DNA of 64,000 nt from Micromonospora halophytica (GTDB taxonomy: Bacteria > Actinomycetota > Actinomycetes > Mycobacteriales > Micromonosporaceae). The position numbers and the translations under genes are program-made. The notes under the pieces are model-generated. The model was not told where the DNA came from, ran no database searches, and saw only the letters and a list, made by a program, of their open reading frames with translations. The DNA lies in assembly GCF_900090245.1 (NCBI RefSeq), contig NZ_FMDN01000006.1, positions 1-64,000 on the forward strand, given 5' to 3'. The stretch's first letter is position 1; every line of letters begins with the position of its first letter. Shown here in pieces: positions 1-64,000 of the stretch.

Positions 1-141
1 AGCGGGAAGCTCGCTTCAAGATGAGGTATCCCACCCACTTTGTGGGGTAAGGCCCCCAGCTAGACGACTGGGTTGATAGGCCGGAAATGTAAGCCCGGTA
101 ACGGGTTCAGTTGACCGGTACTAATAGGCCGAGGACTTGAC
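1..141 (+). rRNA. 23S ribosomal RNA, 3' end (partial)
   Basis: The first ~141 bases match the conserved 3' end of bacterial 23S rRNA, including the final stretch CCGGTACTAATAGGCCGAGG near 115-134. The gene starts before the window. The spacer at 142-225 contains an imperfect inverted repeat (about 186-212) that could serve RNase III processing between 23S and 5S. Confidence 0.95.
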
Positions 142-225
142 TACCAAGCTGCTACGCGTCCACTGTGCAACTCCCGACAAACGAACAACACACCATGTGG
201 TGGTGTTGTTTGATATGTCGATAGA

Positions 226-344
226 GTTACGGCGGTCATGGCGGAGGGGAAACGCCCGGTCACATTCCGAACCCGGAAGCTAAGCCCTCCAGCGCCGATG
301 GTACTGCACTCGGGAGGGTGTGGGAGAGTAGGACACCGCCGGAC
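226..344 (+). rRNA. 5S ribosomal RNA
   Basis: About 118 bases with the typical actinobacterial 5S layout. The 5' GGCGGT (231-236) pairs with ACCGCC near 335-340, and the conserved CCGAACCCGGAAGCTAAG loop lies in the first half. It lies about 85 bases after the 23S end, so this is the distal end of an rRNA operon. Exact ends are uncertain by a few bases. Confidence 0.93.
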
Positions 345-351
345 AATCTTC

Positions 352-389
352 CAGTCGAGGGCCGCCCCATCCGGGTCGGCCCTCGACTG
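352..389 (+). terminator. rRNA operon terminator hairpin
   Basis: A perfect 13-bp inverted repeat (352-364 with 377-389) and a 12-base loop, directly after 5S. There is no strong T-run, as is common for actinobacterial terminators. It separates the rRNA operon from the protein gene starting 40 bases later. Confidence 0.85.
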
Positions 390-428
390 CGTAGCGCCGT
401 TGGTGGCGCAATGAGGAAGGATGTACCT

Positions 429-3400
429 GTGAGTTCAGGACCGCAGGGCGGAGATCGTCCGCGCCGTTACGAGGACCGTTCGGACCGCCCGCAGGGGCGG
501 GGTGCTGGCCCGCGTCGGGACGACCGTCCCCCGTACCAGGGAGATCGTGACGACCGGGGCGGCCAGCGCGGTGGCAGCGGCGACCGTGGTCGCGACGGCG
601 GGGGTTTCCGCGGCGGTGACCGTCGTGAGGGTGGCTTCCGTTCCGGTTCCCGCGACGGTGACTCCCGCGGCGGCGGTTTCCGCCGGGACGGTGACGCGCC
701 GCGTGAGGGTGGCTTCCGTGGTGGCGACCGTCGTGAGGGTGGCTTCCGTTCCGGCCCGCGTGAGGGCGGTTTCCGCCGGGACAACGACGGCGGCTTCCGC
801 GGCGGTGACCGTCGTGAGGGTGGCTTCCGGCGGGACGGCGAAGGCTCCCGTGACGGTGGGTTCCGTGGCGCTGGGTCCCGGGGTGGTGACCGTCGTGAGG
901 GCGGCTTCCGATCGGGCCCCCGAGACGGTGACTCCCGGGGCGGCGGTTTCCGCCGGGACGGTGACGCGCCGCGCGAGGGCGGTTTCCGTGGTGGCGACCG
1001 CGAGCGTGGTTTCCGCCGCGACGGTGACAGCGGTCCCCGGGGCGGTGAGCGTCGCGAGGGCGGCTTCCGCGGCGGTGACCGTCGCGAGGGTGGCTTCCGT
1101 GGCGGCGACTCCCGTGAGGGTGACTCCCGCGGCGGCGGTTTCCGCCGGGACGGTGACGCGCCGCGTGAGGGTGGCTTCCGGGGCGGCGACCGGCGCGAGG
1201 GCGGTGTCGGCGACCGTGCGCGTGAAGGTGGCTTCCGCCGTGACGGGGAGGCTCCGCGTGAGGGTGGCTTCCGCGGCGGTGACCGTCGTGAGGGTGGCTT
1301 CCGTGGCGGCGACTCCCGTGAGGGTGACTCCCGCGGCGGCGGTTTCCGCCGGGACGGTGACGCGCCGCGTGAGGGTGGCTTCCGGGGCGGCGACCGGCGC
1401 GAGCACGGCGGGGGCGACCGCGAGCGTGGTTTCCGCCGCGACGGTGACAGCGGTCCCAGGGGCGGTGACCGCCGTGAGGGTGGCTTCCGTCGCGGCGGCG
1501 AGGCACCGCGTGAGGGCGGCTTCCGTGGTGGCGACCGTCGTGAGGGCGGTTTCCGTTCCGGTCCGCGTGAAGGTGGCTTCCGCCGTGACGGGGAGGCTCC
1601 GCGTGAGGGTGGCTTCCGCGGCGGTGACCGTCGTGAGGGTGGCTTCCGTGGTGGCGACCGTCGTGAGGGTGGCTTCCGTGGTGGCGACCGTCGTGAGGGT
1701 GGCTTCCGTGGTGGCGACCGTCGTGAGGGTGGCTTCCGCCGTGACGGGGAGGCTCCGCGTGAGGGTGGCTTCCGCGGCGGTGACCGTCGTGAGGGTGGCT
1801 TCCGTGGTGGCGACCGTCGTGAGGGTGGCTTCCGTGGTGGCGACCGTCGTGAGGGTGGCTTCCGCCGTGACGGGGAGGCTCCGCGTGAGGGTGGCTTCCG
1901 GGGCGGCGACCGTCGTGAGGGCGGCTTCCGTGGTGGCGACCGTCGTGAGGGCGGTTTCCGTTCCGGTCCGCGCGAGGGTGGCTTCGGTGGCGCTGAGCGT
2001 CGCGAGGGTGGCTTCCGTGGGGGCGACCGCCGCGAAGGCGGTTTCCGCGGCGGTGAGTCCCGTGAGGGTGGCTTCCGTGGTGGCGACCGCCAGGAGGGCG
2101 GCTTCCGCCGCGACGGTGACCGCCGCGAGGGCGGTTTCCGTTCCGGCCCGCGTGAGGGTGGCTTCCGCGGCGGCGACCGCCGCGAAGGCGGCCCCCGTGG
2201 TGGTGACTCCCGTGAGGGTGGCTTCCGTGGTGGCGACCGCCGTGAGGGCGGCTTCCGCCGGGACGGCGAGGCACCGCGTGAGGGCGGCTTCCGCCGGGAC
2301 GGTGACCGCCGCGAGGGTGGCTTCCGGGGCGGCGACCGGCCGCGTCCGGAGCGGGGCGGCGAGCGCGGTGGCTACGGTGACCGGCCGCGTCACGACGACC
2401 GGCGTGGCTTCGACGACCGGCGTCCGGAGGGCGGCTTCGGCACCGACCGGGAGCGCCAGGACGAGGCCGAGGGAGCCCGGGGTGCCGCGCCGGCGCTGCC
2501 GGACGAGATCTCCGCGAGCGACCTGGACACGGCGGTCCGTGCCGAGCTGCTCTCGCTGAACAAGCCGGTCGCCGAGACCGTCGCCCGGCATCTGGTCGCC
2601 ACCGGCCAGCTGATCGACGAGGACCCGGCCGAGGCACTCGCCCACGCGATGGCGGCCCGGCGGCTGGCCTCGCGGATCTCCGCGGTGCGGGAGGCGGTCG
2701 GGCTGGCCGCGTACCACGCGGGGGAGTGGCAGACGGCGATCGCCGAGCTGCGCACGTACCACCGGATGACCGGGTTGCAGAGCCACCTGGCGGTGCTGGC
2801 CGACTGCGAGCGGGCCCTGGGGCGTCCGGAGCGGGCGATCGACCTGTTCCGGGGTGCCGACCGGGAGAAGCTCGACCAGGCCGTCGCCATCGAGCTGCTG
2901 ATCGTGGCGGCCGGCGCTCGGGGTGACCTCGGGCAGAAGGACGCCGCCGTGGCGATGCTCCAGGTCCCGGAGCTGACCGCCGACTCGATCGAGCCGTGGA
3001 CGGGTCGGCTGCGCTACGCGTACGCGGACGCGCTGCTGGCGGTGGGCCGGCGCGAGGAGGCCCGGGAGTGGTTCTCCCGTGCCGCCGACGTGGACACCGA
3101 CGGCGAGACCGATGCCGCGGAGCGGCTGCTGGAGCTCGACGGCGTGCTGATCGAGGGCGACGACTCCGACGAGGAGCCGGCCGAGGAGACCGCCTCGGGT
3201 CCGGGCACGCCGGGTGCGGTGTCGGCCCGGCCGGACGCCGACCTCACCGCCGACCTCACCGTCGACGACGACGGGGACGACCTCGACGACGATGACGAGG
3301 ATGACGACGACGACCTTGACGACGACGAGGATGACGACGACCTCGACAGCGACGAGGACGACGACGATGACCTCGACGACGAGGACGACGAGGACGACGA

Positions 3401-3530
3401 GGACGACGACCTCGACGGCGACGGGCTGACCGACGACGAGCACACCGACGGGCAGGCCACCGCAGTGACAGACCGGGCTGCCGGCGAGCGGCCGGCGGGC
3501 ACCGACGAGTCGGAGCCGGGTCGGCGATGA
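429..3530 (+). CDS. giant Arg/Gly-repeat protein with TPR-like domain and poly-acidic tail
   Basis: Protein of about 1033 residues in three parts. Residues ~57-637 are tens of degenerate copies of a decamer of the type GGDRREGGFR, with RDGEAPREGGFR variants. Residues ~690-895 are an alpha-helical tetratricopeptide-like region. Residues ~907-1014 are an Asp/Glu tail with long DDDD runs. I chose the GTG at 429 because GAGGAAGGA (413-421) lies 7 bases upstream; the in-frame ATG at 411 has no such site, and a start at 318 would lie inside 5S rRNA. A TPR protein upstream of a HAD phosphatase and tlyA is conserved in actinomycetes, but the repeat domain is extreme here. RGG-like repeats often bind RNA in other proteins; an RNA- or ribosome-linked role is inference. 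The stop overlaps the next start (ATGA). Confidence 0.85.
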   Translation: MSSGPQGGDRPRRYEDRSDRPQGRGAGPRRDDRPPYQGDRDDRGGQRGGSGDRGRDGGGFRGGDRREGGFRSGSRDGDSRGGGFRRDGDAPREGGFRGGDRREGGFRSGPREGGFRRDNDGGFRGGDRREGGFRRDGEGSRDGGFRGAGSRGGDRREGGFRSGPRDGDSRGGGFRRDGDAPREGGFRGGDRERGFRRDGDSGPRGGERREGGFRGGDRREGGFRGGDSREGDSRGGGFRRDGDAPREGGFRGGDRREGGVGDRAREGGFRRDGEAPREGGFRGGDRREGGFRGGDSREGDSRGGGFRRDGDAPREGGFRGGDRREHGGGDRERGFRRDGDSGPRGGDRREGGFRRGGEAPREGGFRGGDRREGGFRSGPREGGFRRDGEAPREGGFRGGDRREGGFRGGDRREGGFRGGDRREGGFRGGDRREGGFRRDGEAPREGGFRGGDRREGGFRGGDRREGGFRGGDRREGGFRRDGEAPREGGFRGGDRREGGFRGGDRREGGFRSGPREGGFGGAERREGGFRGGDRREGGFRGGESREGGFRGGDRQEGGFRRDGDRREGGFRSGPREGGFRGGDRREGGPRGGDSREGGFRGGDRREGGFRRDGEAPREGGFRRDGDRREGGFRGGDRPRPERGGERGGYGDRPRHDDRRGFDDRRPEGGFGTDRERQDEAEGARGAAPALPDEISASDLDTAVRAELLSLNKPVAETVARHLVATGQLIDEDPAEALAHAMAARRLASRISAVREAVGLAAYHAGEWQTAIAELRTYHRMTGLQSHLAVLADCERALGRPERAIDLFRGADREKLDQAVAIELLIVAAGARGDLGQKDAAVAMLQVPELTADSIEPWTGRLRYAYADALLAVGRREEAREWFSRAADVDTDGETDAAERLLELDGVLIEGDDSDEEPAEETASGPGTPGAVSARPDADLTADLTVDDDGDDLDDDDEDDDDDLDDDEDDDDLDSDEDDDDDLDDEDDEDDEDDDLDGDGLTDDEHTDGQATAVTDRAAGERPAGTDESEPGRR
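597..2340 (+). repeat. 30-bp-based tandem repeats encoding GGDRREGGFR units
   Basis: The coding repeat has a basic 30-bp period, with the core GAGGGTGGCTTCCG recurring throughout. Nearly identical copies cluster at 1608-1740, 1788-1862 and 1893-1970. Larger duplications are visible: the segment starting at 1101 recurs at 1305, 204 bp later. All periods are multiples of three, so the frame is kept. The array is prone to slippage and to assembly collapse. Confidence 0.9.
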
Positions 3531-4546
3531 CCGAGGTCGCCGGGGACCGGCTGGTCGACGGGTACTCGTTGGTCGTCTTCGACCTGGACGGGGTGATCTA
3601 CCTGATCGACCGGCCGATCCCCGGCGCGGTCGAGGCGGTCGGCCGGCTGCACGCCGACGGCCGGGCGGTGGCGTACGCGACGAACAACGCCTCACGCCGC
3701 TCCAGCGAGGTCGCCGACCTGCTCACCGGGATGGGTGTGCCGGCCGAGCCGGCTGAGGTGCTGACCTCCGCCGGGGCCGCCGCCGAACTGCTGCGGGACC
3801 GGTTCCCCGCCGGCGCCCCGGTGCTCGTGGTCGGCGCGGAGGCGCTGCGCGCCGAGGTCCGGGCCGTCGGGCTCACCCCGGTCGCCAGGGCCGACGAGTC
3901 GCCGGTGGCGGTCGTGCAGGGGTACGGCCCGCAGGTGGGCTGGGTTGACCTGGCCGAGGCGTCGGTCGCCATCCGGGCCGGAGCGACCTGGATCGCCACC
4001 AACACCGACCGCACCCTGCCCAGCGGTCGGGGCCCGCTGCCCGGCAACGGCTCCCTGGTGGCCGCCCTGCGGCACGCCCTGGACCGGGCGCCGGACGTGG
4101 TCGTCGGCAAACCTGAGCCGGCCCTGTTCGCCACCGCCGCCCGCCGGGCGGGACAGGGGCGGACGCTGGTGGTCGGGGACCGGCTGGACACCGACATCGA
4201 GGGTGCCCGGCGAGCCGGTCTGGACAGCCTGCTGGTGCTGACCGGCGTCAGCGACGTACCCGAACTGCTGGCCGCTCCCGAGTCGCGGCGCCCCGCGTAC
4301 GTCTCCGAGGACCTGGCGGGGCTCTTCGACCCGGCGGCCGTGGTCGCCGTCCCCGGAGAGCCGGAGACCGCCGGGTGGTCCGCCACCCTGGTCGACGGCG
4401 CGGTGGAGTTGAGCGGTGCGGGCCGGCCGTTGGACGCCCTGGCGGCGCTCTGCGCGGCCGCCTGGTCCGGCGACCAGGTGTCGAAGGTGCGGCCCACGAC
4501 GCCGGAGGCGGAGCGGGCCCTGGAGGCGCTCGGCCTGCCGGCCTGA
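3527..4546 (+). CDS. HAD-superfamily (class IIA, NagD-like) sugar phosphatase
   Basis: 339 residues. Motif I FDLDGVIYL near residue 19 carries the nucleophile and acid/base Asp pair. Motif II is the TNNAS turn near 52, motif III the Lys in GKPEPALF near 193, and motif IV GDRLDTDIEGA near 216. These define a HAD phosphatase with a class IIA cap, related to NagD and p-nitrophenyl phosphatases. The substrate is unknown. The ATG overlaps the preceding stop as ATGA, so translation is probably coupled. The same gene precedes tlyA in other actinomycetes. The C-terminal ~70 residues lie beyond the HAD core. Confidence 0.88.
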   Translation: MTEVAGDRLVDGYSLVVFDLDGVIYLIDRPIPGAVEAVGRLHADGRAVAYATNNASRRSSEVADLLTGMGVPAEPAEVLTSAGAAAELLRDRFPAGAPVLVVGAEALRAEVRAVGLTPVARADESPVAVVQGYGPQVGWVDLAEASVAIRAGATWIATNTDRTLPSGRGPLPGNGSLVAALRHALDRAPDVVVGKPEPALFATAARRAGQGRTLVVGDRLDTDIEGARRAGLDSLLVLTGVSDVPELLAAPESRRPAYVSEDLAGLFDPAAVVAVPGEPETAGWSATLVDGAVELSGAGRPLDALAALCAAAWSGDQVSKVRPTTPEAERALEALGLPA

Positions 4547-4550
4547 CCGC

Positions 4551-4886
4551 TCAGAGCAGCTTGCGTAGCTTCATCAGGTCGAACGGATTGGCCTTGATGG
4601 ACACTCGGCGGGAGGCGACCGCCTTGGTGATGTCGAGCCGGCCGTGCACCAGGGCGACCAGGTCGTCGCTGCCCGTGATCAGGGCGATCTTGGCTTTCGG
4701 GTCGTCGCCGTCGCTCAGGTCGACCAGCCGGCCGCCGACGAGCCGCCCGTGGAACGCGGTGTCCAGGTCGGTGATCCGGCAGGCCAGGGTGCGATCCAGG
4801 TCGATCTTCCCCGGCATCTCGGCGTGCCGGTCCAGCCGGGTCGCCAGGTCGTGCAACGCCTGCCGGCACTCGTCCACGCTGGCCAC
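4551..4886 (-). CDS. SCP2 sterol-binding-fold protein
   Basis: 111 residues in the small SCP2 fold. An amphipathic N-terminal helix is followed by the beta region around KAKIALITGSDDLVALVHGR and a C-terminal KANPFDLMKLRKLL stretch, typical of actinobacterial SCP-2 proteins. The family binds hydrophobic ligands; the ligand here is unknown. It is convergent with the HAD gene, with 4 bases between the two stops. It is the only minus-strand gene in the first 20 kb. Confidence 0.8.
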   Translation of the reverse strand: MASVDECRQALHDLATRLDRHAEMPGKIDLDRTLACRITDLDTAFHGRLVGGRLVDLSDGDDPKAKIALITGSDDLVALVHGRLDITKAVASRRVSIKANPFDLMKLRKLL

Positions 4887-4998
4887 ATCGTCTCCTCACC
4901 GCACGCCACGCCGTTTCCCGGCACCGTACCGCAATGGGTTGTCGGGAGCGCCCGGTAGCGTGAGACCCGCACATCCCGCCCCGCGGAAGGACTCAGGC

Positions 4999-5619
4999 AT
5001 GCAGGACGCGTGGCGCGCCTACCTCGAGCTGGCCATGGGCCTGACGGAGGCGCCCCGGAAGAAGGCCCAGGACGCCGTACGCCGGGTGGCCGGCACGGGC
5101 GGCGCGACGGCCGCCCAGCTCCAGGCGCTCGCCGAGGAGCTCCTCTCCACCGGCGCGGCCAACCGTGAGGCGCTGACCAATCTGGTCCGCTTCGAGGTGG
5201 ACCGGGCGCTGGGCGCGGTCGGGCTCGCCACCGCCGACGAGGTCGCCGAGCTGACCCGCCGGGTGCACGAGCTGGAACGCGAGCTGCGCGAGGCCAAGGG
5301 CGGGCCGGGGGCGTACCTCGGCGCCGCCGCGCCGGACACCACCGTGCCGCCCGTCGGGGCGTCGGCATCCGCCGCCCCGGCCGGAGCCGGGACCGGCCCG
5401 AGCGGGGCGCCGCAGGCCGGGGTCGGTGGGCCGTCCGGGGCCGCGCCGACGAAGGCGGTGGCCAAGAAGGCGGTGGCCAAGAAGGCGGTCGCGAAGAAGG
5501 CCATCGCCCGCAAGCCGCCGGCCGCCGTGTCGACCACGCCGGGCGAGCCGGCCGCCCCCGCCGCCCGGCCGGTGAAGAAGGCCGCGCCGCGTCGACGCGC
5601 CACGGGCGGCGCGGAGTGA
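4999..5619 (+). CDS. phasin-like coiled-coil protein with lysine/alanine-rich tail
   Basis: 206 residues. Residues 1-100 are helical, with a predicted coiled coil (ELTRRVHELERELREAK) resembling small actinobacterial phasin-like or PhaF-like proteins. Residues ~100-150 are a Pro/Gly/Ala linker. Residues ~150-206 are basic, with repeated KKAVAK units and a KKAAPRRRA end that resemble histone H1-like tails. The ATG at 4999 is preceded by GCGGAAGGA 8 bases upstream; the longer in-frame ORF before it overlaps other genes and is not supported. Role unknown; PHA-granule or nucleoid binding are both possible by analogy. Confidence 0.75.
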   Translation: MQDAWRAYLELAMGLTEAPRKKAQDAVRRVAGTGGATAAQLQALAEELLSTGAANREALTNLVRFEVDRALGAVGLATADEVAELTRRVHELERELREAKGGPGAYLGAAAPDTTVPPVGASASAAPAGAGTGPSGAPQAGVGGPSGAAPTKAVAKKAVAKKAVAKKAIARKPPAAVSTTPGEPAAPAARPVKKAAPRRRATGGAE

Positions 5620-5641
5620 CCGGCGCACCCGGGAGCCGGTC

Positions 5642-5887
5642 GTGACCGGCCCGTTCCGCCCCGGCCCGCCGCCGGGAGCCCGTCCGAGGCCGTCGCCGGG
5701 GCCGCGTCCCGGTCCGCCGTCGGCCGCGTCGTACGAGGAGGTCGGCGAGGCGCACCATCCGGCGGTGGACGCCGCCGTGCAGGCGATGGTCAACGCGGAG
5801 GGGTTGCCCCCGGCCGACCAGATCGCCCAGTACGAGGCGGCGTACCAGACGCTGCGGGAGACCCTCGCCACCATCGACCAGACCTGA
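5642..5887 (+). CDS. small conserved hypothetical protein
   Basis: 81 residues from a GTG start. The N-terminal ~28 residues are proline/arginine-rich (PGPPPGARPRPSPGPRPG). The rest is a helical segment ending QYEAAYQTLRETLATIDQT. It sits between the phasin-like gene and tlyA, 23 and 19 bases from its neighbours, in the same orientation, so it is probably in the tlyA operon. A small protein at this site is common in actinomycetes. No function can be assigned. Confidence 0.65.
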   Translation: MTGPFRPGPPPGARPRPSPGPRPGPPSAASYEEVGEAHHPAVDAAVQAMVNAEGLPPADQIAQYEAAYQTLRETLATIDQT

Positions 5888-5906
5888 ACGACCGGAGAAC
5901 CACCCC

Positions 5907-6767
5907 ATGGCACGTCGTACCCGCCTCGACGCCGAACTCGTCCGTCGCGGGCTGGCCCGCTCCCGGGAACAGGCCGCCGCGCTGGTCGAGGCCGGCCGGG
6001 TCCAGTTGCGTGGGGTGCCGGCCCGCAAGCCCGCCGCGATGGTCGACCCCGCCGACCCGCTGCGGGTCACCGGGGAGGACCCGTCGACCGAGTACGTCTC
6101 GCGCGGCGGCCACAAGCTCGCCGGCGCGCTCGCCGCGTTCGCCCCGGGCGGGCTGACCGTCGCCGGCCGGCGCTGCCTGGACGCGGGCGCCTCCACCGGC
6201 GGCTTCACCGACGTGCTGCTGCGCGCCGACGCGGCCGAGGTGGTCGCGGTGGACGTCGGCTACGGCCAGCTCGCCTGGCCGCTGCGTACCGACGAACGGG
6301 TCCGCGTCTTCGAGCGCACCAACGTCCGTACGCTGACTCCCGAGGTGATCGGCGGCGAGGTCGACCTCACGGTGGCGGACCTCTCCTTCATCTCGCTGCG
6401 CCTGGTGCTGCCCGCCCTGGCCGGGTGCACCCGGGCCGACGGCGACCTGGCGCTGATGGTCAAGCCGCAGTTCGAGGTCGGCAAGGAACGCGTCGGCGCG
6501 GGTGGCGTGGTCCGGGACCCGGCGCTGCGCGCGGAGGCGGTGCTCGACGTCGCGGCGGCCGCCGCCGATCTCGGGCTGGGCCTGGCGGACGTGGCGGCCA
6601 GCCCGCTGCCGGGGCCGAGCGGCAACGTCGAGTTCTTCGTATGGTTACGCCGCGGCGCGCCGGCGGCCGACCCCGAGCGGGTGCGCGCCGTCGTGGCGGC
6701 CGGGCCCGAGGGCCTGGCGACCTCCGGCGCGCTGCCGGAGGCGGAATCCGGGGAGGTGTCAGGGTGA
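5907..6767 (+). CDS. tlyA: TlyA rRNA 2'-O-methyltransferase / haemolysin-like protein
   Basis: 286 residues. The N-terminal S4 RNA-binding domain (residues ~1-60, starting RRTRLDAELVRRGLARSREQ) is followed by an FtsJ-type Rossmann methyltransferase with the SAM motif LDAGASTGGFTDVLL near 92. DLSFIS and VKPQFEVGKE carry the catalytic Asp and Lys region. In mycobacteria TlyA 2'-O-methylates 16S C1409 and 23S C1920, and its loss gives capreomycin resistance. GGAGAA lies just before the ATG. Its last codons overlap a 34-codon ORF that leads into nadK, matching the Rv1694-Rv1696 order. Confidence 0.95.
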   Translation: MARRTRLDAELVRRGLARSREQAAALVEAGRVQLRGVPARKPAAMVDPADPLRVTGEDPSTEYVSRGGHKLAGALAAFAPGGLTVAGRRCLDAGASTGGFTDVLLRADAAEVVAVDVGYGQLAWPLRTDERVRVFERTNVRTLTPEVIGGEVDLTVADLSFISLRLVLPALAGCTRADGDLALMVKPQFEVGKERVGAGGVVRDPALRAEAVLDVAAAAADLGLGLADVAASPLPGPSGNVEFFVWLRRGAPAADPERVRAVVAAGPEGLATSGALPEAESGEVSG

Positions 6768-6868
6768 GCGACGAGCGGAGCCCGGTGATCGGGTACGGGA
6801 GGCTGACCGGCGTGAGCGTCAGCGACTGGGTGAGCCCCGCCGGCAGGCACGCGGAGGTCGACCGGTGA
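6764..6868 (+). CDS. 34-codon coupled mini-ORF between tlyA and nadK
   Basis: The GTG at 6764 overlaps the tlyA stop (GTGA), and this ORF's stop overlaps the nadK start (GTGA at 6865). The product begins VSDERSPVIGYGRLTG. A similar N-terminus (VSERRTPVTG) occurs in the mini-ORF at 11862. Because it fills the gap with two perfect stop/start overlaps, it may keep ribosomes moving from tlyA to nadK rather than make a functional peptide. Whether it is translated is not shown. Confidence 0.45.
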   Translation: MSDERSPVIGYGRLTGVSVSDWVSPAGRHAEVDR

Positions 6869-7749
6869 GCCGTACCGCGCTGCTCGTGACGCACACCGGC
6901 CGCCGGCGCAGCACCGAGCACGCCCGCACCGTCGCGGCCGACCTGATCGCCGCCGGTTTCGAGGTACGGGTGGTCGCCGAGGAGGCCGACGACCTCGACC
7001 TGCCCGGTGTGGTGCCGGTCACCGGCCCGGAGGCCGCCGAGGGCGCCGAGATCGTCTTCGCCCTCGGCGGCGACGGCACCTTCCTGCGCGCGGCCGAACT
7101 GGCCCGCCCGGCGAAGGTTCCGCTGCTCGGCATCAACCTCGGCAAGGTCGGCTTTCTCGCCGAGGCGGAGATCGACGACCTGGACCTGGCCGTACGCGAC
7201 GTGGTCGGGCGCAACTACACCGTGGACGAACGGCTCACCCTCGACGTGACCGCCGAGTTCGACGGCGGCCCGACCATCGAGTCCTGGGCGCTCAACGAGA
7301 TCAGCGTCGAGAAGGGCGAGCGGGCCCAGATGCTGGAGCTCCTCGTCGACGTGGACGGCCGGCCGCTGTCCCGGTACGGCTGCGACGGTGTGGTCTGCGC
7401 GACCCCGACCGGCTCCACCGCGTACGCCTTCTCCGGTGGCGGGCCGGTGGTCTGGCCCGAGGTGGAGGCGCTGCTGCTGGTGCCGATCAGCGCGCACGCG
7501 CTGTTCAGCCGTCCGCTGGTGACCGCGCCCACGTCCACCATCGCCATCACCGTGGACCCGTTCACCACCCTCGCGGTGCTCTGCTGCGACGGTCGGCGGG
7601 TCTTCGACCTCCCACCGGGCGCCCGGGTGACGGTGCGTCGCGGCGCACTGCCGGTGCGTGTCGTCCGGCTGCGGGACCGGCCGTTCACCGACCGGCTGGT
7701 CGCCAAGTTCGACCTGCCCGTCCAGGGTTGGCGGGGCAACCGCAGGTGA
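6865..7749 (+). CDS. nadK: NAD kinase
   Basis: 294 residues. The ATP/polyphosphate-site motif ALGGDGTFLRA lies near residue 67, the NE motif (ALNEISVEKGER) near 145, and the conserved PTGSTAYAFSGGGPVV near 180. These are diagnostic of NAD kinase, which makes NADP from NAD and ATP or polyphosphate. The GTG start overlaps the previous mini-ORF. It lies upstream of recN, as in Mycobacterium (Rv1695-Rv1696). Confidence 0.95.
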   Translation: MSRTALLVTHTGRRRSTEHARTVAADLIAAGFEVRVVAEEADDLDLPGVVPVTGPEAAEGAEIVFALGGDGTFLRAAELARPAKVPLLGINLGKVGFLAEAEIDDLDLAVRDVVGRNYTVDERLTLDVTAEFDGGPTIESWALNEISVEKGERAQMLELLVDVDGRPLSRYGCDGVVCATPTGSTAYAFSGGGPVVWPEVEALLLVPISAHALFSRPLVTAPTSTIAITVDPFTTLAVLCCDGRRVFDLPPGARVTVRRGALPVRVVRLRDRPFTDRLVAKFDLPVQGWRGNRR

Positions 7750-7843
7750 CCGACGGCCCGGCGGGTGTGAGCCGGGCCGGCCGTCCACAGCCGGGCCGTG
7801 CCGGCTGGTCAACTGTCGGGGGCCGCGTCTACTGTCGGTTGCT

Positions 7844-9601
7844 GTGCTGGAAGAGCTGCGCATCACCGGACTGGGCGTCATCGAGGACACCACGCTGCCG
7901 TTGACCGGCGGGATGAACGTCATCACCGGCGAGACCGGTGCCGGCAAGACGATGGTGGTGACCGGCCTCGGTCTGCTCTTCGGCGGCCGGGCCGACGCCG
8001 GGCGGGTCCGGGCCGAGCCGGGCCGGGCGCTGGTCGAGGGGCGGCTGCGCCTCGACGGCCGGGTCGCCGACGCGGTGCACGCCCGGATCGTCGACGCCGG
8101 CGGTGAGCCCGACGAGGACGGTTCGCTGCTGATGAGCCGTACGGTCACGGTGGAGGGTCGCTCCCGGGCCCACCTCGGCGGGCGGAGCATGCCGGTGTCG
8201 ATGCTCGGCGAGGTCGGTGAGCAGGTGGTGGCGGTGCACGGCCAGTCCGACCAGCTGCGCCTGCTGCGCCCGGCCGAGCAGCGGGCCGCGCTGGACCGGT
8301 TCGCCGGCCCGGCGCACGAGAAGCTGCTCGACGCGCTGCGCGAGGCGTACGCGCGGTGGCGGCACGTCGTCGACGACCTGGCCGACCGGCGGCGCAACGC
8401 CCGGGAGCGCAGCCAGGAGGCCGACCTGCTGCGGCTGGGGTTGGACGAGATCACCCGGGTCGCCCCGCAGCCGGGCGAGGACGACGAGCTGAAGGCCGAG
8501 GCGCAGCGGCTGGAGCACGCCGAAGGGCTGCGCACCGCGGCCCAGCTCGCCCAGCAGTGCGTGGCGGGTGGGGTGGAGACGGCCGACGACACCCCCGACG
8601 CGACGACGCTGCTCGGCACCGCCCGGCGCACCCTGGAGGCGCAGGCCGGCACCGATGCGGCCCTGGGCGAGCTGGCGGCCCGCCTGGAGGAGGCGGCGAC
8701 CCTGGTCGCGGACGTCTCCGCCGAGCTGTCGGCGTACCTGGCGGCGCTGGACGCCGACCCGGCCCGGTTACAGACCGTCTACGAGCGGCGGGCCGCGTTG
8801 CGCGCGTTGACCCGCAAGTACGCCGACGACGTCGACGGCGTGGTGGCCTGGGCCGAGCGGGCCCGCACCCGACTGTCCGACCTGGACACCTCCGACGAGC
8901 TGCTGGACGAGCTGGACAAGGAGGCTCAGCGCCTGGCCGGCGAGGTGGCCGACCTGGCCGGCCGGGTCTCGGCGTCGCGGCGGGAGGCGGCGACCCGCTT
9001 CGCCGAGCAGGTCACCGTGGAGCTGGCCGGGCTGGCCATGCCGCACGCCCGGATCGAGGTGGCCGTCCTGCCACGCCCGGCGGGGCGGGCCGAGCCCACG
9101 CTGACCGTCGACGGCGCCCAGGTCGGCGTCGGTCCGGACGGGGCCGACGAGGTGGAGCTGCGGCTACTGGCCCACCCGGGCGCGCCCTCGCTGCCATTGC
9201 AGCGGGGCGCCTCCGGCGGTGAGCTGTCCCGGGTGATGCTCGCCATCGAGGTGGTCTTCGCCGGTTCCGGTGGCCCGCCCACCCTGGTCTTCGACGAGGT
9301 CGACGCGGGGGTCGGCGGGCAGGCGGCGGTGGAGATCGGCCGCCGGCTGGCCCGGTTGGCCCGCAGCCACCAGGTGCTGGTCGTCACCCACCTGCCGCAG
9401 GTGGCAGCGTTCGCCGATCGTCACCTGGTGGTGGCGAAGGACACGGGGGGAGCGGTGACCACCAGCGGGGTGCGGGTGGTGGAGGACACCGAGCGGGCCC
9501 GTGAGCTGGCCCGGATGCTCGCCGGTTTGCCCGATTCGGACCTGGGTATCGCTCACGCGGAGGAGCTGCTGGCCGTGGCGGCCAAGGAAAGGCGGCCCTG
9601 A
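7844..9601 (+). CDS. recN: DNA repair ATPase RecN
   Basis: 585 residues, an SMC-like repair protein for double-strand breaks. Walker A is GETGAGKT near residue 28. The middle is a long coiled coil. The ABC signature GASGGELSRVMLA lies near 458 and Walker B TLVFDEVDAGVGG near 481. I chose the GTG at 7844, which puts LEELRITGLGVIED at the N-terminus as in other RecN; longer readings overlap nadK. No Shine-Dalgarno is visible. A TACTGT box at 7830-7835, 8 bases before the start, suggests a leaderless mRNA (inference). Confidence 0.93.
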   Translation: MLEELRITGLGVIEDTTLPLTGGMNVITGETGAGKTMVVTGLGLLFGGRADAGRVRAEPGRALVEGRLRLDGRVADAVHARIVDAGGEPDEDGSLLMSRTVTVEGRSRAHLGGRSMPVSMLGEVGEQVVAVHGQSDQLRLLRPAEQRAALDRFAGPAHEKLLDALREAYARWRHVVDDLADRRRNARERSQEADLLRLGLDEITRVAPQPGEDDELKAEAQRLEHAEGLRTAAQLAQQCVAGGVETADDTPDATTLLGTARRTLEAQAGTDAALGELAARLEEAATLVADVSAELSAYLAALDADPARLQTVYERRAALRALTRKYADDVDGVVAWAERARTRLSDLDTSDELLDELDKEAQRLAGEVADLAGRVSASRREAATRFAEQVTVELAGLAMPHARIEVAVLPRPAGRAEPTLTVDGAQVGVGPDGADEVELRLLAHPGAPSLPLQRGASGGELSRVMLAIEVVFAGSGGPPTLVFDEVDAGVGGQAAVEIGRRLARLARSHQVLVVTHLPQVAAFADRHLVVAKDTGGAVTTSGVRVVEDTERARELARMLAGLPDSDLGIAHAEELLAVAAKERRP

Positions 9602-9720
9602 CCGTCACGATTGTGAGCGGAGGCACACCAGCCTGCGCTCCGGTGTGCTTCCCTGGGTAGGCGGCCCTGCTCAGGCATGTCGCGACAGTTGAGCCTGCCT
9701 CCCATGCCAGGATGGTCACG

Positions 9721-10899
9721 ATGCGTCTACCCACGTTGCGCCGGACCCGGAACGCGGATCCGGGCTCAGTCCTCGGCACCGCCCGCCTCGACCGTCGTAC
9801 CAAACGGCTGGTCGGCCGGCTCCGCCCCGGCGACATCGCGATCATCGATCACGTCGACCTGGACCGGGTGGCGGCCGACTCGCTGGTCGCCGTCGGCGTC
9901 GCCGCGGTGCTCAACGCCAAGCCGTCGGTGTCCGGCCGCTACCCCAACCTCGGCCCCGAGGTGCTGGTGGCCGCCGGGATCCCGCTCCTGGACGACCTCG
10001 GCGAGGGGATCTTCGAGCGGGTCCGTGAGGGCGACACCGTCCGGATCGAGGGCAACACCGTCTACGTCGGCGACGAGCCGGTGGCGCACGGTGAGCTCCA
10101 GGACGCCGAGACGGTGGCCAAGGCGATGGCCGACGCCCGGGAAGGGCTGTCGGTCCAGCTGGAGGCGTTCGCCGCCAACACCATGGACTACCTCCGGCAG
10201 GAGCGTGACCTGCTGCTGGACGGGGTGGGTGTTCCCGACATCCAGACCCAGATCCAGGGCCGGCACTGCCTCATCGTGGTCCGTGGCTACGACTACAAGG
10301 AAGACCTGGACGTGCTGCGCCCGTACATCCGGGAGTTCAAGCCGGTGCTGATCGGCGTGGACGGCGGCGCGGACGCCCTGGTCGAGGCGGGCTACACCCC
10401 CGACATGATCATCGGCGACATGGACTCGGTCACCGACGACGTGCTGCGCTGCGGGGCCGAGGTGATCGTGCACGCGTACCCGGACGGGCGGGCCCCGGGC
10501 CTGGCCCGGGTCACCGGGCTGGACGTGCCGGCGATCACCTTCCCGGCCGCCGCCACCAGCGAGGACCTGGCCATGCTGCTGGCCGACGAGAAGGGCGCCT
10601 CCCTGCTGGTCGCCGTCGGCACCCACGCCACCCTGGTGGAGTTCCTGGACAAGGGGCGCGGTGGCATGGCCTCCACCTTCCTCACCCGGCTGAAGGTCGG
10701 CGGCAAGCTGGTCGACGCCAAGGGCGTGAGCCGGCTGTACCGGCAGAGCATCTCCGGTTCGTCGCTGCTGCTGCTGGTCCTCTCGGCGGTCGCCGCGATG
10801 GCCTCCGCGGTGGCGGTCTCCACCGTCGGGAAGGCGTATTTGGGCGTGGCCTCCGAGTGGTGGGACAATTTCGTGTTCCAGCTCGGCCAGCTCTTCTAG
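9721..10899 (+). CDS. steA: septum protein SteA (Rv1697-like)
   Basis: 392 residues. The large cytoplasmic part contains GVDGGADALVEAGYTPDMI and GDMDSVTDDVL, a thiamin-pyrophosphokinase-like fold. One transmembrane helix (SSLLLLVLSAVAAMASAVAV) lies near the C-terminus. This is the SteA family, which in Corynebacterium acts with SteB in septum assembly. AGGATGG is 5-8 bases before the ATG at 9721; an upstream in-frame ATG (9712) overlaps that site. The 119-base gap after recN holds a GCACACC/GGTGTGC hairpin. steB follows 27 bases later. Confidence 0.9.
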   Translation: MRLPTLRRTRNADPGSVLGTARLDRRTKRLVGRLRPGDIAIIDHVDLDRVAADSLVAVGVAAVLNAKPSVSGRYPNLGPEVLVAAGIPLLDDLGEGIFERVREGDTVRIEGNTVYVGDEPVAHGELQDAETVAKAMADAREGLSVQLEAFAANTMDYLRQERDLLLDGVGVPDIQTQIQGRHCLIVVRGYDYKEDLDVLRPYIREFKPVLIGVDGGADALVEAGYTPDMIIGDMDSVTDDVLRCGAEVIVHAYPDGRAPGLARVTGLDVPAITFPAAATSEDLAMLLADEKGASLLVAVGTHATLVEFLDKGRGGMASTFLTRLKVGGKLVDAKGVSRLYRQSISGSSLLLLVLSAVAAMASAVAVSTVGKAYLGVASEWWDNFVFQLGQLF

Positions 10900-10926
10900 C
10901 TCCCGACCGATCAAGAGGCTGCAAGC

Positions 10927-11865
10927 GTGATCAACTTCCGGTACCACGTGGTGTCCCTGACCGCGGTCTTCCTGGCGCTGGCCATCGGCCTGGTGGTCGG
11001 CACGGCCGCCCTCAACGGCCCCGTCGCGGACTCGCTCAGGGAGACCGTCAACGGGCTGCGCAAGGACAACCAGCAGATGCGCCAGTCGGTCAACAGCATG
11101 CAGAAGGAACTGGAGCTCGAGGAGGAGTTCGCTGCCCAGATGGCGGAGACCTTCCTGCCGGGCAAGCTCGCCGGCAAGCGGGTGCTGGTGCTCACCACGC
11201 CGACCGGGCGGGAGCACACCGAGGGCGTGTTGAAGATGCTGGAGACCGCCGGCGCCGACGTCACCGGCCGGGTCGACATCCAGGACAAGTTCGTCAACCC
11301 GGACAACAACACCAACCTGATGGAGCTGGCCGTCACCGCCGCCCGCCCCAGCGCCCCCGCCTCCGCGCTGCCCGGCAACGGCAACGGCGTGGAGACCTCC
11401 AGCGCCCTGCTGGCCAGCGTCCTGCTCGACCGCCCCCAGGGCACCCCGGCGGTGACCGAGGCCGACCGCAAGGCGGTGCTGGCCGCGTACTCCAACGGCG
11501 GCTATCTGACCGCCGAGGAGCCGGTGAGCGGATCGGCCGAGGCGGTCGTGGTGGTCAGCGGGCAGCCGTACGTGGACAAGGACTCCGCCAAGAAGGACGA
11601 GTCGGTGGTGAAGATCGCCGAGCAGTTCGACCGCACCGGCGCGATCGTCGTCGGCGGCAACGGCTCCGACGGCGGCAACCTGGTGGCCATCGTCCGCGGC
11701 GACCCGGTCCTCGCGCAGACCATCTCCACCGTCGACAACGCCAACACCGTGCAGGGACAGCTGGTCACCACCCTCGCCCTGGTGCAGCAGCTCACCGAGA
11801 AGAAGGCCGGCCAGTACGGCGTCGGCGACAACGCCGCCGACCTGCTGCCTAGACTGCCCCAGTGA
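10927..11865 (+). CDS. steB: SteB / MctB-family membrane-anchored protein
   Basis: 312 residues. A single N-terminal transmembrane helix follows the signature INFRYHVVSLTAVFLALAIG. Next is a coiled coil (residues ~36-70) and an extracytoplasmic domain. Rv1698 of this family was described as the copper transport protein MctB, and the corynebacterial homologue as SteB, partner of SteA. It begins with GTG and follows steA as in mycobacteria. Its stop overlaps a 21-codon ORF. The membership is clear; copper versus division role cannot be decided here. Confidence 0.88.
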   Translation: MINFRYHVVSLTAVFLALAIGLVVGTAALNGPVADSLRETVNGLRKDNQQMRQSVNSMQKELELEEEFAAQMAETFLPGKLAGKRVLVLTTPTGREHTEGVLKMLETAGADVTGRVDIQDKFVNPDNNTNLMELAVTAARPSAPASALPGNGNGVETSSALLASVLLDRPQGTPAVTEADRKAVLAAYSNGGYLTAEEPVSGSAEAVVVVSGQPYVDKDSAKKDESVVKIAEQFDRTGAIVVGGNGSDGGNLVAIVRGDPVLAQTISTVDNANTVQGQLVTTLALVQQLTEKKAGQYGVGDNAADLLPRLPQ

Positions 11866-11927
11866 GCGAACGACGTACCCCGGTGACCGGATCCCGCCCG
11901 CCCGCGCCGTCCGGGGGTGTCGCGTGA
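11862..11927 (+). CDS. 21-codon coupled mini-ORF
   Basis: The GTG overlaps the steB stop and the TGA overlaps the next GTG start (11924), both as GTGA. The peptide starts VSERRTPVTGSRPP, resembling the mini-ORF at 6764. It probably couples translation of steB to the downstream gene. A functional peptide is unlikely but not excluded. Confidence 0.4.
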   Translation: MSERRTPVTGSRPPAPSGGVA

Positions 11928-12790
11928 GCGCGCTCGGGCGGCTGCTGGCCGCCGCCGCCGGCGCCGCCGCCGCCCGTTACGCGCTGCGGGAGATCCGCAC
12001 CGCCCCGGTCGGTCCGGCGCTGGAGCGGACCAACTTCCGCGGCCGTACGGTCACCCTGGCCGCCGGGCCGGCCCTCGCCGTCGGCGCGTCCGGCGCCGGG
12101 GCGCTCGGCGCGTCCAGCGTCCCCTCCGGCGCGGCCGCCCTGGTCGCCGGACTCGGCGCCGGCGCGGTCGGGCTCTACGACGACGTGGTGGGCGCCCGCC
12201 CGGAGCAGAAGGCCGCCAAGGGCTTCACCGGCCACCTCGCCGCGCTGCGCGAGGGCCGGGTCACCGCCGGCACGGTCAAGGTGCTCGGGGTCGGCGCCGC
12301 CGGCCTGGGCGCGGCCGCGCTGCTCGCCGCCGACCCCCGGGTCGCCGCGCACCGCCGCCGGCAGCGGCAGGGCACCCTCGGCCGGGCGGTCGACGTGCTG
12401 CTCGGCGCCGGCGTGGTGGCCGGCACCGCCAACCTGCTCAACCTGCTCGACCTGCGCCCCGGCCGGGCGCTGAAGTCCGGCCTGCTGCTCGGCGCCCCGC
12501 TCGCCCGTGGCCCGCACGGTGGCATCGCCGCCGGGGCGGTCGGCGCGGCGTCCGGGCTGCTCGACGAGGACCTCGACGAGCGGGTGATGGTCGGCGACAG
12601 CGGCGCCAACGCGCTCGGCGCGCTGCTCGGCGTGGCCCTCGCCGCGCGTACCGGCCCGGTCGGGCGGGCCGCTGTCCTGGCCGTGCTCGCCGGGCTCACC
12701 GCCGCCAGCGAGAAGGTCAGCTTCACGGCCGTCATCCAGCGCACCCCCGGCCTGCGTGAGCTCGACGAGCTGGGCCGGCGATCCGACTGA
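11924..12790 (+). CDS. divergent MraY/WecA-like membrane protein
   Basis: 288 residues, very Ala/Gly-rich, with about seven to eight hydrophobic segments. It keeps recognisable polyprenyl-phosphate HexNAc-1-phosphate transferase elements: LYDDVVG near residue 86, NLLNLLDLRPGRALK near 172 (the N-x-x-N-x-x-D element), and VGDSGANALGALLG near 224. A C-terminal SEKVSFTAVIQRTPGLRELDELGR-type end replaces the MraY triple-His loop. The partner lipid and sugar are unknown. Its place directly before a MurJ-like flippase and a glycosyltransferase suggests an envelope glycolipid step (inference). Confidence 0.65.
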   Translation: MSALGRLLAAAAGAAAARYALREIRTAPVGPALERTNFRGRTVTLAAGPALAVGASGAGALGASSVPSGAAALVAGLGAGAVGLYDDVVGARPEQKAAKGFTGHLAALREGRVTAGTVKVLGVGAAGLGAAALLAADPRVAAHRRRQRQGTLGRAVDVLLGAGVVAGTANLLNLLDLRPGRALKSGLLLGAPLARGPHGGIAAGAVGAASGLLDEDLDERVMVGDSGANALGALLGVALAARTGPVGRAAVLAVLAGLTAASEKVSFTAVIQRTPGLRELDELGRRSD

Positions 12791-12791
12791 C

Positions 12792-14480
12792 GTGACCAGA
12801 CCGGCACCCCTCGCCGGCGCCGGCCGGCTGGCCGGAGCGGCCGCCCTCATCGCCGTGCTCACCGTGGTCGCCCGCCTGGCCGGGTTCGGGCGTACCGCCG
12901 TGTTCACCTGGGTCGTCCAGCGCAGCGACCTCGGCGGCATGTACGTCATCGCGAACACCGTCCCGAACATCATCTTCGAGATCGTCGCCGGTGGGGCGCT
13001 GGCCAGTCTCGTCGTACCGCTGCTGGCCGGCCCGGTCGCGGCCGGCGACCGACGGGTGGTGGCCGCCACCACCGGGGCCTTGTTGACCTGGACACTGACC
13101 CTGCTGGTGCCCCTCGCGGCGCTGGTCGCGCTGCTCGCCGATCCGATCGTCGCCGTGATCAGCGACGCCCGGACCCCGGCCGAGCTGGCCGCGGGCGCCC
13201 GGATGCTGCGGGTCTTCGCGCCCCAGCTGCCGCTCTACGGGGTGGGAATCGTGCTCACCGGGGTGCTCCAGGCCCACCGGCGGTTCGCCTGGCCGGTGAT
13301 CGCGCCCCTGCTGTCCAGCGTCACCGTGATCGTGGTCTACCTGGCCTTCGGCCTCACCGAGGGGCGGGGGGCGTCGATCGCCGAGGTGGGCCGGGGTGCG
13401 GAGCTGATCCTGTCCGGCGGCACCACCCTCGGCGTGGTCGCCCTGTCGCTGTCGTTGCTGGTTCCGCTGCGCCGGCTCGGGCTGCGGCTGCGCCCCGGAT
13501 ACGGCTTTCCGGCCGACGCCCGGGCCCGGGTCGGCGGCCTCGCCGTGGCGGGGGCGGTCACCGTCGCCGCCCAGCAGCTCGCCCTGGTGGTCGTGCTGAA
13601 CCGGGTCTCGGGTGGGCCGACCGGCTCGCCGCAGGTGTTCAACCTGGCCCAGACCATGTACCTGCTGCCGTGGGCGGTGCTCGCGGTGCCCCTCGCGATC
13701 GCCGCCTACCCGACCCTCTCCGCCGCCTCGGCCGCCGGCGACGAGGAAGGCTACCGGCGTACCCTCGCCCCGGCGGTCCGCGGAGTGCTGCTCTTCAGCT
13801 TCCTCGGCGCGGCAGCCCTGGTCGGCACCGCCGAACCGGTCGCCCGGTTCTTCTTCGGCGGCGACGCGGTCGCCCCGACCGCCGCGGCGATCGCCGGATT
13901 CGCCCCCGGTCTGCTCGGCTACGCGCTGTTCGCGGTGCTATCCCGCGCCCTCTACGCCCGTGGCGCCACCCGGGCCGCCACCCTCGCCATCACCACCGGC
14001 TGGCTGGCGGTGCCCGTCGCCGCCGTCGCCCTCGCCGCCGTGCTGCCGCGCGGCGACCGGGTGCTCGCGGTGACCCTGGCCAACTCGGTCGGCATGCTGC
14101 TGCTCGGCGTCCTGCTGGTCGTGGCGGTGCTCCGGACGGCCGGCCGGGCGGCACTGTCCGGGGTCGGGCGGGCCGCGACCGCCGGCCTGCTGGCCGCCGT
14201 GCTCGCCGCGCCGGCCGGCGCGGCCACCTCGCGGTGGCTGGGACAGTTCGGTGACGGCACCCCGACGACAGCGGGGGCGCTCGTGCAGGGCATGCTGTCC
14301 GGGGCCGTGGTCGGGGTGGTGTTCCTCGCCGTGGCCTGGCTGACGGACCGGCCGGACGTGCGGCCGCTGCTGGCCGGGGCGCAGCGCCGCCTCGGTGCCC
14401 GCCGCCGGGCGAAGCCGCGTGACCGGCAGGACGGCGGCACCCCGGGACCAGGGGACGGGAAGGAGACGGTGCCCCGGTGA
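12792..14480 (+). CDS. murJ: MurJ/MviN-family lipid flippase
   Basis: 562 residues with about 14 transmembrane helices. The MurJ/MviN signature ARLAGFGRTAVFTWVVQ near residue 30 is followed by PNIIFEIVAGGALASLVVPLL. The family flips lipid II or related lipid-linked sugars across the membrane. I chose the GTG at 12792, one base after the preceding stop. Actinobacteria often carry several MurJ-like proteins, so this may serve another envelope polymer. Its stop overlaps the first of two tandem mini-ORFs. Confidence 0.82.
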   Translation: MTRPAPLAGAGRLAGAAALIAVLTVVARLAGFGRTAVFTWVVQRSDLGGMYVIANTVPNIIFEIVAGGALASLVVPLLAGPVAAGDRRVVAATTGALLTWTLTLLVPLAALVALLADPIVAVISDARTPAELAAGARMLRVFAPQLPLYGVGIVLTGVLQAHRRFAWPVIAPLLSSVTVIVVYLAFGLTEGRGASIAEVGRGAELILSGGTTLGVVALSLSLLVPLRRLGLRLRPGYGFPADARARVGGLAVAGAVTVAAQQLALVVVLNRVSGGPTGSPQVFNLAQTMYLLPWAVLAVPLAIAAYPTLSAASAAGDEEGYRRTLAPAVRGVLLFSFLGAAALVGTAEPVARFFFGGDAVAPTAAAIAGFAPGLLGYALFAVLSRALYARGATRAATLAITTGWLAVPVAAVALAAVLPRGDRVLAVTLANSVGMLLLGVLLVVAVLRTAGRAALSGVGRAATAGLLAAVLAAPAGAATSRWLGQFGDGTPTTAGALVQGMLSGAVVGVVFLAVAWLTDRPDVRPLLAGAQRRLGARRRAKPRDRQDGGTPGPGDGKETVPR

Positions 14481-14539
14481 GCGCGAGGAGTGAGCCGGGT
14501 CTGCGAGCCCCGCAGTCGCGAACGGTGGTGGTTCGGTGA
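14477..14539 (+). CDS. 20-codon coupled mini-ORF 1
   Basis: Starts GTG in overlap with the murJ stop and ends TGA in overlap with the start of mini-ORF 2. The peptide begins VSARSEPGLRAPQSRT, encoded by repeat unit 1. It looks like a translational bridge. Confidence 0.4.
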   Translation: MSARSEPGLRAPQSRTVVVR

Positions 14540-14583
14540 GCGCGAGGAGTGAGCCGGGTCTGCGAGCCCCGCAGTCGCGAACG
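14477..14583 (+). repeat. two tandem copies of a 48-bp repeat
   Basis: The 48 bases 14477-14524 are repeated identically at 14536-14583, an offset of 59. Each unit starts GTGAGCGCGAGGAGTGAGCC, contains a CTGCG-AGCCC-CGCAG hairpin and ends CAGTCGCGAACG. Each begins with a GTGA overlapping the stop of the ORF before it. I recall similar sequences at gene boundaries in Micromonospora genomes, but I could not check this. Confidence 0.85.
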
Positions 14584-14601
14584 AGAGGTGAGCACGGATG
14601 A
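14536..14601 (+). CDS. 21-codon coupled mini-ORF 2
   Basis: Encoded by repeat unit 2, with the same first 16 residues as mini-ORF 1. Its TGA overlaps the ATG of the glycosyltransferase gene at 14598. The chain murJ, mini-ORF 1, mini-ORF 2, glycosyltransferase is therefore joined by three 4-base overlaps. Confidence 0.4.
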   Translation: MSARSEPGLRAPQSRTRGEHG

Positions 14602-15764
14602 CCGAGGCGACGCCGGCGACGGGCCGGCCCGGCACGGTGGTCCTGCTGATCGCCTCCAGCACCGGCGGCGTGGGCCAGCACGTACGCTCCGTGGCCCGGG
14701 GTCTCACCACGGCCGGCACCCCGGTGCTGGTCTGCGGTCCCGCCGCCACCCAGGACCAGTTCGACTTCACCGGCGTCGGGGCCCGCTTCGCGCCGGTGGA
14801 GATCCCGGCCAGCCCCACGCCGGCCGACGCGCGGGCCGTCTCCGCGCTGCGCCGGACGCTCGCCGCCGAGACCGTCCAGGTCGTGCACGCCCACGGGCTG
14901 CGCGCGGGGCTGGTCGCGGCGCTCGCCCGGCCCGCCGCGCCGCTGGTCGTGACCTGGCACAACGCGGTGCTCGCCGGCGGGCTGCGCGGGCAGCTCTCCC
15001 GGCTCGCCGAGCGGGTGGTGGCCCGCTCCGCCCGGGTCGCCTTGGGCGCCTCCACCGACCTGGTCGAGCGTGCCGCCGCGCTGGGCGCCGCCGACGCGCG
15101 GCTCGCCCCGGTCGCCGCGCCGACCCTGCCCGCGCCGCGTCGCCGCCGGGCCGCCGTGCGCGCCGAGTTCGGTGTCGCCGCCGACCAGCCGTTGGTCCTC
15201 TCGGTCGGTCGGCTGCACCCGCAGAAGCGGTACGACGTGCTGGTCGACGCCGCCGCCCGCTGGCGGGGCCGGACCCCGCCGCCGGTGGTCGTCATCGCCG
15301 GCAGCGGGCCGGCGTACCTGCAACTGGCGGCCCGGATCTCCACCGCCCGCGCGCCGGTGACCCTGCTGGGCCACCGCACCGACGTGGCGGACCTGCTCGC
15401 CGGCGCGGACGTGGCGGTGGTGACCAGCGACTGGGAGGCCCGCCAACTCTTCGCGCAGGAGGCGCTGCGGGCCGGCGTACCGCTGGTGGCGACGGCCGTG
15501 GGCGGGCTGCCGGAGCTGGTCGGCGACGCCGCGGTGCTGGTGCCGGCGGGCGACGTCGACGCGGTCGACGCGGCGGTGCGCACGCTGCTGGACGACCCGA
15601 GCCTGCGGGCCGACCTGGTCCACCGCGGCACCGCCCGGGCCGCCACCTGGCCCACCGAGGAGGACACCGTCGCCGCGCTGGTCGCCCTCTACGCCGAACT
15701 GGGCCCCGACCCCGCCGGGCCGGCGACGCCCGGCGCGGACACCCCGTCGACGGGACGCCGGTGA
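14598..15764 (+). CDS. GT4-type glycosyltransferase
   Basis: 388 residues, GT-B fold. The N-terminal domain contains the glycine-rich STGGVGQHVRSVARGL near residue 15. The C-terminal domain has VLSVGRLHPQKRYDVLVDA near 198 and an E-x7-E-like region at DWEARQLFAQEALRAGVPLVATAVGGLPELV near 275, which places the nucleotide sugar. Donor and acceptor are unknown. It is coupled to murJ through mini-ORFs and to the next membrane protein by a TGATG overlap, suggesting an envelope polymer or glycolipid operon. Confidence 0.85.
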   Translation: MTEATPATGRPGTVVLLIASSTGGVGQHVRSVARGLTTAGTPVLVCGPAATQDQFDFTGVGARFAPVEIPASPTPADARAVSALRRTLAAETVQVVHAHGLRAGLVAALARPAAPLVVTWHNAVLAGGLRGQLSRLAERVVARSARVALGASTDLVERAAALGAADARLAPVAAPTLPAPRRRRAAVRAEFGVAADQPLVLSVGRLHPQKRYDVLVDAAARWRGRTPPPVVVIAGSGPAYLQLAARISTARAPVTLLGHRTDVADLLAGADVAVVTSDWEARQLFAQEALRAGVPLVATAVGGLPELVGDAAVLVPAGDVDAVDAAVRTLLDDPSLRADLVHRGTARAATWPTEEDTVAALVALYAELGPDPAGPATPGADTPSTGRR

Positions 15765-18223
15765 TGCTGCGCAGACTCACCCCGTTCCTGCTCACCCTCG
15801 TCGTGGTGGTGCTCGGCGTGACCGCGTTGGCGGCGCGTCCGGAGACCGGCGTGCCCCGACGCACCGCCGACTTCGTGGTGCTGGCCGGCGTGGCCGGGCT
15901 GCGCTGGGAGGACGTCGACCCGCAGAACACGCCGACGTTGTGGCGGATGGCCCAGCGGGGCTCGATCGGGTCGCTGTCCACCCGCTCCGCGCACCGCCCC
16001 ACCTGCCCCGTCGACGGCTGGCTCACCCTCGGTGCGGGCAGTTACGCCGCCTGGAACGGCAGCCGGCAGCAGGGCGCCTGTCCGCCGGCCAACGTCGCGA
16101 TCGAGCAGCCCGACGGGATCGGCGCCAACCTGCCGGACCAGGGCGGCGTGGTCGCCCACAACGCCGACCGGCTGCCCTGGGGTGCGGTGCCCGGTTCGCT
16201 GTCGGAGTCGGTGCGCTGCTCGGTGGCGGTCGGTCCGGGCGCCGCCGTCGCCGCCGCCCGTCCCTTCGGGCGGGTCGACCGGTACGCGGCCGAACTGCCC
16301 GAGGATCCCGCCGACCTGCTCGGCTCCTGCGTGCTCAGCATCGTCGACCTGGGCGCGGTGGCCGGCGACGACCCGGCGGTCCGGGCCGAGGAGGCGCGGG
16401 CGGCGGACGCCGCACTGGCGAAGGTGCTGGCCGCGCGCCCACCCCGCTCGCTGGTCATGGTGGCCGGGGTCTCCGACACCGAGGCGCCGTCGCGGCTGCA
16501 CGTGGTGGTCGCCGACGGGCCCGGCTGGGAAGGTGGCTGGCTCACCTCGGCCAGCACCGCCCGGGAGGGCTACCTGCAACTGGTCGACCTGGCGCCGACG
16601 GCGCTGGCCGCGCTGGGCCGGCCGATGCCCGAGCGGCTCTTCCTCGGTCGTCCGGCGGTACGGGTCGCCGAACGCCCGGACGACCTGGCCGCCGCGATCG
16701 CCGCCCCCGCCGACGCCGACCGGGAGGCCGGCGCCCAACGGAGGGTCGCCGGCTGGTTCTTCGCCCTGCTCGCCCTGGCCGAGGTGGTCCTCTTCGTGGC
16801 CGTGCTGCCGCTGCTGCGTCGGGCCCGCCGGCTCGCCGGCCCGCACAGCCCGCCGCCGGTCTCCCGACGGGTGGTGGCGATCGTCGAGTTGCTGCTGATC
16901 GCCGTCGCGCTCGCGGTGCCGGCCGCCCTGCTCGCCGACGCGGTGCCCTGGTGGCGCGGTGACGACGCGGGCTGGTGGTTCGGGCTGGTCACCGTGGCCC
17001 TGATCATCGCCACCACCGCCCTGGTGCGCTTCGCTCCCGGCCACGACCGGACCCTCGGCCCGCTCGGCGCGGTCGCCGGGCTGGCCACGCTGATCGTCGG
17101 GGCGGACGTGCTCAGCGGCGCCCGGTTGCAGCTCAACAGCGTGGTCGGCTACTCGGCCCTGGAGGGTGGCCGGTTCTCCGGCCTGGGCACCGTGGGTCTC
17201 GGGGTGTTCCTCGCCGGTTCGCTGCTCAGCGCCGGTTGGCTCGCCCAGCGGGTCCGCCGTGGCTGGCGGCCCATGGTGGTGGTCGCCGTCGGCGGCACGG
17301 CGATGCTGGTGGTCGGCAGCCCGTACCTCGGCGCGGACCCGATCGGCGCGGTGGCGCTGACCGCCGGGGTGGCCGTGGCGGCCGCGATCAGCACCGGCGG
17401 CTGGCTGACCGTGAGCCGCCTGGTCTGGGCCGGCATGGCCGGCCTCGCACTGACCGTCGGGTACGCCGTGGTGGACCTGCGCCGGCCGGCGGAGGAGCGG
17501 GGCGCGCTGGGCCGCTTCCTCGCCGCCCTCGGCGACGGCACCGGCGGGTTGACCGTGCACCGGTCCAGCACCGCGAACTTCGACACCCTGGTGAACAGCC
17601 CGCTGACCGTGCTGGCCGTGGTGGGCGCCCTGCTGGTCTGGTTCGCCCTGCTCCAGCCCTGGGGTGGGCTGATGCGGCTGTTCGGCATCTACCCGGCGGT
17701 GCGCGCCGCGATGGCCGGCACCGCGGTGGCGGCGGTGATCGGCGGGGTGCTCGGTGGCTCGGCCCTGGACGTGGCCGGGGCGGCCGGTGCCCTGGTGGTG
17801 CCGATGGCGGCACTGGCCTCGCTACGGGTGCTCGACCACTCCACCGACCGCACCCGGCCGGGGACCGGCCGGCAGCGCGGCGACGGGCCGGACGGGCCGG
17901 CCGGCGGCGGCACCCCGGACGGCACCCCGGACGGCGGCAGCGCCCCGGCCACCGGGGGGACCGACGGCGCGGACGCCGCCGGGCGGGTCCCGGGTCGAGC
18001 CGGCGTCGACGACGGTCGTGCCGAGGACGCCGCCGGCCCGTCGCCGGCCGGGGACGACCGGCGCAGCGAGGACCGTGACGGCGAGAACCGCGAGGGCGGG
18101 AACCCCGGTGCCGGCGGCCGGCCGGCGGGGGAGGGCGACACCGGGACGGGCGGGCCGGTCGTGCCCGCCGCCCGCACCCCGGACCGGGTCGCGCATCCGT
18201 CGACCGAGGTCGCGGCGGGGTGA
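15764..18223 (+). CDS. large membrane protein with alkaline-phosphatase-like N-terminal domain
   Basis: 819 residues. A signal anchor (LTPFLLTLVVVVLGVTALAA) is followed by an extracytoplasmic domain of ~280 residues resembling the alkaline phosphatase/sulfatase superfamily: TPTLWRMAQRGSIGSLSTRS early, and a late LHVVVADGPGWEGGW region. About ten transmembrane helices span residues ~325-690. A disordered Pro/Gly/Asp tail fills the last ~130 residues. The start may be ATG 15764 or GTG 15761; both overlap the glycosyltransferase stop. I do not recognise a named family. It could transfer or hydrolyse phosphate groups on surface polymers. Confidence 0.75.
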   Translation: MLRRLTPFLLTLVVVVLGVTALAARPETGVPRRTADFVVLAGVAGLRWEDVDPQNTPTLWRMAQRGSIGSLSTRSAHRPTCPVDGWLTLGAGSYAAWNGSRQQGACPPANVAIEQPDGIGANLPDQGGVVAHNADRLPWGAVPGSLSESVRCSVAVGPGAAVAAARPFGRVDRYAAELPEDPADLLGSCVLSIVDLGAVAGDDPAVRAEEARAADAALAKVLAARPPRSLVMVAGVSDTEAPSRLHVVVADGPGWEGGWLTSASTAREGYLQLVDLAPTALAALGRPMPERLFLGRPAVRVAERPDDLAAAIAAPADADREAGAQRRVAGWFFALLALAEVVLFVAVLPLLRRARRLAGPHSPPPVSRRVVAIVELLLIAVALAVPAALLADAVPWWRGDDAGWWFGLVTVALIIATTALVRFAPGHDRTLGPLGAVAGLATLIVGADVLSGARLQLNSVVGYSALEGGRFSGLGTVGLGVFLAGSLLSAGWLAQRVRRGWRPMVVVAVGGTAMLVVGSPYLGADPIGAVALTAGVAVAAAISTGGWLTVSRLVWAGMAGLALTVGYAVVDLRRPAEERGALGRFLAALGDGTGGLTVHRSSTANFDTLVNSPLTVLAVVGALLVWFALLQPWGGLMRLFGIYPAVRAAMAGTAVAAVIGGVLGGSALDVAGAAGALVVPMAALASLRVLDHSTDRTRPGTGRQRGDGPDGPAGGGTPDGTPDGGSAPATGGTDGADAAGRVPGRAGVDDGRAEDAAGPSPAGDDRRSEDRDGENREGGNPGAGGRPAGEGDTGTGGPVVPAARTPDRVAHPSTEVAAG

Positions 18224-18323
18224 CCGGTTCCGGCTCGGGACGTGCCAGGTCGGGTGCGACGCCGGGTCGGAGCGGGGGAGGTGTTACCGTGGAATCCCGT
18301 GGATCGCGTGATCACTTTGCTGA

Positions 18324-20770
<2,447 letters not shown>

Positions 20771-20787
20771 GGCGGGGTACGACGACG

Positions 20788-20820
20788 AAGGGGCCGCGCG
20801 GTGACACCGCGCGGCCCCTT
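20788..20820. terminator. bidirectional terminator
   Basis: Perfect 15-bp stem (20788-20802 with 20806-20820) and a GAC loop, flanked by AA and TT. It lies between the convergent NUDIX and TM2 genes and would stop transcription from both sides. Confidence 0.85.
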
Positions 20821-20836
20821 CCGTCTCGAGCGCCGG

Positions 20837-21091
20837 TCAGTCGCGCAGCGGCCGGCCCTGGCCGTCGACGCCGCCGTTGACCAGGATCAGGATCCCGTCG
20901 ATCAGGCCCCAGATGCTGCCGATGCCGCAGGTCACCAGCGTCACGACGAGCTGAATCACGCCGGTCTTGGTGTCGCCCATGTAGAACCGGCCGACGCCGA
21001 AGCCGCCGAGGAGGATCTGCAGGATGCCCGCGACGACCTTGCTCTTGTCGGAGATGCCCTGCGGGTACTGCGGGTAAGGAGGAGCGGTCAT
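20837..21091 (-). CDS. TM2-domain membrane protein
   Basis: 84 residues. A short Pro/Tyr-rich N-terminus (MTAPPYPQYPQG) precedes the TM2 domain, two membrane helices around GGFGVGRFYMGDTKTGVIQL and GIGSIWGLIDGILIL. The ATG at 21091 was preferred to a longer ORF that would start in the divergent intergenic region. Role unknown, as for most bacterial TM2 proteins. It stands alone, divergent from ald. Confidence 0.85.
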   Translation of the reverse strand: MTAPPYPQYPQGISDKSKVVAGILQILLGGFGVGRFYMGDTKTGVIQLVVTLVTCGIGSIWGLIDGILILVNGGVDGQGRPLRD

Positions 21092-21282
21092 GGAGCGACA
21101 CCTTAGTGATCCACTGCGATCCTGTCGGCAGCGCCACCCCGGCGCTGGGACGATCAGCGGGAAACACTGTCCTGACAGCTGAGGGTGGTCTCCGCCGTCG
21201 GCCCGGTCGACGCCTGACACTTCGTCAGGACGACCGGGCACCGGATGTCACAGTGCTGGCTCCTGGGACGCACCCGCACGCC

Positions 21283-21288
21283 TAGACT
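21283..21288 (+). promoter_or_regulatory. possible -10 box of the ald promoter
   Basis: TAGACT fits the actinobacterial TAnnnT -10 pattern and lies in the 292-base gap between the divergent TM2 and ald genes. No convincing -35 element is visible. Nothing else stands out in this gap. Confidence 0.3.
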
Positions 21289-21383
21289 GCCGCCGGCGGG
21301 ACCGGTCGACCGCGCCGGCAATGGGGCCGGCGCGGGGCCGAGCAGTCGGGGAGTGAGCAGCCCCGGAGAGAGGTGTCTGCATC

Positions 21384-22499
21384 GTGAAGGTCGGAATCCC
21401 ACGCGAGGTCAAGAACCACGAGTACCGCGTGGCGATCACGCCGGCGGGCGTCAACGAGTTCACCCGCCACGGGCACGAGGTCTTCGTCGAGTCCGGCGCA
21501 GGCGTCGGGTCCAGCATCACCGATGACGAGTTCGCCGCGGCCGGCGCCAAGATCCTGGCCACCGCCGACGAGGTGTGGGACACCGCGGAGCTGGTGCTCA
21601 AGGTCAAGGAGCCGATCGCCGAGGAGTACCACCGGATGCGCGAGGGGCAGGTGCTCTTCACCTACCTGCACCTGGCCGCGTCGAAGGAGTGCACCGACGC
21701 GCTGGTCGACCGCAAGGTCACCGGCATCGCGTACGAGACCGTCGAGCTGCCCGACCGGTCCCTGCCGCTGCTCGCCCCGATGTCCGAGGTGGCCGGCCGG
21801 CTCGCCCCGCAGGTGGGCGCGTTCTACATGATGCGCACCGGTGGCGGTCGGGGTGTGCTGCCCGGCGGCGTCTCCGGCGTGTACGCGGCGAAGACCGTCG
21901 TCATCGGCGCCGGTGTCTCCGGCCTGAACGCCGCCGCCATCGCGCTCGGCCTGCAGTCCGAGGTGCTGCTGCTGGACAAGAACGTCGCCCGGCTGCGCCA
22001 GGCCGACGCCATTTACCGGGGGCACCTGCAGACGGTCGCCTCCAACGCGTACGAGATCGAGCGGGCGGTGCTCGACGCCGACCTGGTCATCGGTGCGGTG
22101 CTGGTGCCGGGCGCGAAGGCCCCGAAGCTCATCTCCAACGAGCTGGTCTCCCGGATGAAGCCGGGCAGCGTGCTCGTCGACATCGCCATCGACCAGGGCG
22201 GCTGCTTCGAGGACTCGCGGCCCACCACGCACGCCGACCCGGTGTACAAGGTGCACGACTCGATCTTCTACTGCGTGGCGAACATGCCCGGCGCGGTGCC
22301 GAACACCAGCACCTACGCGCTGACCAACGTCACCCTGCCGTACGCGCTGGAGCTGGCCAACCAGGGCTGGCGGCAGGCGCTGCGCAACGATCCGGCCCTG
22401 GCCCTGGGCCTGAACACCCACGACGGGCAGGTCGTCTACGGCCCCGTCGCCGACGCGCACGGCATGGCGACCCTGCCGCTGGCCGAGGTGCTGGCCTGA
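21384..22499 (+). CDS. ald: alanine dehydrogenase
   Basis: 371 residues, family-typical length. The N-terminal signature is [19 protein letters not shown]. The substrate Lys/His region is at VLKVKEP and TYLHLA. The NAD-binding Rossmann motif [19 protein letters not shown] is near 173. It interconverts L-alanine with pyruvate plus ammonia using NAD. Start GTG at 21384, with GAGAGAGGTG upstream. It has its own upstream gap, and its stop overlaps the probable CTG start of xerD. Ald before xerD matches Streptomyces. Confidence 0.96.
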
Positions 22500-23494
22500 C
22501 CGCGACGCAGGAGCGGGCCGGCGAGGGCGGGGGCGGGGAGCCCGCGCCGGCCCTGCGCCGTGCCGTGCGTGGCTACCTCGACCACCTGACCGTCGAGCGC
22601 GGCCTCTCGGCGAACACGCTGGCGTCGTACCGCCGGGACCTGGAGCGGTACCTGGCCACCCTGGCGGCGGCCGGCGTCACCGACCTCGCCGTCGTCGGTC
22701 CCGGCCTCGTCGAGTCGCACCTGGCCCGGCTGCGTGCCGGCGACGACGGGCATCCGCCGCTGGCGGTCTCCTCCGCCGCCCGGGCCGCCTCCGCCGTGCG
22801 TGGGCTGCACCGCTTCGCCCTGCGCGAGGGGATGGCCGGCGCGGACCCCAGCCGGGACGTCCGCCCGCCCACCCCGCCGCGCCGGCTGCCCCGGGCGCTG
22901 CCGGTGGACGACGTGGTCCGGCTGCTGGAGACCGCCGGTCCGGTGGACGCCACCGGCGACGGCGCGGCACTCGCGCTGCGTGACCGGGCGTTGCTGGAGT
23001 TCCTGTACGGCACCGGCGCGCGCATCTCCGAGGCGGTCGGCGCGGCGGTCGACGACCTCGACGTCGACGAGGGCACCGCGACCCTGCGCGGCAAGGGCGG
23101 CCGTACCCGGCTGGTGCCGATCGGCGGGTACGCCGTGGCGGCGCTGCGCGCCTGGCTGGTGCGGGCCCGTCCCGGACTTGTCGCCGCCGGGCGGGGCACG
23201 TCGGCGGTCTTCGTCAACGCCCGCGGTGGCGCGCTCACCCGCCAGGGCGCCTGGACCATCCTGCGCCGGGCCGCCCAGCGGGCCGGTCTGCCGGTGGACG
23301 GGCCGCACGCGGTCTCCCCGCACACCCTGCGCCACTCGTACGCCACCCACCTGCTCGACGGCGGCGCCGACGTGCGGGTCGTGCAGGAACTGCTCGGTCA
23401 CGCCTCGGTGACCACCACCCAGGTGTACACGCTGGTGACCGTGGACCGGCTGCGCGAGGTGTACGCCACCGCGCACCCCCGCGCCCTCGGCTGA
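22496..23494 (+). CDS. xerD: tyrosine recombinase XerD
   Basis: About 332 residues. The N-terminal SAM-like domain is at [20 protein letters not shown]. The catalytic domain carries the Arg in GTGARISEA, the Lys region [19 protein letters not shown] (His-x-x-Arg), [12 protein letters not shown] (His) and the Tyr nucleophile in QVYT. It resolves chromosome dimers at dif with XerC. I see no ATG, GTG or TTG before the domain with a ribosome site; a CTG at 22496 overlaps the ald stop (CTGA) and has GAGGTG 5 bases upstream. The alternative is GTG 22565, which has no such site. Confidence 0.92.
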
Positions 23495-23673
23495 CGTGCG
23501 GGAGCGCACCCGGCCGACACGCCGGACCGGTACCGAACGCGCCGCTGGTCGGTGGCGTAGAGTCGGTTTCGGCGCGGACCTCCTGGGAGCGACATCCGGG
23601 GTGCGCAGCGGCGCCGCGAAGGACGTCGGACGGCTCCGACGCCGGGTGGTCGTCGGGAGGGGGCAACGAGGAC

Positions 23674-24597
23674 ATGGCTGGCAACGGTGACCGTGCCGAC
23701 GCCTGGACGTCGGAGCTCCGCGAGCAGCAGGCGTCGCTCGGCGCCGACCTGGGTCCGGCCGACCCGGCCGCCTACACGATGCGCAAGCCGATCCCCGAGC
23801 CGATGCCCACCGACCGGCACGGCCCGGCGCGGATCATCGCGATGGCCAACCAGAAGGGCGGCGTCGGCAAGACCACCACCACCATCAACCTGGGCGCCGC
23901 GCTCGCCGAGTACGGCCGCAAGGTGCTGCTGGTCGACTTCGACCCGCAGGGCGCGCTCTCGGTGGGGCTCGGCGTCAACCCGCACAACCTCGACCTGTCG
24001 GTCTACAACCTGCTCATGCAGGACGACGTCACCGCCGAGGACGTCCTGATCAAGACCGACGTCGCCGGGCTGCACCTGCTGCCGGCCAACATCGACCTCT
24101 CCGCCGCCGAGATCCAGCTGGTGAACGAGGTCGCCCGGGAGATGGCCCTGGCGCGGGTGCTGCGCAGCGTCCGCAAGGAGTACGACTTCATCCTGATCGA
24201 CTGCCAGCCCTCGCTGGGCCTGCTGGCGATCAACGCGCTGACCGTCGCGCACGGGGTGCTCATCCCGCTGGAGTGCGAGTTCTTCAGCCTCCGCGGCGTG
24301 GCGCTGCTGCTGGACACCATCGACAAGGTACGCGAGCGGCTCAACTTCGACCTGGAGCTCGAAGGCATCCTCGCCACCATGTACGACAGCCGCACCACCC
24401 ACTGCCGGCAGGTGCTCCAGCGGGTGGTCGAGGCGTTCGGCGACAAGGTCTACCAGACCGTGATCACCAAGACGGTCAAGTTCCCCGAGTCCACCGTGGC
24501 CGGGGCCCCCATCACCACCCTCGACCCGGCCTCCTCCGGTGCCCGCAACTACCGGCAGCTGGCCCGTGAGGTGATCGCCGCCCAAGCCGACCGGTAG
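23674..24597 (+). CDS. parA: ParA/Soj-family ATPase
   Basis: 307 residues. The deviant Walker A is NQKGGVGKTTTTINLG near residue 59. Walker A-prime is VDFDPQGALSVGLG and Walker B FILIDCQPSLG. It lies directly upstream of scpA-scpB, as in Streptomyces and Mycobacterium (Rv1708), which is the second ParA type rather than the one beside parB. It probably helps condensin loading or chromosome organisation; no parB partner is in the window. The ATG is preceded by ACGAGGA. A TAGAGT box at 23558-23563 may be its -10. Confidence 0.92.
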   Translation: MAGNGDRADAWTSELREQQASLGADLGPADPAAYTMRKPIPEPMPTDRHGPARIIAMANQKGGVGKTTTTINLGAALAEYGRKVLLVDFDPQGALSVGLGVNPHNLDLSVYNLLMQDDVTAEDVLIKTDVAGLHLLPANIDLSAAEIQLVNEVAREMALARVLRSVRKEYDFILIDCQPSLGLLAINALTVAHGVLIPLECEFFSLRGVALLLDTIDKVRERLNFDLELEGILATMYDSRTTHCRQVLQRVVEAFGDKVYQTVITKTVKFPESTVAGAPITTLDPASSGARNYRQLAREVIAAQADR

Positions 24598-24638
24598 CCG
24601 GAGCGCTGGACGTCCGCGACGTGGACTACGGTCTTCCG

Positions 24639-25718
24639 GTGACCGCGCCACCCCTCGACCCGCCCGCGACGCCGCAGCAGCCGCCCGTGGTGGCGGCCGA
24701 GGCCGCCGCCGAGGTGGCGACGGACGCGGCAGGTGTGCCGGCGGCGGAGCAGAGCAGCGGTTTCACCGTCCGGCTGGCGAACTTCACCGGCCCCTTCGAC
24801 CTGCTGCTGCAACTGATCAGCAAGCACAAGCTCGACGTCACCGAGGTGGCGCTGCACCGGGTCACCGACGAGTTCATCGCCTACATCCGGGCCATGGGCG
24901 ACCAGTGGGACCTCGACGAGACCAGCGAGTTCCTGCTGATCGCGGCCACCCTGCTGGACCTGAAGGCGGCCCGGCTGCTGCCCGCCGCCGAGGTGGAGGA
25001 CGAGGAGGACCTCGCTCTGCTGGAGGCGCGGGACCTGCTCTTCGCCCGGCTGTTGCAGTACAAGGCGTACAAGGAGGCGGCGGCGCACATCGCCGCGCTG
25101 GAGGCGGTCGGCGGCCGCCGGTACCCGCGTGCGGTCACCCTGGAGCCCCGCTACGCCGAGGCGCTGCCGGACCTGGTGCTCGGCATCGGCCCGGAGCGGC
25201 TGCGGGCGCTGGCCGTGCGGGCGATGACCCCGAAGCCGACGCCCGAGGTGTCCATCGCGCACGTGCACATGGTCCGGGTCAGTGTCCGGGAACACGCCGA
25301 GATCATCACCGGGCGGCTGCGCCGTGCCGGCACGGCCACCTTCTCGCAGCTCTGCGCCGACTGCGAGATCACCCTGGAGGTGGTGGCCCGGTTCCTCGCG
25401 CTGCTGGAGCTGTACCGGCAAGGGCTGGTCGTCTTCGTCCAGGAGCAGGCTCTGGAGGAGCTGACCGTACAGTGGACCGGCCCCGCCGAGGGCGACACCG
25501 AACTGCACGTCGACGAGTACGCCGGCGCTCCCGCCGAACCCGCTCCCGCCGAACCCGCCGCCGGCCCGTTGATCACGGACCCGGCTGGTGCCGGCCCGTC
25601 CGCGGGGCCGTCCGCCGGCCCGTCGGCCGTGGACGCGGCTGGTGCCGGGCCGTCCGCCGTCCCGCCGCCGGCCGTCCCGCCGCCGGCCGTCCCGCCGCCG
25701 GCCGTCCCGCCGTCGTGA
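24639..25718 (+). CDS. scpA: segregation and condensation protein A
   Basis: About 359 residues, a kleisin that bridges SMC heads together with ScpB. The core begins FTVRLANFTGPFDLLLQLIS near residue 43. The C-terminal winged-helix part contains RRAGTATFSQLCADCEITLEVVARFLALLELYRQG-type sequence near 235-270. A 90-residue tail is Ala/Pro-rich and ends in four tandem 15-bp repeats (25656-25715) encoding AVPPP units. The GTG at 24639 has a TACGGT box 7 bases upstream, suggesting a leaderless start; GTG 24621 is the in-frame alternative. Confidence 0.93.
   Translation: MTAPPLDPPATPQQPPVVAAEAAAEVATDAAGVPAAEQSSGFTVRLANFTGPFDLLLQLISKHKLDVTEVALHRVTDEFIAYIRAMGDQWDLDETSEFLLIAATLLDLKAARLLPAAEVEDEEDLALLEARDLLFARLLQYKAYKEAAAHIAALEAVGGRRYPRAVTLEPRYAEALPDLVLGIGPERLRALAVRAMTPKPTPEVSIAHVHMVRVSVREHAEIITGRLRRAGTATFSQLCADCEITLEVVARFLALLELYRQGLVVFVQEQALEELTVQWTGPAEGDTELHVDEYAGAPAEPAPAEPAAGPLITDPAGAGPSAGPSAGPSAVDAAGAGPSAVPPPAVPPPAVPPPAVPPS
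25656..25715 (+). repeat. four tandem 15-bp repeats at the scpA 3' end
   Basis: Units GCCGTCCCGCCGCCG at 25656, 25671 and 25686, with a last variant copy at 25701. They encode AVPPP and run directly into the stop codon. Confidence 0.9.
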
Positions 25719-25756
25719 CCGGCCGACGTCGTCGTGATCGACTCCGTTGCGGGGAC

Positions 25757-25789
25757 GTGGCGGTGTCGGAGCGACCCGGACACCGCCAC
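25757..25789 (+). terminator. hairpin between scpA and scpB
   Basis: An 11-bp perfect stem (25757-25767 with 25779-25789) and an 11-base loop in the 145-base gap. It lacks a T-run. It could be a weak terminator or an mRNA-stability element that lowers scpB expression relative to scpA. Confidence 0.55.
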
Positions 25790-25863
25790 ATCGCGGACCT
25801 GGAGTGGATCATGTCGCCTCACCCGGGGCGCAGCAGCCGAGGAGCCGATGGAGGAGGAACAGG

Positions 25864-27099
25864 GTGACCAGTGACGAGGAGCGCCGGAACTCGCTGGCCG
25901 ACCAGGCCGCCGCCTGGATCCCCCCGTGGCAGCGCCCCACTCCGCCGAAAGAGCCCACCCCCGACCCCGCCGCTGCCGACTCCGACCCCGCCGCCGACGC
26001 TGCCACCCGCGACTCCGGCCCCGTCGCTGGCGATGCTGCCACCCGCGACTCCGACACCGCTGCCGGCGATGCTGCCACCTCCGGCCCCGCCAATGCCGCC
26101 GGCGCTGCCAACCCCGACCCGGCCACCGCCGCCTCGTCGTCCGCCTCGCGGGCCGAGCCTGAGATCTTGGACACTTACCGTTCGTCAGGAACAGGAACTG
26201 TCCAAGATCTTGCCGCCGCCACCGTCTCAGCGCTGCCCACCGGGCCCGCCACGACCCGTGACGGCGAGCCGGTGGAGTCTGCCGACGTTGGTGTGCCCGG
26301 CGTGGAGCGGGCTGGCGTGGGCCCGGACCGGGTTGCGCTGCGCGGTGACGGTGAACCGGCGGAGCCGGCCGACGCCGGGGTGCCCGGCGTCGAGCCGGCC
26401 GGCGTGGGCCGGGACCTGGTTGCGCTGCCCGACGCCGGCCCCGACGGCGCCGAGCCGGCCGGGGACCTGCCGGCGGAGAGCACCGCGGCGGGCGTACCGG
26501 GGAAGCGGGGACGGCGGCGGGTGACGCCCGCGCCGGAGCCGGCGCCGGTGCTGGACGACGCCGAGCTGCGCGGCGCGTTGGAGGCGATCCTGCTGGTGGT
26601 GGACGAGCCGGTCAGCGAGTTGACCCTCGCCCAGGTGCTGGAGCAGTCCCCGGAGCGGATCGGCCCGATGCTGGACGAGATCGCCGCCGGGTACACCGCA
26701 GCCGGGCACGGCTTCGAGCTGCGTCGGGCCGCGGGTGGCTGGCGTCTCTACACCCGGCCGGAATACGCGACCTACGTCGAGCGGTTCGTGCTGGACGGGC
26801 AGTCGGTGCGGCTGACCCAGGCCGCTCTGGAGACGCTCGCGGTGATCGCCTACCGGCAGCCGGTGACCCGTTCGCGGATCGCGGCCATCCGGGGTGTGAA
26901 CTCCGACGGGGTGATCCGTACCCTGGTCTCCCGCGGGCTGGTCGAGGAGTGCGGCGCCGAACCGGACAGCGGGGCGTTCCTCTACCGGACCACCACGATG
27001 TTCCTGGAGAAGCTGGGGCTGAACTCGGTCGCCGATCTTCCCCCGCTCGCCCCGTTCCTCCCCGACGACGTAGAAGAGCTTGCCGATGCGACGCGATGA
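25864..27099 (+). CDS. scpB: segregation and condensation protein B with long low-complexity N-terminus
   Basis: 411 residues; ScpB is normally about 180-220. The conserved core begins DDAELRGALEAILLVVDEPV near residue 233 and contains LTQAALETLAVIAYRQPVTR and IRGVNSDGVIRTLVSRGLV. The ~200 residues before it are Ala/Asp/Pro-rich, with repeats around AATRDSG and GVPGVE. Part of this extension (residues ~100-116) is encoded by an AT-richer palindrome at 26162-26210. The GTG at 25864 follows GGAGGAACAGG. ScpB dimerises and binds ScpA in the SMC complex. It overlaps rluB. Confidence 0.92.
   Translation: MTSDEERRNSLADQAAAWIPPWQRPTPPKEPTPDPAAADSDPAADAATRDSGPVAGDAATRDSDTAAGDAATSGPANAAGAANPDPATAASSSASRAEPEILDTYRSSGTGTVQDLAAATVSALPTGPATTRDGEPVESADVGVPGVERAGVGPDRVALRGDGEPAEPADAGVPGVEPAGVGRDLVALPDAGPDGAEPAGDLPAESTAAGVPGKRGRRRVTPAPEPAPVLDDAELRGALEAILLVVDEPVSELTLAQVLEQSPERIGPMLDEIAAGYTAAGHGFELRRAAGGWRLYTRPEYATYVERFVLDGQSVRLTQAALETLAVIAYRQPVTRSRIAAIRGVNSDGVIRTLVSRGLVEECGAEPDSGAFLYRTTTMFLEKLGLNSVADLPPLAPFLPDDVEELADATR
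26162..26210. repeat. palindromic insert inside scpB
   Basis: A perfect 12-bp inverted repeat AGATCTTGGACA / TGTCCAAGATCT (26162-26173 and 26199-26210). Partial pairing continues inward (GTTC/GAAC) to a 5-base loop. It is clearly AT-richer than the surrounding coding DNA. It keeps the reading frame and adds residues around ILDTYRSSGTGTVQDL. It looks like a small mobile palindromic (REP or MITE-like) element. Confidence 0.75.
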
Positions 27100-27856
27100 C
27101 CGTGCCCCGAAGCCCGACGCCCCCGTGTACGAGGGTGCCGAGCGCCTGCAGAAGGTGCTCGCCGCCGCCGGTGTGGGCTCCCGGCGTGCCTGTGAGGACC
27201 TGATCTTCCGGCGTCGGGTCACCGTCAACGGGCGGGTCGCGCAGCTCGGCGACAAGGCCGATCCGACCCGGGACGTCATCCACGTCGACGGGGAGCGGTT
27301 GCAGGTCGACACCCGCCTGGTCTACCTGGCGATGAACAAGCCGCGCGGGGTGGTTTCCACGATGGCGGACGAGAAGGGACGTACGGCGCTCGCCGACTTC
27401 CTCGGCAACCGGGTGGAGCAGCGGGTCTACCACGTCGGGCGGCTCGACGCGGACAGCGAGGGCCTGCTGCTGCTCACCAACGACGGCACCCTGGCGCACC
27501 GGCTGATGCACCCGTCGTACGGGGTGCCGAAGACGTACCTGTGCGAGGTGTCCGGGCCGATCCCGCGCAACCTGGGCAAGCGGCTCGCGGCCGGGGTGGA
27601 GCTGGAGGACGGGCCGGTGACGGTCGACTCCTTCCGGGTGGTGGACACCCTGGGCAAGACCGCCCAGGTGGAGCTGACCCTGCACGAGGGGCGTAAGCAC
27701 ATCGTCCGGCGGCTGCTGGCCGAGGTGGGGCACCCGGTGGCCCGCCTGGTCCGTACCTCGATCGGGCCGATCCGCCTCGGTGACCTGCGGGCCGGGCGGA
27801 CCCGGCGGCTGACCAACGCGGAGGTCGCGGCCCTGTTCAAGGCCGTGGGTGACTGA
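27086..27856 (+). CDS. rluB: RluB-type 23S rRNA pseudouridine synthase
   Basis: 256 residues. The S4 domain (RLQKVLAAAGVGSRRACEDLI) is followed by the RsuA/RluB/E/F catalytic domain with the active Asp in GRLDADSEGLLLLTNDG near residue 112. HEGRKHIVRRLLAEVGHPV is near 205. It makes a pseudouridine in 23S rRNA (E. coli position 2605 for RluB). The ATG at 27086 has AGAAGAG 8 bases upstream and overlaps the scpB 3' end. The scpA-scpB-rluB-cmk-der order is conserved in actinobacteria. Confidence 0.92.
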   Translation: MRRDDRAPKPDAPVYEGAERLQKVLAAAGVGSRRACEDLIFRRRVTVNGRVAQLGDKADPTRDVIHVDGERLQVDTRLVYLAMNKPRGVVSTMADEKGRTALADFLGNRVEQRVYHVGRLDADSEGLLLLTNDGTLAHRLMHPSYGVPKTYLCEVSGPIPRNLGKRLAAGVELEDGPVTVDSFRVVDTLGKTAQVELTLHEGRKHIVRRLLAEVGHPVARLVRTSIGPIRLGDLRAGRTRRLTNAEVAALFKAVGD

Positions 27857-28051
27857 CCCCGCCGGGTGGGGTAACCGTGCCGGTAGGCTTCGACGCGGCC
27901 GGCGGGCCGGCGGGTGGCGCGGGGGGTCGCCTCCGGCGGTGTCACGCGTGGCCGGACCGCGCGGCGCGGGCATGATGGACGACGATGGACAACCGCTCAA
28001 CGGCACCGGAGATCACGGTGACCCGCGAGGTACGGGCTGAGGAGGACAACG

Positions 28052-28732
28052 GTGGAGGAAAACGTACGGACCGGGCGCTGCGTGGTCGCTGTGGACGGGC
28101 CGTCCGGTTCGGGTAAGTCCACCGTCTCGCGCCGGCTCGCTGCCGGCATCGGTGCCCGCTACCTCGACACCGGCGCGATGTACCGGGCGATCACCTGGGC
28201 GGTGCTGCGCTCCGGGGTCGACCTGACCGACGCCGAGTCGGTGGCCAAGGTCGCCGGTGAGGTCGACCTGCGCATCGGCACCGACCCGCAGGGGTACGGC
28301 GTGACCGCCGACGGCGTGAACGTCGACGCCGAGATCCGTGGCCCCGAGGTGACCGGCGCGGTGTCCGCCGTGGCCGCCGTGCCGGCGGTGCGTGCCCTCC
28401 TCGTCGCCCGGCAGCGTCAGATGATCGCCAACGCGGGCCGGATCGTGGTCGAGGGCCGCGACATCGGTTCCGTGGTGGCCCCCGACGCCGACCTGAAGGT
28501 CTACCTGACCGCCTCGGAGGCGGCGCGTGCCCGACGGCGCAGCGCGGAGGACGCGGTGGACGTCGCGGCGACCGCCGCCGACCTGGCCCGTCGGGACAAG
28601 CTCGACTCGACCCGCAAGGTCAACCCGTTGCAGCAGGCGCCCGACGCCGTGGAGCTGGACACCACCGAGCTGGGCATCGACGAGGTCGTCGCCGAGCTGC
28701 GCGAGCTGCTCACCGAGCGGGGAGTGGCATGA
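28052..28732 (+). CDS. cmk: cytidylate kinase
   Basis: 226 residues. The P-loop [16 protein letters not shown] is near residue 15. The CMP-binding signature [16 protein letters not shown] follows near 37, and [20 protein letters not shown] near 131. It phosphorylates CMP and dCMP. The GTG at 28052 is preceded by GAGGAGGACAAC. The 195-base gap after rluB shows no gene; it may hold a promoter. Its stop overlaps der (ATGA). Confidence 0.95.
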
Positions 28733-30135
28733 GCGACGACAACGGTGGCTGGGTGGAGCTGCGCGAGCCGGATCTCGACGTCGAGGAGCCGTCCGGGCCG
28801 CAGCCGGTGGTGGCCGTGGTCGGCCGTCCGAACGTGGGCAAGTCCACCCTGGTCAACCGGATCATCGGCCGCCGCCAGGCGGTCGTCGAGGACATTCCCG
28901 GGGTGACCCGGGACCGGGTCCCGTACGACGCGCAGTGGAACGGCCGGTCGTTCACCGTGGTGGACACCGGTGGCTGGGAGCCCGACGCCCGGGACCGCGC
29001 CGCGGCGATCGCCGCGCAGGCCGAGATCGCTGTCGCCACCGCCGACGTGGTGGTCTTCGTGGTTGACGCGATGGTCGGGTCGACCGATGTGGACGAGGCC
29101 GCGGTGAAGATGCTGCGCCGGAGCGCCAAGCCGGTCATCCTGGTGGCCAACAAGACCGACAACACCGCCATCGAGATGGAGGCGACCTCGCTCTGGTCGC
29201 TCGGCCTCGGTGAGCCGTACCCGGTCTCCGCGCTGCACGGCCGGGGTTCGGGTGAACTGCTCGACGCCATCATGGACGCGCTGCCCGAGGCGCCGAAGAT
29301 CGTCGAGAACCGCCCGCGCGGCCCGCGCCGGGTGGCGCTGGTCGGCCGCCCCAACGTCGGCAAGTCGAGCCTGCTGAACCGCTTCTCCGGTGAGGAGCGG
29401 GCGGTGGTCGACTCGGTCGCCGGCACCACCGTCGACCCGGTCGACAGCCTGGTGCAGATCGGCGGGGAGACCTGGCAGCTGGTGGACACCGCCGGTCTGC
29501 GCAAGCGGGTCGGCAAGGCCTCCGGCACCGAGTACTACGCCAGCCTGCGGACCGCCTCGGCGATCGAGGCGGCCGAGGTCGCCGTAGTGCTGCTCGACTC
29601 CAGCGAGGTCATCAGCGAGCAGGACCAGCGCATCCTCTCCATGGTCGTCGAGGCCGGCCGGGCCCTGGTGATCGCCTTCAACAAGTGGGACCTGGTCGAC
29701 GCCGACCGCCGGTACTACCTGGACAAGGAGATCGACCGGGAGCTGCGCCGCATCCCGTGGGCGATCCGGCTGAACCTGTCGGCCCAGACCGGCCGGGCGG
29801 TGGACAAGCTCGCGCCGGCGCTGCGCAAGGCCCTCGCGAGCTGGGAGACCCGGGTGCCGACCGCGCAGCTCAACCAGTGGCTCACCGCGCTGGTGCAGGC
29901 CACCCCGCACCCGGTGCGTGGTGGCCGGGCCCCGAAGATCCTCTTCGCGACCCAGGCGGGCGTCGCCCCGCCCCGGTTCGTGCTCTTCACCACCGCGCCG
30001 CTGGACGCGGGCTACCAGCGCTTCGTCGAGCGCAAGCTGCGCGAGGAGTTCGGCTTCGAGGGCAGCCCGGTGGAGATCTCCGTACGCCCGCGCAAGAAGC
30101 TCGGTCCCGGCGGCCGGGGCAAGGCGCACGGCTGA
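28729..30135 (+). CDS. der: ribosome-assembly GTPase Der (EngA)
   Basis: 468 residues with two tandem GTPase domains. The first G1 motif is [12 protein letters not shown] near residue 33 and the second [12 protein letters not shown] near 206. The G4 motifs are NKTD and NKWD. The C-terminal KH-like domain begins near residue 395 and ends [16 protein letters not shown]. Der acts in 50S subunit assembly. It is coupled to cmk by ATGA overlap and followed by a strong terminator. Confidence 0.97.
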
Positions 30136-30149
30136 TCCTGGCACACCGG

Positions 30150-30182
30150 ACGCCGGGTGGAGCAGCACGCTCCACCCGGCGT
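30150..30182 (+). terminator. terminator after der
   Basis: A 14-bp perfect stem (30150-30163 with 30169-30182), a 5-base loop, then TTCCCTT. It closes the housekeeping block; the following DNA is accessory. The next 180 bases contain two CCTAGG sites and no gene that I can support. Confidence 0.88.
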
Positions 30183-30312
30183 TTCCCTTCGCCCACCCTC
30201 CTAGGACGCCCTAGGGATGGTGACACGGCGCGTCGACGACGGGGACGCCGTCCGGGCGGGGCGGGTGGTCTCCGTCGGAAGGCATCCACCGACCCTGGCC
30301 GCCAGTTCATCG

Positions 30313-30324
30313 ACGCGTAGGGTC
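30313..30324 (+). promoter_or_regulatory. possible promoter box, copy 1
   Basis: The 12-mer ACGCGTAGGGTC contains a TAGGGT -10-like hexamer 42-47 bases before the small broken gene at 30366. The same 12-mer occurs just upstream of the M55 peptidase (31034-31045). Confidence 0.35.
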
Positions 30325-30365
30325 GGTCACACGGACGAAGACCGCGAACATTTCGCCGGGCAGCT

Positions 30366-30661
30366 GTGGCGCTGCCGGTTCATGAACTGGTTGACGTCTT
30401 GCAGTGGGTCTTGCCGAGCTACACGGAAGCGGGAGACGGCCTACGAAGGATGTGGGTCCTGGCGACCGCGATTCAAGCTGAGGATCAGCCGGACCGCCAG
30501 ACCTGGCTCTGGTCGCCTGGCCTGACCGTGACCATTACGACGGTGGCCTGGGACCCGACCAGGGTTTGTGGGAGGACGGCCACTGCGCAGTGTGCGAGAT
30601 CGAGGTGATTTCGCATGCCAAGCGGGCGTACTGCCCCGTGTGGGGCTCCAGGTGTGCCTGA
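30366..30661 (+). pseudogene. frameshifted small gene with C-terminal Cys cluster
   Basis: The first frame from GTG 30366 reads VALPVHELVDVLQWVLPSY and continues protein-like for ~40 residues. After about 30490 the sensible reading moves to another frame (LALVAWPDRDHYDGGLGPDQ) and ends with CAVCEIEV...YCPVWGSRC and a stop at 30659-30661. The C-x2-C plus later Cys pair suggests a zinc-ribbon end. Either a single-base change has broken a ~95-residue gene or there is a sequencing error. No family recognised. Confidence 0.35.
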
Positions 30662-30684
30662 CCTGAGGCCATTCCGACGAGGGT

Positions 30685-30960
30685 CGCTGGTCAGCGACCC
30701 GGTCGATCGGGATCAGTGTGCCGTCGAGGACTGTGTAGGCCGGCGGGCCTTTGCGCGATCCGTTACGGATGCCCATGAACGAACCCTCAACCGCTTCGAA
30801 CCACAGCCGCATCGCCGAGCCGGCGCCGGCTCGGCGAAGATCACGGTCCACGATCCACGGGGCACTTGTGTTCCCAATTGGTCGACCTGGACGTGTATCC
30901 CGAATCGTGACGGCGGTCCTGAGTCTCGACCCCAAAGAACCGGTTGCTGTACTTCGCTGT
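30685..30960 (-). pseudogene. IS5-family transposase remnant
   Basis: The minus strand around 30690-30775 reads AYTVLDGTLIPIDRVADQRP, the conserved strand of IS5/DDE_Tnp_4 transposases where the first catalytic Asp lies (VLDGTLIPID). Upstream residues (EAVEGSFMGIRNGSRKG) are less recognisable. Downstream the SGKHKRHG continuation is missing, so only a fragment remains. No terminal inverted repeats or target duplications are visible. It marks past insertion in the der-tRNA interval. Confidence 0.6.
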
Positions 30961-31033
30961 TGCAAGATCAGAAAGGGTCACCCGGGATATCCGAATGGAC
31001 TCTGACCTGCGTAGATCGACCGTTGCGCCAAGA

Positions 31034-31045
31034 ACGCGTAGGGTC
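31034..31045 (+). promoter_or_regulatory. probable promoter box of the M55 peptidase gene, copy 2
   Basis: ACGCGTAGGGTC, with TAGGGT at 31039-31044 ending 9 bases before the ATG; TCGACC at 31017-31022 gives a 16-base spacer to a -35-like box. The short distance and lack of a ribosome site suggest a nearly leaderless mRNA. Confidence 0.4.
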
Positions 31046-31053
31046 CTGGATCC

Positions 31054-31881
31054 ATGAAGGTCCTGATCTCTGTAGACATGGAAGGCATCTCGGGGATCGT
31101 GCATCCCACCGAGACGAACCCGGATCGGTACGACTATGAGCGCGGCCGGGTCTTGATGACGGCCGAGGCGAACGCAGTGATTGCCGGTGTTTTCGACGCC
31201 GAGCCCGACGCCGTGGTGTGGGTCGTCGACGCACACGGACCGTTCCGGAACATCCTGCCGGAGGACCTCGACCGGCGTGCTCACCTCGTGCGAGGCAAAC
31301 CCCGTCCGCTGGGCATGCTCGCTGGGCTGGACGAGCACACGGATGCCGTTATGTTCATCGGCTATCACGCTCGGGCCAGCGCCGGGCCCGCCGTGCTGGC
31401 GCACACGATGAGTGGCGACATTCTCGACGTGCGGGTGGCCGGACGGTCGCTGGGCGAAATCGGCCTCAACGCCGCCATGGCGGGACACCTGGACACGCCG
31501 GTCGTTCTGCTCAGCGGGGACGATACCGCCTGCATGGAATTCAGTGAGCTGGTGCCCTCGGCGGTCACCGTCGCCGTCAAGCAGGCCCTGGGTCAGGCCG
31601 CCGCGGTGGCCCTACACCCGCAAGAGGCACGGGAGCGGCTGCGCCGCGCTGCCGCCGATGCAATCACCCAGCGCGCATCGATCCCCCCGCCGAAGATAGC
31701 CGGGCCGTTAGACGTCGAGGTCGACCTGTACGGCCCTTACATGGTCGACCTCGCCGTTCTGGTGCCGGGTGTGACCCGCGTCGGCGGGGGCCAAACGGTC
31801 GCCTTCCACGCCGCTGACTTCGCCGACGCCTATCGGCTAGTTCAACTGCTTGTCCAACTCGCCACTATCAAACCCGGCTAG
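31054..31881 (+). CDS. M55-family D-aminopeptidase-like peptidase
   Basis: 275 residues. The N-terminal zinc-ligand signature ISVDMEGISGIVHP near residue 5 is diagnostic of the DppA/M55 family. DAHGPFRNILPE, FIGYHARASAGPAVLAHT and the NAAMAGHL...GDD region fit the rest of the fold. DppA cleaves D-amino-acid-containing peptides; the natural substrate here is unknown. No transport or peptide-uptake genes are adjacent. It lies between an IS remnant and a tRNA gene, in slightly lower-GC DNA, and may have been acquired by transfer. Confidence 0.85.
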   Translation: MKVLISVDMEGISGIVHPTETNPDRYDYERGRVLMTAEANAVIAGVFDAEPDAVVWVVDAHGPFRNILPEDLDRRAHLVRGKPRPLGMLAGLDEHTDAVMFIGYHARASAGPAVLAHTMSGDILDVRVAGRSLGEIGLNAAMAGHLDTPVVLLSGDDTACMEFSELVPSAVTVAVKQALGQAAAVALHPQEARERLRRAAADAITQRASIPPPKIAGPLDVEVDLYGPYMVDLAVLVPGVTRVGGGQTVAFHAADFADAYRLVQLLVQLATIKPG

Positions 31882-31965
31882 CGCGGGAAGCGGCCTTCCG
31901 CCCGTGCTGCCGGCCGGCCCGGCTGATGCCGGCCGCAGGTCGCCAGTTGGCCGGGCCCTGCCGGC

Positions 31966-31986
31966 GCGGCCCGCTTTGCGGGCCGC
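31966..31986 (+). terminator. terminator after the M55 gene
   Basis: A 9-bp perfect stem (GCGGCCCGC / GCGGGCCGC) with a TTT loop, 85 bases after the stop. The 31882-32100 gap also contains two TTGACC-containing short palindromes (around 32034-32049) and no supported gene. Confidence 0.6.
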
Positions 31987-32100
31987 CTTGACGAAGTGAA
32001 GAGAGCAACTGGCAGGGACAAATGCTGACCCTTGGCTTGACCCTGGTCAAGATGCGCCAGCCGCCGCCAACTTGACCGATCTTGGTCCCCAGATGCGGAC

Positions 32101-32131
32101 GAGGGCCGATCCAAGTGTTGGATCAGCCCTC
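32101..32131 (-). terminator. terminator of tRNA-Pro
   Basis: Inverted repeat GAGGGC-C-GATCCA / TGGATC-A-GCCCTC with one internal mismatch and a 5-base loop, 9 bases beyond the tRNA 3' end on the minus strand. Confidence 0.75.
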
Positions 32132-32140
32132 TGAGCTGCG

Positions 32141-32214
<74 letters not shown>

Positions 32215-32312
32215 ATGCTCCCGCGCGGTGCTCGCCGCGACAGCCGGTACAGCTTAGCGCAGGATCTTCGTTCCACGCGCAGGGCCCCCCGCCGCGTCGC
32301 GGCGGCCCGGCG

Positions 32313-32993
32313 TCACTCGTACGGGTCGCGGGGTGCCGGCACCTGCCGCCAGCTCTCCACCTCCAGGTAGGGGATCTCGAAGTCGTTGACCGGGTCCCGC
32401 CCGAGCTGGCTGCTGTAGCGGCCGGTCACCTCGATCCAGGTGTCGTCGGCGAGGCCGGCCGGCGTGTTACCGCTCAGGGCGACCTTGGTGGGCAGGCCGT
32501 CGGCGGCGCAGCAGGAGAGCCGCATCCGGGTCAGTACGGGCCGCCCGTCCCGGCCGGCGACGGTGAAGCCGGTGACCTTGACCCGCCGGTCACCGATCGA
32601 CTGTCCCTTGTCGAACACCGCCCGGACGGCGTAGTCGTACACGGTGATGACGGCCGGGTCGCCGTCGGGCAGCGGCGGGTACTCGGGCAGCTTCCCGGCG
32701 GCGAGTGAGGTGCCGGACTGGTTGGCCGCGTACGCGCCGAGGGCCGGTGGGGCGACCAGCAGCAGGCCCAGCGCCGGCAGGATGAGCAGCCAGGCGACCC
32801 TTGGCTCGTGGTGCCCGTGCCCGTCGTGGTCGTCGTGGTGTTCGTCGTCGGAGGCCGCGTCGGCTGGGGTGGCCCGGTGCAGTGCGGGGCGCAGTTCCTC
32901 CTTGACGTAGCGCAGGTAGAGGTCGGTGAGGCTGGCGCGCAGCACCGCCCCGCCGAGCAGGAGCAGGACGCACGCCTGGGCCTGACGGTTCAC
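32313..32993 (-). CDS. TIGR03943-type (YcgQ-like) permease-associated protein
   Basis: 226 residues. Two N-terminal membrane helices (ACVLLLLGGAVLRASLTDLY and VAWLLILPALGLLLVAPPAL) flank a His/Asp-rich loop (DDEHHDDHDGHGHH) that could bind metal. A periplasmic domain has the CCAADGLP pair and ends in SWRQVPAPRDPYE. The GTG start overlaps the stop of the upstream permease, a pairing typical of the YcgR/YcgQ two-gene system. Function unproven. Given the decayed zinc-sparing genes nearby and the His-rich loop, zinc-related transport is a reasonable guess. Confidence 0.8.
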   Translation of the reverse strand: MNRQAQACVLLLLGGAVLRASLTDLYLRYVKEELRPALHRATPADAASDDEHHDDHDGHGHHEPRVAWLLILPALGLLLVAPPALGAYAANQSGTSLAAGKLPEYPPLPDGDPAVITVYDYAVRAVFDKGQSIGDRRVKVTGFTVAGRDGRPVLTRMRLSCCAADGLPTKVALSGNTPAGLADDTWIEVTGRYSSQLGRDPVNDFEIPYLEVESWRQVPAPRDPYE

Positions 32994-34108
32994 AGCAGCA
33001 CCATCCCGGTGACGGCGGCGACGACGACCGCGACGACGAACGTGGTGGGGGCGAAGCGGGCGGCGAAGCCGCGTCCGAAGATCCCGGTCTGCATGGCGAT
33101 CAGCTTGAGGTCGACCATCGGCCCGACCACCAGGAAGGCCAGCCGGGCGGTGAGCGAGAACTGCGACAGCGAGGCGGCGACGAAGGCGTCGGCCTCCGAG
33201 CAGATGGACAGCAGGACCGCGAGCACCGCCAGCGCCAGGATCGCGAGCGCCGGCTGGTCGGCGAGGGCCTGCAACCAGCGCTCCGGCACCAGGACGTTGA
33301 TGCTGGCGGCGGCCATCGCCCCGATGACGAGGAACCCGCCGGCGTGCACGACGTCGTGCCGCACCGCCGACCAGAACGCCTTGGCGCGCGAGGTGTCGTC
33401 GAGGTCGGGTCGGCGCGGCAGGCGGATCCAGTCGGCCCGGCCGAGGCGCAGCCAAAGCCAGCCCATCACCATGGCGACGACGAGGCTGGCCACCGCCCGG
33501 CCGACGACCATCTCCGGGTTGGCGGGGAAGGCCACCGCAGTGGCGGTCAGCACGATCGGATTGATCGCCGGGGCGGCGAGCAGGAAGGCCAGCGCGGCGG
33601 CCGGGGTGACGCCCCGGCGGATCAGGGAACCGGCGATCGGCACCGATCCGCACTCACAGCCGGGCAGCACCACCCCGGCGGCACTGGCCACCGGCACGGC
33701 CAGGGCGGGATGGCGGGGCAGGGCGCGGGCCCAGAAGGAGCGGGGGACGAAGACCGCGATGGCTGCCGAGAGTAGGACGCCGAAGACCAGGAACGGTACG
33801 GCCTGCACCATCACCGAGACGAAGACGGTGGTCCAGGTGGCGAGCGAGGGCGTGGCGAGCAGCCCGGCGAGGGGCTGGCGCAGGACGATCAGGAGGATCA
33901 GCACTGCGGCGAGCACCTCGACCGAGCCGATCCGGCCGGGGAACCTGCCGCTCTCCGCCGACGGTGGACCGGGCGTGTCGCCGTTCGTTGGTGTCCTGTC
34001 CGAGGGTGCCGCGAGGGCCGGGCCGGGGCCGGCGTCGAGTGCCGGCGCGGTGTCGTCGGGTCGGGCGGTTCCGGGATCGGCGGCACCGGTGCGCTCGGGT
34101 GCGACCAC
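32990..34108 (-). CDS. DUF318/ArsP-type permease (YcgR-like)
   Basis: 372 residues. A disordered N-terminal ~70 residues precede about eight transmembrane helices. GCECGSVPIAGSLIRRGVTP near residue 160 and CSEADAFVAASLSQF near 305 are hallmarks of this permease family. I chose the GTG at 34108 because GGAGA precedes it by 6 bases; longer ORFs lack such a site. It is coupled to the TIGR03943 gene. The substrate is unknown; relatives move organoarsenicals or metals. A relic of ribosomal protein L31 lies just upstream on the same strand. Confidence 0.82.
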   Translation of the reverse strand: MVAPERTGAADPGTARPDDTAPALDAGPGPALAAPSDRTPTNGDTPGPPSAESGRFPGRIGSVEVLAAVLILLIVLRQPLAGLLATPSLATWTTVFVSVMVQAVPFLVFGVLLSAAIAVFVPRSFWARALPRHPALAVPVASAAGVVLPGCECGSVPIAGSLIRRGVTPAAALAFLLAAPAINPIVLTATAVAFPANPEMVVGRAVASLVVAMVMGWLWLRLGRADWIRLPRRPDLDDTSRAKAFWSAVRHDVVHAGGFLVIGAMAAASINVLVPERWLQALADQPALAILALAVLAVLLSICSEADAFVAASLSQFSLTARLAFLVVGPMVDLKLIAMQTGIFGRGFAARFAPTTFVVAVVVAAVTGMVLL

Positions 34109-34279
34109 GTCGTCTCCGTTCTTGCGAGCGGCGGGGCGGGCGGTCGGACCTGCCGCGGTGCTGGCGCGCGCGGGTTGTCGGCCCGCCGCGCGGCGTCGCC
34201 GGTGCCGTGCGGGCCACAGTGTATCCAGCGGCGTCGTCTGCCCCGAGTGGTGCGCGCGCACCGCGCCGCGCGGGTCATT

Positions 34280-34475
34280 CGGTCTTGCGGGGGTCCGCGC
34301 CGGGTTTGCCTGACCCGGAACCTCTCCACCCGGCCCTCGGTGTCGAGCAGCCGCTGCCGCCCGTCGAGGATGGGTGGTTGGCGGGGGAGAACTCCACGTC
34401 GATGACGGGTAGGCCGGGTGATCCCATGCGGGGGCCACCGTCGGCGAATTCCGCGGAATGGACCGCTGTCGTCCA
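34280..34475 (-). pseudogene. rpmE2: relic of ribosomal protein L31 type B
   Basis: The minus strand reads LPVIDVEFSPANHPSSTGG and then, after a single-base frameshift near 34357, RQRLLDTEGRVERFRVRQ. Together these match the second half of zinc-independent L31 (PVIDVE...SHPFYTG.QRLLDTEGRVEKF). The N-terminal half is not recognisable, so the gene is dead. Type B L31 paralogues are usually Zur-regulated. No Zur box was found. The rest of the 34109-34647 interval shows nothing I can support. Confidence 0.65.
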
Positions 34476-34647
34476 TCCGCAGATGGGTCGGAACCCTAGT
34501 ACCTGAGAGCTACGGGACACCCACCAACCCGACCCGACCCGCTCTGAACAGCGAATACGCGCCGGCCGGAGATCGTATTGGAGAGTGACGACGGCAGGTC
34601 CGTCGCTGCCTAGATTCGGCACGAACCATTCGGAGAAGGAGGATGCG

Positions 34648-35376
34648 TTGATCCGTTCATCGGTGGCCGCGCGATCGTCGCGTGCGGAAATCACCTTGCA
34701 GCACGTCTGCCAGCTGTACCGCAGATACCAGGACGACCTCCGAGTCGTACGGAAGGAACAGCGCGAGTTGCGGACCGCGTGTCCGGAAATGAAGACCCAA
34801 CTTGACGACCTCGAGGCGGAGATCACCTACCTGCTGATGCGGGAAGAGCGGCCCGCGACCGTGGTGGAGATCGGATCGCTGCACGGGTGGTCCACCACGT
34901 GGATCCTGCGGGCGCTGCGCGACAACCGGGCCGGCGCGCTCGTCACCCACGACCTGATCGACAACGCCCGGCACAACGTGCCCGCCGAGCTCGCCGAAGG
35001 GCGTTGGACGTTCGTGCCGGGCGATGCCCGGGAGACGCTGCGCGGCCACCGGCACAGCATCGACCACCTCTTCATCGACGCCGCGCACACCGCGTCCTTC
35101 GCCCGCTGGTTCGTCGGCGAGCTCTTCCCGACGGTCCGGGCCGGGACCACGGTGAGCGTCCACGACGTCTTCCACAGGCGGCGGCCCTGGCCGGTCAGCG
35201 AGGGCCGGGTGGTGCTGTCCTGGCTCGCGAACAACGGCGCCGGATACTTCACCCCGTCCCGCCTCGCGGCCGCACGGGTCAACCGAGAGCTCAAGGAACT
35301 GAAGCAGCGCCTCGGCCTGCTGAAGCCTGTCCACGACGGCCTCGACGATCCCATGCTGTTCTTTCGGATGCCCTGA
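34648..35376 (+). CDS. class I SAM-dependent methyltransferase (CmcI-like)
   Basis: 242 residues. A coiled N-terminus (residues ~20-60) is followed by the SAM motif VVEIGSLHGWSTTWILRAL near 73. LVTHDLID and HLFIDAAHTASFARWF (metal-type Asp region) follow, then SVHDVFH. This pattern fits Methyltransf_24/cephalosporin-hydroxylase-like O-methyltransferases. The TTG at 34648 has a strong AAGGAGG 5 bases upstream, which decides the start over a longer reading. Substrate unknown. Possibly cotranscribed with the two-component system 50 bases downstream. Confidence 0.8.
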   Translation: MIRSSVAARSSRAEITLQHVCQLYRRYQDDLRVVRKEQRELRTACPEMKTQLDDLEAEITYLLMREERPATVVEIGSLHGWSTTWILRALRDNRAGALVTHDLIDNARHNVPAELAEGRWTFVPGDARETLRGHRHSIDHLFIDAAHTASFARWFVGELFPTVRAGTTVSVHDVFHRRRPWPVSEGRVVLSWLANNGAGYFTPSRLAAARVNRELKELKQRLGLLKPVHDGLDDPMLFFRMP

Positions 35377-35428
35377 TCTCGCGTCCGGGTGCTTACATGT
35401 CAGCGCGGACATCGATCAGGAGGTACGG

Positions 35429-36697
35429 GTGGCGCTTTCCCTCCGCGCTGCGGGTGCGGCCGGCCGCCGGCTGTTCGCCCTGTCGGCGCGCCCGGTACGC
35501 ACCACCGCCCCGAACCGCCCCACCCTGATGCGCGGGCTGCGGCTCATCGGGGTGTCGCTGGTGGCCCTGTACGCAGCTGCCATCGGCATCGGTGTGCTCG
35601 TCGATACCTTGCCGCAGAGTTCACCAGTGATCGGCCTCCTGGCAGTGGCGCAGACTTTACCGATCGTCCTGGTGATCTACCGGCCGATCGCCGCGTGGTG
35701 GCTCTCGCTGATCGCCGCGTTGCCGTATCTGATCCTGCTCGGCTCTTCCACCGAGCTGGTCACTGACGACGCGTTGTGGCCGTGGAGCGCCGCCGGGATC
35801 GTCGCGCATCTGTTCGTCGGACTGGTGGTGGCCTACCAGGTGCCGCCCCCGGTCTATCTGGCCCAGTGGCTGATCACGGGCGCCGTGGCCGTCGCCGCCG
35901 AGGTGATCTTCTTCCGGCGGGCGCAGGTCAACAACGGCTTGGTGCTGTCCGGCTTCTACGCCGTTGGGCTCGCCGGCCTCGCGATCGCCCGCTGGTTGCG
36001 CGACGTCCGGCGGGAACTACAGCATCAGGTCGGTCTCACCGAGCAGGAACGCCTCCAGCGGACCACGCTGGAGGAACGCGCCCGCATCGCCCGCGAACTG
36101 CACGACGTGGTCGCCCACCACATGTCGGTGATCGCGGTTCAGGCGGAGGCCGCGCCTTACCGGGTGAGCGGGCTCGACCCGGCCGCGGCCGAGAGCTTCG
36201 CCTCGATCCGGCGGAACGCGCTGGCGGCGCTGACAGAGATGCGGCACGTTCTCGGCATGCTGCGCTCCGATCAGGACGACGCGGATCGGTACGCTCCACA
36301 GCCGACCCTGGCCGACCTGAATCAGTTGTTCGACAACTGCCGCAGCGCCGGGCTGATCCTGAAGACCGGCGTCCGGGGAGACGTGCGGGGCCTGTCGGAG
36401 CAGGTCGAGCTGATCGCCTACCGGGTGATCCAGGAGGCGCTGAGCAACGTGATCCGCCACGCGCCGGGCGCCGACGTCGAGGTCGACCTGGAGTACGGTC
36501 CGGCTGAACTGAACGTGCGGGTCTCCAACAGCCCTTCCCCGGCCGCCGCCGGCCAACCCTCTCCGGTGGCAGGCGTTGGCCACGGTCTGACCGGCATGCG
36601 GGAACGGGCGGCGGTCCTCGGGGCGAGACTACGCGCCGGGCGCCGCGACGACGGATGGTACGAGGTCACCATGTCGCTGGACTTGGCGAAAGGATGA
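35429..36697 (+). CDS. NarL-type sensor histidine kinase
   Basis: 422 residues. Five to six N-terminal membrane helices (residues ~35-190) form the sensor. The HisKA_3 dimerisation box ERARIARELHDVVAHHMSVI carries the phospho-accepting His near residue 227. The ATPase domain has YRVIQEALSNVIRHA (N box) and GHGLTGMRERAAVLGA (G box). GTG 35429 has AGGAGG 5 bases upstream. It pairs with the adjacent LuxR-type regulator. The signal is unknown. Confidence 0.93.
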   Translation: MALSLRAAGAAGRRLFALSARPVRTTAPNRPTLMRGLRLIGVSLVALYAAAIGIGVLVDTLPQSSPVIGLLAVAQTLPIVLVIYRPIAAWWLSLIAALPYLILLGSSTELVTDDALWPWSAAGIVAHLFVGLVVAYQVPPPVYLAQWLITGAVAVAAEVIFFRRAQVNNGLVLSGFYAVGLAGLAIARWLRDVRRELQHQVGLTEQERLQRTTLEERARIARELHDVVAHHMSVIAVQAEAAPYRVSGLDPAAAESFASIRRNALAALTEMRHVLGMLRSDQDDADRYAPQPTLADLNQLFDNCRSAGLILKTGVRGDVRGLSEQVELIAYRVIQEALSNVIRHAPGADVEVDLEYGPAELNVRVSNSPSPAAAGQPSPVAGVGHGLTGMRERAAVLGARLRAGRRDDGWYEVTMSLDLAKG

Positions 36698-36702
36698 GCA
36701 CG

Positions 36703-37362
36703 ATGGCGATCCGGGTGCTGGTCGTCGACGACCAGCGGATGCTGCGGGAGAGCTTCGCCGTCCTGCTCGACGTCCAGCCGGACATCGAGGTCGTCGGCGA
36801 GGCCTCGAACGGGAAGGAGGCCGTCCGGCAGGCGCGGGATTTGCTCCCGGACGTCGTGCTGATGGACGTGCGGATGCCGGTCCTCGACGGCCTGGAGGCG
36901 ACCCGGCGGATCCTGGCGCACGCCCCGGGCACCAAGGTGCTGGTGCTGACCACTTTCGACGAGGACGAGTACGTGCACGAGGCGATCCGTGCCGGCGCGA
37001 AAGGCTTCCTGCTCAAGGACTCGTCGGCGCACCAGCTCGCGGACGCCATCCGCACCACCATGTCCGGCGGTGCCGTGCTGGCGCCGTCGGTGACGATGCG
37101 GCTGATGGACGACTTCTCCCAGCGGTGTGTGCCGCCCGTGTCGCTTTCCGGTCGCCTGGCCGCCCTGACCAATCAGGAGATGAACGTCCTCGGGCTGGTT
37201 GCGCGCGGCATGTCCAACGCGGAAATCGCCGTTCACCTGACCGTCGCCGAGCAGACCGTGAAGACCCATGTGAGCCGCATTCTGATGAAACTGAACCTGC
37301 GCGACCGAACCCAGGCCACCGTCCTGGCGTACGAGACCGGCCTCGTGGTGCCGGGCCGCTAG
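36703..37362 (+). CDS. LuxR/NarL-family response regulator
   Basis: 219 residues. The receiver domain has the acidic pair VVDDQ, the phosphorylated Asp in VVLMDVRMP near residue 52, Thr in VLTTFDED and Lys in FLLKDSS. The C-terminal LuxR HTH is LTNQEMNVLGLVARGMSNAE followed by VKTHVSRILMKL. The ATG at 36694 overlaps the kinase stop but sits against the AAAGG site, so ATG 36703 is more likely. Targets are unknown. Confidence 0.93.
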   Translation: MAIRVLVVDDQRMLRESFAVLLDVQPDIEVVGEASNGKEAVRQARDLLPDVVLMDVRMPVLDGLEATRRILAHAPGTKVLVLTTFDEDEYVHEAIRAGAKGFLLKDSSAHQLADAIRTTMSGGAVLAPSVTMRLMDDFSQRCVPPVSLSGRLAALTNQEMNVLGLVARGMSNAEIAVHLTVAEQTVKTHVSRILMKLNLRDRTQATVLAYETGLVVPGR

Positions 37363-37439
37363 GCACCCCGTCACACGGGGGCCGCCGGTGCTTCACGCCG
37401 CCGTCGGGGCGAACCAGCGGGAACCCGCGTGGGGTGGTC

Positions 37440-37472
37440 GGCGCGTCGGGGCCCGACCGGCCCCGACGCGCC
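37440..37472. terminator. bidirectional terminator
   Basis: A 14-bp perfect stem (37440-37453 with 37459-37472) and a 5-base loop, between the response regulator and the CobW relic read from the other side. Confidence 0.8.
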
Positions 37473-37487
37473 GTGCGAGCCATTGCC

Positions 37488-37676
37488 TCATCCGGGGTCG
37501 GTGTCGGAATGCAGGTCGGTGAGGTCGGGGAGGGGAAAGCAGCCGGCGAAGGGGTCGGGCAGGGCGCGCCAGGCGGCTTCGCCGTCGGCGAGTTCGGCGT
37601 TGGTGAGCAGGCACCGGGCGAGGGTGCGGTGCAGCGCGGCCGGGTCGAGGTCCAGGCCGATGAAGGCCAGGTGCTG
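37488..37676 (-). pseudogene. C-terminal relic of CobW-family GTP-binding protein
   Basis: The minus strand reads [19 protein letters not shown]-like sequence (from [10 protein letters not shown]), then [20 protein letters not shown], ending [12 protein letters not shown] and a stop. This is the CobW C-terminal domain of zinc chaperones. Further upstream the frame is broken by a stop, and another frame reads [17 protein letters not shown], which I cannot place. The GTPase domain is absent, so it is a decayed gene. Such proteins are usually Zur-regulated with C-minus ribosomal paralogues. Confidence 0.62.
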
Positions 37677-37744
37677 GCGCCGGTCGCGTCGACGAGGTCA
37701 CCCTCGACGTGGACCAGCGTGGCCCAGGGGGCCAGCCGCTCCGG

Positions 37745-37908
37745 CTGGCCCGGCTGCCCCGGGACTCCAGCACGGTCCGGCTACGCCGGCGCGACCAGGT
37801 CGACGGTGGCCCCGGGGTGTGCTGCGCCGCTTCGGCCTGTCCCGGGTGCGGATGCGTGAGCTCGCGCTGCGCGGCGAGTTGCCGGGGGTGCGCAAGGCGT
37901 CCCGGTGA
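37745..37908 (+). pseudogene. rpsN: C-terminal relic of ribosomal protein S14
   Basis: The plus strand reads [20 protein letters not shown], then after a one-base frameshift near 37812 [20 protein letters not shown] and [11 protein letters not shown] with a stop. This matches the second half of S14 (PRDSSPTR.RNRD.VDGRPRG...FGLSR...GELPGVKKSSW). The Cys residues of zinc-binding S14 are absent in this part, in line with the zinc-independent paralogue. The N-terminal half is missing. Its 5' end lies about 70 bases from the CobW relic, on the opposite strand. Confidence 0.68.
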
Positions 37909-37915
37909 CCTCATG

Positions 37916-37960
37916 GCGACGGCCGGCGCAGTGCCCGTGGGGCGCCGCGCCGGCCGTCGC
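37916..37960 (+). terminator. terminator after the rpsN relic
   Basis: 14-bp perfect arms (37916-37929 and 37947-37960) around a 17-base loop, 8 bases after the S14 stop. A retained terminator supports the idea that a real gene ended here. The sequence 37961-38147 shows no gene I can support. Confidence 0.7.
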
Positions 37961-38147
37961 CGTCGGAGGTGGTCAGACCGGGGTGGGGGAGAGCGTCGTC
38001 GGACCCGTGACGGAGTCCGGGTCGATCTGGGCGGTGAGATCCTCGCCGGCCCGCTCGTTGGCCCAGGCCGCGCGTTGCGCCGGTGGAACTCGTGGGGGTG
38101 CCGGGTGAACGTCGTCCGGTCCTGCACGCGGGCGACAGGAACGAGGG

Positions 38148-38795
38148 CTACCGGCTCGGCAGTCCGGTCGAGCGGCCGAGGTAGGTGACCGGGCCGGGAT
38201 CCGGCACGGCGATCTCGTGGAAGCCCAGCCGGTCATAGAAGCCCCGCGCCCGCACGTTCGCCGTCACCATCCCGACGTGCAGTCCGGCCGCTCCGGCGTC
38301 GGCGGCCGCGCGCAGGAACGTCTCGACCAGCCGCCGGCCGTGCCCCCGACCCTGCTGCTCGGGGAGCAGGTCGATGTGCAGGTGCGCCGGGTAGGCCGCC
38401 AGTTCCGGCAGGAGCATCCGCTCCGGCCGGTGGTGCAGGGCGACCATCTCGTCGTCGGGCGTGGCCGGTGGTCGGGCCGGCGCCGGGTAGCGGTGGGCCA
38501 GCCGGGGGATCCACTCCCGCCGGTACCCGGCCACGAAGGCGGGCGTGTCGGCGGTGCCGATGACGTAGCCGACGACCCGCCCGTGCTGGGTGAGCACGAA
38601 CGCCAGGTCCGGCTCGAGATGCAGGTACGGCCCGGCGAAGAGGTCGGGCATCAGGTCGTCGCTGGCGTAACGGCCCCGGGCGTCCCCGCCGGCGTCGGCG
38701 GTACGGACGCAGATGTCGTACACCGCGTCGTGGTCCTCGGGCCGGTACCGGCGGATGGCGGCGACCGGGGGTTCCGCCGTCGATGTGCGCTCCAT
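38148..38795 (-). CDS. GNAT-family N-acetyltransferase
   Basis: 215 residues. IRRYRPEDHDAVYDICVRT starts the GNAT fold. The acetyl-CoA motif A lies at LHIDLLPEQQGRGHGRRLVETFL near 140, and GMVTANVRARGFYDRLGFHE near 178 is motif B. Acceptor unknown. It lies just downstream of a LacI-family gene on the same strand, 44 bases apart, so the two may share a transcript. Confidence 0.88.
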   Translation of the reverse strand: MERTSTAEPPVAAIRRYRPEDHDAVYDICVRTADAGGDARGRYASDDLMPDLFAGPYLHLEPDLAFVLTQHGRVVGYVIGTADTPAFVAGYRREWIPRLAHRYPAPARPPATPDDEMVALHHRPERMLLPELAAYPAHLHIDLLPEQQGRGHGRRLVETFLRAAADAGAAGLHVGMVTANVRARGFYDRLGFHEIAVPDPGPVTYLGRSTGLPSR

Positions 38796-38839
38796 GCCGG
38801 GACCGTACGGGGTGGAAGCGTTTGCACCGCAAGCCCCGC

Positions 38840-39826
38840 TCAGGCGCTCTCCCGCCGCACCGGCACCGACCGGTGCACGACCCGCTCGTCGGCGGGGCCG
38901 CTGCCGGTCATCAGGGTGCGCACCGCGCCGGCGGCGATCCGTTCGACGGGGTGGGTGGCGGTGGTCAGCGCGGGCCGGCCCAGCGCCGCGAGTGGGATGT
39001 CGTCGAAGCCGGTCACGGCGACGTCGTCGGGCACCCGTACCCCTTCGTCGGCGAGGACGCGCAGGGCCCCGATCGCCACCGCGTCGGTGATGGCGACGAC
39101 CGCGTCGGTGTCCGGCCAGCGGCGCAGCACCCGTCGTACGCCGGCGCCGCCGGTGGCCGCAGTGAGCCCACCGGTGGCCGTGCGGCAGGGCAGCCCGTAC
39201 TCCCGCACGCAGGCGCGGTAGGCGTCCACCGGGCGGCGCATGCTGGACACCCAGGCCGGGCCGGTGAGCATGGCGATCCGTCGCCGGCCGGTCGCGGTCA
39301 GGTGCCGTACGGCGGCGGCCGTCGCGGCGGCGGTGTCGACGTCGTGCGAGGGCACCCCGCCGAAGCCCGGTCCGACCAGGGTCACCCGCCCGCGCAGCCC
39401 GGCCGGCAGCGCGGCCACCAGGGCCTCGTCATGGTTGACCAGTAGCAGGCCGCGCACGCTGCGGTCCCGGGCCAGACCGTCGAGGACGGCGTGTTCGCCG
39501 GGGCGCAGCCAGCGCGCCGACACCCCGACGTCGTGCCGGTCGGCCTCCCGCGCCGCCGCCGTGACCAGGCGGGTGGCGTACTGGTCGGCGAGGATGCGGG
39601 CAGCGGGCGCGACGATCCCCACCACGATCCGGTGACCCTCGCCGCGCGCCAGCGACACCGCGAGCGGGTGCGGCGCGTACGACAGGGCGCGCGCGGCGCG
39701 CAGCACGTCGGCGCGCGTCGGTGCGGAGACGGGCCCCCGGCCGCTGAGCGCCCGGGACGCGGTGGCCACGGAGACCCCGGCAGCCCGGGCGACGTCGGCG
39801 AGGGTCGGGGTACGCAGGTGCCTCAC
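38840..39826 (-). CDS. LacI-family transcriptional regulator
   Basis: 328 residues. The N-terminal HTH and hinge are TLADVARAAGVSVATASRAL followed by RALSYAPHPLAVSLARG. The periplasmic-binding-like sensor domain contains GLLLVNHDEA, IAMLTGPAW and VTGFDDIPLAALGRPALTT. GTG at 39826. No sugar transporter or hydrolase lies next to it, so the effector and target are open. The neighbouring acetyltransferase may be a target. Confidence 0.9.
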   Translation of the reverse strand: MRHLRTPTLADVARAAGVSVATASRALSGRGPVSAPTRADVLRAARALSYAPHPLAVSLARGEGHRIVVGIVAPAARILADQYATRLVTAAAREADRHDVGVSARWLRPGEHAVLDGLARDRSVRGLLLVNHDEALVAALPAGLRGRVTLVGPGFGGVPSHDVDTAAATAAAVRHLTATGRRRIAMLTGPAWVSSMRRPVDAYRACVREYGLPCRTATGGLTAATGGAGVRRVLRRWPDTDAVVAITDAVAIGALRVLADEGVRVPDDVAVTGFDDIPLAALGRPALTTATHPVERIAAGAVRTLMTGSGPADERVVHRSVPVRRESA

Positions 39827-39850
39827 GTGCCCTGTGTAGCACCGCCGATC

Positions 39851-39879
39851 GGGGGAGCGCCGCCCTGTGGCGCTCCCCC
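39851..39879 (-). terminator. terminator of the persulfide dioxygenase gene
   Basis: 11-bp perfect stem GGGGGAGCGCC / GGCGCTCCCCC with a 7-base loop, 12 bases after the stop of the minus-strand gene at 39892. Confidence 0.8.
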
Positions 39880-39891
39880 GGGGGTGACGCG

Positions 39892-41271
39892 TCAGGCGGC
39901 GGCGAGGCTGGCCTGCCAGGCGTTGTAACCGCCGAGCAGGTCGGAGACGTCCGGCCGGCCGGCGGCGCGCAGCAGGCTGGCCGCCACCGAGGACCGGTAC
40001 CCGCCGGCGCAGTGGACCACGATCGGCCGGTCGGCCGGGACCTCGTCGAGCCGGCGCGGCAGCTCGGCCAGCGGGATGTGCAGGGAGCCCGCGACGGCGC
40101 CCTGCTCCCGCTCGCCGATGTTGCGCACGTCGAGGACGACCGGTGGCTCCGGCCGCTCCAGGGCCTCGCGCAGCTGGGCCGTGGTGACCCGGCTGGCCGG
40201 GGTCAGTTCGGCGATCATCTCCAGGAACGCGTGCTCGGGCTCGCGGAGGTAGCCGATCGCCCGATCGAAGCCGATCCGGGCGAGTCGTACCACGATCTCC
40301 TCCTCGCGGTCCTGCGGCGCGACGACCAGGATGGCGCGGTCCGGGGCGACGACGCTGCCGGCGGTCTCGGCGAAGCGGCCGTCGGCGGGGATGTTGACCG
40401 CGCCGCGCAGGTGGCCGGTGGCGTACTCCTGCGGGTCGCGGGCGTCGATCACGACGGCGCCGTCGGCTCGGGCGGCGAGGAACGCGGGGGCGTCGAGCGG
40501 CCGGGCGGGCCGGGTGTGGTCGAACAGTTCGCGGGCCTTGCGGTTGAGCACGGCGTCGAAGGCGAAGTAGCCCGGTGCGGAGGGCTGGCCGCCGGTGACC
40601 AGGGCGACGAACTCGGCCTCGCTCATCGGGGCGCAGGCGTAGTTGGTGCGGCGCTGCTCGCCGATGGTGGACTGCCGCTCGGTGGAGAGGTTCTTGCCGC
40701 AGGCGGAGCCGGCGCCGTGGGCGGGGAAGACCCGGACCTCGTCGGGGAGGCCCATCAGCTTGCGCTGCACGCTGTCGTAGAGCATCGTGCCGAGTTCGCC
40801 GGCGGTGACGCCGAAGGAGGCGAGCAGGTCGGGGCGGCCGACGTCGCCGATGAACAGCGCGTCGCCCGTCATCACGCCGTAGGCCACGGCGTCGTCGGCG
40901 TGCTCGTAGACCAGGACGCTGATCGACTCCGGGGTGTGGCCCGGGGTCTCCATGATCTGGAGGGTGACGTCGCCGAGGCTGATCCGCTCGCCGTCGGTGA
41001 GCTTGCGGATCGGGTACTCGGTCTCGGCGCGCTGGCCGTAGCCGATCCAGGCGCCGGTGGCGGCGGCGACCTCGAGGTGGCCGGCGAGGAAGTCGGCGTG
41101 GAAGTGGGTGTTGATGACACCCTCGATGGTCAGCCCGCGGGCGCGGGCGTCGGCGAGGTACTCGTCGATGTCGCGGCGGGGGTCGACCAGGACGGCCCGC
41201 TTGGTGGTCTCGTCCGCGACCAGGTACGACGCCTGGGAGAGGCAGTCCAGGTAGTACTGGGTGAACAGCAC
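39892..41271 (-). CDS. persulfide dioxygenase-type MBL protein with two rhodanese domains
   Basis: 459 residues. The metallo-beta-lactamase domain (residues ~1-240) has THFHADFLAGH, METPGHTPES and TGDALFIGDVGRPDL. The iron-ligand His and Asp of ETHE1-like persulfide dioxygenases are thus kept. Rhodanese 1 (~255-355) has no Cys at the active loop (VVAPQDREE); rhodanese 2 (~365-455) has the catalytic Cys in VVHCAGGYRSS. It is expected to oxidise glutathione-like or low-molecular-weight persulfides to sulfite. GTG with AAGGAG upstream. It is divergent from cstR, with a CstR-type palindrome in the promoter. Confidence 0.9.
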   Translation of the reverse strand: MLFTQYYLDCLSQASYLVADETTKRAVLVDPRRDIDEYLADARARGLTIEGVINTHFHADFLAGHLEVAAATGAWIGYGQRAETEYPIRKLTDGERISLGDVTLQIMETPGHTPESISVLVYEHADDAVAYGVMTGDALFIGDVGRPDLLASFGVTAGELGTMLYDSVQRKLMGLPDEVRVFPAHGAGSACGKNLSTERQSTIGEQRRTNYACAPMSEAEFVALVTGGQPSAPGYFAFDAVLNRKARELFDHTRPARPLDAPAFLAARADGAVVIDARDPQEYATGHLRGAVNIPADGRFAETAGSVVAPDRAILVVAPQDREEEIVVRLARIGFDRAIGYLREPEHAFLEMIAELTPASRVTTAQLREALERPEPPVVLDVRNIGEREQGAVAGSLHIPLAELPRRLDEVPADRPIVVHCAGGYRSSVAASLLRAAGRPDVSDLLGGYNAWQASLAAA

Positions 41272-41318
41272 GGTGCGCTCCTTCGCAGTGATGCCGGGCG
41301 ATACACCAACCGTAGCGC

Positions 41319-41334
41319 ATACCCCCCGGGGTAT
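41319..41334. promoter_or_regulatory. CstR/CsoR-type operator 1
   Basis: ATACCCCCCGGGGTAT, a near-perfect palindrome of the G/C-tract type bound by CsoR/CstR repressors, 48 bases upstream of the divergent dioxygenase gene. Confidence 0.75.
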
Positions 41335-41503
41335 ATTCCGGGTCGTCGGTCCCGGAGTGGAGGGCCGTTCGGCCCTCCCGGCTCCGAGGTCGGCGATTCC
41401 GCTCCGCCGCCCGGTCGGGGTGGCGCCGGCGCGGGCCGGCCGTCGGCCCTCCCGTCAGGGGATGTGCGCTCCCTGCCGGGGAATGCCCCGCCGGTCGGGA
41501 GGG

Positions 41504-41530
41504 TTGACGATACCGGTGGGGGTATACGCT
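41504..41530 (+). promoter_or_regulatory. cstR promoter with embedded operator 2
   Basis: TTGACG at 41504-41509 is a good -35; TACGCT at 41525-41530 a possible -10 with a 15-base spacer. The spacer is filled by ATACCGGTGGGGGTAT (41510-41525), another CstR-type palindrome, so repressor binding would block RNA polymerase. Confidence 0.6.
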
Positions 41531-41539
41531 GGTGCAAGA

Positions 41540-41557
41540 TGTACCCCCCAGGGTATG
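41540..41557 (+). promoter_or_regulatory. CstR-type operator 3
   Basis: TGTACCCCCCAGGGTATG, an imperfect palindrome about 20 bases before cstR, near the likely transcription start. It probably serves autoregulation. The rest of the 41272-41577 interval has no gene. Confidence 0.6.
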
Positions 41558-41577
41558 TTTCCGGACGGAGGTGTGTG

Positions 41578-41847
41578 GTGAAGCTTCGACCCGAGATGAC
41601 CGGTGAGGCGCTGACCCGGCTCAAGCGGGCCCGGGGGCAGCTCAACGCCGTCATCGAGATGATGGAGAACGGCGAGGACTGCCAGGCGGCGCTGACCCAG
41701 CTCGCGGCGGTCTCCAAGGCCATCGACCGGGCCGGCTACAAGATCATCGCCTCCGGGATGCGGCACTGCCGCGCCGCGCGGGAGAACGGCGACACGCCGG
41801 AGATGACCGAGGAGGAGCTGGAGAAGCTCTTCCTGGCGCTGGCCTGA
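41578..41847 (+). CDS. cstR: CsoR-family persulfide-sensing repressor CstR
   Basis: 89 residues, all-helical DUF156 fold. TRLKRARGQLNAVIEMMENG leads to Cys35, and SGMRHC carries Cys64. The position four before Cys64, which is His in copper-sensing CsoR, is Gly60, so the copper site is incomplete and a two-Cys persulfide sensor (CstR) is more likely. GTG 41578 with GGAGGTG upstream. It sits between two persulfide-processing genes, with four matching operators around it. Confidence 0.88.
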   Translation: MKLRPEMTGEALTRLKRARGQLNAVIEMMENGEDCQAALTQLAAVSKAIDRAGYKIIASGMRHCRAARENGDTPEMTEEELEKLFLALA

Positions 41848-41927
41848 ACATCTGAACACGGTCCGCCCGTGTCGTCTACCGGCGGCGCGGGCGGGTAAGC
41901 GGCACCCGATCGGGTGCAGAGGTCTCT

Positions 41928-41957
41928 AACCTACATACCCCCCCGGGTATGTAGGTT
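41928..41957. promoter_or_regulatory. CstR-type operator 4
   Basis: Perfect 13-bp inverted repeat (AACCTACATACCC / GGGTATGTAGGTT) around CCCC, ending one base before the ribosome site of the next gene. It is the longest palindrome of the set. In this position bound repressor would stop transcription of the MBL-rhodanese gene at 41975 directly. Confidence 0.8.
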
Positions 41958-41974
41958 GAGGAAGGGAGAACGCA

Positions 41975-43369
41975 GTGGCAGTTGAGGTGTCCGTCATCAC
42001 GACGTCGTCGCTCGGCGACCGCAGCTACCTGGCCACGGACGGGCGGGTGGCGGTCGTCGTCGATCCGCAACGTGACATCGACCGGGTCATGTATCTGGCG
42101 GGGGAGATGGGCGTGCGGATCACCCATGTGGTGGAGACGCACATCCACAACGACTACGTCTCCGGTGGGCTGGAACTGGCCCGGATCACCGGTGCCCACT
42201 ACCTGGTCGCCGCGGCCGACGAGGTCGGTTTCGACCGTCTCGCGGTCTCCGACGGCGACACGGTGCCGGTCTCGGACACCCTGCGGTTGCGCGTGATCGG
42301 CACGCCGGGTCACACCTTCCACCACCTGTCGTACGTGCTGGACGAGGTCGACGGCGGCGACTGGCGGCCGGTCGGCGTGTTCACCGGCGGTTCGTTGCTG
42401 TTCGGCACGACCGGTCGTACCGACCTGCTCGGCCAGCAGCACGCCCACGAACTGGCCCACCACCAGTACGCCTCGGCGAAGCGCCTGGCGGACCTGCTCC
42501 CCGACGGCGCGCAGGTCTGGCCGACCCACGGCTTCGGCAGCTTCTGCTCGGCCAGCCAGGCCGACGCGCCCGAGTCGACCATCGGCCGGGAGAAGCAGGC
42601 CAACCCGGTGCTGCGGCTGGCCGCGGACGACTTCGTCACCGAGACCCTCGCCGGGCTGGACGCCTACCCGGCGTACTACGCCCACATGGGCGTGGCGAAC
42701 TTCGCCGGACCCGCGCCGGTGGACCTCACCCCGGTGAACCGGGCCGACGCCGCCGAGCTGCGGGAGCGGATCGCCGCCGGGCAGTGGGTGGTGGACCTGC
42801 GGCACCGCAAGGCGTACGCGACGTCGCACCTCGCCGGCACGGTCAGCCTCGGCCTGGACGGGCCGATGTCGACCTGGCTCGGTTGGCTGATCGACTGGGG
42901 TGTGCCGATCACCCTGCTCGCCGAGACGGCGGAGCAGGTCGCCGACGCCCAGCGTGAACTGGTGCGCATCGGCATCGACCGGCCCGCCGCGCAGGCCACC
43001 GGCCAGCCCGAGCAGTGGGCGGCCGAGCCGGAGCGGCTGCGGGAGCTGCGGTTGGCCGACTTCCCCGCGCTGGCCGCCGCCCGCGCCGGCAACACCCCGG
43101 CCGGCCTGCCCGACCCGCAGGTCGTGCTGGACGTGCGGATGACCAACGAGTGGAAGGCCGGGCACATCGAGGGCGCGGTGCACGTGCCGCTGCCCGACCT
43201 GCCCAAGCGGCTGGCCGAGGTGCCCGACGGCGCGGTCTGGGTGCACTGCGGCTCCGGCTACCGTGCCACCGCCGCCGCGTCGCTGCTGGCCAACGCCGGG
43301 CGCGAGGTCGTCGTCATCGACGACAAGTTCGACCAGGCCGGTGCGGCCGGCGTGGCCCTGACCGACTGA
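41975..43369 (+). CDS. MBL-fold/rhodanese sulfurtransferase (CstB-like)
   Basis: 464 residues. The MBL domain has ETHIHNDYVSGG and GTPGHTFHHL. The usual TGDALL segment reads FTGGSLLFGTTGRTDL, so the Asp that binds iron in ETHE1 is not at its normal place. A degenerate rhodanese (~255-335) is followed by an active one (~370-460) with Cys in VWVHCGSGYRAT. It is related to CstB/Blh-type proteins of sulfide detoxification. GTG 41975 follows GAGGAAGGGAG. It lies directly under operator 4. Confidence 0.88.
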   Translation: MAVEVSVITTSSLGDRSYLATDGRVAVVVDPQRDIDRVMYLAGEMGVRITHVVETHIHNDYVSGGLELARITGAHYLVAAADEVGFDRLAVSDGDTVPVSDTLRLRVIGTPGHTFHHLSYVLDEVDGGDWRPVGVFTGGSLLFGTTGRTDLLGQQHAHELAHHQYASAKRLADLLPDGAQVWPTHGFGSFCSASQADAPESTIGREKQANPVLRLAADDFVTETLAGLDAYPAYYAHMGVANFAGPAPVDLTPVNRADAAELRERIAAGQWVVDLRHRKAYATSHLAGTVSLGLDGPMSTWLGWLIDWGVPITLLAETAEQVADAQRELVRIGIDRPAAQATGQPEQWAAEPERLRELRLADFPALAAARAGNTPAGLPDPQVVLDVRMTNEWKAGHIEGAVHVPLPDLPKRLAEVPDGAVWVHCGSGYRATAAASLLANAGREVVVIDDKFDQAGAAGVALTD

Positions 43370-43375
43370 AACCTC

Positions 43376-43405
43376 GTCGGGGCGGCGCCTGGGCGCCGCC
43401 CCGAC
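43376..43405 (+). terminator. hairpin between MBL-rhodanese and rhodanese-DUF2892 genes
   Basis: Perfect 14-bp arms (43376-43389 and 43392-43405) with almost no loop, 6 bases after the stop. It probably ends or attenuates the first transcript before the next gene. Confidence 0.7.
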
Positions 43406-43438
43406 CCACCCTGCCCCCCGAACACCGAAAGAGGAGAC

Positions 43439-44032
43439 ATGAGCACCAATCCCGCGACCCTGAACGCCGCCGAGCTCCGCGAGCTGATCGACTCCGGCCG
43501 GGTGCCCCGCCTGCTCGACGTGCGTACCCCGGCCGAGTTCGAGACATCGCACATCCCGGGCGCCTACAACGTCCCGCTGGACCTGCTCAAGGAGCACCGC
43601 GAGGAGCTGCGCCGGCACCTCGACGAGGACGTGGTGCTGATCTGCCGCTCCGGCGCCCGCGCCACCCAGGCCGAGCAGGCGCTCGCCGGGGTCGGGCTGC
43701 CGAACCTCAAGGTGCTCAACGGCGGGATGATGGCCTGGCAGGCCTCGAACGCGCCGATCAAGCAGGGCGCCCCGCGCTGGGACCTGGAGCGGCAGGTCCG
43801 CCTGGTCGCCGGTTCGATCGTCCTGGTCAGCATCCTGGCTTCGGTGTTCGTCCCCGGCCTGAAGTGGGTCGCCGGGTTCATCGGCGCCGGGCTGACCTTC
43901 GCCGCCCTGACCAACACCTGCGCGATGGGCATGATGCTCGGCAAGCTGCCCTACAACCGGGGCGCCAGCTGCGACCTGGACACCATCGTCGGCCAGCTCC
44001 GCGAGGGACCCGCAGCGAAGGCACGGGCATGA
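43439..44032 (+). CDS. rhodanese-DUF2892 membrane sulfurtransferase
   Basis: 197 residues. The N-terminal rhodanese domain (~5-105) has LLDVRTPAEFETSHIPGAYN and the Cys loop LICRSGARATQ. The C-terminal DUF2892 part (~120-180) has two membrane segments (VRLVAGSIVLVSILASVFV and WVAGFIGAGLTFAALTNTC). It would move sulfane sulfur at the membrane, next to the exporter gene. ATG with AAAGAGGAG upstream. It is coupled to the TauE/SafE gene by ATGA. Confidence 0.9.
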   Translation: MSTNPATLNAAELRELIDSGRVPRLLDVRTPAEFETSHIPGAYNVPLDLLKEHREELRRHLDEDVVLICRSGARATQAEQALAGVGLPNLKVLNGGMMAWQASNAPIKQGAPRWDLERQVRLVAGSIVLVSILASVFVPGLKWVAGFIGAGLTFAALTNTCAMGMMLGKLPYNRGASCDLDTIVGQLREGPAAKARA

Positions 44033-44928
44033 CCGCCGGCCTGGCGCTGACCGTCGGGCTGGCCGTCCTGATCGGGGTCAGCCTCGGCCTGCTCGGCGGT
44101 GGCGGATCCATCCTCGCCGTGCCGCTGCTGGTCTACGTCGCCGACCTGCCCGCGAAGGAGGCCATCGCCACCTCGCTGCTCGTCGTCGGGGTCACCAGCG
44201 CCGTCGGGGTGCTGCCGCACGCCCGCGCCCACCGGGTGCGCTGGCGTACCGGGCTGATCTTCGGCGTCGCCGGCATGGCCGGCGCGTACGCGGGCGGCCG
44301 GCTCGCCGAGTACATCCCGGCCGGCGTGCTGCTCACCGGGTTCGCGCTGATGATGCTGGCCACCGCGATCGCGATGATCCGCGGCCGGCGTGCCGGCACC
44401 GGCAAGCCCGTCCCGCACGAGCTGCCCGTGCTGCGGGTGGTCATCGACGGTGTCGTGGTCGGTCTGGTCACCGGCCTGGTGGGTGCCGGCGGCGGCTTCC
44501 TGGTGGTGCCCGCCCTGGCCCTGCTCGGCGGCCTGCCCATGCCCGTCGCCGTCGGCACCTCGCTGGTGGTCATCGCGATGAAGTCCTTCGCCGGGCTGGC
44601 CGGCTACCTCTCCAGCGTGAGCATCGACTGGGGTCTGGCCGCCGCGGTCACTGCCGCCGCCGTCGTCGGCAGCTTCGCCGGTGGCCGCCTCGCCGGGCGC
44701 ATCCCCGAGGACGTGCTGCGCAAGGGGTTCGGCTGGTTCGTGGTGGTGATGGGCGTCTTCGTCCTCGCCCAGCAACTGCCCGACGGGCTGCGCACAAACC
44801 CGCTGCTCTGGATCGGCCTCGGCCTCGCCGTGGCGGTGTCGGTCACGCTCACCACCCGACACGGCCGCAAGGCCCCGGCCGCCGAGCGCGAGAAGCAGGT
44901 GGCCGGCCGGAGCGGTCCACCCGCCTGA
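44029..44928 (+). CDS. TauE/SafE-family sulfite/sulfonate exporter
   Basis: 299 residues with eight predicted helices in two repeated halves. GLLGGGGSILAVPLLVYVA near residue 18 and GLVGAGGGFLVVPALALLGG near 150 are the family hallmark. In the S. aureus cst operon a TauE protein is thought to export sulfite or related ions made from persulfide. The ATG overlaps the rhodanese stop. Confidence 0.9.
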   Translation: MTAGLALTVGLAVLIGVSLGLLGGGGSILAVPLLVYVADLPAKEAIATSLLVVGVTSAVGVLPHARAHRVRWRTGLIFGVAGMAGAYAGGRLAEYIPAGVLLTGFALMMLATAIAMIRGRRAGTGKPVPHELPVLRVVIDGVVVGLVTGLVGAGGGFLVVPALALLGGLPMPVAVGTSLVVIAMKSFAGLAGYLSSVSIDWGLAAAVTAAAVVGSFAGGRLAGRIPEDVLRKGFGWFVVVMGVFVLAQQLPDGLRTNPLLWIGLGLAVAVSVTLTTRHGRKAPAAEREKQVAGRSGPPA

Positions 44929-44940
44929 CCGTCCACGACC

Positions 44941-44977
44941 CGAAGGGGCGCCGGTGCGTGACACCGACGCCCCTTCG
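44941..44977 (+). terminator. terminator of the sulfur operon
   Basis: CGAAGGGGCG / CGCCCCTTCG outer stem plus an inner CGGTG / CACCG stem around CGTGA, 12 bases after the tauE-like stop. Confidence 0.8.
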
Positions 44978-45069
44978 GCGTTCCCGGGCCGGGTGCCCGG
45001 GGACGTCCGGCCCGGTGGCGTGCCGGGCGTCCGGTCGGCCCGCCGGGTGGCGGGCCGACCGGACGGGCG

Positions 45070-45729
45070 TCACCAGGCGTAGGTGACCGAGATGGTGACG
45101 TTGGGGCAGTTGTTCGCCCAACTGGTCAGGGCGCTCTTCTCGGCGCTGTCGACGGTCAGCCGCCAGCGGATCTTGGTGGCGACCCACTCGTTGACGTAGC
45201 GGCAGCGGGCCGAGGCGTACGGCGGGAGCCAGGTGGCCGGGTCCCGGTCGCCCTTGGCCTGGTTGACGTTGTCCGTCACCGCGACCAGGGAACGGCGGTC
45301 GCCCAGGTCGTTGGCGTACGCCTGGCGGCGGCTGCTGGTCCAGTTGCGCGCGCCGGAGTCCCACGCCTCGGCGAGCGGGACCATGTGGTCGATGTCGAGG
45401 TCGCTGGTGAGGGTCCAGTAGGCGTTGTCGTAGTAGGAGTACCAGCGGCCGCCGGAGAGCGTGCAGGTGCCGCTCACGGTGGGGGCGGAGACCGCCTCGG
45501 CGAGCAGCACCTCGTTGCGGGTGTGGCAACCGTCGCCGTCGGCGTCGATCCAGTGCCGGAACAGGTCGCGGCCGTAGCCGGTGCGGACCTCGGTGGCGAC
45601 CGGGAGCCCGGCGACCGCGGTGGTCAGCGGGGCGGAGTATCCGGCGGCCGAGGCGGGGTGGGCGAGGCCGAGGGTGACGGCCAGGGCGGCGGCGAGGGTG
45701 AGTGCCGTCGTACGCAGCGTGCGGGTCAT
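45070..45729 (-). CDS. secreted HNH-family nuclease
   Basis: 219 residues. A signal peptide (~28 residues, ending HPASAAG) is followed by a GmrSD/DUF1524-like HNH domain: GRDLFRHWIDADGDGCHTRN, then the HNH core LDIDHMVPLAEAWDSGA, and DNVNQAKGDRDPATWLPP. CRYVNEWVATKIRW is typical of the secreted actinobacterial group. It probably degrades external DNA. ATG 45729 was chosen because it starts the signal peptide. No immunity gene is nearby. Confidence 0.88.
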   Translation of the reverse strand: MTRTLRTTALTLAAALAVTLGLAHPASAAGYSAPLTTAVAGLPVATEVRTGYGRDLFRHWIDADGDGCHTRNEVLLAEAVSAPTVSGTCTLSGGRWYSYYDNAYWTLTSDLDIDHMVPLAEAWDSGARNWTSSRRQAYANDLGDRRSLVAVTDNVNQAKGDRDPATWLPPYASARCRYVNEWVATKIRWRLTVDSAEKSALTSWANNCPNVTISVTYAW

Positions 45730-45868
45730 GGTGCTCCGTCCGGTGAGGGGGCGTGGGTACCAGCTCACATATGGACAGAGATTGATGCGAATATCAAGAT
45801 TGGCTCTGTGAACAGCGGGCGACGCAGCGTTGTCGATCCGATGACACCCGGCGTCCGGGCGGGCCGCC

Positions 45869-47089
45869 CTACTCCGCCGGCAGGTGGGCCAGCGCCAGGG
45901 TCAGGTCGAGCACGGTCCCCGGGTCGTTGAGGCGCTCGCCGTACAGCTCGCGGATGCGGCCCATCCGGTAGCGGACGGTCTGCGGGTGCACGAAGAGGTC
46001 CGCCGCCACGTCGTCGCGCCGTCCCTGGTGCAGCAGCCACGAGCGCAACGTCTCGGCGAGCCGCTGGGCGGTCGCCGGGGGTAGCTCGGCCAGCGGGCTC
46101 AGCACCTGCTCGCGCAGGTCGGCCAGGGCCTCCGGGTCGGTGCTGAGCACCAGCCGGGACAGGTGCGCCTCGGTGTCCAGCGGGGCCCCGCCAGACGGCT
46201 GCTCCAGCCCGAGCGCCAGCGTGCGCAGCACCCGCTGGTACGACCCGGCCACCCGGGTCCATCCCCGGGCCGGGCCGAGGGCGGCCCGGTGCCCGTGCAG
46301 CACGGTGACCAGCCGCCGCCGGCGCGCGCCGTGCATGTCCGGGACGAGCAGCACGGCCGACTCCTCGGCCAGCTCGATCCCGGGCAGGTCCTCGCCGCTC
46401 TCCAGCGTGTGCGGGCTGAGCAGGGCGAGCACCGAGCGCAGGTTGCTGCGGGGCAGCACCGCCACGGTGAGCGTCCGCGGCGGTGGCCACTCGGCCCGCT
46501 CGGCGCTGCGGTGCAGCACGTCCTCCGGCTCGCCGGCGAGCAGTTGCTGGGTGAGCCGTTCCAGGTAGCGGCGCCGGACCCGCCCGGCGCTGGCCAGCTC
46601 GTCGGCGTGCCCGGCCACACTGGCGGCCGACAGCTCGTCGATGTAGGCGAACATCAGCTCGGCGAACTCGGCGACGGTCTCGGCGGACAGGCCGCTGCGC
46701 ACCGTGGTGGTGGAGACCTCCCGCCAGGCCACCCGGGCCCCCACCCGGTACGCGGCCAGCAGCGCGTCCATGCTCCGCCCCGAGCGGGCCTCGCCGCTGC
46801 CCAGCGCGTACGCCGCCTCCAGCGCCCGGTTCAGCGGGGTGCTCGGGTCCGACTCGCCGGCCCGTTCGATGAGCTGCAGGAACGTGCCGAGCGCGATGCG
46901 TACCGCGTTCTCGATCTTGTCGCGCATCTGGCCGGTGAGGGTGCCGGAGTAGTCGGGGACCTCGGCGGTGATCGCGGTGACGGTGCGCTCGGCGACCACC
47001 GGCAGCCGTCCACGCAGCCGGTCGGCCACCTGCTCGTCCAGCTCCAGGTGGGCCGCCCGGTGGGACGTACCCGCGGAATGGTCGGTCAT
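45869..47089 (-). CDS. PucR-family transcriptional regulator
   Basis: 406 residues. A long helical N-terminal part (RsbRD-N/GGDEF-like region of PucR proteins) is followed by the C-terminal HTH_30: ETLRSWLLHQGRRDDVAADL and FVHPQTVRYRMGRIRELYG near residues 350-385. GAGAGAAC precedes ATG 47089. It is divergent from the oxidoreductase-desaturase pair, 83 bases apart, so it probably controls them. The shared gap is AT-rich and contains TTGACC on the minus strand. Confidence 0.87.
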   Translation of the reverse strand: MTDHSAGTSHRAAHLELDEQVADRLRGRLPVVAERTVTAITAEVPDYSGTLTGQMRDKIENAVRIALGTFLQLIERAGESDPSTPLNRALEAAYALGSGEARSGRSMDALLAAYRVGARVAWREVSTTTVRSGLSAETVAEFAELMFAYIDELSAASVAGHADELASAGRVRRRYLERLTQQLLAGEPEDVLHRSAERAEWPPPRTLTVAVLPRSNLRSVLALLSPHTLESGEDLPGIELAEESAVLLVPDMHGARRRRLVTVLHGHRAALGPARGWTRVAGSYQRVLRTLALGLEQPSGGAPLDTEAHLSRLVLSTDPEALADLREQVLSPLAELPPATAQRLAETLRSWLLHQGRRDDVAADLFVHPQTVRYRMGRIRELYGERLNDPGTVLDLTLALAHLPAE

Positions 47090-47172
47090 GTTGTTCTCTC
47101 CGAACAAAAATCCGTGCCCAATTCACCTTCGCTGGTCAAGAGTTTATCCACACCGGCGAGCACTCTGGGAGT

Positions 47173-48264
47173 ATGACCACCACCGTCCCGCGTCCCCCGG
47201 CGCGGACCTCCGTCCGGGACCGGCTGCTCCGGCTCGCCGAGACGGTCACCACCCCGCTGCTGCCGGGGGACTATCTCGACCTGGTCGCGCCGCTGCGCGC
47301 CGGCGCCGCACTGCGCGGGCGCGTCGTCGCCGTCGACCCCGAGACCCCCGACGCCGCCACGCTCACCATCCAGCCCGGCCGCGACTGGCGCGGGCACACC
47401 CCTGGCCAGTACGTGCGCCTCGGTGTCGACGTGGACGGGGTCCGGCAGTGGCGGGCGTACTCGCTCACCTCGGCGCCGGGCCGCCCCGACGGCCGGATCA
47501 GCGTGACCGTGAAGGCGATCGCAGACGGCAAGGTCAGCAACCACCTGGTCCGGCGGCTGCGCCCCGGCACGATCGTCCAGCTCGACCAGGCGCAGGGCGA
47601 CTTCGTCCTGCCCGACCCCGCCCCCGCCCGGGTCCTCTTCCTCACCGCCGGCAGCGGCATCACCCCGGTGATGGGGATGCTGCGCGCCGGCGCGCACACC
47701 CGCTCCGACGTGGTCGTGGTGCACTCCGCGCCCACCGGCGCCGACGTGGTCTTCGGCGCCGAGCTGCGGGCCCTCGCCGCGCGGGGCGCGATCCGGCTGG
47801 TCGAACGGCACACCGACAGCGACGGGCTGCTCGGCGTCGAGGAGCTGGCCGGGCTGGTCGGAGACCACCTGGAGCGCGAGACCTGGGCCTGCGGGCCGGT
47901 GGGGATGCTCGACGCGGTCGAGGCGCACTGGGAGGCGGCGGGCGCCGGTGACCGGCTGCACACCGAACGGTTCCGGCCCACCGTCATCTCGCCGGGGGAG
48001 GGCGGCACCGTCACCTTCACCCGGGCCGGTCTCACCGTGCAGGCCGACGGCGCCACCCCGATCCTGGAGGCCGGGGAGGCCGCCGGGGCGCTCATGCCGT
48101 CCGGCTGCCGGATGGGCATCTGCTACGGCTGTGTCCTGCCGCTGCGCCAGGGCGCGGTGCGGGACCTGCGCAACGGTGAGCTCACCACCGCCGTCCCCGG
48201 TGACGGCGTCCTCATCCAGACCTGCGTGTCGGCGGCGGCCGGTACCTGCGACATCGATCTGTAA
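47173..48264 (+). CDS. flavin/2Fe-2S oxidoreductase, desaturase partner
   Basis: 363 residues. The FAD domain has the RxYS motif in WRAYSLTSAP, the NAD(P)H domain AGSGITPVMGML, and the C-terminal plant-type ferredoxin domain SGCRMGICYGC with a distal Cys in IQTCVSAAAGTC. It carries electrons from NAD(P)H to the desaturase 15 bases downstream, like Rv3230c with DesA3 in mycobacteria. ATG 47173 has GGGAG just upstream. Confidence 0.9.
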   Translation: MTTTVPRPPARTSVRDRLLRLAETVTTPLLPGDYLDLVAPLRAGAALRGRVVAVDPETPDAATLTIQPGRDWRGHTPGQYVRLGVDVDGVRQWRAYSLTSAPGRPDGRISVTVKAIADGKVSNHLVRRLRPGTIVQLDQAQGDFVLPDPAPARVLFLTAGSGITPVMGMLRAGAHTRSDVVVVHSAPTGADVVFGAELRALAARGAIRLVERHTDSDGLLGVEELAGLVGDHLERETWACGPVGMLDAVEAHWEAAGAGDRLHTERFRPTVISPGEGGTVTFTRAGLTVQADGATPILEAGEAAGALMPSGCRMGICYGCVLPLRQGAVRDLRNGELTTAVPGDGVLIQTCVSAAAGTCDIDL

Positions 48265-48279
48265 GACCGGAGGCCGGAC

Positions 48280-49422
48280 GTGACTGTCATCCAGAAGAAG
48301 CCGGACAACCCGATCGCGCACCTGAGCGCCGAGGACATCGAGATCATCGGCAAGGAGCTCGACGCGATCCGGGACCGGGTCCTCGCCGAGCGTGGCGAGT
48401 CGGACGCCCGTTACATCCGCAAGGTCATCAAGACCCAGCGGACGCTGGAGATGAGCAGCCGCGCGGTGCTGCTCTTCTCGCTCTTCCCGCCGGCCTGGGT
48501 GGTCGGCACCCTGGGCCTCTCCATCGCCAAGATCCTCGAGAACATGGAGATCGGCCACAACATCCTGCACGGCCAGTACGACTTCATGCGGGACCCGAAG
48601 ATCCACTCCACCACCTGGGAGTGGGACCACGTCTCCCCGGCCGACCAGTGGAAGCACTCGCACAACGAGCTGCACCACACGTACACCAACGTGCTCGGCA
48701 AGGACAACGACCTCGGGTACGGCATCATGCGGGTCGACGAGGACCAGAAGTGGCACCCGATGCACCTCGGCCAGCCGCTGTGGAACCTCGTCAACGCCTG
48801 CTTCTTCGAGTACGGCATCGCCGCGTACGACCTGGAACTGGGCCGCAACCTGCGCAAGGGCCGGCACAAGGCCCCCGAGTTCCGGGCCCGGGCCCGCGCG
48901 GTCGGCCGCAAGATCCGACGCCAGGTGCTCAAGGACTACGTGATCCACCCGCTGCTCTCCGGCCCGTCCTTCCTCACCACCCTGGCCGCCACCTTCACCG
49001 CCAACCTGGTCCGCAACCTGTGGAGCCACTCGGTGATCATGTGCGGGCACTTCCCGCAGGGCGTGGAGACCTTCGAGAAGACGTCGATCGAGGGCGAGAC
49101 GCGCGGCGACTGGTACCTGCGGCAGATGCTCGGTTCGGCCAACATCAGCGGCAGCCGGCTGATGCACATCATGACCGGCAACCTGTCGTTCCAGATCGAG
49201 CACCACCTCTTCCCCGACCTGCCCAGCTGCCGCTACCAGGAGATCGCCCCGCAGGTGCGGGCGCTGTTCGACCGGTACGGGCTGAGGTACACCACCGGGC
49301 CGCTGCCCAAGCAGGTCGCCTCCGCCTGGTGGAAGGTCATCCGGCTCTCGCTGCCCAACCGCGGGACCGCGCAGCCGGTGGACGACCTGTCCACCCGCGC
49401 CCTCGCCCCCAGCGGGGCCTGA
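48280..49422 (+). CDS. membrane fatty acid desaturase
   Basis: 380 residues. Three His boxes: GHNILHG near residue 91, WKHSHNELHHTYTN near 124 and QIEHHLFP near 306. These bind the di-iron centre. Hydrophobic segments around LFSLFPPAWVVGTLGLSIAK anchor it in the membrane. It is DesA3-like and probably desaturates acyl-CoA or lipid acyl chains, with electrons from the upstream reductase. GTG start with GGAGG upstream. Confidence 0.92.
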   Translation: MTVIQKKPDNPIAHLSAEDIEIIGKELDAIRDRVLAERGESDARYIRKVIKTQRTLEMSSRAVLLFSLFPPAWVVGTLGLSIAKILENMEIGHNILHGQYDFMRDPKIHSTTWEWDHVSPADQWKHSHNELHHTYTNVLGKDNDLGYGIMRVDEDQKWHPMHLGQPLWNLVNACFFEYGIAAYDLELGRNLRKGRHKAPEFRARARAVGRKIRRQVLKDYVIHPLLSGPSFLTTLAATFTANLVRNLWSHSVIMCGHFPQGVETFEKTSIEGETRGDWYLRQMLGSANISGSRLMHIMTGNLSFQIEHHLFPDLPSCRYQEIAPQVRALFDRYGLRYTTGPLPKQVASAWWKVIRLSLPNRGTAQPVDDLSTRALAPSGA

Positions 49423-49491
49423 GCCACCGACGCCGCCGTCCCGCCGTAAACCGGTGGGCGGCGGCACCGTCGTCGCGGTACCGTCGCAGGC

Positions 49492-49557
49492 ATGCAGATC
49501 AGGCGCAGCACCGCCGCGGCCGCGCGAGCTTCCCGCTCGCCGGTTGCCGCCGCCTGA
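49492..49557 (+). CDS. alanine-rich leader peptide
   Basis: 21 codons from ATG 49492: M-Q-I-R-R-S-T, then four Ala codons (GCC GCG GCC GCG, 49513-49524), R-A-S-R-S-P-V, and three more Ala before TGA 49555-49557. Eight of 21 residues are Ala. No clear ribosome site; TACCGT at 49479-49484 ends 7 bases before the ATG, as for leaderless transcripts. It is followed by competing hairpins and an AlaRS-like gene, the layout of ribosome-mediated attenuation. Confidence 0.65.
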   Translation: MQIRRSTAAAARASRSPVAAA

Positions 49558-49602
49558 TCTCCTGACCCTCGACAGCCGGCGACCGGAAACGGTCCGCCGG
49601 CT
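49524..49602 (+). promoter_or_regulatory. putative alanine-responsive transcription attenuator
   Basis: Hairpin 1:2 is GCGAG (49524-49528) with CTCGC (49536-49540). The antiterminator 2:3 is TCGCCGGTTG (49537-49546) with CAGCCGGCGA (49573-49582), ten pairs including one G-U. The terminator 3:4 is 49574-49585 with 49590-49602, a GAAA loop and a one-base bulge. The three are mutually exclusive. A ribosome stalled on the Ala codons at 49513-49524 would mask arm 1 and favour the antiterminator. Confidence 0.6.
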
Positions 49603-49676
49603 TCGTGCTGTCTGCCCAGGCGTCCTGCCCGGGGCGGCGGACCGCCTCCGGTCGCGCCCACCGGAAGGCCACCGCC

Positions 49677-50849
49677 ATGACACCCGAGCAGATCCTGCAC
49701 ACCTTCCTCGACCACCACCACCGGCGCGGACACCGCGACGCGCCGGAGAGCACGCTGGTCCCGCCGCCGGGCGACCCGGTGCTCTTCACCACCTCCGGGA
49801 TGCATCCGCTGACGCCCTACCTCGAGGGGCGGCCCCACCCGGGCGGCCGGCGGCTGGTCAACGTCCAGCGTTGCCTGCGCACCACCGACCTGGACGAGGT
49901 CGGCGACCGCACCCACCTGACCGTCTTCGACATGCTCGGCTCCTGGTCGCTCGGGGACTACGGCATCGCCGAGAGCCTGCGCTGGGGGCACGAACTGCTC
50001 GTCGACGGCTTCGGCCTCGACCCGGGCCGGCTGCACGCGACCGTCTTCGGCGGCGACGACCAGGTCGGCCCCGACGAGACCGCGTGGCGGACCTGGACGG
50101 AACTCGGCGTCCCGGTCGAGGAGACCGGCGACGACAACTGGTGGTCCAACGGCCCGACCGGGCCGTGCGGGCCGGACTCGGAGATCTTCGTGTGGACCGG
50201 CGACGGCCCGCCCACCGGCACCCCCGGCACCGACGACCGGTGGACCGAGGTGTGGAACCACGTGCAGATGCGCCACCACCGGCACCCCGACGGCCGGCTC
50301 ACGACACTGCCGCAGCCGAACATCGACACCGGGATGGGCCTGGAACGGCTGGAGATGGTGCTGCGGGGCGACCGGTCGGTCTACGAGGGCGCGGGGCTGC
50401 GGCCCTGGGTCGACGCCGTCGGCGACCGGTGGCCCCTGGACGAGGTGTCGCTCCGGGTCGTCTGCGACCACCTGCGCTCCGCCGTCGTGGTGCTCGGCGA
50501 CGGCGTGCGGCCGTCGGCCACCGGACGGGGGTACGTGCTGCGCCGGCTGGTCCGCCGGGCGTTGACCGTGCTGTGGCGCGACGACCCGTCCCGGACGCTG
50601 ACCGACCTGCCGCCCGGGTTGTCCGGGGACACGCTGCGCCGGTTCCGCCAGCGCGGCGACATCGCCGCGCTGCGCGACGTCCTCGCCGACGAGGAGCGCC
50701 GCTTCCGCGGACTGGTCGGCCGCGGGCGGCCGATCGTGGCGCGGCTGCGGTCGCGGGGACCGCTGGGCGACGCGGACTACCGCTGGCTGCACGACACCCA
50801 CGGGCTGCCGCGCGACCTGGTCGACGGCCTGCTCGGCGGGGCCGGCTGA
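49677..50849 (+). CDS. stand-alone alanyl-tRNA synthetase-like catalytic domain protein
   Basis: 390 residues; a full AlaRS is about 880. Class II AlaRS motifs are present: LFTTSGMHPLTPYLEG, VQRCLRTTDLDEVGDRTH and FDMLGSWSLGDYG (motif 2 region), WWSNGPTGPCGPDSEIF, the motif 3 IDTGMGLERLEMVLRG, and GRGYVLRRLVRRAL. It ends just after WLHDTHGLPRDLV, which corresponds to YDTYGFPLDLT of AlaRS. The editing and C-Ala domains are therefore absent. It could charge tRNA-Ala or a carrier, or be an antibiotic-insensitive or regulatory copy. GGAAGG precedes ATG 49677. The upstream attenuator fits alanine control. Confidence 0.82.
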   Translation: MTPEQILHTFLDHHHRRGHRDAPESTLVPPPGDPVLFTTSGMHPLTPYLEGRPHPGGRRLVNVQRCLRTTDLDEVGDRTHLTVFDMLGSWSLGDYGIAESLRWGHELLVDGFGLDPGRLHATVFGGDDQVGPDETAWRTWTELGVPVEETGDDNWWSNGPTGPCGPDSEIFVWTGDGPPTGTPGTDDRWTEVWNHVQMRHHRHPDGRLTTLPQPNIDTGMGLERLEMVLRGDRSVYEGAGLRPWVDAVGDRWPLDEVSLRVVCDHLRSAVVVLGDGVRPSATGRGYVLRRLVRRALTVLWRDDPSRTLTDLPPGLSGDTLRRFRQRGDIAALRDVLADEERRFRGLVGRGRPIVARLRSRGPLGDADYRWLHDTHGLPRDLVDGLLGGAG

Positions 50850-50867
50850 CCGGCCGGCGGCAGCCGG

Positions 50868-51863
50868 TCAGACCACCTCGATGACCTCGTCGGCCTGCCG
50901 TCGCGGTGCCGTCGGCAGGTCAGCGGCCGGCTGGCCCCAGCCCACCCGGACCACCAGGTAGGGCTCCCCGACGTCAGCGAGCAGCTCCCGCATCATCCGG
51001 CGCGGCCAGGCGAGCTCGATGGTGTCGCTGATCGGCGCGGTGGACAGGCCCTCGGCGGTCGCGGTGAGCAGCAGCGCGGACAGCGCCTCGCCGCCGCGCA
51101 GCCAGCCCGCCGGGTCGTCCCGGTCACCGAAGAGGATCACGTACGCCGCGCCCCGGTCGAAGTCCGCGCCGGCCTGTAGGCCCGCCGCCTCACCCGGGGC
51201 GTGGTCGCGTACCGGCACCCGGCGGGGCGCCGGGCGCACAGCGGTCGCCGCGGGGACGCCGTCGCCGCTGGACTCCGGGCGGTGCGTCCACCGGTGCAGC
51301 TCCTCCCGGTACGCCGGGTCGGCCAGCTCGGCGTCGCCGGCCCGGGCGGTGGACACGGCCAGCATCGGCATCTGGTCCGGCCGGACCAGATGCAGGTGCG
51401 ACCCCTCCGCCTCGACCGCCGCGCGCAGCCGGGACAGCTGCTCCGTCGGCACCGGGCGGTCGCCGTACGCCCGCCGGTCGGTGCGCCGTCGGGGGATGGC
51501 GTCCATCAGCCGCGCGGCGGCCAGGTCGAGCGTCCCCCGCCCGGTGGCCCGCACCCGGGCCAGCAGCCCTGGGTCGGCCGGGTCGGGCAGCCGCTCCACG
51601 GTGACCGTCCAGCCGCCGGCGGTCAGCGCCACCCGGGCGTGGTGCAGCACCGCGCCGCAGCTCAGGGTGAGCAGCCGGCCGTCCGGGTCGGTGGTGGCGA
51701 GCTGCCGGGACCCGTCGGAGCGCAGCTCCAGCGCGGTCGGGGTGACCCGCCAGCGCCAGGGTTGGGTGTTGAACACCGACGGGGCGTACAGGGACAACCG
51801 GGCGGCGGCCTCGAGCTCGCGGACGGTCGGCGCCTGGCCCGTGGTGGTGGACGGCTGGGTCAT
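50868..51863 (-). CDS. Acg-family FMN-binding nitroreductase-like protein
   Basis: 331 residues. LEAAARLSLYAPSVFNTQPWRWRV at the N-terminus and RRTDRRAYGDRPVPTEQLSRL in the middle are signatures of the mycobacterial Acg/Rv2032-Rv3131 group. The second half-domain is at GWLRGGEALSALLLTATAEGL. These proteins bind or sequester FMN; enzymatic activity is often lost. ATG 51863 has GGAGGAGGTG upstream. It is convergent with the AlaRS-like gene, 18 bases apart. Confidence 0.85.
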   Translation of the reverse strand: MTQPSTTTGQAPTVRELEAAARLSLYAPSVFNTQPWRWRVTPTALELRSDGSRQLATTDPDGRLLTLSCGAVLHHARVALTAGGWTVTVERLPDPADPGLLARVRATGRGTLDLAAARLMDAIPRRRTDRRAYGDRPVPTEQLSRLRAAVEAEGSHLHLVRPDQMPMLAVSTARAGDAELADPAYREELHRWTHRPESSGDGVPAATAVRPAPRRVPVRDHAPGEAAGLQAGADFDRGAAYVILFGDRDDPAGWLRGGEALSALLLTATAEGLSTAPISDTIELAWPRRMMRELLADVGEPYLVVRVGWGQPAADLPTAPRRQADEVIEVV

Positions 51864-51962
51864 CGGGAAACACCTCCTCCCCCCACCCTGCCCCGGCCCG
51901 CCGGGCGCCGACAGGGCCGAACGGACCCGGAGGGTGGGACCCCCGACCCGCACCGGCGAGGG

Positions 51963-52541
51963 TCAGCCGATCGTGGCGAGGAAGCCGAGCACCCGGGTGG
52001 TCAGCAGCGTCGCGGCGGCGGCGTCGTACGACGGGAGGCTGTCGTCGGCGAAGTGGTGCTCCTTGCCGGGGTAGAGGAAGAGCTCGGCCTGCGGCGTCGC
52101 CTCGACCAGGGCGCGGGCGGCGTCGAGGTCGCCGTCGTCGACGAAGAGCGTGTCCGCGTCCATGCCGTGAATCTGCACCGGCACCCCCGCCGGCCATCCG
52201 TCGCCGAACTCCGAGGGCGGCAGGCAGGCATCGACGAACAGCGCGCCCTTCGCGCCGGGACGGGTCTGGGCCAGCGCCTGCGCCGGCACGACCCCGAGGG
52301 AGAAGCCGGCGTGCACGAGCCCGGCGGGCAGCCCGTCGGCGGCACGCCGGCCCCGTTCGAGCAGGGTGCCGAACCCCACCTCCCGGGCGTGGGCGATGCC
52401 CTGCGCGAGGTCGGGGAAGACCCGTCCGTCGTACAGGTCGGGCAGGTGGACGGTGTGCCCGGCCCGCCGCAGCGTCGCGGCGAAGTGGCGGACCCCGGGC
52501 GTCAACCCGAGCGCGTGGTGGAACAGCAGGACCTCGGCCAT
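51963..52541 (-). CDS. dienelactone hydrolase-family protein
   Basis: 192 residues, alpha/beta hydrolase. VLLFHHALGLTPGVRHFA at the N-terminus, nucleophile elbow GFSLG (Ser in place of the Cys of classical dienelactone hydrolase), Asp in FVDDGDLDAA and the His in YPGKEHHFADDS. Substrate unknown. It lies upstream of the Acg-like gene on the same strand, 99 bases apart. Confidence 0.87.
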   Translation of the reverse strand: MAEVLLFHHALGLTPGVRHFAATLRRAGHTVHLPDLYDGRVFPDLAQGIAHAREVGFGTLLERGRRAADGLPAGLVHAGFSLGVVPAQALAQTRPGAKGALFVDACLPPSEFGDGWPAGVPVQIHGMDADTLFVDDGDLDAARALVEATPQAELFLYPGKEHHFADDSLPSYDAAAATLLTTRVLGFLATIG

Positions 52542-52637
52542 CGGTGCCCCTCTCCCGGGCGGGTCGCTCCCGCCTCGCGGCCATCATGGAGCAGGGGTCC
52601 GACAGACGAGGGACGTGGACGTACGACGGGACACGGG

Positions 52638-52727
52638 ATGATGCGCGAGGCCACCGAGGGTGCGCCGGCCGGCCCGATCAGCCAGGATGACCTGGCGGAG
52701 GCGATCGCCGGGCTGCGTCGCGGCTGA
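52638..52727 (+). CDS. possible 29-residue small protein
   Basis: ATG 52638 to TGA 52727. It reads MMREATEGAPAGPISQDDLA and continues EAIAGLRRG. It has coding-like third-position GC bias and sits 25 bases upstream of an acyl-CoA dehydrogenase gene. No clear ribosome site. It could equally be chance. Confidence 0.3.
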   Translation: MMREATEGAPAGPISQDDLAEAIAGLRRG

Positions 52728-52752
52728 CGGCGCCGCGCCCGGAAGGAGAGCC

Positions 52753-54561
52753 GTGTCGTCCACCCTGCTGTCCCGTCGTGACCTGCGTTTCCTGCTGTAC
52801 GAGTGGCTCGACGTGTGCCGGCTCACCGAGCGCCCCCGCTACGCCGAACACTCCCGGGAGACCTTCGACGACGTGCTGGACCTCGCCGAGCGGCTGGCCG
52901 TCGAGCAGTTCGCCCCGCACAACCGGGCGGCGGACACCAGCGAACCGACCGTCTCCGGCGGGCGGGTGCGGATGATCCCGCAGGTCAAGGCCGCGCTGGA
53001 CGTCTTCGCCCGGACCGGGCTGCTGGCCGCCAGCATGGACGAGGCCGTCGGCGGCATGCAGTTGCCGCACGTCGTCTCCGCCGCGGCTTTCGGCTTCCTG
53101 CAGGCCGCCAACGTCGGCACCTCGGCGTACCCGTTCCTGACTCTGGGCAACGCCAACCTGCTGCTCGCCCACGGCAGCGCCGAGCAGGTCGACACCTACG
53201 TGCGGCCGATGGTGCAGGGCCGGTTCTTCGGCACCATGTGCCTGTCCGAGCCGCAGGCGGGCAGTTCGCTGGCGGACATCACCACCCGGGCCGAGCCGCA
53301 GGACGACGGGACGTACCGCCTCTTCGGCACCAAGATGTGGATCTCCGGCGGGGACCACGAGCTGGCCGAGAACATCGTGCACCTGGTGCTCGCCAAGATC
53401 CCCGGCGGGCCGGCCGGGGTGAAGGGCATCTCGCTGTTCGTCGTACCGAAGACCCTGGTCGGGCCGGACGGCGCGCTCGGCGCCCGCAACGACGTGACGC
53501 TGGTCGGCCTCAACCACAAGATGGGCTACCGGGGCACCACCAACACCCTGCTCAACTTCGGCGAGGGGGTGCACCGGCCCGACGGCCGCCCCGGCGCGGT
53601 CGGCCACCTGGTCGGCCCCCCGCACCAGGGCCTGGCCCAGATGTTCCACATGATGAACGAGGCCCGCATCGGGGTGGGGGCGGGCGCCACCGCGCTCGGC
53701 TACACCGGCTACCTCAAGTCGCTGGCGTACGCCCGGCAGCGCCCCCAGGGCCGCCCGACCGCCGACAAGGACCCCACCGCACCGCAGGTGCCCATCGTCG
53801 CCCACACCGACGTACGCCGGATGCTGCTGGCCCAGAAGAGCTACGTGGAGGGTGCGCTGGCCCTGGTGCTCTACTGCGGGCGGCTGCTCGACGAGGAGCG
53901 GACCGCCCCGGAGGTCACCGACCGTGAGCGGGCCCACCTGCTGCTGGACATGCTCACCCCGATCGCCAAGAGCTGGCCGTCGCAGTGGTGCCTGGCCGCC
54001 AACGACCTCGCCATCCAGGTGCACGGCGGCTACGGCTACACCCGCGACTACGACGTCGAGCAGCACTGGCGGGACAACCGGCTCAACCCGATCCACGAGG
54101 GCACCCACGGTATCCAGGCGCTGGACCTGCTCGGCCGTAAGGCCACCATGGGCGGCGGCGCCGGGCTGGCCCTGCTGCTGGAGACGATCGGCGCGACGGT
54201 GAGCCGGGCCTGGAAGGCCGACGGGGAGGCGGCCGAGCTGGCCGCGCGGCTCGGCACGGCGGTGGACCGGATCGCCGCCACCACCCGCCGGCTGTGGGGC
54301 AGCGGGGACCCGGCCCTCGCCCTGGCCAACGCCAGCGTCTACCTGGAGGCCGTCGGGCACGTCGTGGTCGCCTGGATGTGGCTGGAACAGCTCCTGGCCA
54401 TCGACGCCGCGCCTGCGGGCGTCGACGCGGACTTCTACGCCGGCAAGCGGCAGGCGGCCCGGTACTTCTTCCGCCACGAGCTGCCCCGGACCGGGCCGCA
54501 GTTCGACCTGCTGGACAGCCTGGACCGCACCACGCTGGAGATGCGGGAGGACTGGTTCTGA
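52753..54561 (+). CDS. acyl-CoA dehydrogenase (large, FadE5-like)
   Basis: 602 residues, the long actinobacterial type with a C-terminal extension. [17 protein letters not shown]-type sequence (from [11 protein letters not shown]) and [11 protein letters not shown] form the FAD/acyl site. [33 protein letters not shown], and [20 protein letters not shown] with [19 protein letters not shown] are typical. GTG 52753 has GGAAGGAGAG upstream. It oxidises acyl-CoA, probably in fatty acid or related catabolism with the nearby ligase. Its stop overlaps a CTG start of the next gene. Confidence 0.93.
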
Positions 54562-55139
54562 CCGTCCGCGGCACGCTCCTGCACGAGGATCTGCGAGACG
54601 CGCGCGGAGCGATCCTGTGGAAGCTGGACGGGCTCGGTGAGTACGACATCCGTCGCCCTTTGACCGTGACCGGCACCAATCTTCTCGGTCTGGTCAAACA
54701 TCTGTCGATATGGGAGGCCCGGTACCTCGGCGAGGTCTTCGGGCGGCCGTTCCCGGAGGCTCTGCCCCGTTGGGACGACGTCCAGGCGAGCGACACCGAG
54801 ATGTGGGCGACCGAGCACGAGACGCGCGAGGAGATCACCGACCGCTACCGTCGCGTGTGGCAGCACTCAGACGCGACGATCACCGCCCTGCCTGTCGATG
54901 CGCCCGGTCACGTGCCCTGGTGGCCGCGTCCGCAGGTCAAGCTGTTCAACATCCTGGTCCACGTGCTCACCGAGACGAGCCGGCACGCCGGACACGCCGA
55001 TATCCTGCGCGAACAGCTCGACGGGTCGGCAGGGACAGTGGCCGCGCACGTCGACCGGGAGCACGACGCGTCCTTCTGGCAGGCCAGGCGCGCGGAGATC
55101 GAGCGGGCCGCCAAGGCGCCCGATCCCACCATCGCGTGA
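54558..55139 (+). CDS. DinB/DUF664-family protein, probable CTG start
   Basis: About 193 residues, a four-helix DinB-like fold. The conserved start LHEDLRDARGAILWKLDGL lies only ~9 residues after the acyl-CoA dehydrogenase stop. TNLLGLVKHLSIWEARYLGEV, NILVHVLTETSRHAGHADIL and HVDREHDASFWQ hold the three His typical of the metal site. No ATG, GTG or TTG precedes the domain. CTG 54558 overlaps the stop (CTGA) and has GGGAGG 7 bases upstream, so it is the likely start. Function unknown; relatives include thiol transferases. Confidence 0.8.
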   Translation: MTVRGTLLHEDLRDARGAILWKLDGLGEYDIRRPLTVTGTNLLGLVKHLSIWEARYLGEVFGRPFPEALPRWDDVQASDTEMWATEHETREEITDRYRRVWQHSDATITALPVDAPGHVPWWPRPQVKLFNILVHVLTETSRHAGHADILREQLDGSAGTVAAHVDREHDASFWQARRAEIERAAKAPDPTIA

Positions 55140-55215
55140 CGGACCTTCCTCAGCGTACGGTCGGCGCGCTGACCGAAGCACAGAGCGCACGTCTCGATCT
55201 ACACCGGCCTACGTC

Positions 55216-55330
55216 GTGGGTGAGGGAGGAGCGAGCGTCGAGGGCGGCGCGGCCAGGCGATGGGCGGACGCCGTCCTGAGCGACGCCCGCGATCCGGCTC
55301 GCCTGGCGCGGTTCTGGGCCGGCATGCTCA
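55216..55330 (+). pseudogene. N-terminal remnant of a VOC/glyoxalase-like gene
   Basis: From GTG 55216 the frame gives a short N-terminus and then RRWADAVLSDARDPARLARF followed by WAGML, the typical opening of actinobacterial VOC proteins. It then runs into the 3' end of the convergent acyl-CoA ligase gene and loses similarity. Only ~38 residues remain. Confidence 0.5.
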
Positions 55331-57006
55331 GCCCTGCGCGAGCAGCCGTTCGCGGACCTCGCGGCGCAGGATCTTGCCGATCTGCGAGCGGGGCAGCTCT
55401 TCGACCACCACCACCCGGCGCGGCACCTTGTACGCCGTCAGTGCTGCCGGCACGCGGTGCGCAGGCCGTCCGGGCCGGTGACGCAGTCCTCGTGCAGCAC
55501 CACGACCGCCACGACCTCCTCGCCGCCGTGCTCCCCGGGCAGGCCCACCGCCGCCGCGTCGAGCACCCCGGGCACGCGGCGCAGGGCGTCCTCCACCTCG
55601 GACGGGTAGACGTTGAAGCCGCCCGTGATGATCAGCTCCTTGATCCGGTCGACCACGCGGACGAAGCCGTCGGTGTCCATCACCACCACGTCGCCGGTAC
55701 GCAGCCAGCCGCCGGGCAGCAGCACCGCCTCGGTCTCCTCCGGGCGGTTCCAGTAGCCGGAGAACACCTGCGGGCCCCGGATCAGCAGTTCGCCGGCCTC
55801 GCCCGGGGCCCGGTCCACGGACGGGTCCTCCGGATCGACGATGCGGACCTCGGTGGAGGGGAACGGCACCCCCACGGTGCCCGGCCGGCGGGCCGGGGAG
55901 ACCGGGTTGCCCAGCGCCACCGGAGAGGTCTCGGTCATGCCGTACCCCTCGACCAGCAGGCCGCCGGTCACCGACTCCCACAGCTCGACGGTCGACGGCG
56001 GCAGGGCCATCGCCCCGGAGATCGCGTACCGGACGGAGGTGAGGTCGACGCCCCGCTCCCGGGCCGCCGTGGCGAGCTTCTCGTAGATCGGCGGGACGGC
56101 GGGCAGGAACGTCGGCGGGCGGCGGCGGACCGCGTCGAGCACCTGGTCGACGTCGAAGCGGGGCAGCAGCACCAGGGTCGCGCCGATGTCCACCGAGAAG
56201 GTCAGGCAGAGCGTCAGCCCGTACGCGTGGAACAGCGGCAGCACGGCGTACACCGTCTCCTCGCCGTCGCGCAGGCCCGGCACCCAGGCGCGGCCCTGCG
56301 CGGCGTTGGCCCGCAGGTTGCGGTGGGTGAGGATGGCGCCCTTCGGGGTGCCGGTGGTGCCACCGGTGTACTGCAGCAGCGCCGTGTCGTCCGGACCCGG
56401 CGCGGGATGGTCGGCGGCGAGCGGTGCGGCGTCGGCCAGCAGCGTGTCCCAGCTCAGCGCGCCCGGCGCTGGGGCGGTCATCGCCGACCGGGCGGCGCGG
56501 GCCTTCGGCAGCGGCAGCCGCAGCGCCCACCGCTTGAGCCGGGGCAGTGCCCGGCTCAGGTCCACCGCGACGACCGTCTGCACCGCGCCCGCCCCGCGCA
56601 CCAGCGGCGCGACCTTGTCCCAGACCACGGCGACGCGGGCGCCGTGGTCGGCGAGCTGGTGGGCCAGCTCCTGCGCGGTGTAGAGCGGGTTGTGTTCGAC
56701 CACCACCGCGCCGAGGCGCAGCGCGGCGTAGAAGGCCACCACGTGCTGCGGGCAGTTCGGCAGCACCAGCGCCACCCGGTCGCCCGCGCCCACCCCGAGC
56801 CGGCGCAACGCCTCGGCGGCGCGCGCCACCTGGGCGTCCAGTTCGGTGTACGTGGTGGTGGCGCCGAAGAAGTCGAGAGCGACCCGGGGACCGAACCGAC
56901 GGGCCGCGGAGCGCAGCAGATCGACCAGCGACTCGTCCGACGGCGCGATGGTGGCCGGGACGTCCGGGGCGTAACTGCGCAGCCAGGGCCGCTCGGTCAG
57001 GTCCAT
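55328..57006 (-). pseudogene. fadD: long-chain acyl-CoA ligase (FadD-like) with C-terminal frameshift
   Basis: About 558 residues if the frame is restored. AMP-binding motif LLQYTGGTTGTPKGAILTH near residue 190, EGYGMTETSP near 325, WLRTGDVVVMDTDGF near 440 and DRIKELIITGGFNVYPSEVE near 460 are intact. The first frame ends at TGA 55438-55440 after LRTACRQH. One base earlier or later the other frame continues LTAYKVPRRVVVVEELPRSQ and IGKILRREVRERLLAQG to 55328. The catalytic Lys (GKILRR) is thus outside the main frame. Sequencing error or recent inactivation are both possible. ATG 57006 has AGGAGA upstream. Confidence 0.8.
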
Positions 57007-57071
57007 CGGGTCTCCTGTCGCCGGTGGTGGCCGCGCCGGCCGGTGCACCGGCGCCGTACTCCCAGCGTAAC

Positions 57072-57085
57072 TTACGGGCCGGTAA
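57072..57085. promoter_or_regulatory. possible TetR-type operator upstream of the ligase gene
   Basis: TTACGGGCCGGTAA is a near palindrome (TTAC...GTAA) 66 bases before the ligase start, inside a locally AT-richer patch (57066-57098). It resembles operators of fatty-acid TetR regulators. No regulator gene is adjacent. Confidence 0.4.
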
Positions 57086-57131
57086 CCTACGGTGGCGTAG
57101 GTGCGGCGAGTCGGCGCTCGTCGCCCGCCCC

Positions 57132-57169
57132 CCGGCGCCGTGCGGTGGTGCAGCACCGCACGGCGCCGG
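57132..57169. terminator. strong hairpin between two minus-strand genes
   Basis: Perfect 16-bp stem (57132-57147 with 57154-57169) and a 6-base loop. It lies between the secreted repeat-protein gene and fadD and may isolate the two transcripts. Confidence 0.65.
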
Positions 57170-57232
57170 AGGCGCGTCACCGCCCGTACCGCAAGTCGCC
57201 GCACCGGTGCGGAGGGTGACCCCTCGGGGTGC

Positions 57233-57276
57233 GCACCGGGCCGGGCGTCGCTGGTCGGCGATGCCCGGCCCGGTGC
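57233..57276 (-). terminator. terminator of the secreted repeat-protein gene
   Basis: 14-bp perfect arms GCACCGGGCCGGGC / GCCCGGCCCGGTGC with a 16-base loop, 17 bases beyond the stop at 57294. Confidence 0.7.
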
Positions 57277-57293
57277 CGCCCGTCAGGCCGGCG

Positions 57294-58298
57294 TCAGCAG
57301 CCGGTCCAGCGCACCGGCGTCACCCGGCCGTCGTCGTTGCGGAACCCGACGATCGCGCCGGTGTCGGCGATGGCGCGCGTGCCGACACCCACCCGGTCAC
57401 CACCGCCGGGCAGGACCCGGGAGGAGGTACCCCGGACGACGCGGTCACCACCGACCACAACCCCGCGGGCGTTGACGTCCACCACCCAGGGCAACTCGTC
57501 GGCCAGCCGCGACCAGGAACGGTCCCGCAGGTTCCACCGCACCTTCACGGTGTTCGCCTCACCGAGGTCGACCCGACCGACCGCCCAGTGCCCCTCCGCG
57601 GCATGGACGACCGACGATCGTGCGCCCGGCACGGTCAGCTCCTCCACCCGGCCGTCCGGGTACCGCACCCAGCCGGTCCACTCCGCGAAGTCCCCGGCGG
57701 AACCGACGACGGTGCCGTTCCGGGTGATCCCCACCGGCGTGGCCTCGGCCGGAGCCTCCAGCACCTCCACCGTGCCGGGGCGGGCCGCCGGCCAGCGCAG
57801 CGGCACCTTCCGCCAGATTCCGGGCTCCTCGCCCCAGCCGACGATGTCACCCGCCTTGTTGATCGCCGCCGCCGCGGCGTAGCCGGACGGGGTCGGCAGC
57901 AGTTCGATCTTTCCGTCCCGGTAGACCCACGGCCGGGCGTGGCCGCCGATCCAGCCGTTGCCGACCACCACGCCGTGGGCGTTGACGTCCGCCACCGAGT
58001 CGGCCAGCGGCGACTCCACGGTGGTGAGCCGCCCGCGGGCCCAGACCAGCAGCATCAGCTGGTTGCCCTCCTCGCCGACCCGCAGGGCCGTGCCGGCGGC
58101 GAACCGGCCGGTCGGGTCGACGGCCTGCGCGTCGGCGCGGTAGACGTCGGCAGGGAACGGCAGGGTGGTGATGGTGCAGGCGCGGGCGGCGGTCCTGGGC
58201 GCGGCAGAGGCCGCCCCGGAGCCGGCCACACCGAGAGAGGTGGACAGCAGTCCGGCGACGGCTGCCGCCAGCATCATGCGTCGAGCGAGGTGGGCCAT
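57294..58298 (-). CDS. secreted beta-propeller-like protein with HAF-type repeats
   Basis: 334 residues. A signal peptide (RRMMLAAAVAGLLSTSLGVA, cleavage near ASA-A) is followed by repeats such as DVNAHGVVVGNGWIGGHARP, AINKAGDIVGWGEE, ITRNGTVVGSAGDF, DVNARGVVVGGDRV and IADTGAIVGFRNDDG. The recurring N-x-x-G-x-V-V-G pattern resembles HAF (extracellular) repeats. Function unknown. ATG 58298 with GGAGC upstream. Confidence 0.82.
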   Translation of the reverse strand: MAHLARRMMLAAAVAGLLSTSLGVAGSGAASAAPRTAARACTITTLPFPADVYRADAQAVDPTGRFAAGTALRVGEEGNQLMLLVWARGRLTTVESPLADSVADVNAHGVVVGNGWIGGHARPWVYRDGKIELLPTPSGYAAAAAINKAGDIVGWGEEPGIWRKVPLRWPAARPGTVEVLEAPAEATPVGITRNGTVVGSAGDFAEWTGWVRYPDGRVEELTVPGARSSVVHAAEGHWAVGRVDLGEANTVKVRWNLRDRSWSRLADELPWVVDVNARGVVVGGDRVVRGTSSRVLPGGGDRVGVGTRAIADTGAIVGFRNDDGRVTPVRWTGC

Positions 58299-58439
58299 GA
58301 GGGTGCTCCCCGTGTCGGGCCCGGTGGTGCCGGGCGTCGAGTCATGACCGACCCACGCCCGACCGGCCCGCACGGTTGCGGTCCTGTCGGCTTGCCGACA
58401 TGCGTCCCCGCCGCAGACGCACCCGGTACGGCCGCCGGG

Positions 58440-58619
58440 TCAGCGCCGGCCGGGGGAGTGGCGCTGCATCATCTGCCGGCCCCGCACGAACGCCAGCACG
58501 ATCACCGCGACCAGCGCGATCGCCCCGATGACGACCAGCCAGCGGGCCACCTCCAGGAGCAGCCCGAGCAGGATGAGCGCGCCGCCGACGACGCCGATGA
58601 CCCAGAGCATGGCCCGCAT
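58440..58619 (-). CDS. small two-helix membrane protein
   Basis: 59 residues. Two hydrophobic helices (MLWVIGVVGGALILLGLLLE and WLVVIGAIALVAVIVLAFV) and a basic tail RGRQMMQRHSPGRR. ATG 58619 has GAAGGG 8 bases upstream; GTG 58628 is too close to that site. It resembles the many small DUF-type membrane proteins of actinomycetes. No role assigned. Confidence 0.7.
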   Translation of the reverse strand: MRAMLWVIGVVGGALILLGLLLEVARWLVVIGAIALVAVIVLAFVRGRQMMQRHSPGRR

Positions 58620-58700
58620 GTCCAGCACCCTTCTGACGAGTTGCCGGCTGCCTTCCCGGCGGGCCGCGCGACATGCCGGGAAAGGGGTGGGAAGGCCAGG

Positions 58701-59414
58701 TCAGCGACGGGCCACGTAGACCGTGTTGGCCGACTCGCCCCCGGTGAGCGGGTTGGCGAATCCGACGACGTGGGCCTGCGAGGTCGGGAACACCTCGGCG
58801 AGCACCCGGCCGAAGTCGGCGTCCGGCGGGTCGTCCGACCAGAGCGCGAACACTCCCTCCGGGTGCAGCAGCTCGGCCAGCCGGCGCAGCCCGTCGGGCG
58901 TGTAGAACGGGGCGTGGCTGGGGTGCAGGACGTGCCGGGGGGAGTGGTCGACGTCCAGCAGCACGGCGTGGAACCGGCGGCCCGGCTGCTCCGGGTCGAG
59001 GCCGTCGCCGTCGGCCACCGCGGCGAAGAAGTCGGCCCGCACGAACCGGGTACGCGGGTCCGGCGCCAGCCCTGCGGCGAACGGCAGCAGCTGCCGGCGG
59101 TGCCAGTCGATCACGTCCTCGATCGCCTCCACCACCACCAGGGACCGGACCCGGGGGTCCTCCAGCGCGGTGCGGGCGGTGTAGCCGAGGCCGAGCCCGC
59201 CGACCGCCACGTCGAGGTCGTTGCCGCCCAGCGGCGCCAGGCCCAGCCGGGCCAGCTCGATCTCGGCCACGGGGAAGAGGCTGGACATCAGGAAATCGTC
59301 GTCGAGTTTCACCTCGTACACGTCGACGTCGAGTGCCGGGTCGCGGCGTCGGCGCAGGCTTATCGTGCCGATCGGGGTTTCCCGCCAGGCCAGTTCCTCG
59401 AAACGCGCGCCCAC
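58701..59414 (-). CDS. spermidine synthase-like SAM-binding protein
   Basis: 237 residues. DLDVAVGGLGLGYTARTALED near residue 67 is the glycine-rich SAM motif, VVVEAIEDVIDWH the acidic loop, and VLLDVDHSPRHVLHP matches the spermidine-synthase Asp region. FYTPDGLRRLAELLHPEGVFALWSDDP follows. Polyamine synthesis is not certain, because this actinobacterial subgroup is uncharacterised. GTG with GAGGAGG 5 bases upstream. Confidence 0.83.
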   Translation of the reverse strand: MGARFEELAWRETPIGTISLRRRRDPALDVDVYEVKLDDDFLMSSLFPVAEIELARLGLAPLGGNDLDVAVGGLGLGYTARTALEDPRVRSLVVVEAIEDVIDWHRRQLLPFAAGLAPDPRTRFVRADFFAAVADGDGLDPEQPGRRFHAVLLDVDHSPRHVLHPSHAPFYTPDGLRRLAELLHPEGVFALWSDDPPDADFGRVLAEVFPTSQAHVVGFANPLTGGESANTVYVARR

Positions 59415-59556
59415 CCCGGCCTCCTCGCCGTCGCCTGTCGTGCCGGGATGCTACCGGTGCGGGCGGGAACCGCGCGGATTTCCGGTGCGGCACGCGTCCC
59501 GCCGCCACCCCCGGTACCCGGGTGAAGATCGGGATGCCGGTGGACGGAGGAGAGCT

Positions 59557-59799
59557 GTGGTGGCGGAGATGCTGGCCGGACGGCTGCACGTGACCGACCG
59601 GGCGCTGCGGGTGGAGACGGTGCCGATGCCCGAGCCCGGCCACGGGCAGGTAAGGATCAAGGTGGCCGCGGCCGGCGTGTGCCTCTCCGACGTGCACCTG
59701 ATCGACGGCACCCTCACCCCGCTCTACCTGCCCGACGACGCGGTGACCCTGGACCACGAGGTGGCCGGGGTCATCGACCGTCTTCACCTGCGCCCCTGA
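59557..59799 (+). pseudogene. truncated zinc-type alcohol dehydrogenase
   Basis: 80 residues from GTG 59557 (GGAGGAGA upstream). MPEPGHGQVRIKVAAAGVCL, SDVHLIDGTLTPLYLPDDAV and LDHEVAGVIDR match the N-terminal GroES-like domain of medium-chain dehydrogenases. The catalytic Cys (GVCLSD) is present, but the GHE motif reads DHE and the protein stops right after it. The NAD domain is missing. Confidence 0.65.
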
Positions 59800-59903
59800 C
59801 CACGCCGGGCCCATCTCGGCCCTGCGTCGCCGCCTCCCGGGGCACGGTGCGCGGGAGGCCGGGGGGTGTGTCGGACCCCGCTACCGACCTGATCGCAGAC
59901 GTG

Positions 59904-59923
59904 GATCGCCGCCTCCGGCGATC
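59904..59923. repeat. small palindrome in a gene-poor stretch
   Basis: GATCGCCG-CCTC-CGGCGATC, an 8-bp stem with 4-base loop. A hexamer array CCGCTG (four copies plus a CGGCTG variant, 59974-60003) lies 50 bases on. The 59800-60038 stretch shows no gene. Confidence 0.5.
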
Positions 59924-60038
59924 TGATCCAGATTCGCCATCAAGTCCGTAGCGCCCCAGCGGCATCCTCCCGGCCGCTGCCGCTGCCGCTGCCGCTGCGG
60001 CTGCGATCGTGGCTGCGGCCGGGTCACCCCTGCGGGGG

Positions 60039-60641
60039 TCAGGCTGGCCGGCGGGCCACCACCAGCGTGTCGAGCGCGTCCCTGGTCGTGTCGTCCACGG
60101 TGACCGTCCGGCGGACGGTGTCGGCCCGCTCCACCGGCAGCCCGTCGAGCCCGGCGACCACCGCCTCCGGGGTCAGCAGGATCTCCGGATCCCGGGGGCC
60201 ACCGACCCCGCCGTCGAGGTTGGCGCGGTCGTGCCCGACCACGACGATCGTGCCGCCGGGGCGCAGCGCCGCCCGCGCCCCGGCCAGGGCCGCCGCGAAC
60301 TGCGCCGGCGGAAGGTGCAGGTAGGCGACGACCACCAGGTCGTACCGGCTGGGCTCGGGGCGGTCCGTGGTGACGTCGCCGACCCGCCAGCGCACCGGTA
60401 CGCCCCGGCGCGCGGCCAGGTCCCGGCCGCGGTCCACCGCCACCGGGGAGAAGTCCACCGCGGTGACCCGCCAGCCCCGCCCGGCCAGCCAGACCGCATT
60501 GCGGCCCTCCCCGGCGGCGAGGTCCAGCGCGTCACCCGGAGGCAGGTCGGCGACCGCCTCGACGACGAAGCGGTTCGGCTCGGCCGTCCAGACCAGCTCC
60601 GGTGAGGCGGCGTAGCGGGCGTCCCAGTCGTTGCTGTCCAT
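60039..60641 (-). CDS. class I SAM methyltransferase (TehB-like)
   Basis: 200 residues. WDARYAASPELVWTAEPNRF at the N-terminus and the SAM motif ALDLAAGEGRNAVWLAGRGW near residue 40 are typical of TehB/thiopurine-like small-molecule methyltransferases. VDFSPVAVDRGRDLAARRGV and YDLVVVAYLHLPPAQF follow. Substrate unknown. ATG 60641, divergent from eccB. Confidence 0.88.
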   Translation of the reverse strand: MDSNDWDARYAASPELVWTAEPNRFVVEAVADLPPGDALDLAAGEGRNAVWLAGRGWRVTAVDFSPVAVDRGRDLAARRGVPVRWRVGDVTTDRPEPSRYDLVVVAYLHLPPAQFAAALAGARAALRPGGTIVVVGHDRANLDGGVGGPRDPEILLTPEAVVAGLDGLPVERADTVRRTVTVDDTTRDALDTLVVARRPA

Positions 60642-60759
60642 CCCGTGGTTATACGCCACCCGGGCGCGGCCCACGGTGCGACCGGCCGGCGACGCAGGGT
60701 CCACGGGACATCGACGGAACGCATATCCTGTGCCCCGACGACTCGCCGGAAGGGACACC

Positions 60760-62145
60760 ATGCCGTCGCGGCAGGACCAGCTGCACTCGTACCAGTTCAC
60801 CGTCCAGCGGGCGGTCGCTGCGCTGGTCATGCGGGAGACCGACCCGGCGCAGTCGCCGTTCCGCCGGCTGGCCGGCGCGGGCCTGGCCAGCGTTTTGGTG
60901 GCCGCGATCGCCCTGGGCGGTTTCGCCCTCTACGGTCTGTTCGCCGGCGGCGGCAGCAAGTGGCGCGATCCCGGTGCGGTGATCGTGGAGAAGGAGTCCG
61001 GCGCCCGGTTCGTCTACCGGGACGGCAAGCTGCACCCGGTGCGCAACTACGCCTCGGCGCTGCTGATCATCGGCGCCGACCGGTCCAGCACCGTGCTGGT
61101 CTCCCGCCGTTCCATCGAGGGGGTGCCCCGGGGCCTGCCGCTGGGCATCGCCGACGCACCGGACTCGCTGCCCGCACCGGGACGGCTCTCGACGACCCCC
61201 TGGACGGTCTGCTCCCTGGTCCCGACGCAGGCGGACCGGGCGGCCCCCCGCTCGGCGCTGCTGATCGGGCGGGACGCCACCGGCGGACGCCCGGCCGGCG
61301 AGGAGGGGGTGCTGCTGCGGCACCCGGACGGCAGCCTGCACCTGCTCTGGCGGGAGCGGCGTTACCTGCTGCGTGACACCGCCCGGGTGCTGGCGGCCCT
61401 CGCTGCCACCCGGGAGCGGGCCGTGCCGGTCGCGCCGGCGTTGCTCAACTCCCTGCCGGCCGGGGCGGACCTGGCCCCGCCGGCCCTGCCCGACCTCGGT
61501 CAGCGGTCGGCCCGGGTGTCCGGCGCGGCGGTCGGCGACGTCTACCTGGTGCGCAACTCCGGCGGTGGTCGCCAGTACGCCGTCGCCCTGCGGGACGGCC
61601 TGGCCGGCATCACCGAGTTGCAGGCGGCCCTGCTGATGGCCCGCACCGGCCAGGACGAGCCCGAGCTGATCAGTCTCGGCCGGTTCGCCGCGCTGCCGAA
61701 GCTGCCCGCCCTCGTCTCCACCGGCCCCGCCGCGCCGCCGACCGCCCCGCCGCGCCTGGCCGGTGTCGACGGCGGCGGGCTCTGCGTCCGGGTGGGCGAC
61801 GACGGTGAGGTCGACGACGTACGGGTCGGGGCGAGGGTGCCCGACCTGACCGCGGTGGCCCGTACCGCCCCCACCGGGCGCGGGGTGCTGGCCGACCACG
61901 TGGTGGTGGAGCCCGGTCGGGGCGCGGTCGTCGAGTCCGTCGCGGCGCCCGGCGCCACCGGCGGCGCGATCTCCGTCGTCACCGACCTGGGCCGGCGGTA
62001 CGTGCTGGCCGACGCGGAGGTGCTGGGGATGCTCGGCTACCGCGACGTACGCCCGCTGCGGCTGCCCGCCGGGCTGGTCAGCCTGGTGCCGGCGGGCAGC
62101 CCGCTCGACCCGGCCGCCGCCCGGGCGGTCGCCGCCCCCGCCTGA
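60760..62145 (+). CDS. eccB: type VII secretion protein EccB
   Basis: 461 residues. The N-terminal PSRQDQLHSYQFTVQRAVAA and LVMRETDPAQSPFRRL are the EccB signature. One membrane helix lies near residues 45-68, then a large extracytoplasmic domain with repeat-like folds. EccB is part of the ESX core complex. No eccC, eccD, eccE, mycP or WXG100 genes lie within the window on either side, so this copy is an orphan here. ATG 60760 with GGAAGGGA upstream. Confidence 0.9.
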   Translation: MPSRQDQLHSYQFTVQRAVAALVMRETDPAQSPFRRLAGAGLASVLVAAIALGGFALYGLFAGGGSKWRDPGAVIVEKESGARFVYRDGKLHPVRNYASALLIIGADRSSTVLVSRRSIEGVPRGLPLGIADAPDSLPAPGRLSTTPWTVCSLVPTQADRAAPRSALLIGRDATGGRPAGEEGVLLRHPDGSLHLLWRERRYLLRDTARVLAALAATRERAVPVAPALLNSLPAGADLAPPALPDLGQRSARVSGAAVGDVYLVRNSGGGRQYAVALRDGLAGITELQAALLMARTGQDEPELISLGRFAALPKLPALVSTGPAAPPTAPPRLAGVDGGGLCVRVGDDGEVDDVRVGARVPDLTAVARTAPTGRGVLADHVVVEPGRGAVVESVAAPGATGGAISVVTDLGRRYVLADAEVLGMLGYRDVRPLRLPAGLVSLVPAGSPLDPAAARAVAAPA

Positions 62146-62167
62146 CGTCCGGAGGGCTGGTCAGCGT

Positions 62168-62200
62168 CCCGTCCGCCCCGGTCGACGGGGGTGGGACGGG
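62168..62200. terminator. imperfect convergent terminator
   Basis: CCCGTCC / GGACGGG outer stem and GCCCC / GGGGT inner stem with one bulge, between the convergent eccB and methyltransferase genes. Confidence 0.55.
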
Positions 62201-62207
62201 CGGCCGG

Positions 62208-62813
62208 TCACCGCGCGGGCTTGCGCAGCACGCTGACGGCGAAGTCCGCGTCGTCGCGCCAGGGGCGCAGGTCCCAGGTGGCGAAGCGGTGCTCGGGGCG
62301 CAGCCGCGCGGCGACGGCGTCCGCGTCGAAGTCCTCGATCCGGTAGCCCCGGTCGGTGCCGAAGCCCACCAGCACCACCCCGTCGGGGCGCAGGTGCGCG
62401 GCGATCCGGGACAGCACGGCCTGCTCGGTGCCGGGGGCGACGAAGGCCATCACGTTGCCGGCCACCACCGCCGCGTCGAACGGCTCCGGCTCGCCGGCAG
62501 CGGCCAGGTCCAGTTCGGCGAGGTCACCGACCAGCCAGCGCGGGCCGGGGTGGTCGGCCCGGGCGGCCTCGACCAGCGCCGGATCGGCGTCCACCCCGAC
62601 GACCCGGTGACCGCGTGCGGCCAGCGCCGCACCGACCCGCCCGGTGCCGCAGCCGGCGTCGAGGATCCGCGAGCCGGGCGGCACGGTCGCGTCGACCAGG
62701 CGGGCCTCTCCGGCGAGGTCCGCGCCGTCGGCGGCAAGCTTGCGGAAACGGTCGATGTACCACTGCGAGTGCCCGGGACCGGTCTCGGTCGCCCAGCGGG
62801 TGGGGTTGGCCAT
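62208..62813 (-). CDS. class I SAM methyltransferase
   Basis: 201 residues. SQWYIDRFRKLAADGADLAG precedes the SAM motif RILDAGCGTGRVGAALAARG near residue 49. VVGVDADPALVEAARADHPG, FDAAVVAGNVMAFVAPGTE and LRPDGVVLVGFGTDRGYR complete the fold. Substrate unknown. ATG 62813; minus strand, 40 bases downstream of another methyltransferase gene, so the two may be cotranscribed. Confidence 0.88.
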   Translation of the reverse strand: MANPTRWATETGPGHSQWYIDRFRKLAADGADLAGEARLVDATVPPGSRILDAGCGTGRVGAALAARGHRVVGVDADPALVEAARADHPGPRWLVGDLAELDLAAAGEPEPFDAAVVAGNVMAFVAPGTEQAVLSRIAAHLRPDGVVLVGFGTDRGYRIEDFDADAVAARLRPEHRFATWDLRPWRDDADFAVSVLRKPAR

Positions 62814-62853
62814 GCCGCCACGGTAGCCGCCGTCCGGCCGGGCGGCGCGGCGG

Positions 62854-63468
62854 TCAGGCCACCCGGGCGACGGTGACGAACTCGTTGTACGTGAAGAGCC
62901 TGCCGAGCGCCCGTGGGAACGGGAACGAGTACTGCCGGGTCACGGCCATGCCGAGGTCACGGGCAGCCTCCGCGGCCTCGGTGAAGCCGACGAACCGGAC
63001 GTGGGTGGCGTCGCTGGCGTACCCGCGCTCCTGCGGGGTGATGAAGACGACGGTGCCGCCGGAGCGGACGAACGGCAGGTAGGAGGAGATGACCTCCAGC
63101 GCCTGGCCGCCGGGGAGGTGCTCCAGCAGGTGTGCGGCGAGCAGCGAGTCGAAGGCGTCGGGCCGGGCGTGCGGGGAGCGGAAGAACTCCTCGATCGTGT
63201 ACGCCTCGTGCCCGGCGGCCCGGGCGTGCGCGACCGACGTCGGGTTGTGGTCCACCCCGACCGCGTCGCCGCCGAGGTTGGCCAGGTTCCGGCCGAGCCC
63301 GCAGCCCACGTCGAGGGTGCGGCCGAGGTGCAGGCGACGCAGATTCCACCGGTACGGCGCCTGCACGTCGAGGAGCTGCTTCCAGCGGGCGCCGCCGAGA
63401 CGTTGCAGCCGGCGGGTGTAGTCCTCACCCTCGGTGCTCGCCGGAGTGTCCTGACGTGTGCGATCCAT
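62854..63468 (-). CDS. class I SAM methyltransferase
   Basis: 204 residues. LDVGCGLGRNLANLGGDAVG near residue 52 is the SAM motif. VDHNPTSVAHARAAGHEAYT and FDSLLAAHLLEHLPGGQALE follow, and GTVVFITPQERGYASDATHV ends the core. This is a Methyltransf_11/12-type protein. First gene of a probable two-gene minus-strand unit. Substrate unknown. Confidence 0.88.
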   Translation of the reverse strand: MDRTRQDTPASTEGEDYTRRLQRLGGARWKQLLDVQAPYRWNLRRLHLGRTLDVGCGLGRNLANLGGDAVGVDHNPTSVAHARAAGHEAYTIEEFFRSPHARPDAFDSLLAAHLLEHLPGGQALEVISSYLPFVRSGGTVVFITPQERGYASDATHVRFVGFTEAAEAARDLGMAVTRQYSFPFPRALGRLFTYNEFVTVARVA

Positions 63469-63773
63469 CGCCGGCCCCTTTGCCTGTGGCGGATACGGAC
63501 AAGTGGTGCTGGCGCACCTCCGGCGTCACGCGCAGCGCGTACCGCCGGCCTCCCCCGTACCCGCCGACGCGGGTCCGCGAACGATGCTACGGACGACGAG
63601 CCTTCCCGTCAGCATGATCGAGCGGGTGCTTCACCGTGTGTCCGGTCAGGTGCGGGCGGTCATCGAAAGCGGGCTCGGCGGGAAGGACGAGCAGCCCGAA
63701 GGAGGGGCGGACGACTGCGAAGCACGCAAGGCGCGTCGAGGACGACGATTGACAAATAACAAGACATGTGACG
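63469..63773. other. gene-poor stretch before the GH63-like relic
   Basis: About 300 bases. An open frame from ATG 63614 (MIERVLHRVSGQVRAVIESG) runs into the relic but has no recognisable domain. A perfect TTGACA (63749-63754) within an unusually AT-rich patch (63745-63777) could be a -35 box, though no good -10 follows. The patch may mark a junction. Confidence 0.4.
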
Positions 63774-63967
63774 ATTTGCCGCTCTGGCGCGGGCTGCTCA
63801 CCCACGGCCGGCCCGACCTGGCGGCCGGGCTGCGCGAGTCCACGCTGGAGCTGGTGGCCACCGGTGGCTGCCACGAGTACTTCCACCCGGACACCCGGGC
63901 GGGGCTCGGTCCGGCGGCGTTCAGTTGGACGGCGTCGCTGCTGCTCGACGCCCTCGCCGAGGGCTGA
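63774..63967 (+). pseudogene. C-terminal relic of a GH63-type glycosidase
   Basis: The frame reads LLTHGRPDLAAGLRESTLEL, then GGCHEYFHPDTRAGLGPAAF and SWTASLLLDALAEG to a stop. This matches the C-terminal end of glucosylglycerate/mannosylglycerate hydrolase-like GH63 enzymes (EYF.P.TG.G.GS..FSWTAAL.LD). The catalytic (alpha/alpha)6 barrel is missing upstream, so only the last ~60 residues survive. Confidence 0.5.
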
Positions 63968-64000
63968 GGCCGGCACTGTCAAGCGATGCCGGCGGGGGTG

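Follow-up and report, generated by a model that had tools for sequence, protein, structure and literature searches.

On the forward strand of Micromonospora halophytica contig NZ_FMDN01000006.1, within the 64,000 nts analysed here (the window), a short open reading frame rich in alanine codons and a group of potential hairpins precede a gene encoding a truncated alanyl-tRNA synthetase (AlaRS). This arrangement raises the question of whether the translation of the reading frame decides on the transcription of the gene. The first-pass annotation had proposed a trp- or his-type attenuation of a minimal AlaRS-like gene, and comparative evidence supports this proposal. Codons, pairings and promoter layout are conserved, and the leader and the gene are closely linked. 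The locus probably represents an alaL-type ribosome-mediated transcription attenuator placed before an auxiliary truncated AlaRS gene (alaS2 type), with a promoter layout resembling that of WblC/WhiB7 targets. The attenuation itself is very likely, and alanine, sensed as Ala-tRNA, is likely to be the signal.

The leader peptide ORF (alaL-like; 49492-49557, forward strand) encodes MQIRRSTAAAARASRSPVAAA followed by a stop codon, and eight of its 21 codons specify Ala, as had been read from the window. The leader ORF, together with the terminator, is present at 84 of the 85 loci encoding the AlaRS-like family; at the exception, L056, the contig stops within the leader, the end of which is still visible with the terminator. 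These loci comprise 30 of 48 genus members and 55 of the 66 loci of a second search, the remaining 11 being other kinds of AlaRS with 33-41% identity. Because some genomes are counted twice among the 85 loci, the 84 leaders were reduced to 51 non-redundant ones at 92% identity. Leader, pairings and AlaRS-like gene are conserved in Micromonospora, Streptomyces, Streptacidiphilus and Nocardia. The comparison of homologous loci, which had been set as one of two refuting tests of the first-pass annotation, thus found both the Ala codons and the pairings conserved.

Codons were numbered relative to the Arg codon CGA of the control region, which is invariant (51/51 leaders). Ala is found at codon -3 in 48, at codon -1 in 50 and at codon +1 in all of the 51 leaders, the exceptions being Met at -3 in three leaders and Pro at -1 in one. 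The leaders of two additional families, f11 and f48 (L119 and L116), were read by eye and stand outside the pair counts; one f11 leader carries Gly at -1. In the window leader, codons 8-11 and 13 are Ala codons, while in Streptomyces leaders the control region also holds Thr codons. Ala codons near the end of the leader, where stalling cannot help, are conserved as well. Because the Ala codons sit inside pairing sequence, a constraint on the RNA may account for some of their conservation.

The RNA from the leader to the terminator (49492-49610, 119 nts) folds with a free energy of -68.5 kcal/mol (z -5.2), a value equalled by none of 200 shuffled sequences. Three mutually exclusive pairings, 1:2, 2:3 and 3:4, had been proposed, and all three are conserved over the 51 leaders, 2:3 in an overlapping register. 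Arm 1 (49516-49529), which overlaps the control Ala codons, forms 13 pairs with arm 2 (49535-49547), with one bulge. The 1:2 pairing had been placed at 49524-49540, where it is present, but it is longer than claimed and is enclosed by an additional basal helix. The latter, seen by folding and by covariation, pairs the beginning of the leader ORF with its end (49496-49505 with 49551-49560); over the 51 leaders, 77.7% of the cells in its 8 core columns are paired, with 22 compensatory cells, and none of 500 shuffles scores as high. In 1:2, 97.4% of cells are paired, and covariation does not exceed that of shuffles (102 and 64 of 500; 51 leaders). The 3:4 terminator hairpin (49575-49601, GCCGGCGACCG-GAAA-CGGUCCGCCGGC) lies within the span predicted earlier (49574-49602): 95.3% of cells are paired, with 25 compensatory cells and none of 500 shuffles reaching this level; 21 of the 51 leaders leave a single inner pair open. 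No U-run follows the terminator in the window. Attenuators devoid of a U-rich stretch are described in S. lividans, trpL2 being an example (PMC8079986).

The antiterminator differs from the first proposal. Its conserved register pairs CCGGUUGCC in arm 2 (49540-49548) with GGCGACCGG in arm 3 (49578-49586); these nine pairs have 98.7% of cells paired over the 51 leaders, and their covariation score is reached by none of 500 shuffles. At one pair, U-A is replaced by C-G in three leaders and by a C-A mismatch in five. The ten-pair version proposed earlier (49537-49546 with 49573-49582) can form completely in the window, but its register is poorly conserved: of the 51 leaders, 50 cannot form pair 9, 11 cannot form pair 8 and 7 cannot form pair 10, no compensatory change being seen, and it was abandoned as the conserved form. 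Further downstream, a possible hairpin (49645-49668) covers the ribosome-binding site GGAAGG (49663-49668) of the synthetase gene. The pairing probability of this site is 0.83 in the window, with 5 of 60 shuffles as high, and averages 0.78 against 0.62 for shuffled sequences over the 48 of 51 loci with a recognisable Shine-Dalgarno sequence, several loci lying at or below their own shuffles; the hiding of the site is thus a weak tendency. No Rfam family reaches its gathering score in the region. A T-box was not found in the 5′ region, where the Rfam search up to an E-value of 1 returned RF00520 alone (20.7 bits for a cut-off of 50, E 0.32).

The effect of a stalled ribosome was modelled by hiding the RNA up to 15 nts past the first P-site base, an assumed footprint, and by folding the remainder up to the end of arm 3. 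Under this mask, 2:3 reaches at least 5 bp in all 51 leaders when the A-site codon lies anywhere from -6 to +1, in line with the earlier claim that stalling on the Ala codons frees arm 2. Later stalls free 2:3 in 39% of leaders at +2 and in none from +3 on, and earlier stalls in 43% at -7 and in 14-17% at -8 to -11. In the window, a stall at any of codons 8-11 and 13 gives a 2:3 probability of at least 0.84; the neighbouring codons 6, 7 and 12 give 0.77, 0.88 and 0.97. In one of the 13 leaders that were inspected (L085), 2:3 forms without a ribosome. In the full window transcript at equilibrium, 3:4 is retained with a probability of 0.82-0.95 even with a stalled ribosome, hence the attenuation model needs co-transcriptional timing. 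The classical model of trp attenuation likewise relies on timing during transcription.

Upstream of the leader, the -10 box TACCGT (49479-49484, matching TANNNT) ends 7 nts before the ATG, so that a leaderless transcript is expected. It is preceded, at a distance of 18 nts, by a putative -35 element, TGGGCG (49455-49460), with one mismatch to TKGMNN, and 3 nts upstream of the latter an AT-rich box, GTAAAC (49446-49451), occupies the place of the WblC/WhiB7 box, being one base off GAAAWY. WblC targets were described with the layout GAAAWY, 3 nts, a -35 element (TKGMNN), 16-19 bp and TANNNT (PMC7157823), and the spacing in the window fits this layout. A TA...T motif stands at the -10 place in 81 of 84 leaders, the choice of starts having favoured those with such a box. 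In the 50 of 51 leaders with enough upstream DNA, GAAA starts 31-34 nts before the -10 box in 30, compared with a mean of 3.5 and a maximum of 9 in shuffled sequences, and the full GAAAWY is found in 14, compared with a mean of 0.8 and a maximum of 3. As judged from these motifs, the promoter resembles those of WblC/WhiB7 targets, and we infer WblC control in Micromonospora.

A covariance model built from the 51 leaders (R1) was used to follow the leader beyond these loci. R1 was scored on the best first-look candidates alone (150 in the window genome, 9 to 12 per genome in the samples), so that genuine but weak copies may have escaped. Among the best 150 candidates of the window genome, eight matches had an E-value of at most 1, and a single one was strong (6.5e-29). 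A second use of the leader in this genome was considered and rejected, the next matches (1.5e-4 and 6.3e-4) looking like chance terminator hairpins; the remaining five had E-values of 0.08-0.68. In a class sample of 394 genomes, the protein is encoded (E of at most 1e-100) in 12, and precisely these 12 show a leader match at E below 1e-6 among the best 9-12 candidates per genome; each of these leaders adjoins the gene on the same strand. A further 12 class genomes match R1 at E of at most 1e-3 with weak scores and lack such a protein. Altogether, 14 weak matches (E 2.8e-6 to 7.5e-4) were obtained, 12 in genomes devoid of the protein and 2 beside a strong match in the same genome. Nine of the 14 were inspected, and eight look like chance; the weak match L127, in genome G535, resembles a relic leader lacking its ATG.

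In a Streptomyces-type sample of 295 genomes, taken from the genus of G216, whose leader and protein look Streptomyces-like, the protein is encoded in 66, of which three show a single internal TGA, and the leader occurs in 67 at E of at most 1e-10 among the best 9-12 candidates per genome. The two lists differ solely by G585, in which the copy of the gene behind the leader has decayed. The near identity of the lists indicates that, within the genomes searched, the leader goes with the gene. Each neighbour cluster is limited to at most 7 of the 37 Streptomyces loci, with genes called heuristically from the GC content at third positions and some flanks being short; hence no partner gene is evident in these loci. 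The Micromonospora loci have common surroundings, with clusters found in 9 to 12 loci. Eight plasmid records, from Streptomyces and Streptantibioticus, also carry relatives with 60-80% identity; four of these records annotate an alanine--tRNA ligase-related protein, and the other four list no gene there.

The gene itself (49677-50849, forward strand) encodes a 390-aa AlaRS-like protein of the alaS2 type, consisting of the catalytic domain and the start of the tRNA-recognition domain. Its match to Pfam tRNA-synt_2c (1.6e-77) covers profile positions 2-404 of 552 only, and against the full-length AlaRS model TIGR00344 it scores 272.7 bits for a cut-off of 457.05, over profile positions 2-402 of 847 only. 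As announced by the first-pass annotation, the editing domain and C-Ala are missing, and so is the rest of the tRNA-recognition domain. A separate full-length AlaRS is encoded elsewhere in the genome. The predicted structure (pLDDT 90.4) aligns over 384 residues with the catalytic fragment of E. coli AlaRS, 3hxu (Z 40.1, rmsd 3.4). Residues were counted in 51 whole-frame members, L048, L079, L081, L082 and L099 being dropped for broken or cut frames. The class II and Ala-adenylate catalytic residues R, W, N, D, G and R are invariant in all 51. The equivalents of N303 and D400, which we take to be the contacts to the G3:U70 pair, behave differently: the Asp is kept in 50 of 51 members, whereas Asn is found at the N303 position in 33 and is lost in 18, the window protein having Ala.

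In the phylogenetic tree, all members of the AlaRS-like family fall into a single clade (100/100), and no sister group is supported. The tree does not support a descent from the alaS of the host, which groups with other AlaRS. A sister relationship to the short AlaRS of NF002436/PRK01584 (a 595-position model; L086 with 601 aa and L092 with 597 aa) is hinted at by shared motif details such as GMHPL, and the tree lends it no support. L086 and L092 are 41% and 34% identical to the window protein and, unlike the family described here, the NF002436/PRK01584 proteins extend about 180 residues past the catalytic part. Most probably, the enzyme contributes additional Ala-tRNA as part of a stress programme, and tRNA-Ala is somewhat favoured as its main acceptor.

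Leaders of this kind have been met before. In S. lividans TK24, an attenuator was identified through RNA-seq at alaL-alaS (SLIV_01313-SLIV_01315), and alaL was called by its authors a type new to bacteria (PMC8079986). Its peptide, MNVIGRNIFATARATSSPVAAA followed by a stop codon, belongs to the same family as the Streptomyces leaders of the present collection and precedes a gene named alaS; its control window has three Ala codons, compared with five in the window leader. The S. lividans alaL is clearly a leader of the type described here; the text available on it deals with S. lividans alone and gives no covariation. The accessible portions of the open-licence literature yielded no description of the arms, of the gene truncation or of Micromonospora members. 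In S. coelicolor, alaS2 (SCO7600) was shown to depend on WblC and tetracycline, whereas alaS (SCO1501) does not (PMC7157823). Like the loci studied here, alaS2 is a second AlaRS gene beside a housekeeping alaS and has a WblC promoter layout; the available text of that report mentions no attenuator, and the box in the window is one base off. SCO7600 is probably an orthologue, and the S. lividans alaS presumably belongs to the same family. The use of the enzyme, which the first-pass annotation had left open, is thereby narrowed: its probable orthologue alaS2 is described as part of the WblC/WhiB7 antibiotic-stress regulon.

The closest precedent is an auxiliary tryptophanyl-tRNA synthetase. Vecchione and Sello reportedly found in 2010 that S. 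coelicolor trpRS1 encodes an auxiliary TrpRS under ribosome-mediated attenuation. Both cases combine an auxiliary synthetase with attenuation, but trpRS1 involves a TrpRS and Trp codons, in contrast to the truncated AlaRS and Ala codons of the window. The gene trpRS1 is presumably SCO3334. We know of no antibiotic that matches the short AlaRS as indolmycin matches TrpRS1. The trpS gene SCO3334 is activated by WblC (PMC7157823), and TrpRS1 was reported to resist indolmycin (PMC9437257). A truncated AlaRS-like protein, AcmF, is also involved in the biosynthesis of ascamycin, together with AcmD, an extra, resistant copy of AlaRS (PMC12945691). AcmF is described there as having lost the catalytic Asn and Asp (N219Q and D232E), whereas the family described here keeps both in 51 of 51 members, which argues against an aminoacyl transferase of the AcmF type. 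Moreover, unlike AcmF and AcmD, the present loci have no common biosynthetic neighbourhood, as judged by clustering of their neighbours.

The simplest alternative to attenuation is that the Ala-rich ORF and its hairpins arose by chance in GC-rich sequence and that the promoter alone controls the gene. Such DNA does yield many Ala codons and hairpins, and the terminator has no U-run, but the depth of the fold (z -5.2), the compensatory changes and the co-occurrence of leader and gene, in addition to the listing of the S. lividans leader from RNA-seq (PMC8079986), make this reading very hard to credit. A second alternative keeps the attenuation and changes the signal: instead of alanine, the switch would sense a general slowing of ribosomes, such as that caused by an antibiotic that blocks translation, and the Ala codons would derive from the GC-rich arms. 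This would fit the tetracycline and WblC dependence of S. coelicolor alaS2 and the uORF attenuator reported for wblC itself (PMC7157823), as well as the mask model, in which any stall at -6 to +1 works. The Arg codon CGA is also as invariant as the Ala codons, so that conservation alone leaves Arg as a possible signal. However, codon -3 specifies Ala in 48 of 51 leaders through all four third bases, in contrast to codons -7 to -4, which are highly variable; GCN accounts for 28% of the in-frame codons up to there and for 13% in the other two frames, about a twofold enrichment, and the gene under control is an AlaRS. General slowing is hence an unlikely signal, and Ala-tRNA is preferred.

The acceptor of the activated alanine can be questioned in the same manner. 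With a real attenuation, the enzyme could activate alanine for a carrier protein or a small molecule rather than for bulk tRNA-Ala. This reading gains from the loss of most of the tRNA-recognition domain, which the profile match leaves at position 404 of 552, and from the loss of the N303 equivalent in 18 of 51 members, including the window protein; it is opposed by the D400 equivalent, presumably a G3:U70 contact and present in 50 of 51 members, and by the heuristic gene calls, in which each neighbour cluster is restricted to 7 or fewer of the 37 Streptomyces loci. Amino acid:carrier protein ligases are indeed described as class II synthetase homologues devoid of tRNA-binding domains (PMC9437257), whereas many translation genes belong to the WblC regulon (PMC7157823), and we regard another acceptor as rather unlikely. 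Such an acceptor is compatible with the switch proposed here. A last reading, which we hold to be distinctly improbable, is that the enzyme is specialised for ribosome rescue and charges tmRNA, and perhaps provides Ala-tRNA for Ala tails, rather than charging bulk tRNA-Ala. Since the acceptor stem is what AlaRS recognises in tmRNA, an AlaRS lacking the C-Ala and editing parts would suit it. SmpB is named among the WblC-activated products in the same paper as alaS2 (PMC7157823). If this reading were true, stalling on Ala codons would be directly coupled to the supply of Ala-tmRNA.

In the preferred model, attenuation by Ala-tRNA, a leaderless transcript would begin at the leader ATG or close to it. 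As long as the leader is untranslated, arm 2 would be locked by the basal helix and 1:2, and the 3:4 terminator would form. An undelayed ribosome would reach the stop codon and cover arm 2, leading again to 3:4. A ribosome held up while one of the control-window Ala codons (8-11 and 13) occupies its A site would instead cover arm 1 and free arm 2, which could pair with arm 3 ahead of the synthesis of arm 4, provided that co-transcriptional timing operates as the attenuation model supposes, and RNA polymerase would continue into alaS2. The alaS2 product would then supply extra Ala-tRNA for continued translation under stress.

The locus thus offers a compact and testable example of a gene on which translation stress converges with amino-acid supply, combining a promoter of the stress type, a leader that seems to respond to Ala-tRNA and a short synthetase devoid of proofreading. 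It also raises the questions of the minimum size of a working AlaRS and of the tolerance of stressed cells to unproofread Ala-tRNA. If Ala-tRNA is the signal, the leader would give a reporter of Ala-tRNA charging, and alanine would be confirmed as an amino acid read by leader peptides across many actinomycetes.

In several members of the AlaRS-like family (L048, L079, L082 and L099), the leader and terminator are retained despite broken AlaRS-like frames, which are shifted or end early, through decay or sequencing error. At another locus (L165, G585:C1:3255935-3258224), the copy of the AlaRS-like gene has decayed, and the leader and terminator upstream of it are intact. The AlaRS-like protein is absent at E<=1e-100 from the Streptomyces-type genome G535, where a leader-like sequence lacking both an ATG and a stop codon is found at L127:1501-1610; it is probably a leader relic.

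In the window, the AlaRS-like gene has a ribosome-binding site that can base-pair with the sequence immediately upstream (49645-49668), and a comparable pairing is possible at many other loci, where the letters differ. Translational control of the AlaRS-like gene, via pairing of its ribosome-binding site, could perhaps act as a second layer, although the pairing is only weakly supported statistically.

Translations of other ORFs in the window were also read. The ORF at 45070-45768 (-), the start of which resembles a signal peptide, contains a DIDHMVPLAEAW stretch, which we take to be an HNH-type nuclease motif, and its product looks like a secreted HNH-type nuclease. At 41975-44032, two ORFs, followed by a TauE-like permease frame, look like sulfide-handling genes, one for a metallo-hydrolase/rhodanese protein and the other for a rhodanese protein.

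The AlaRS-like gene is also carried by large plasmids of Streptomyces and Streptantibioticus (NC_016113.1, NC_017585.1, NZ_CP109481.1 and five more records), which agrees with the variable chromosomal neighbours of the gene.
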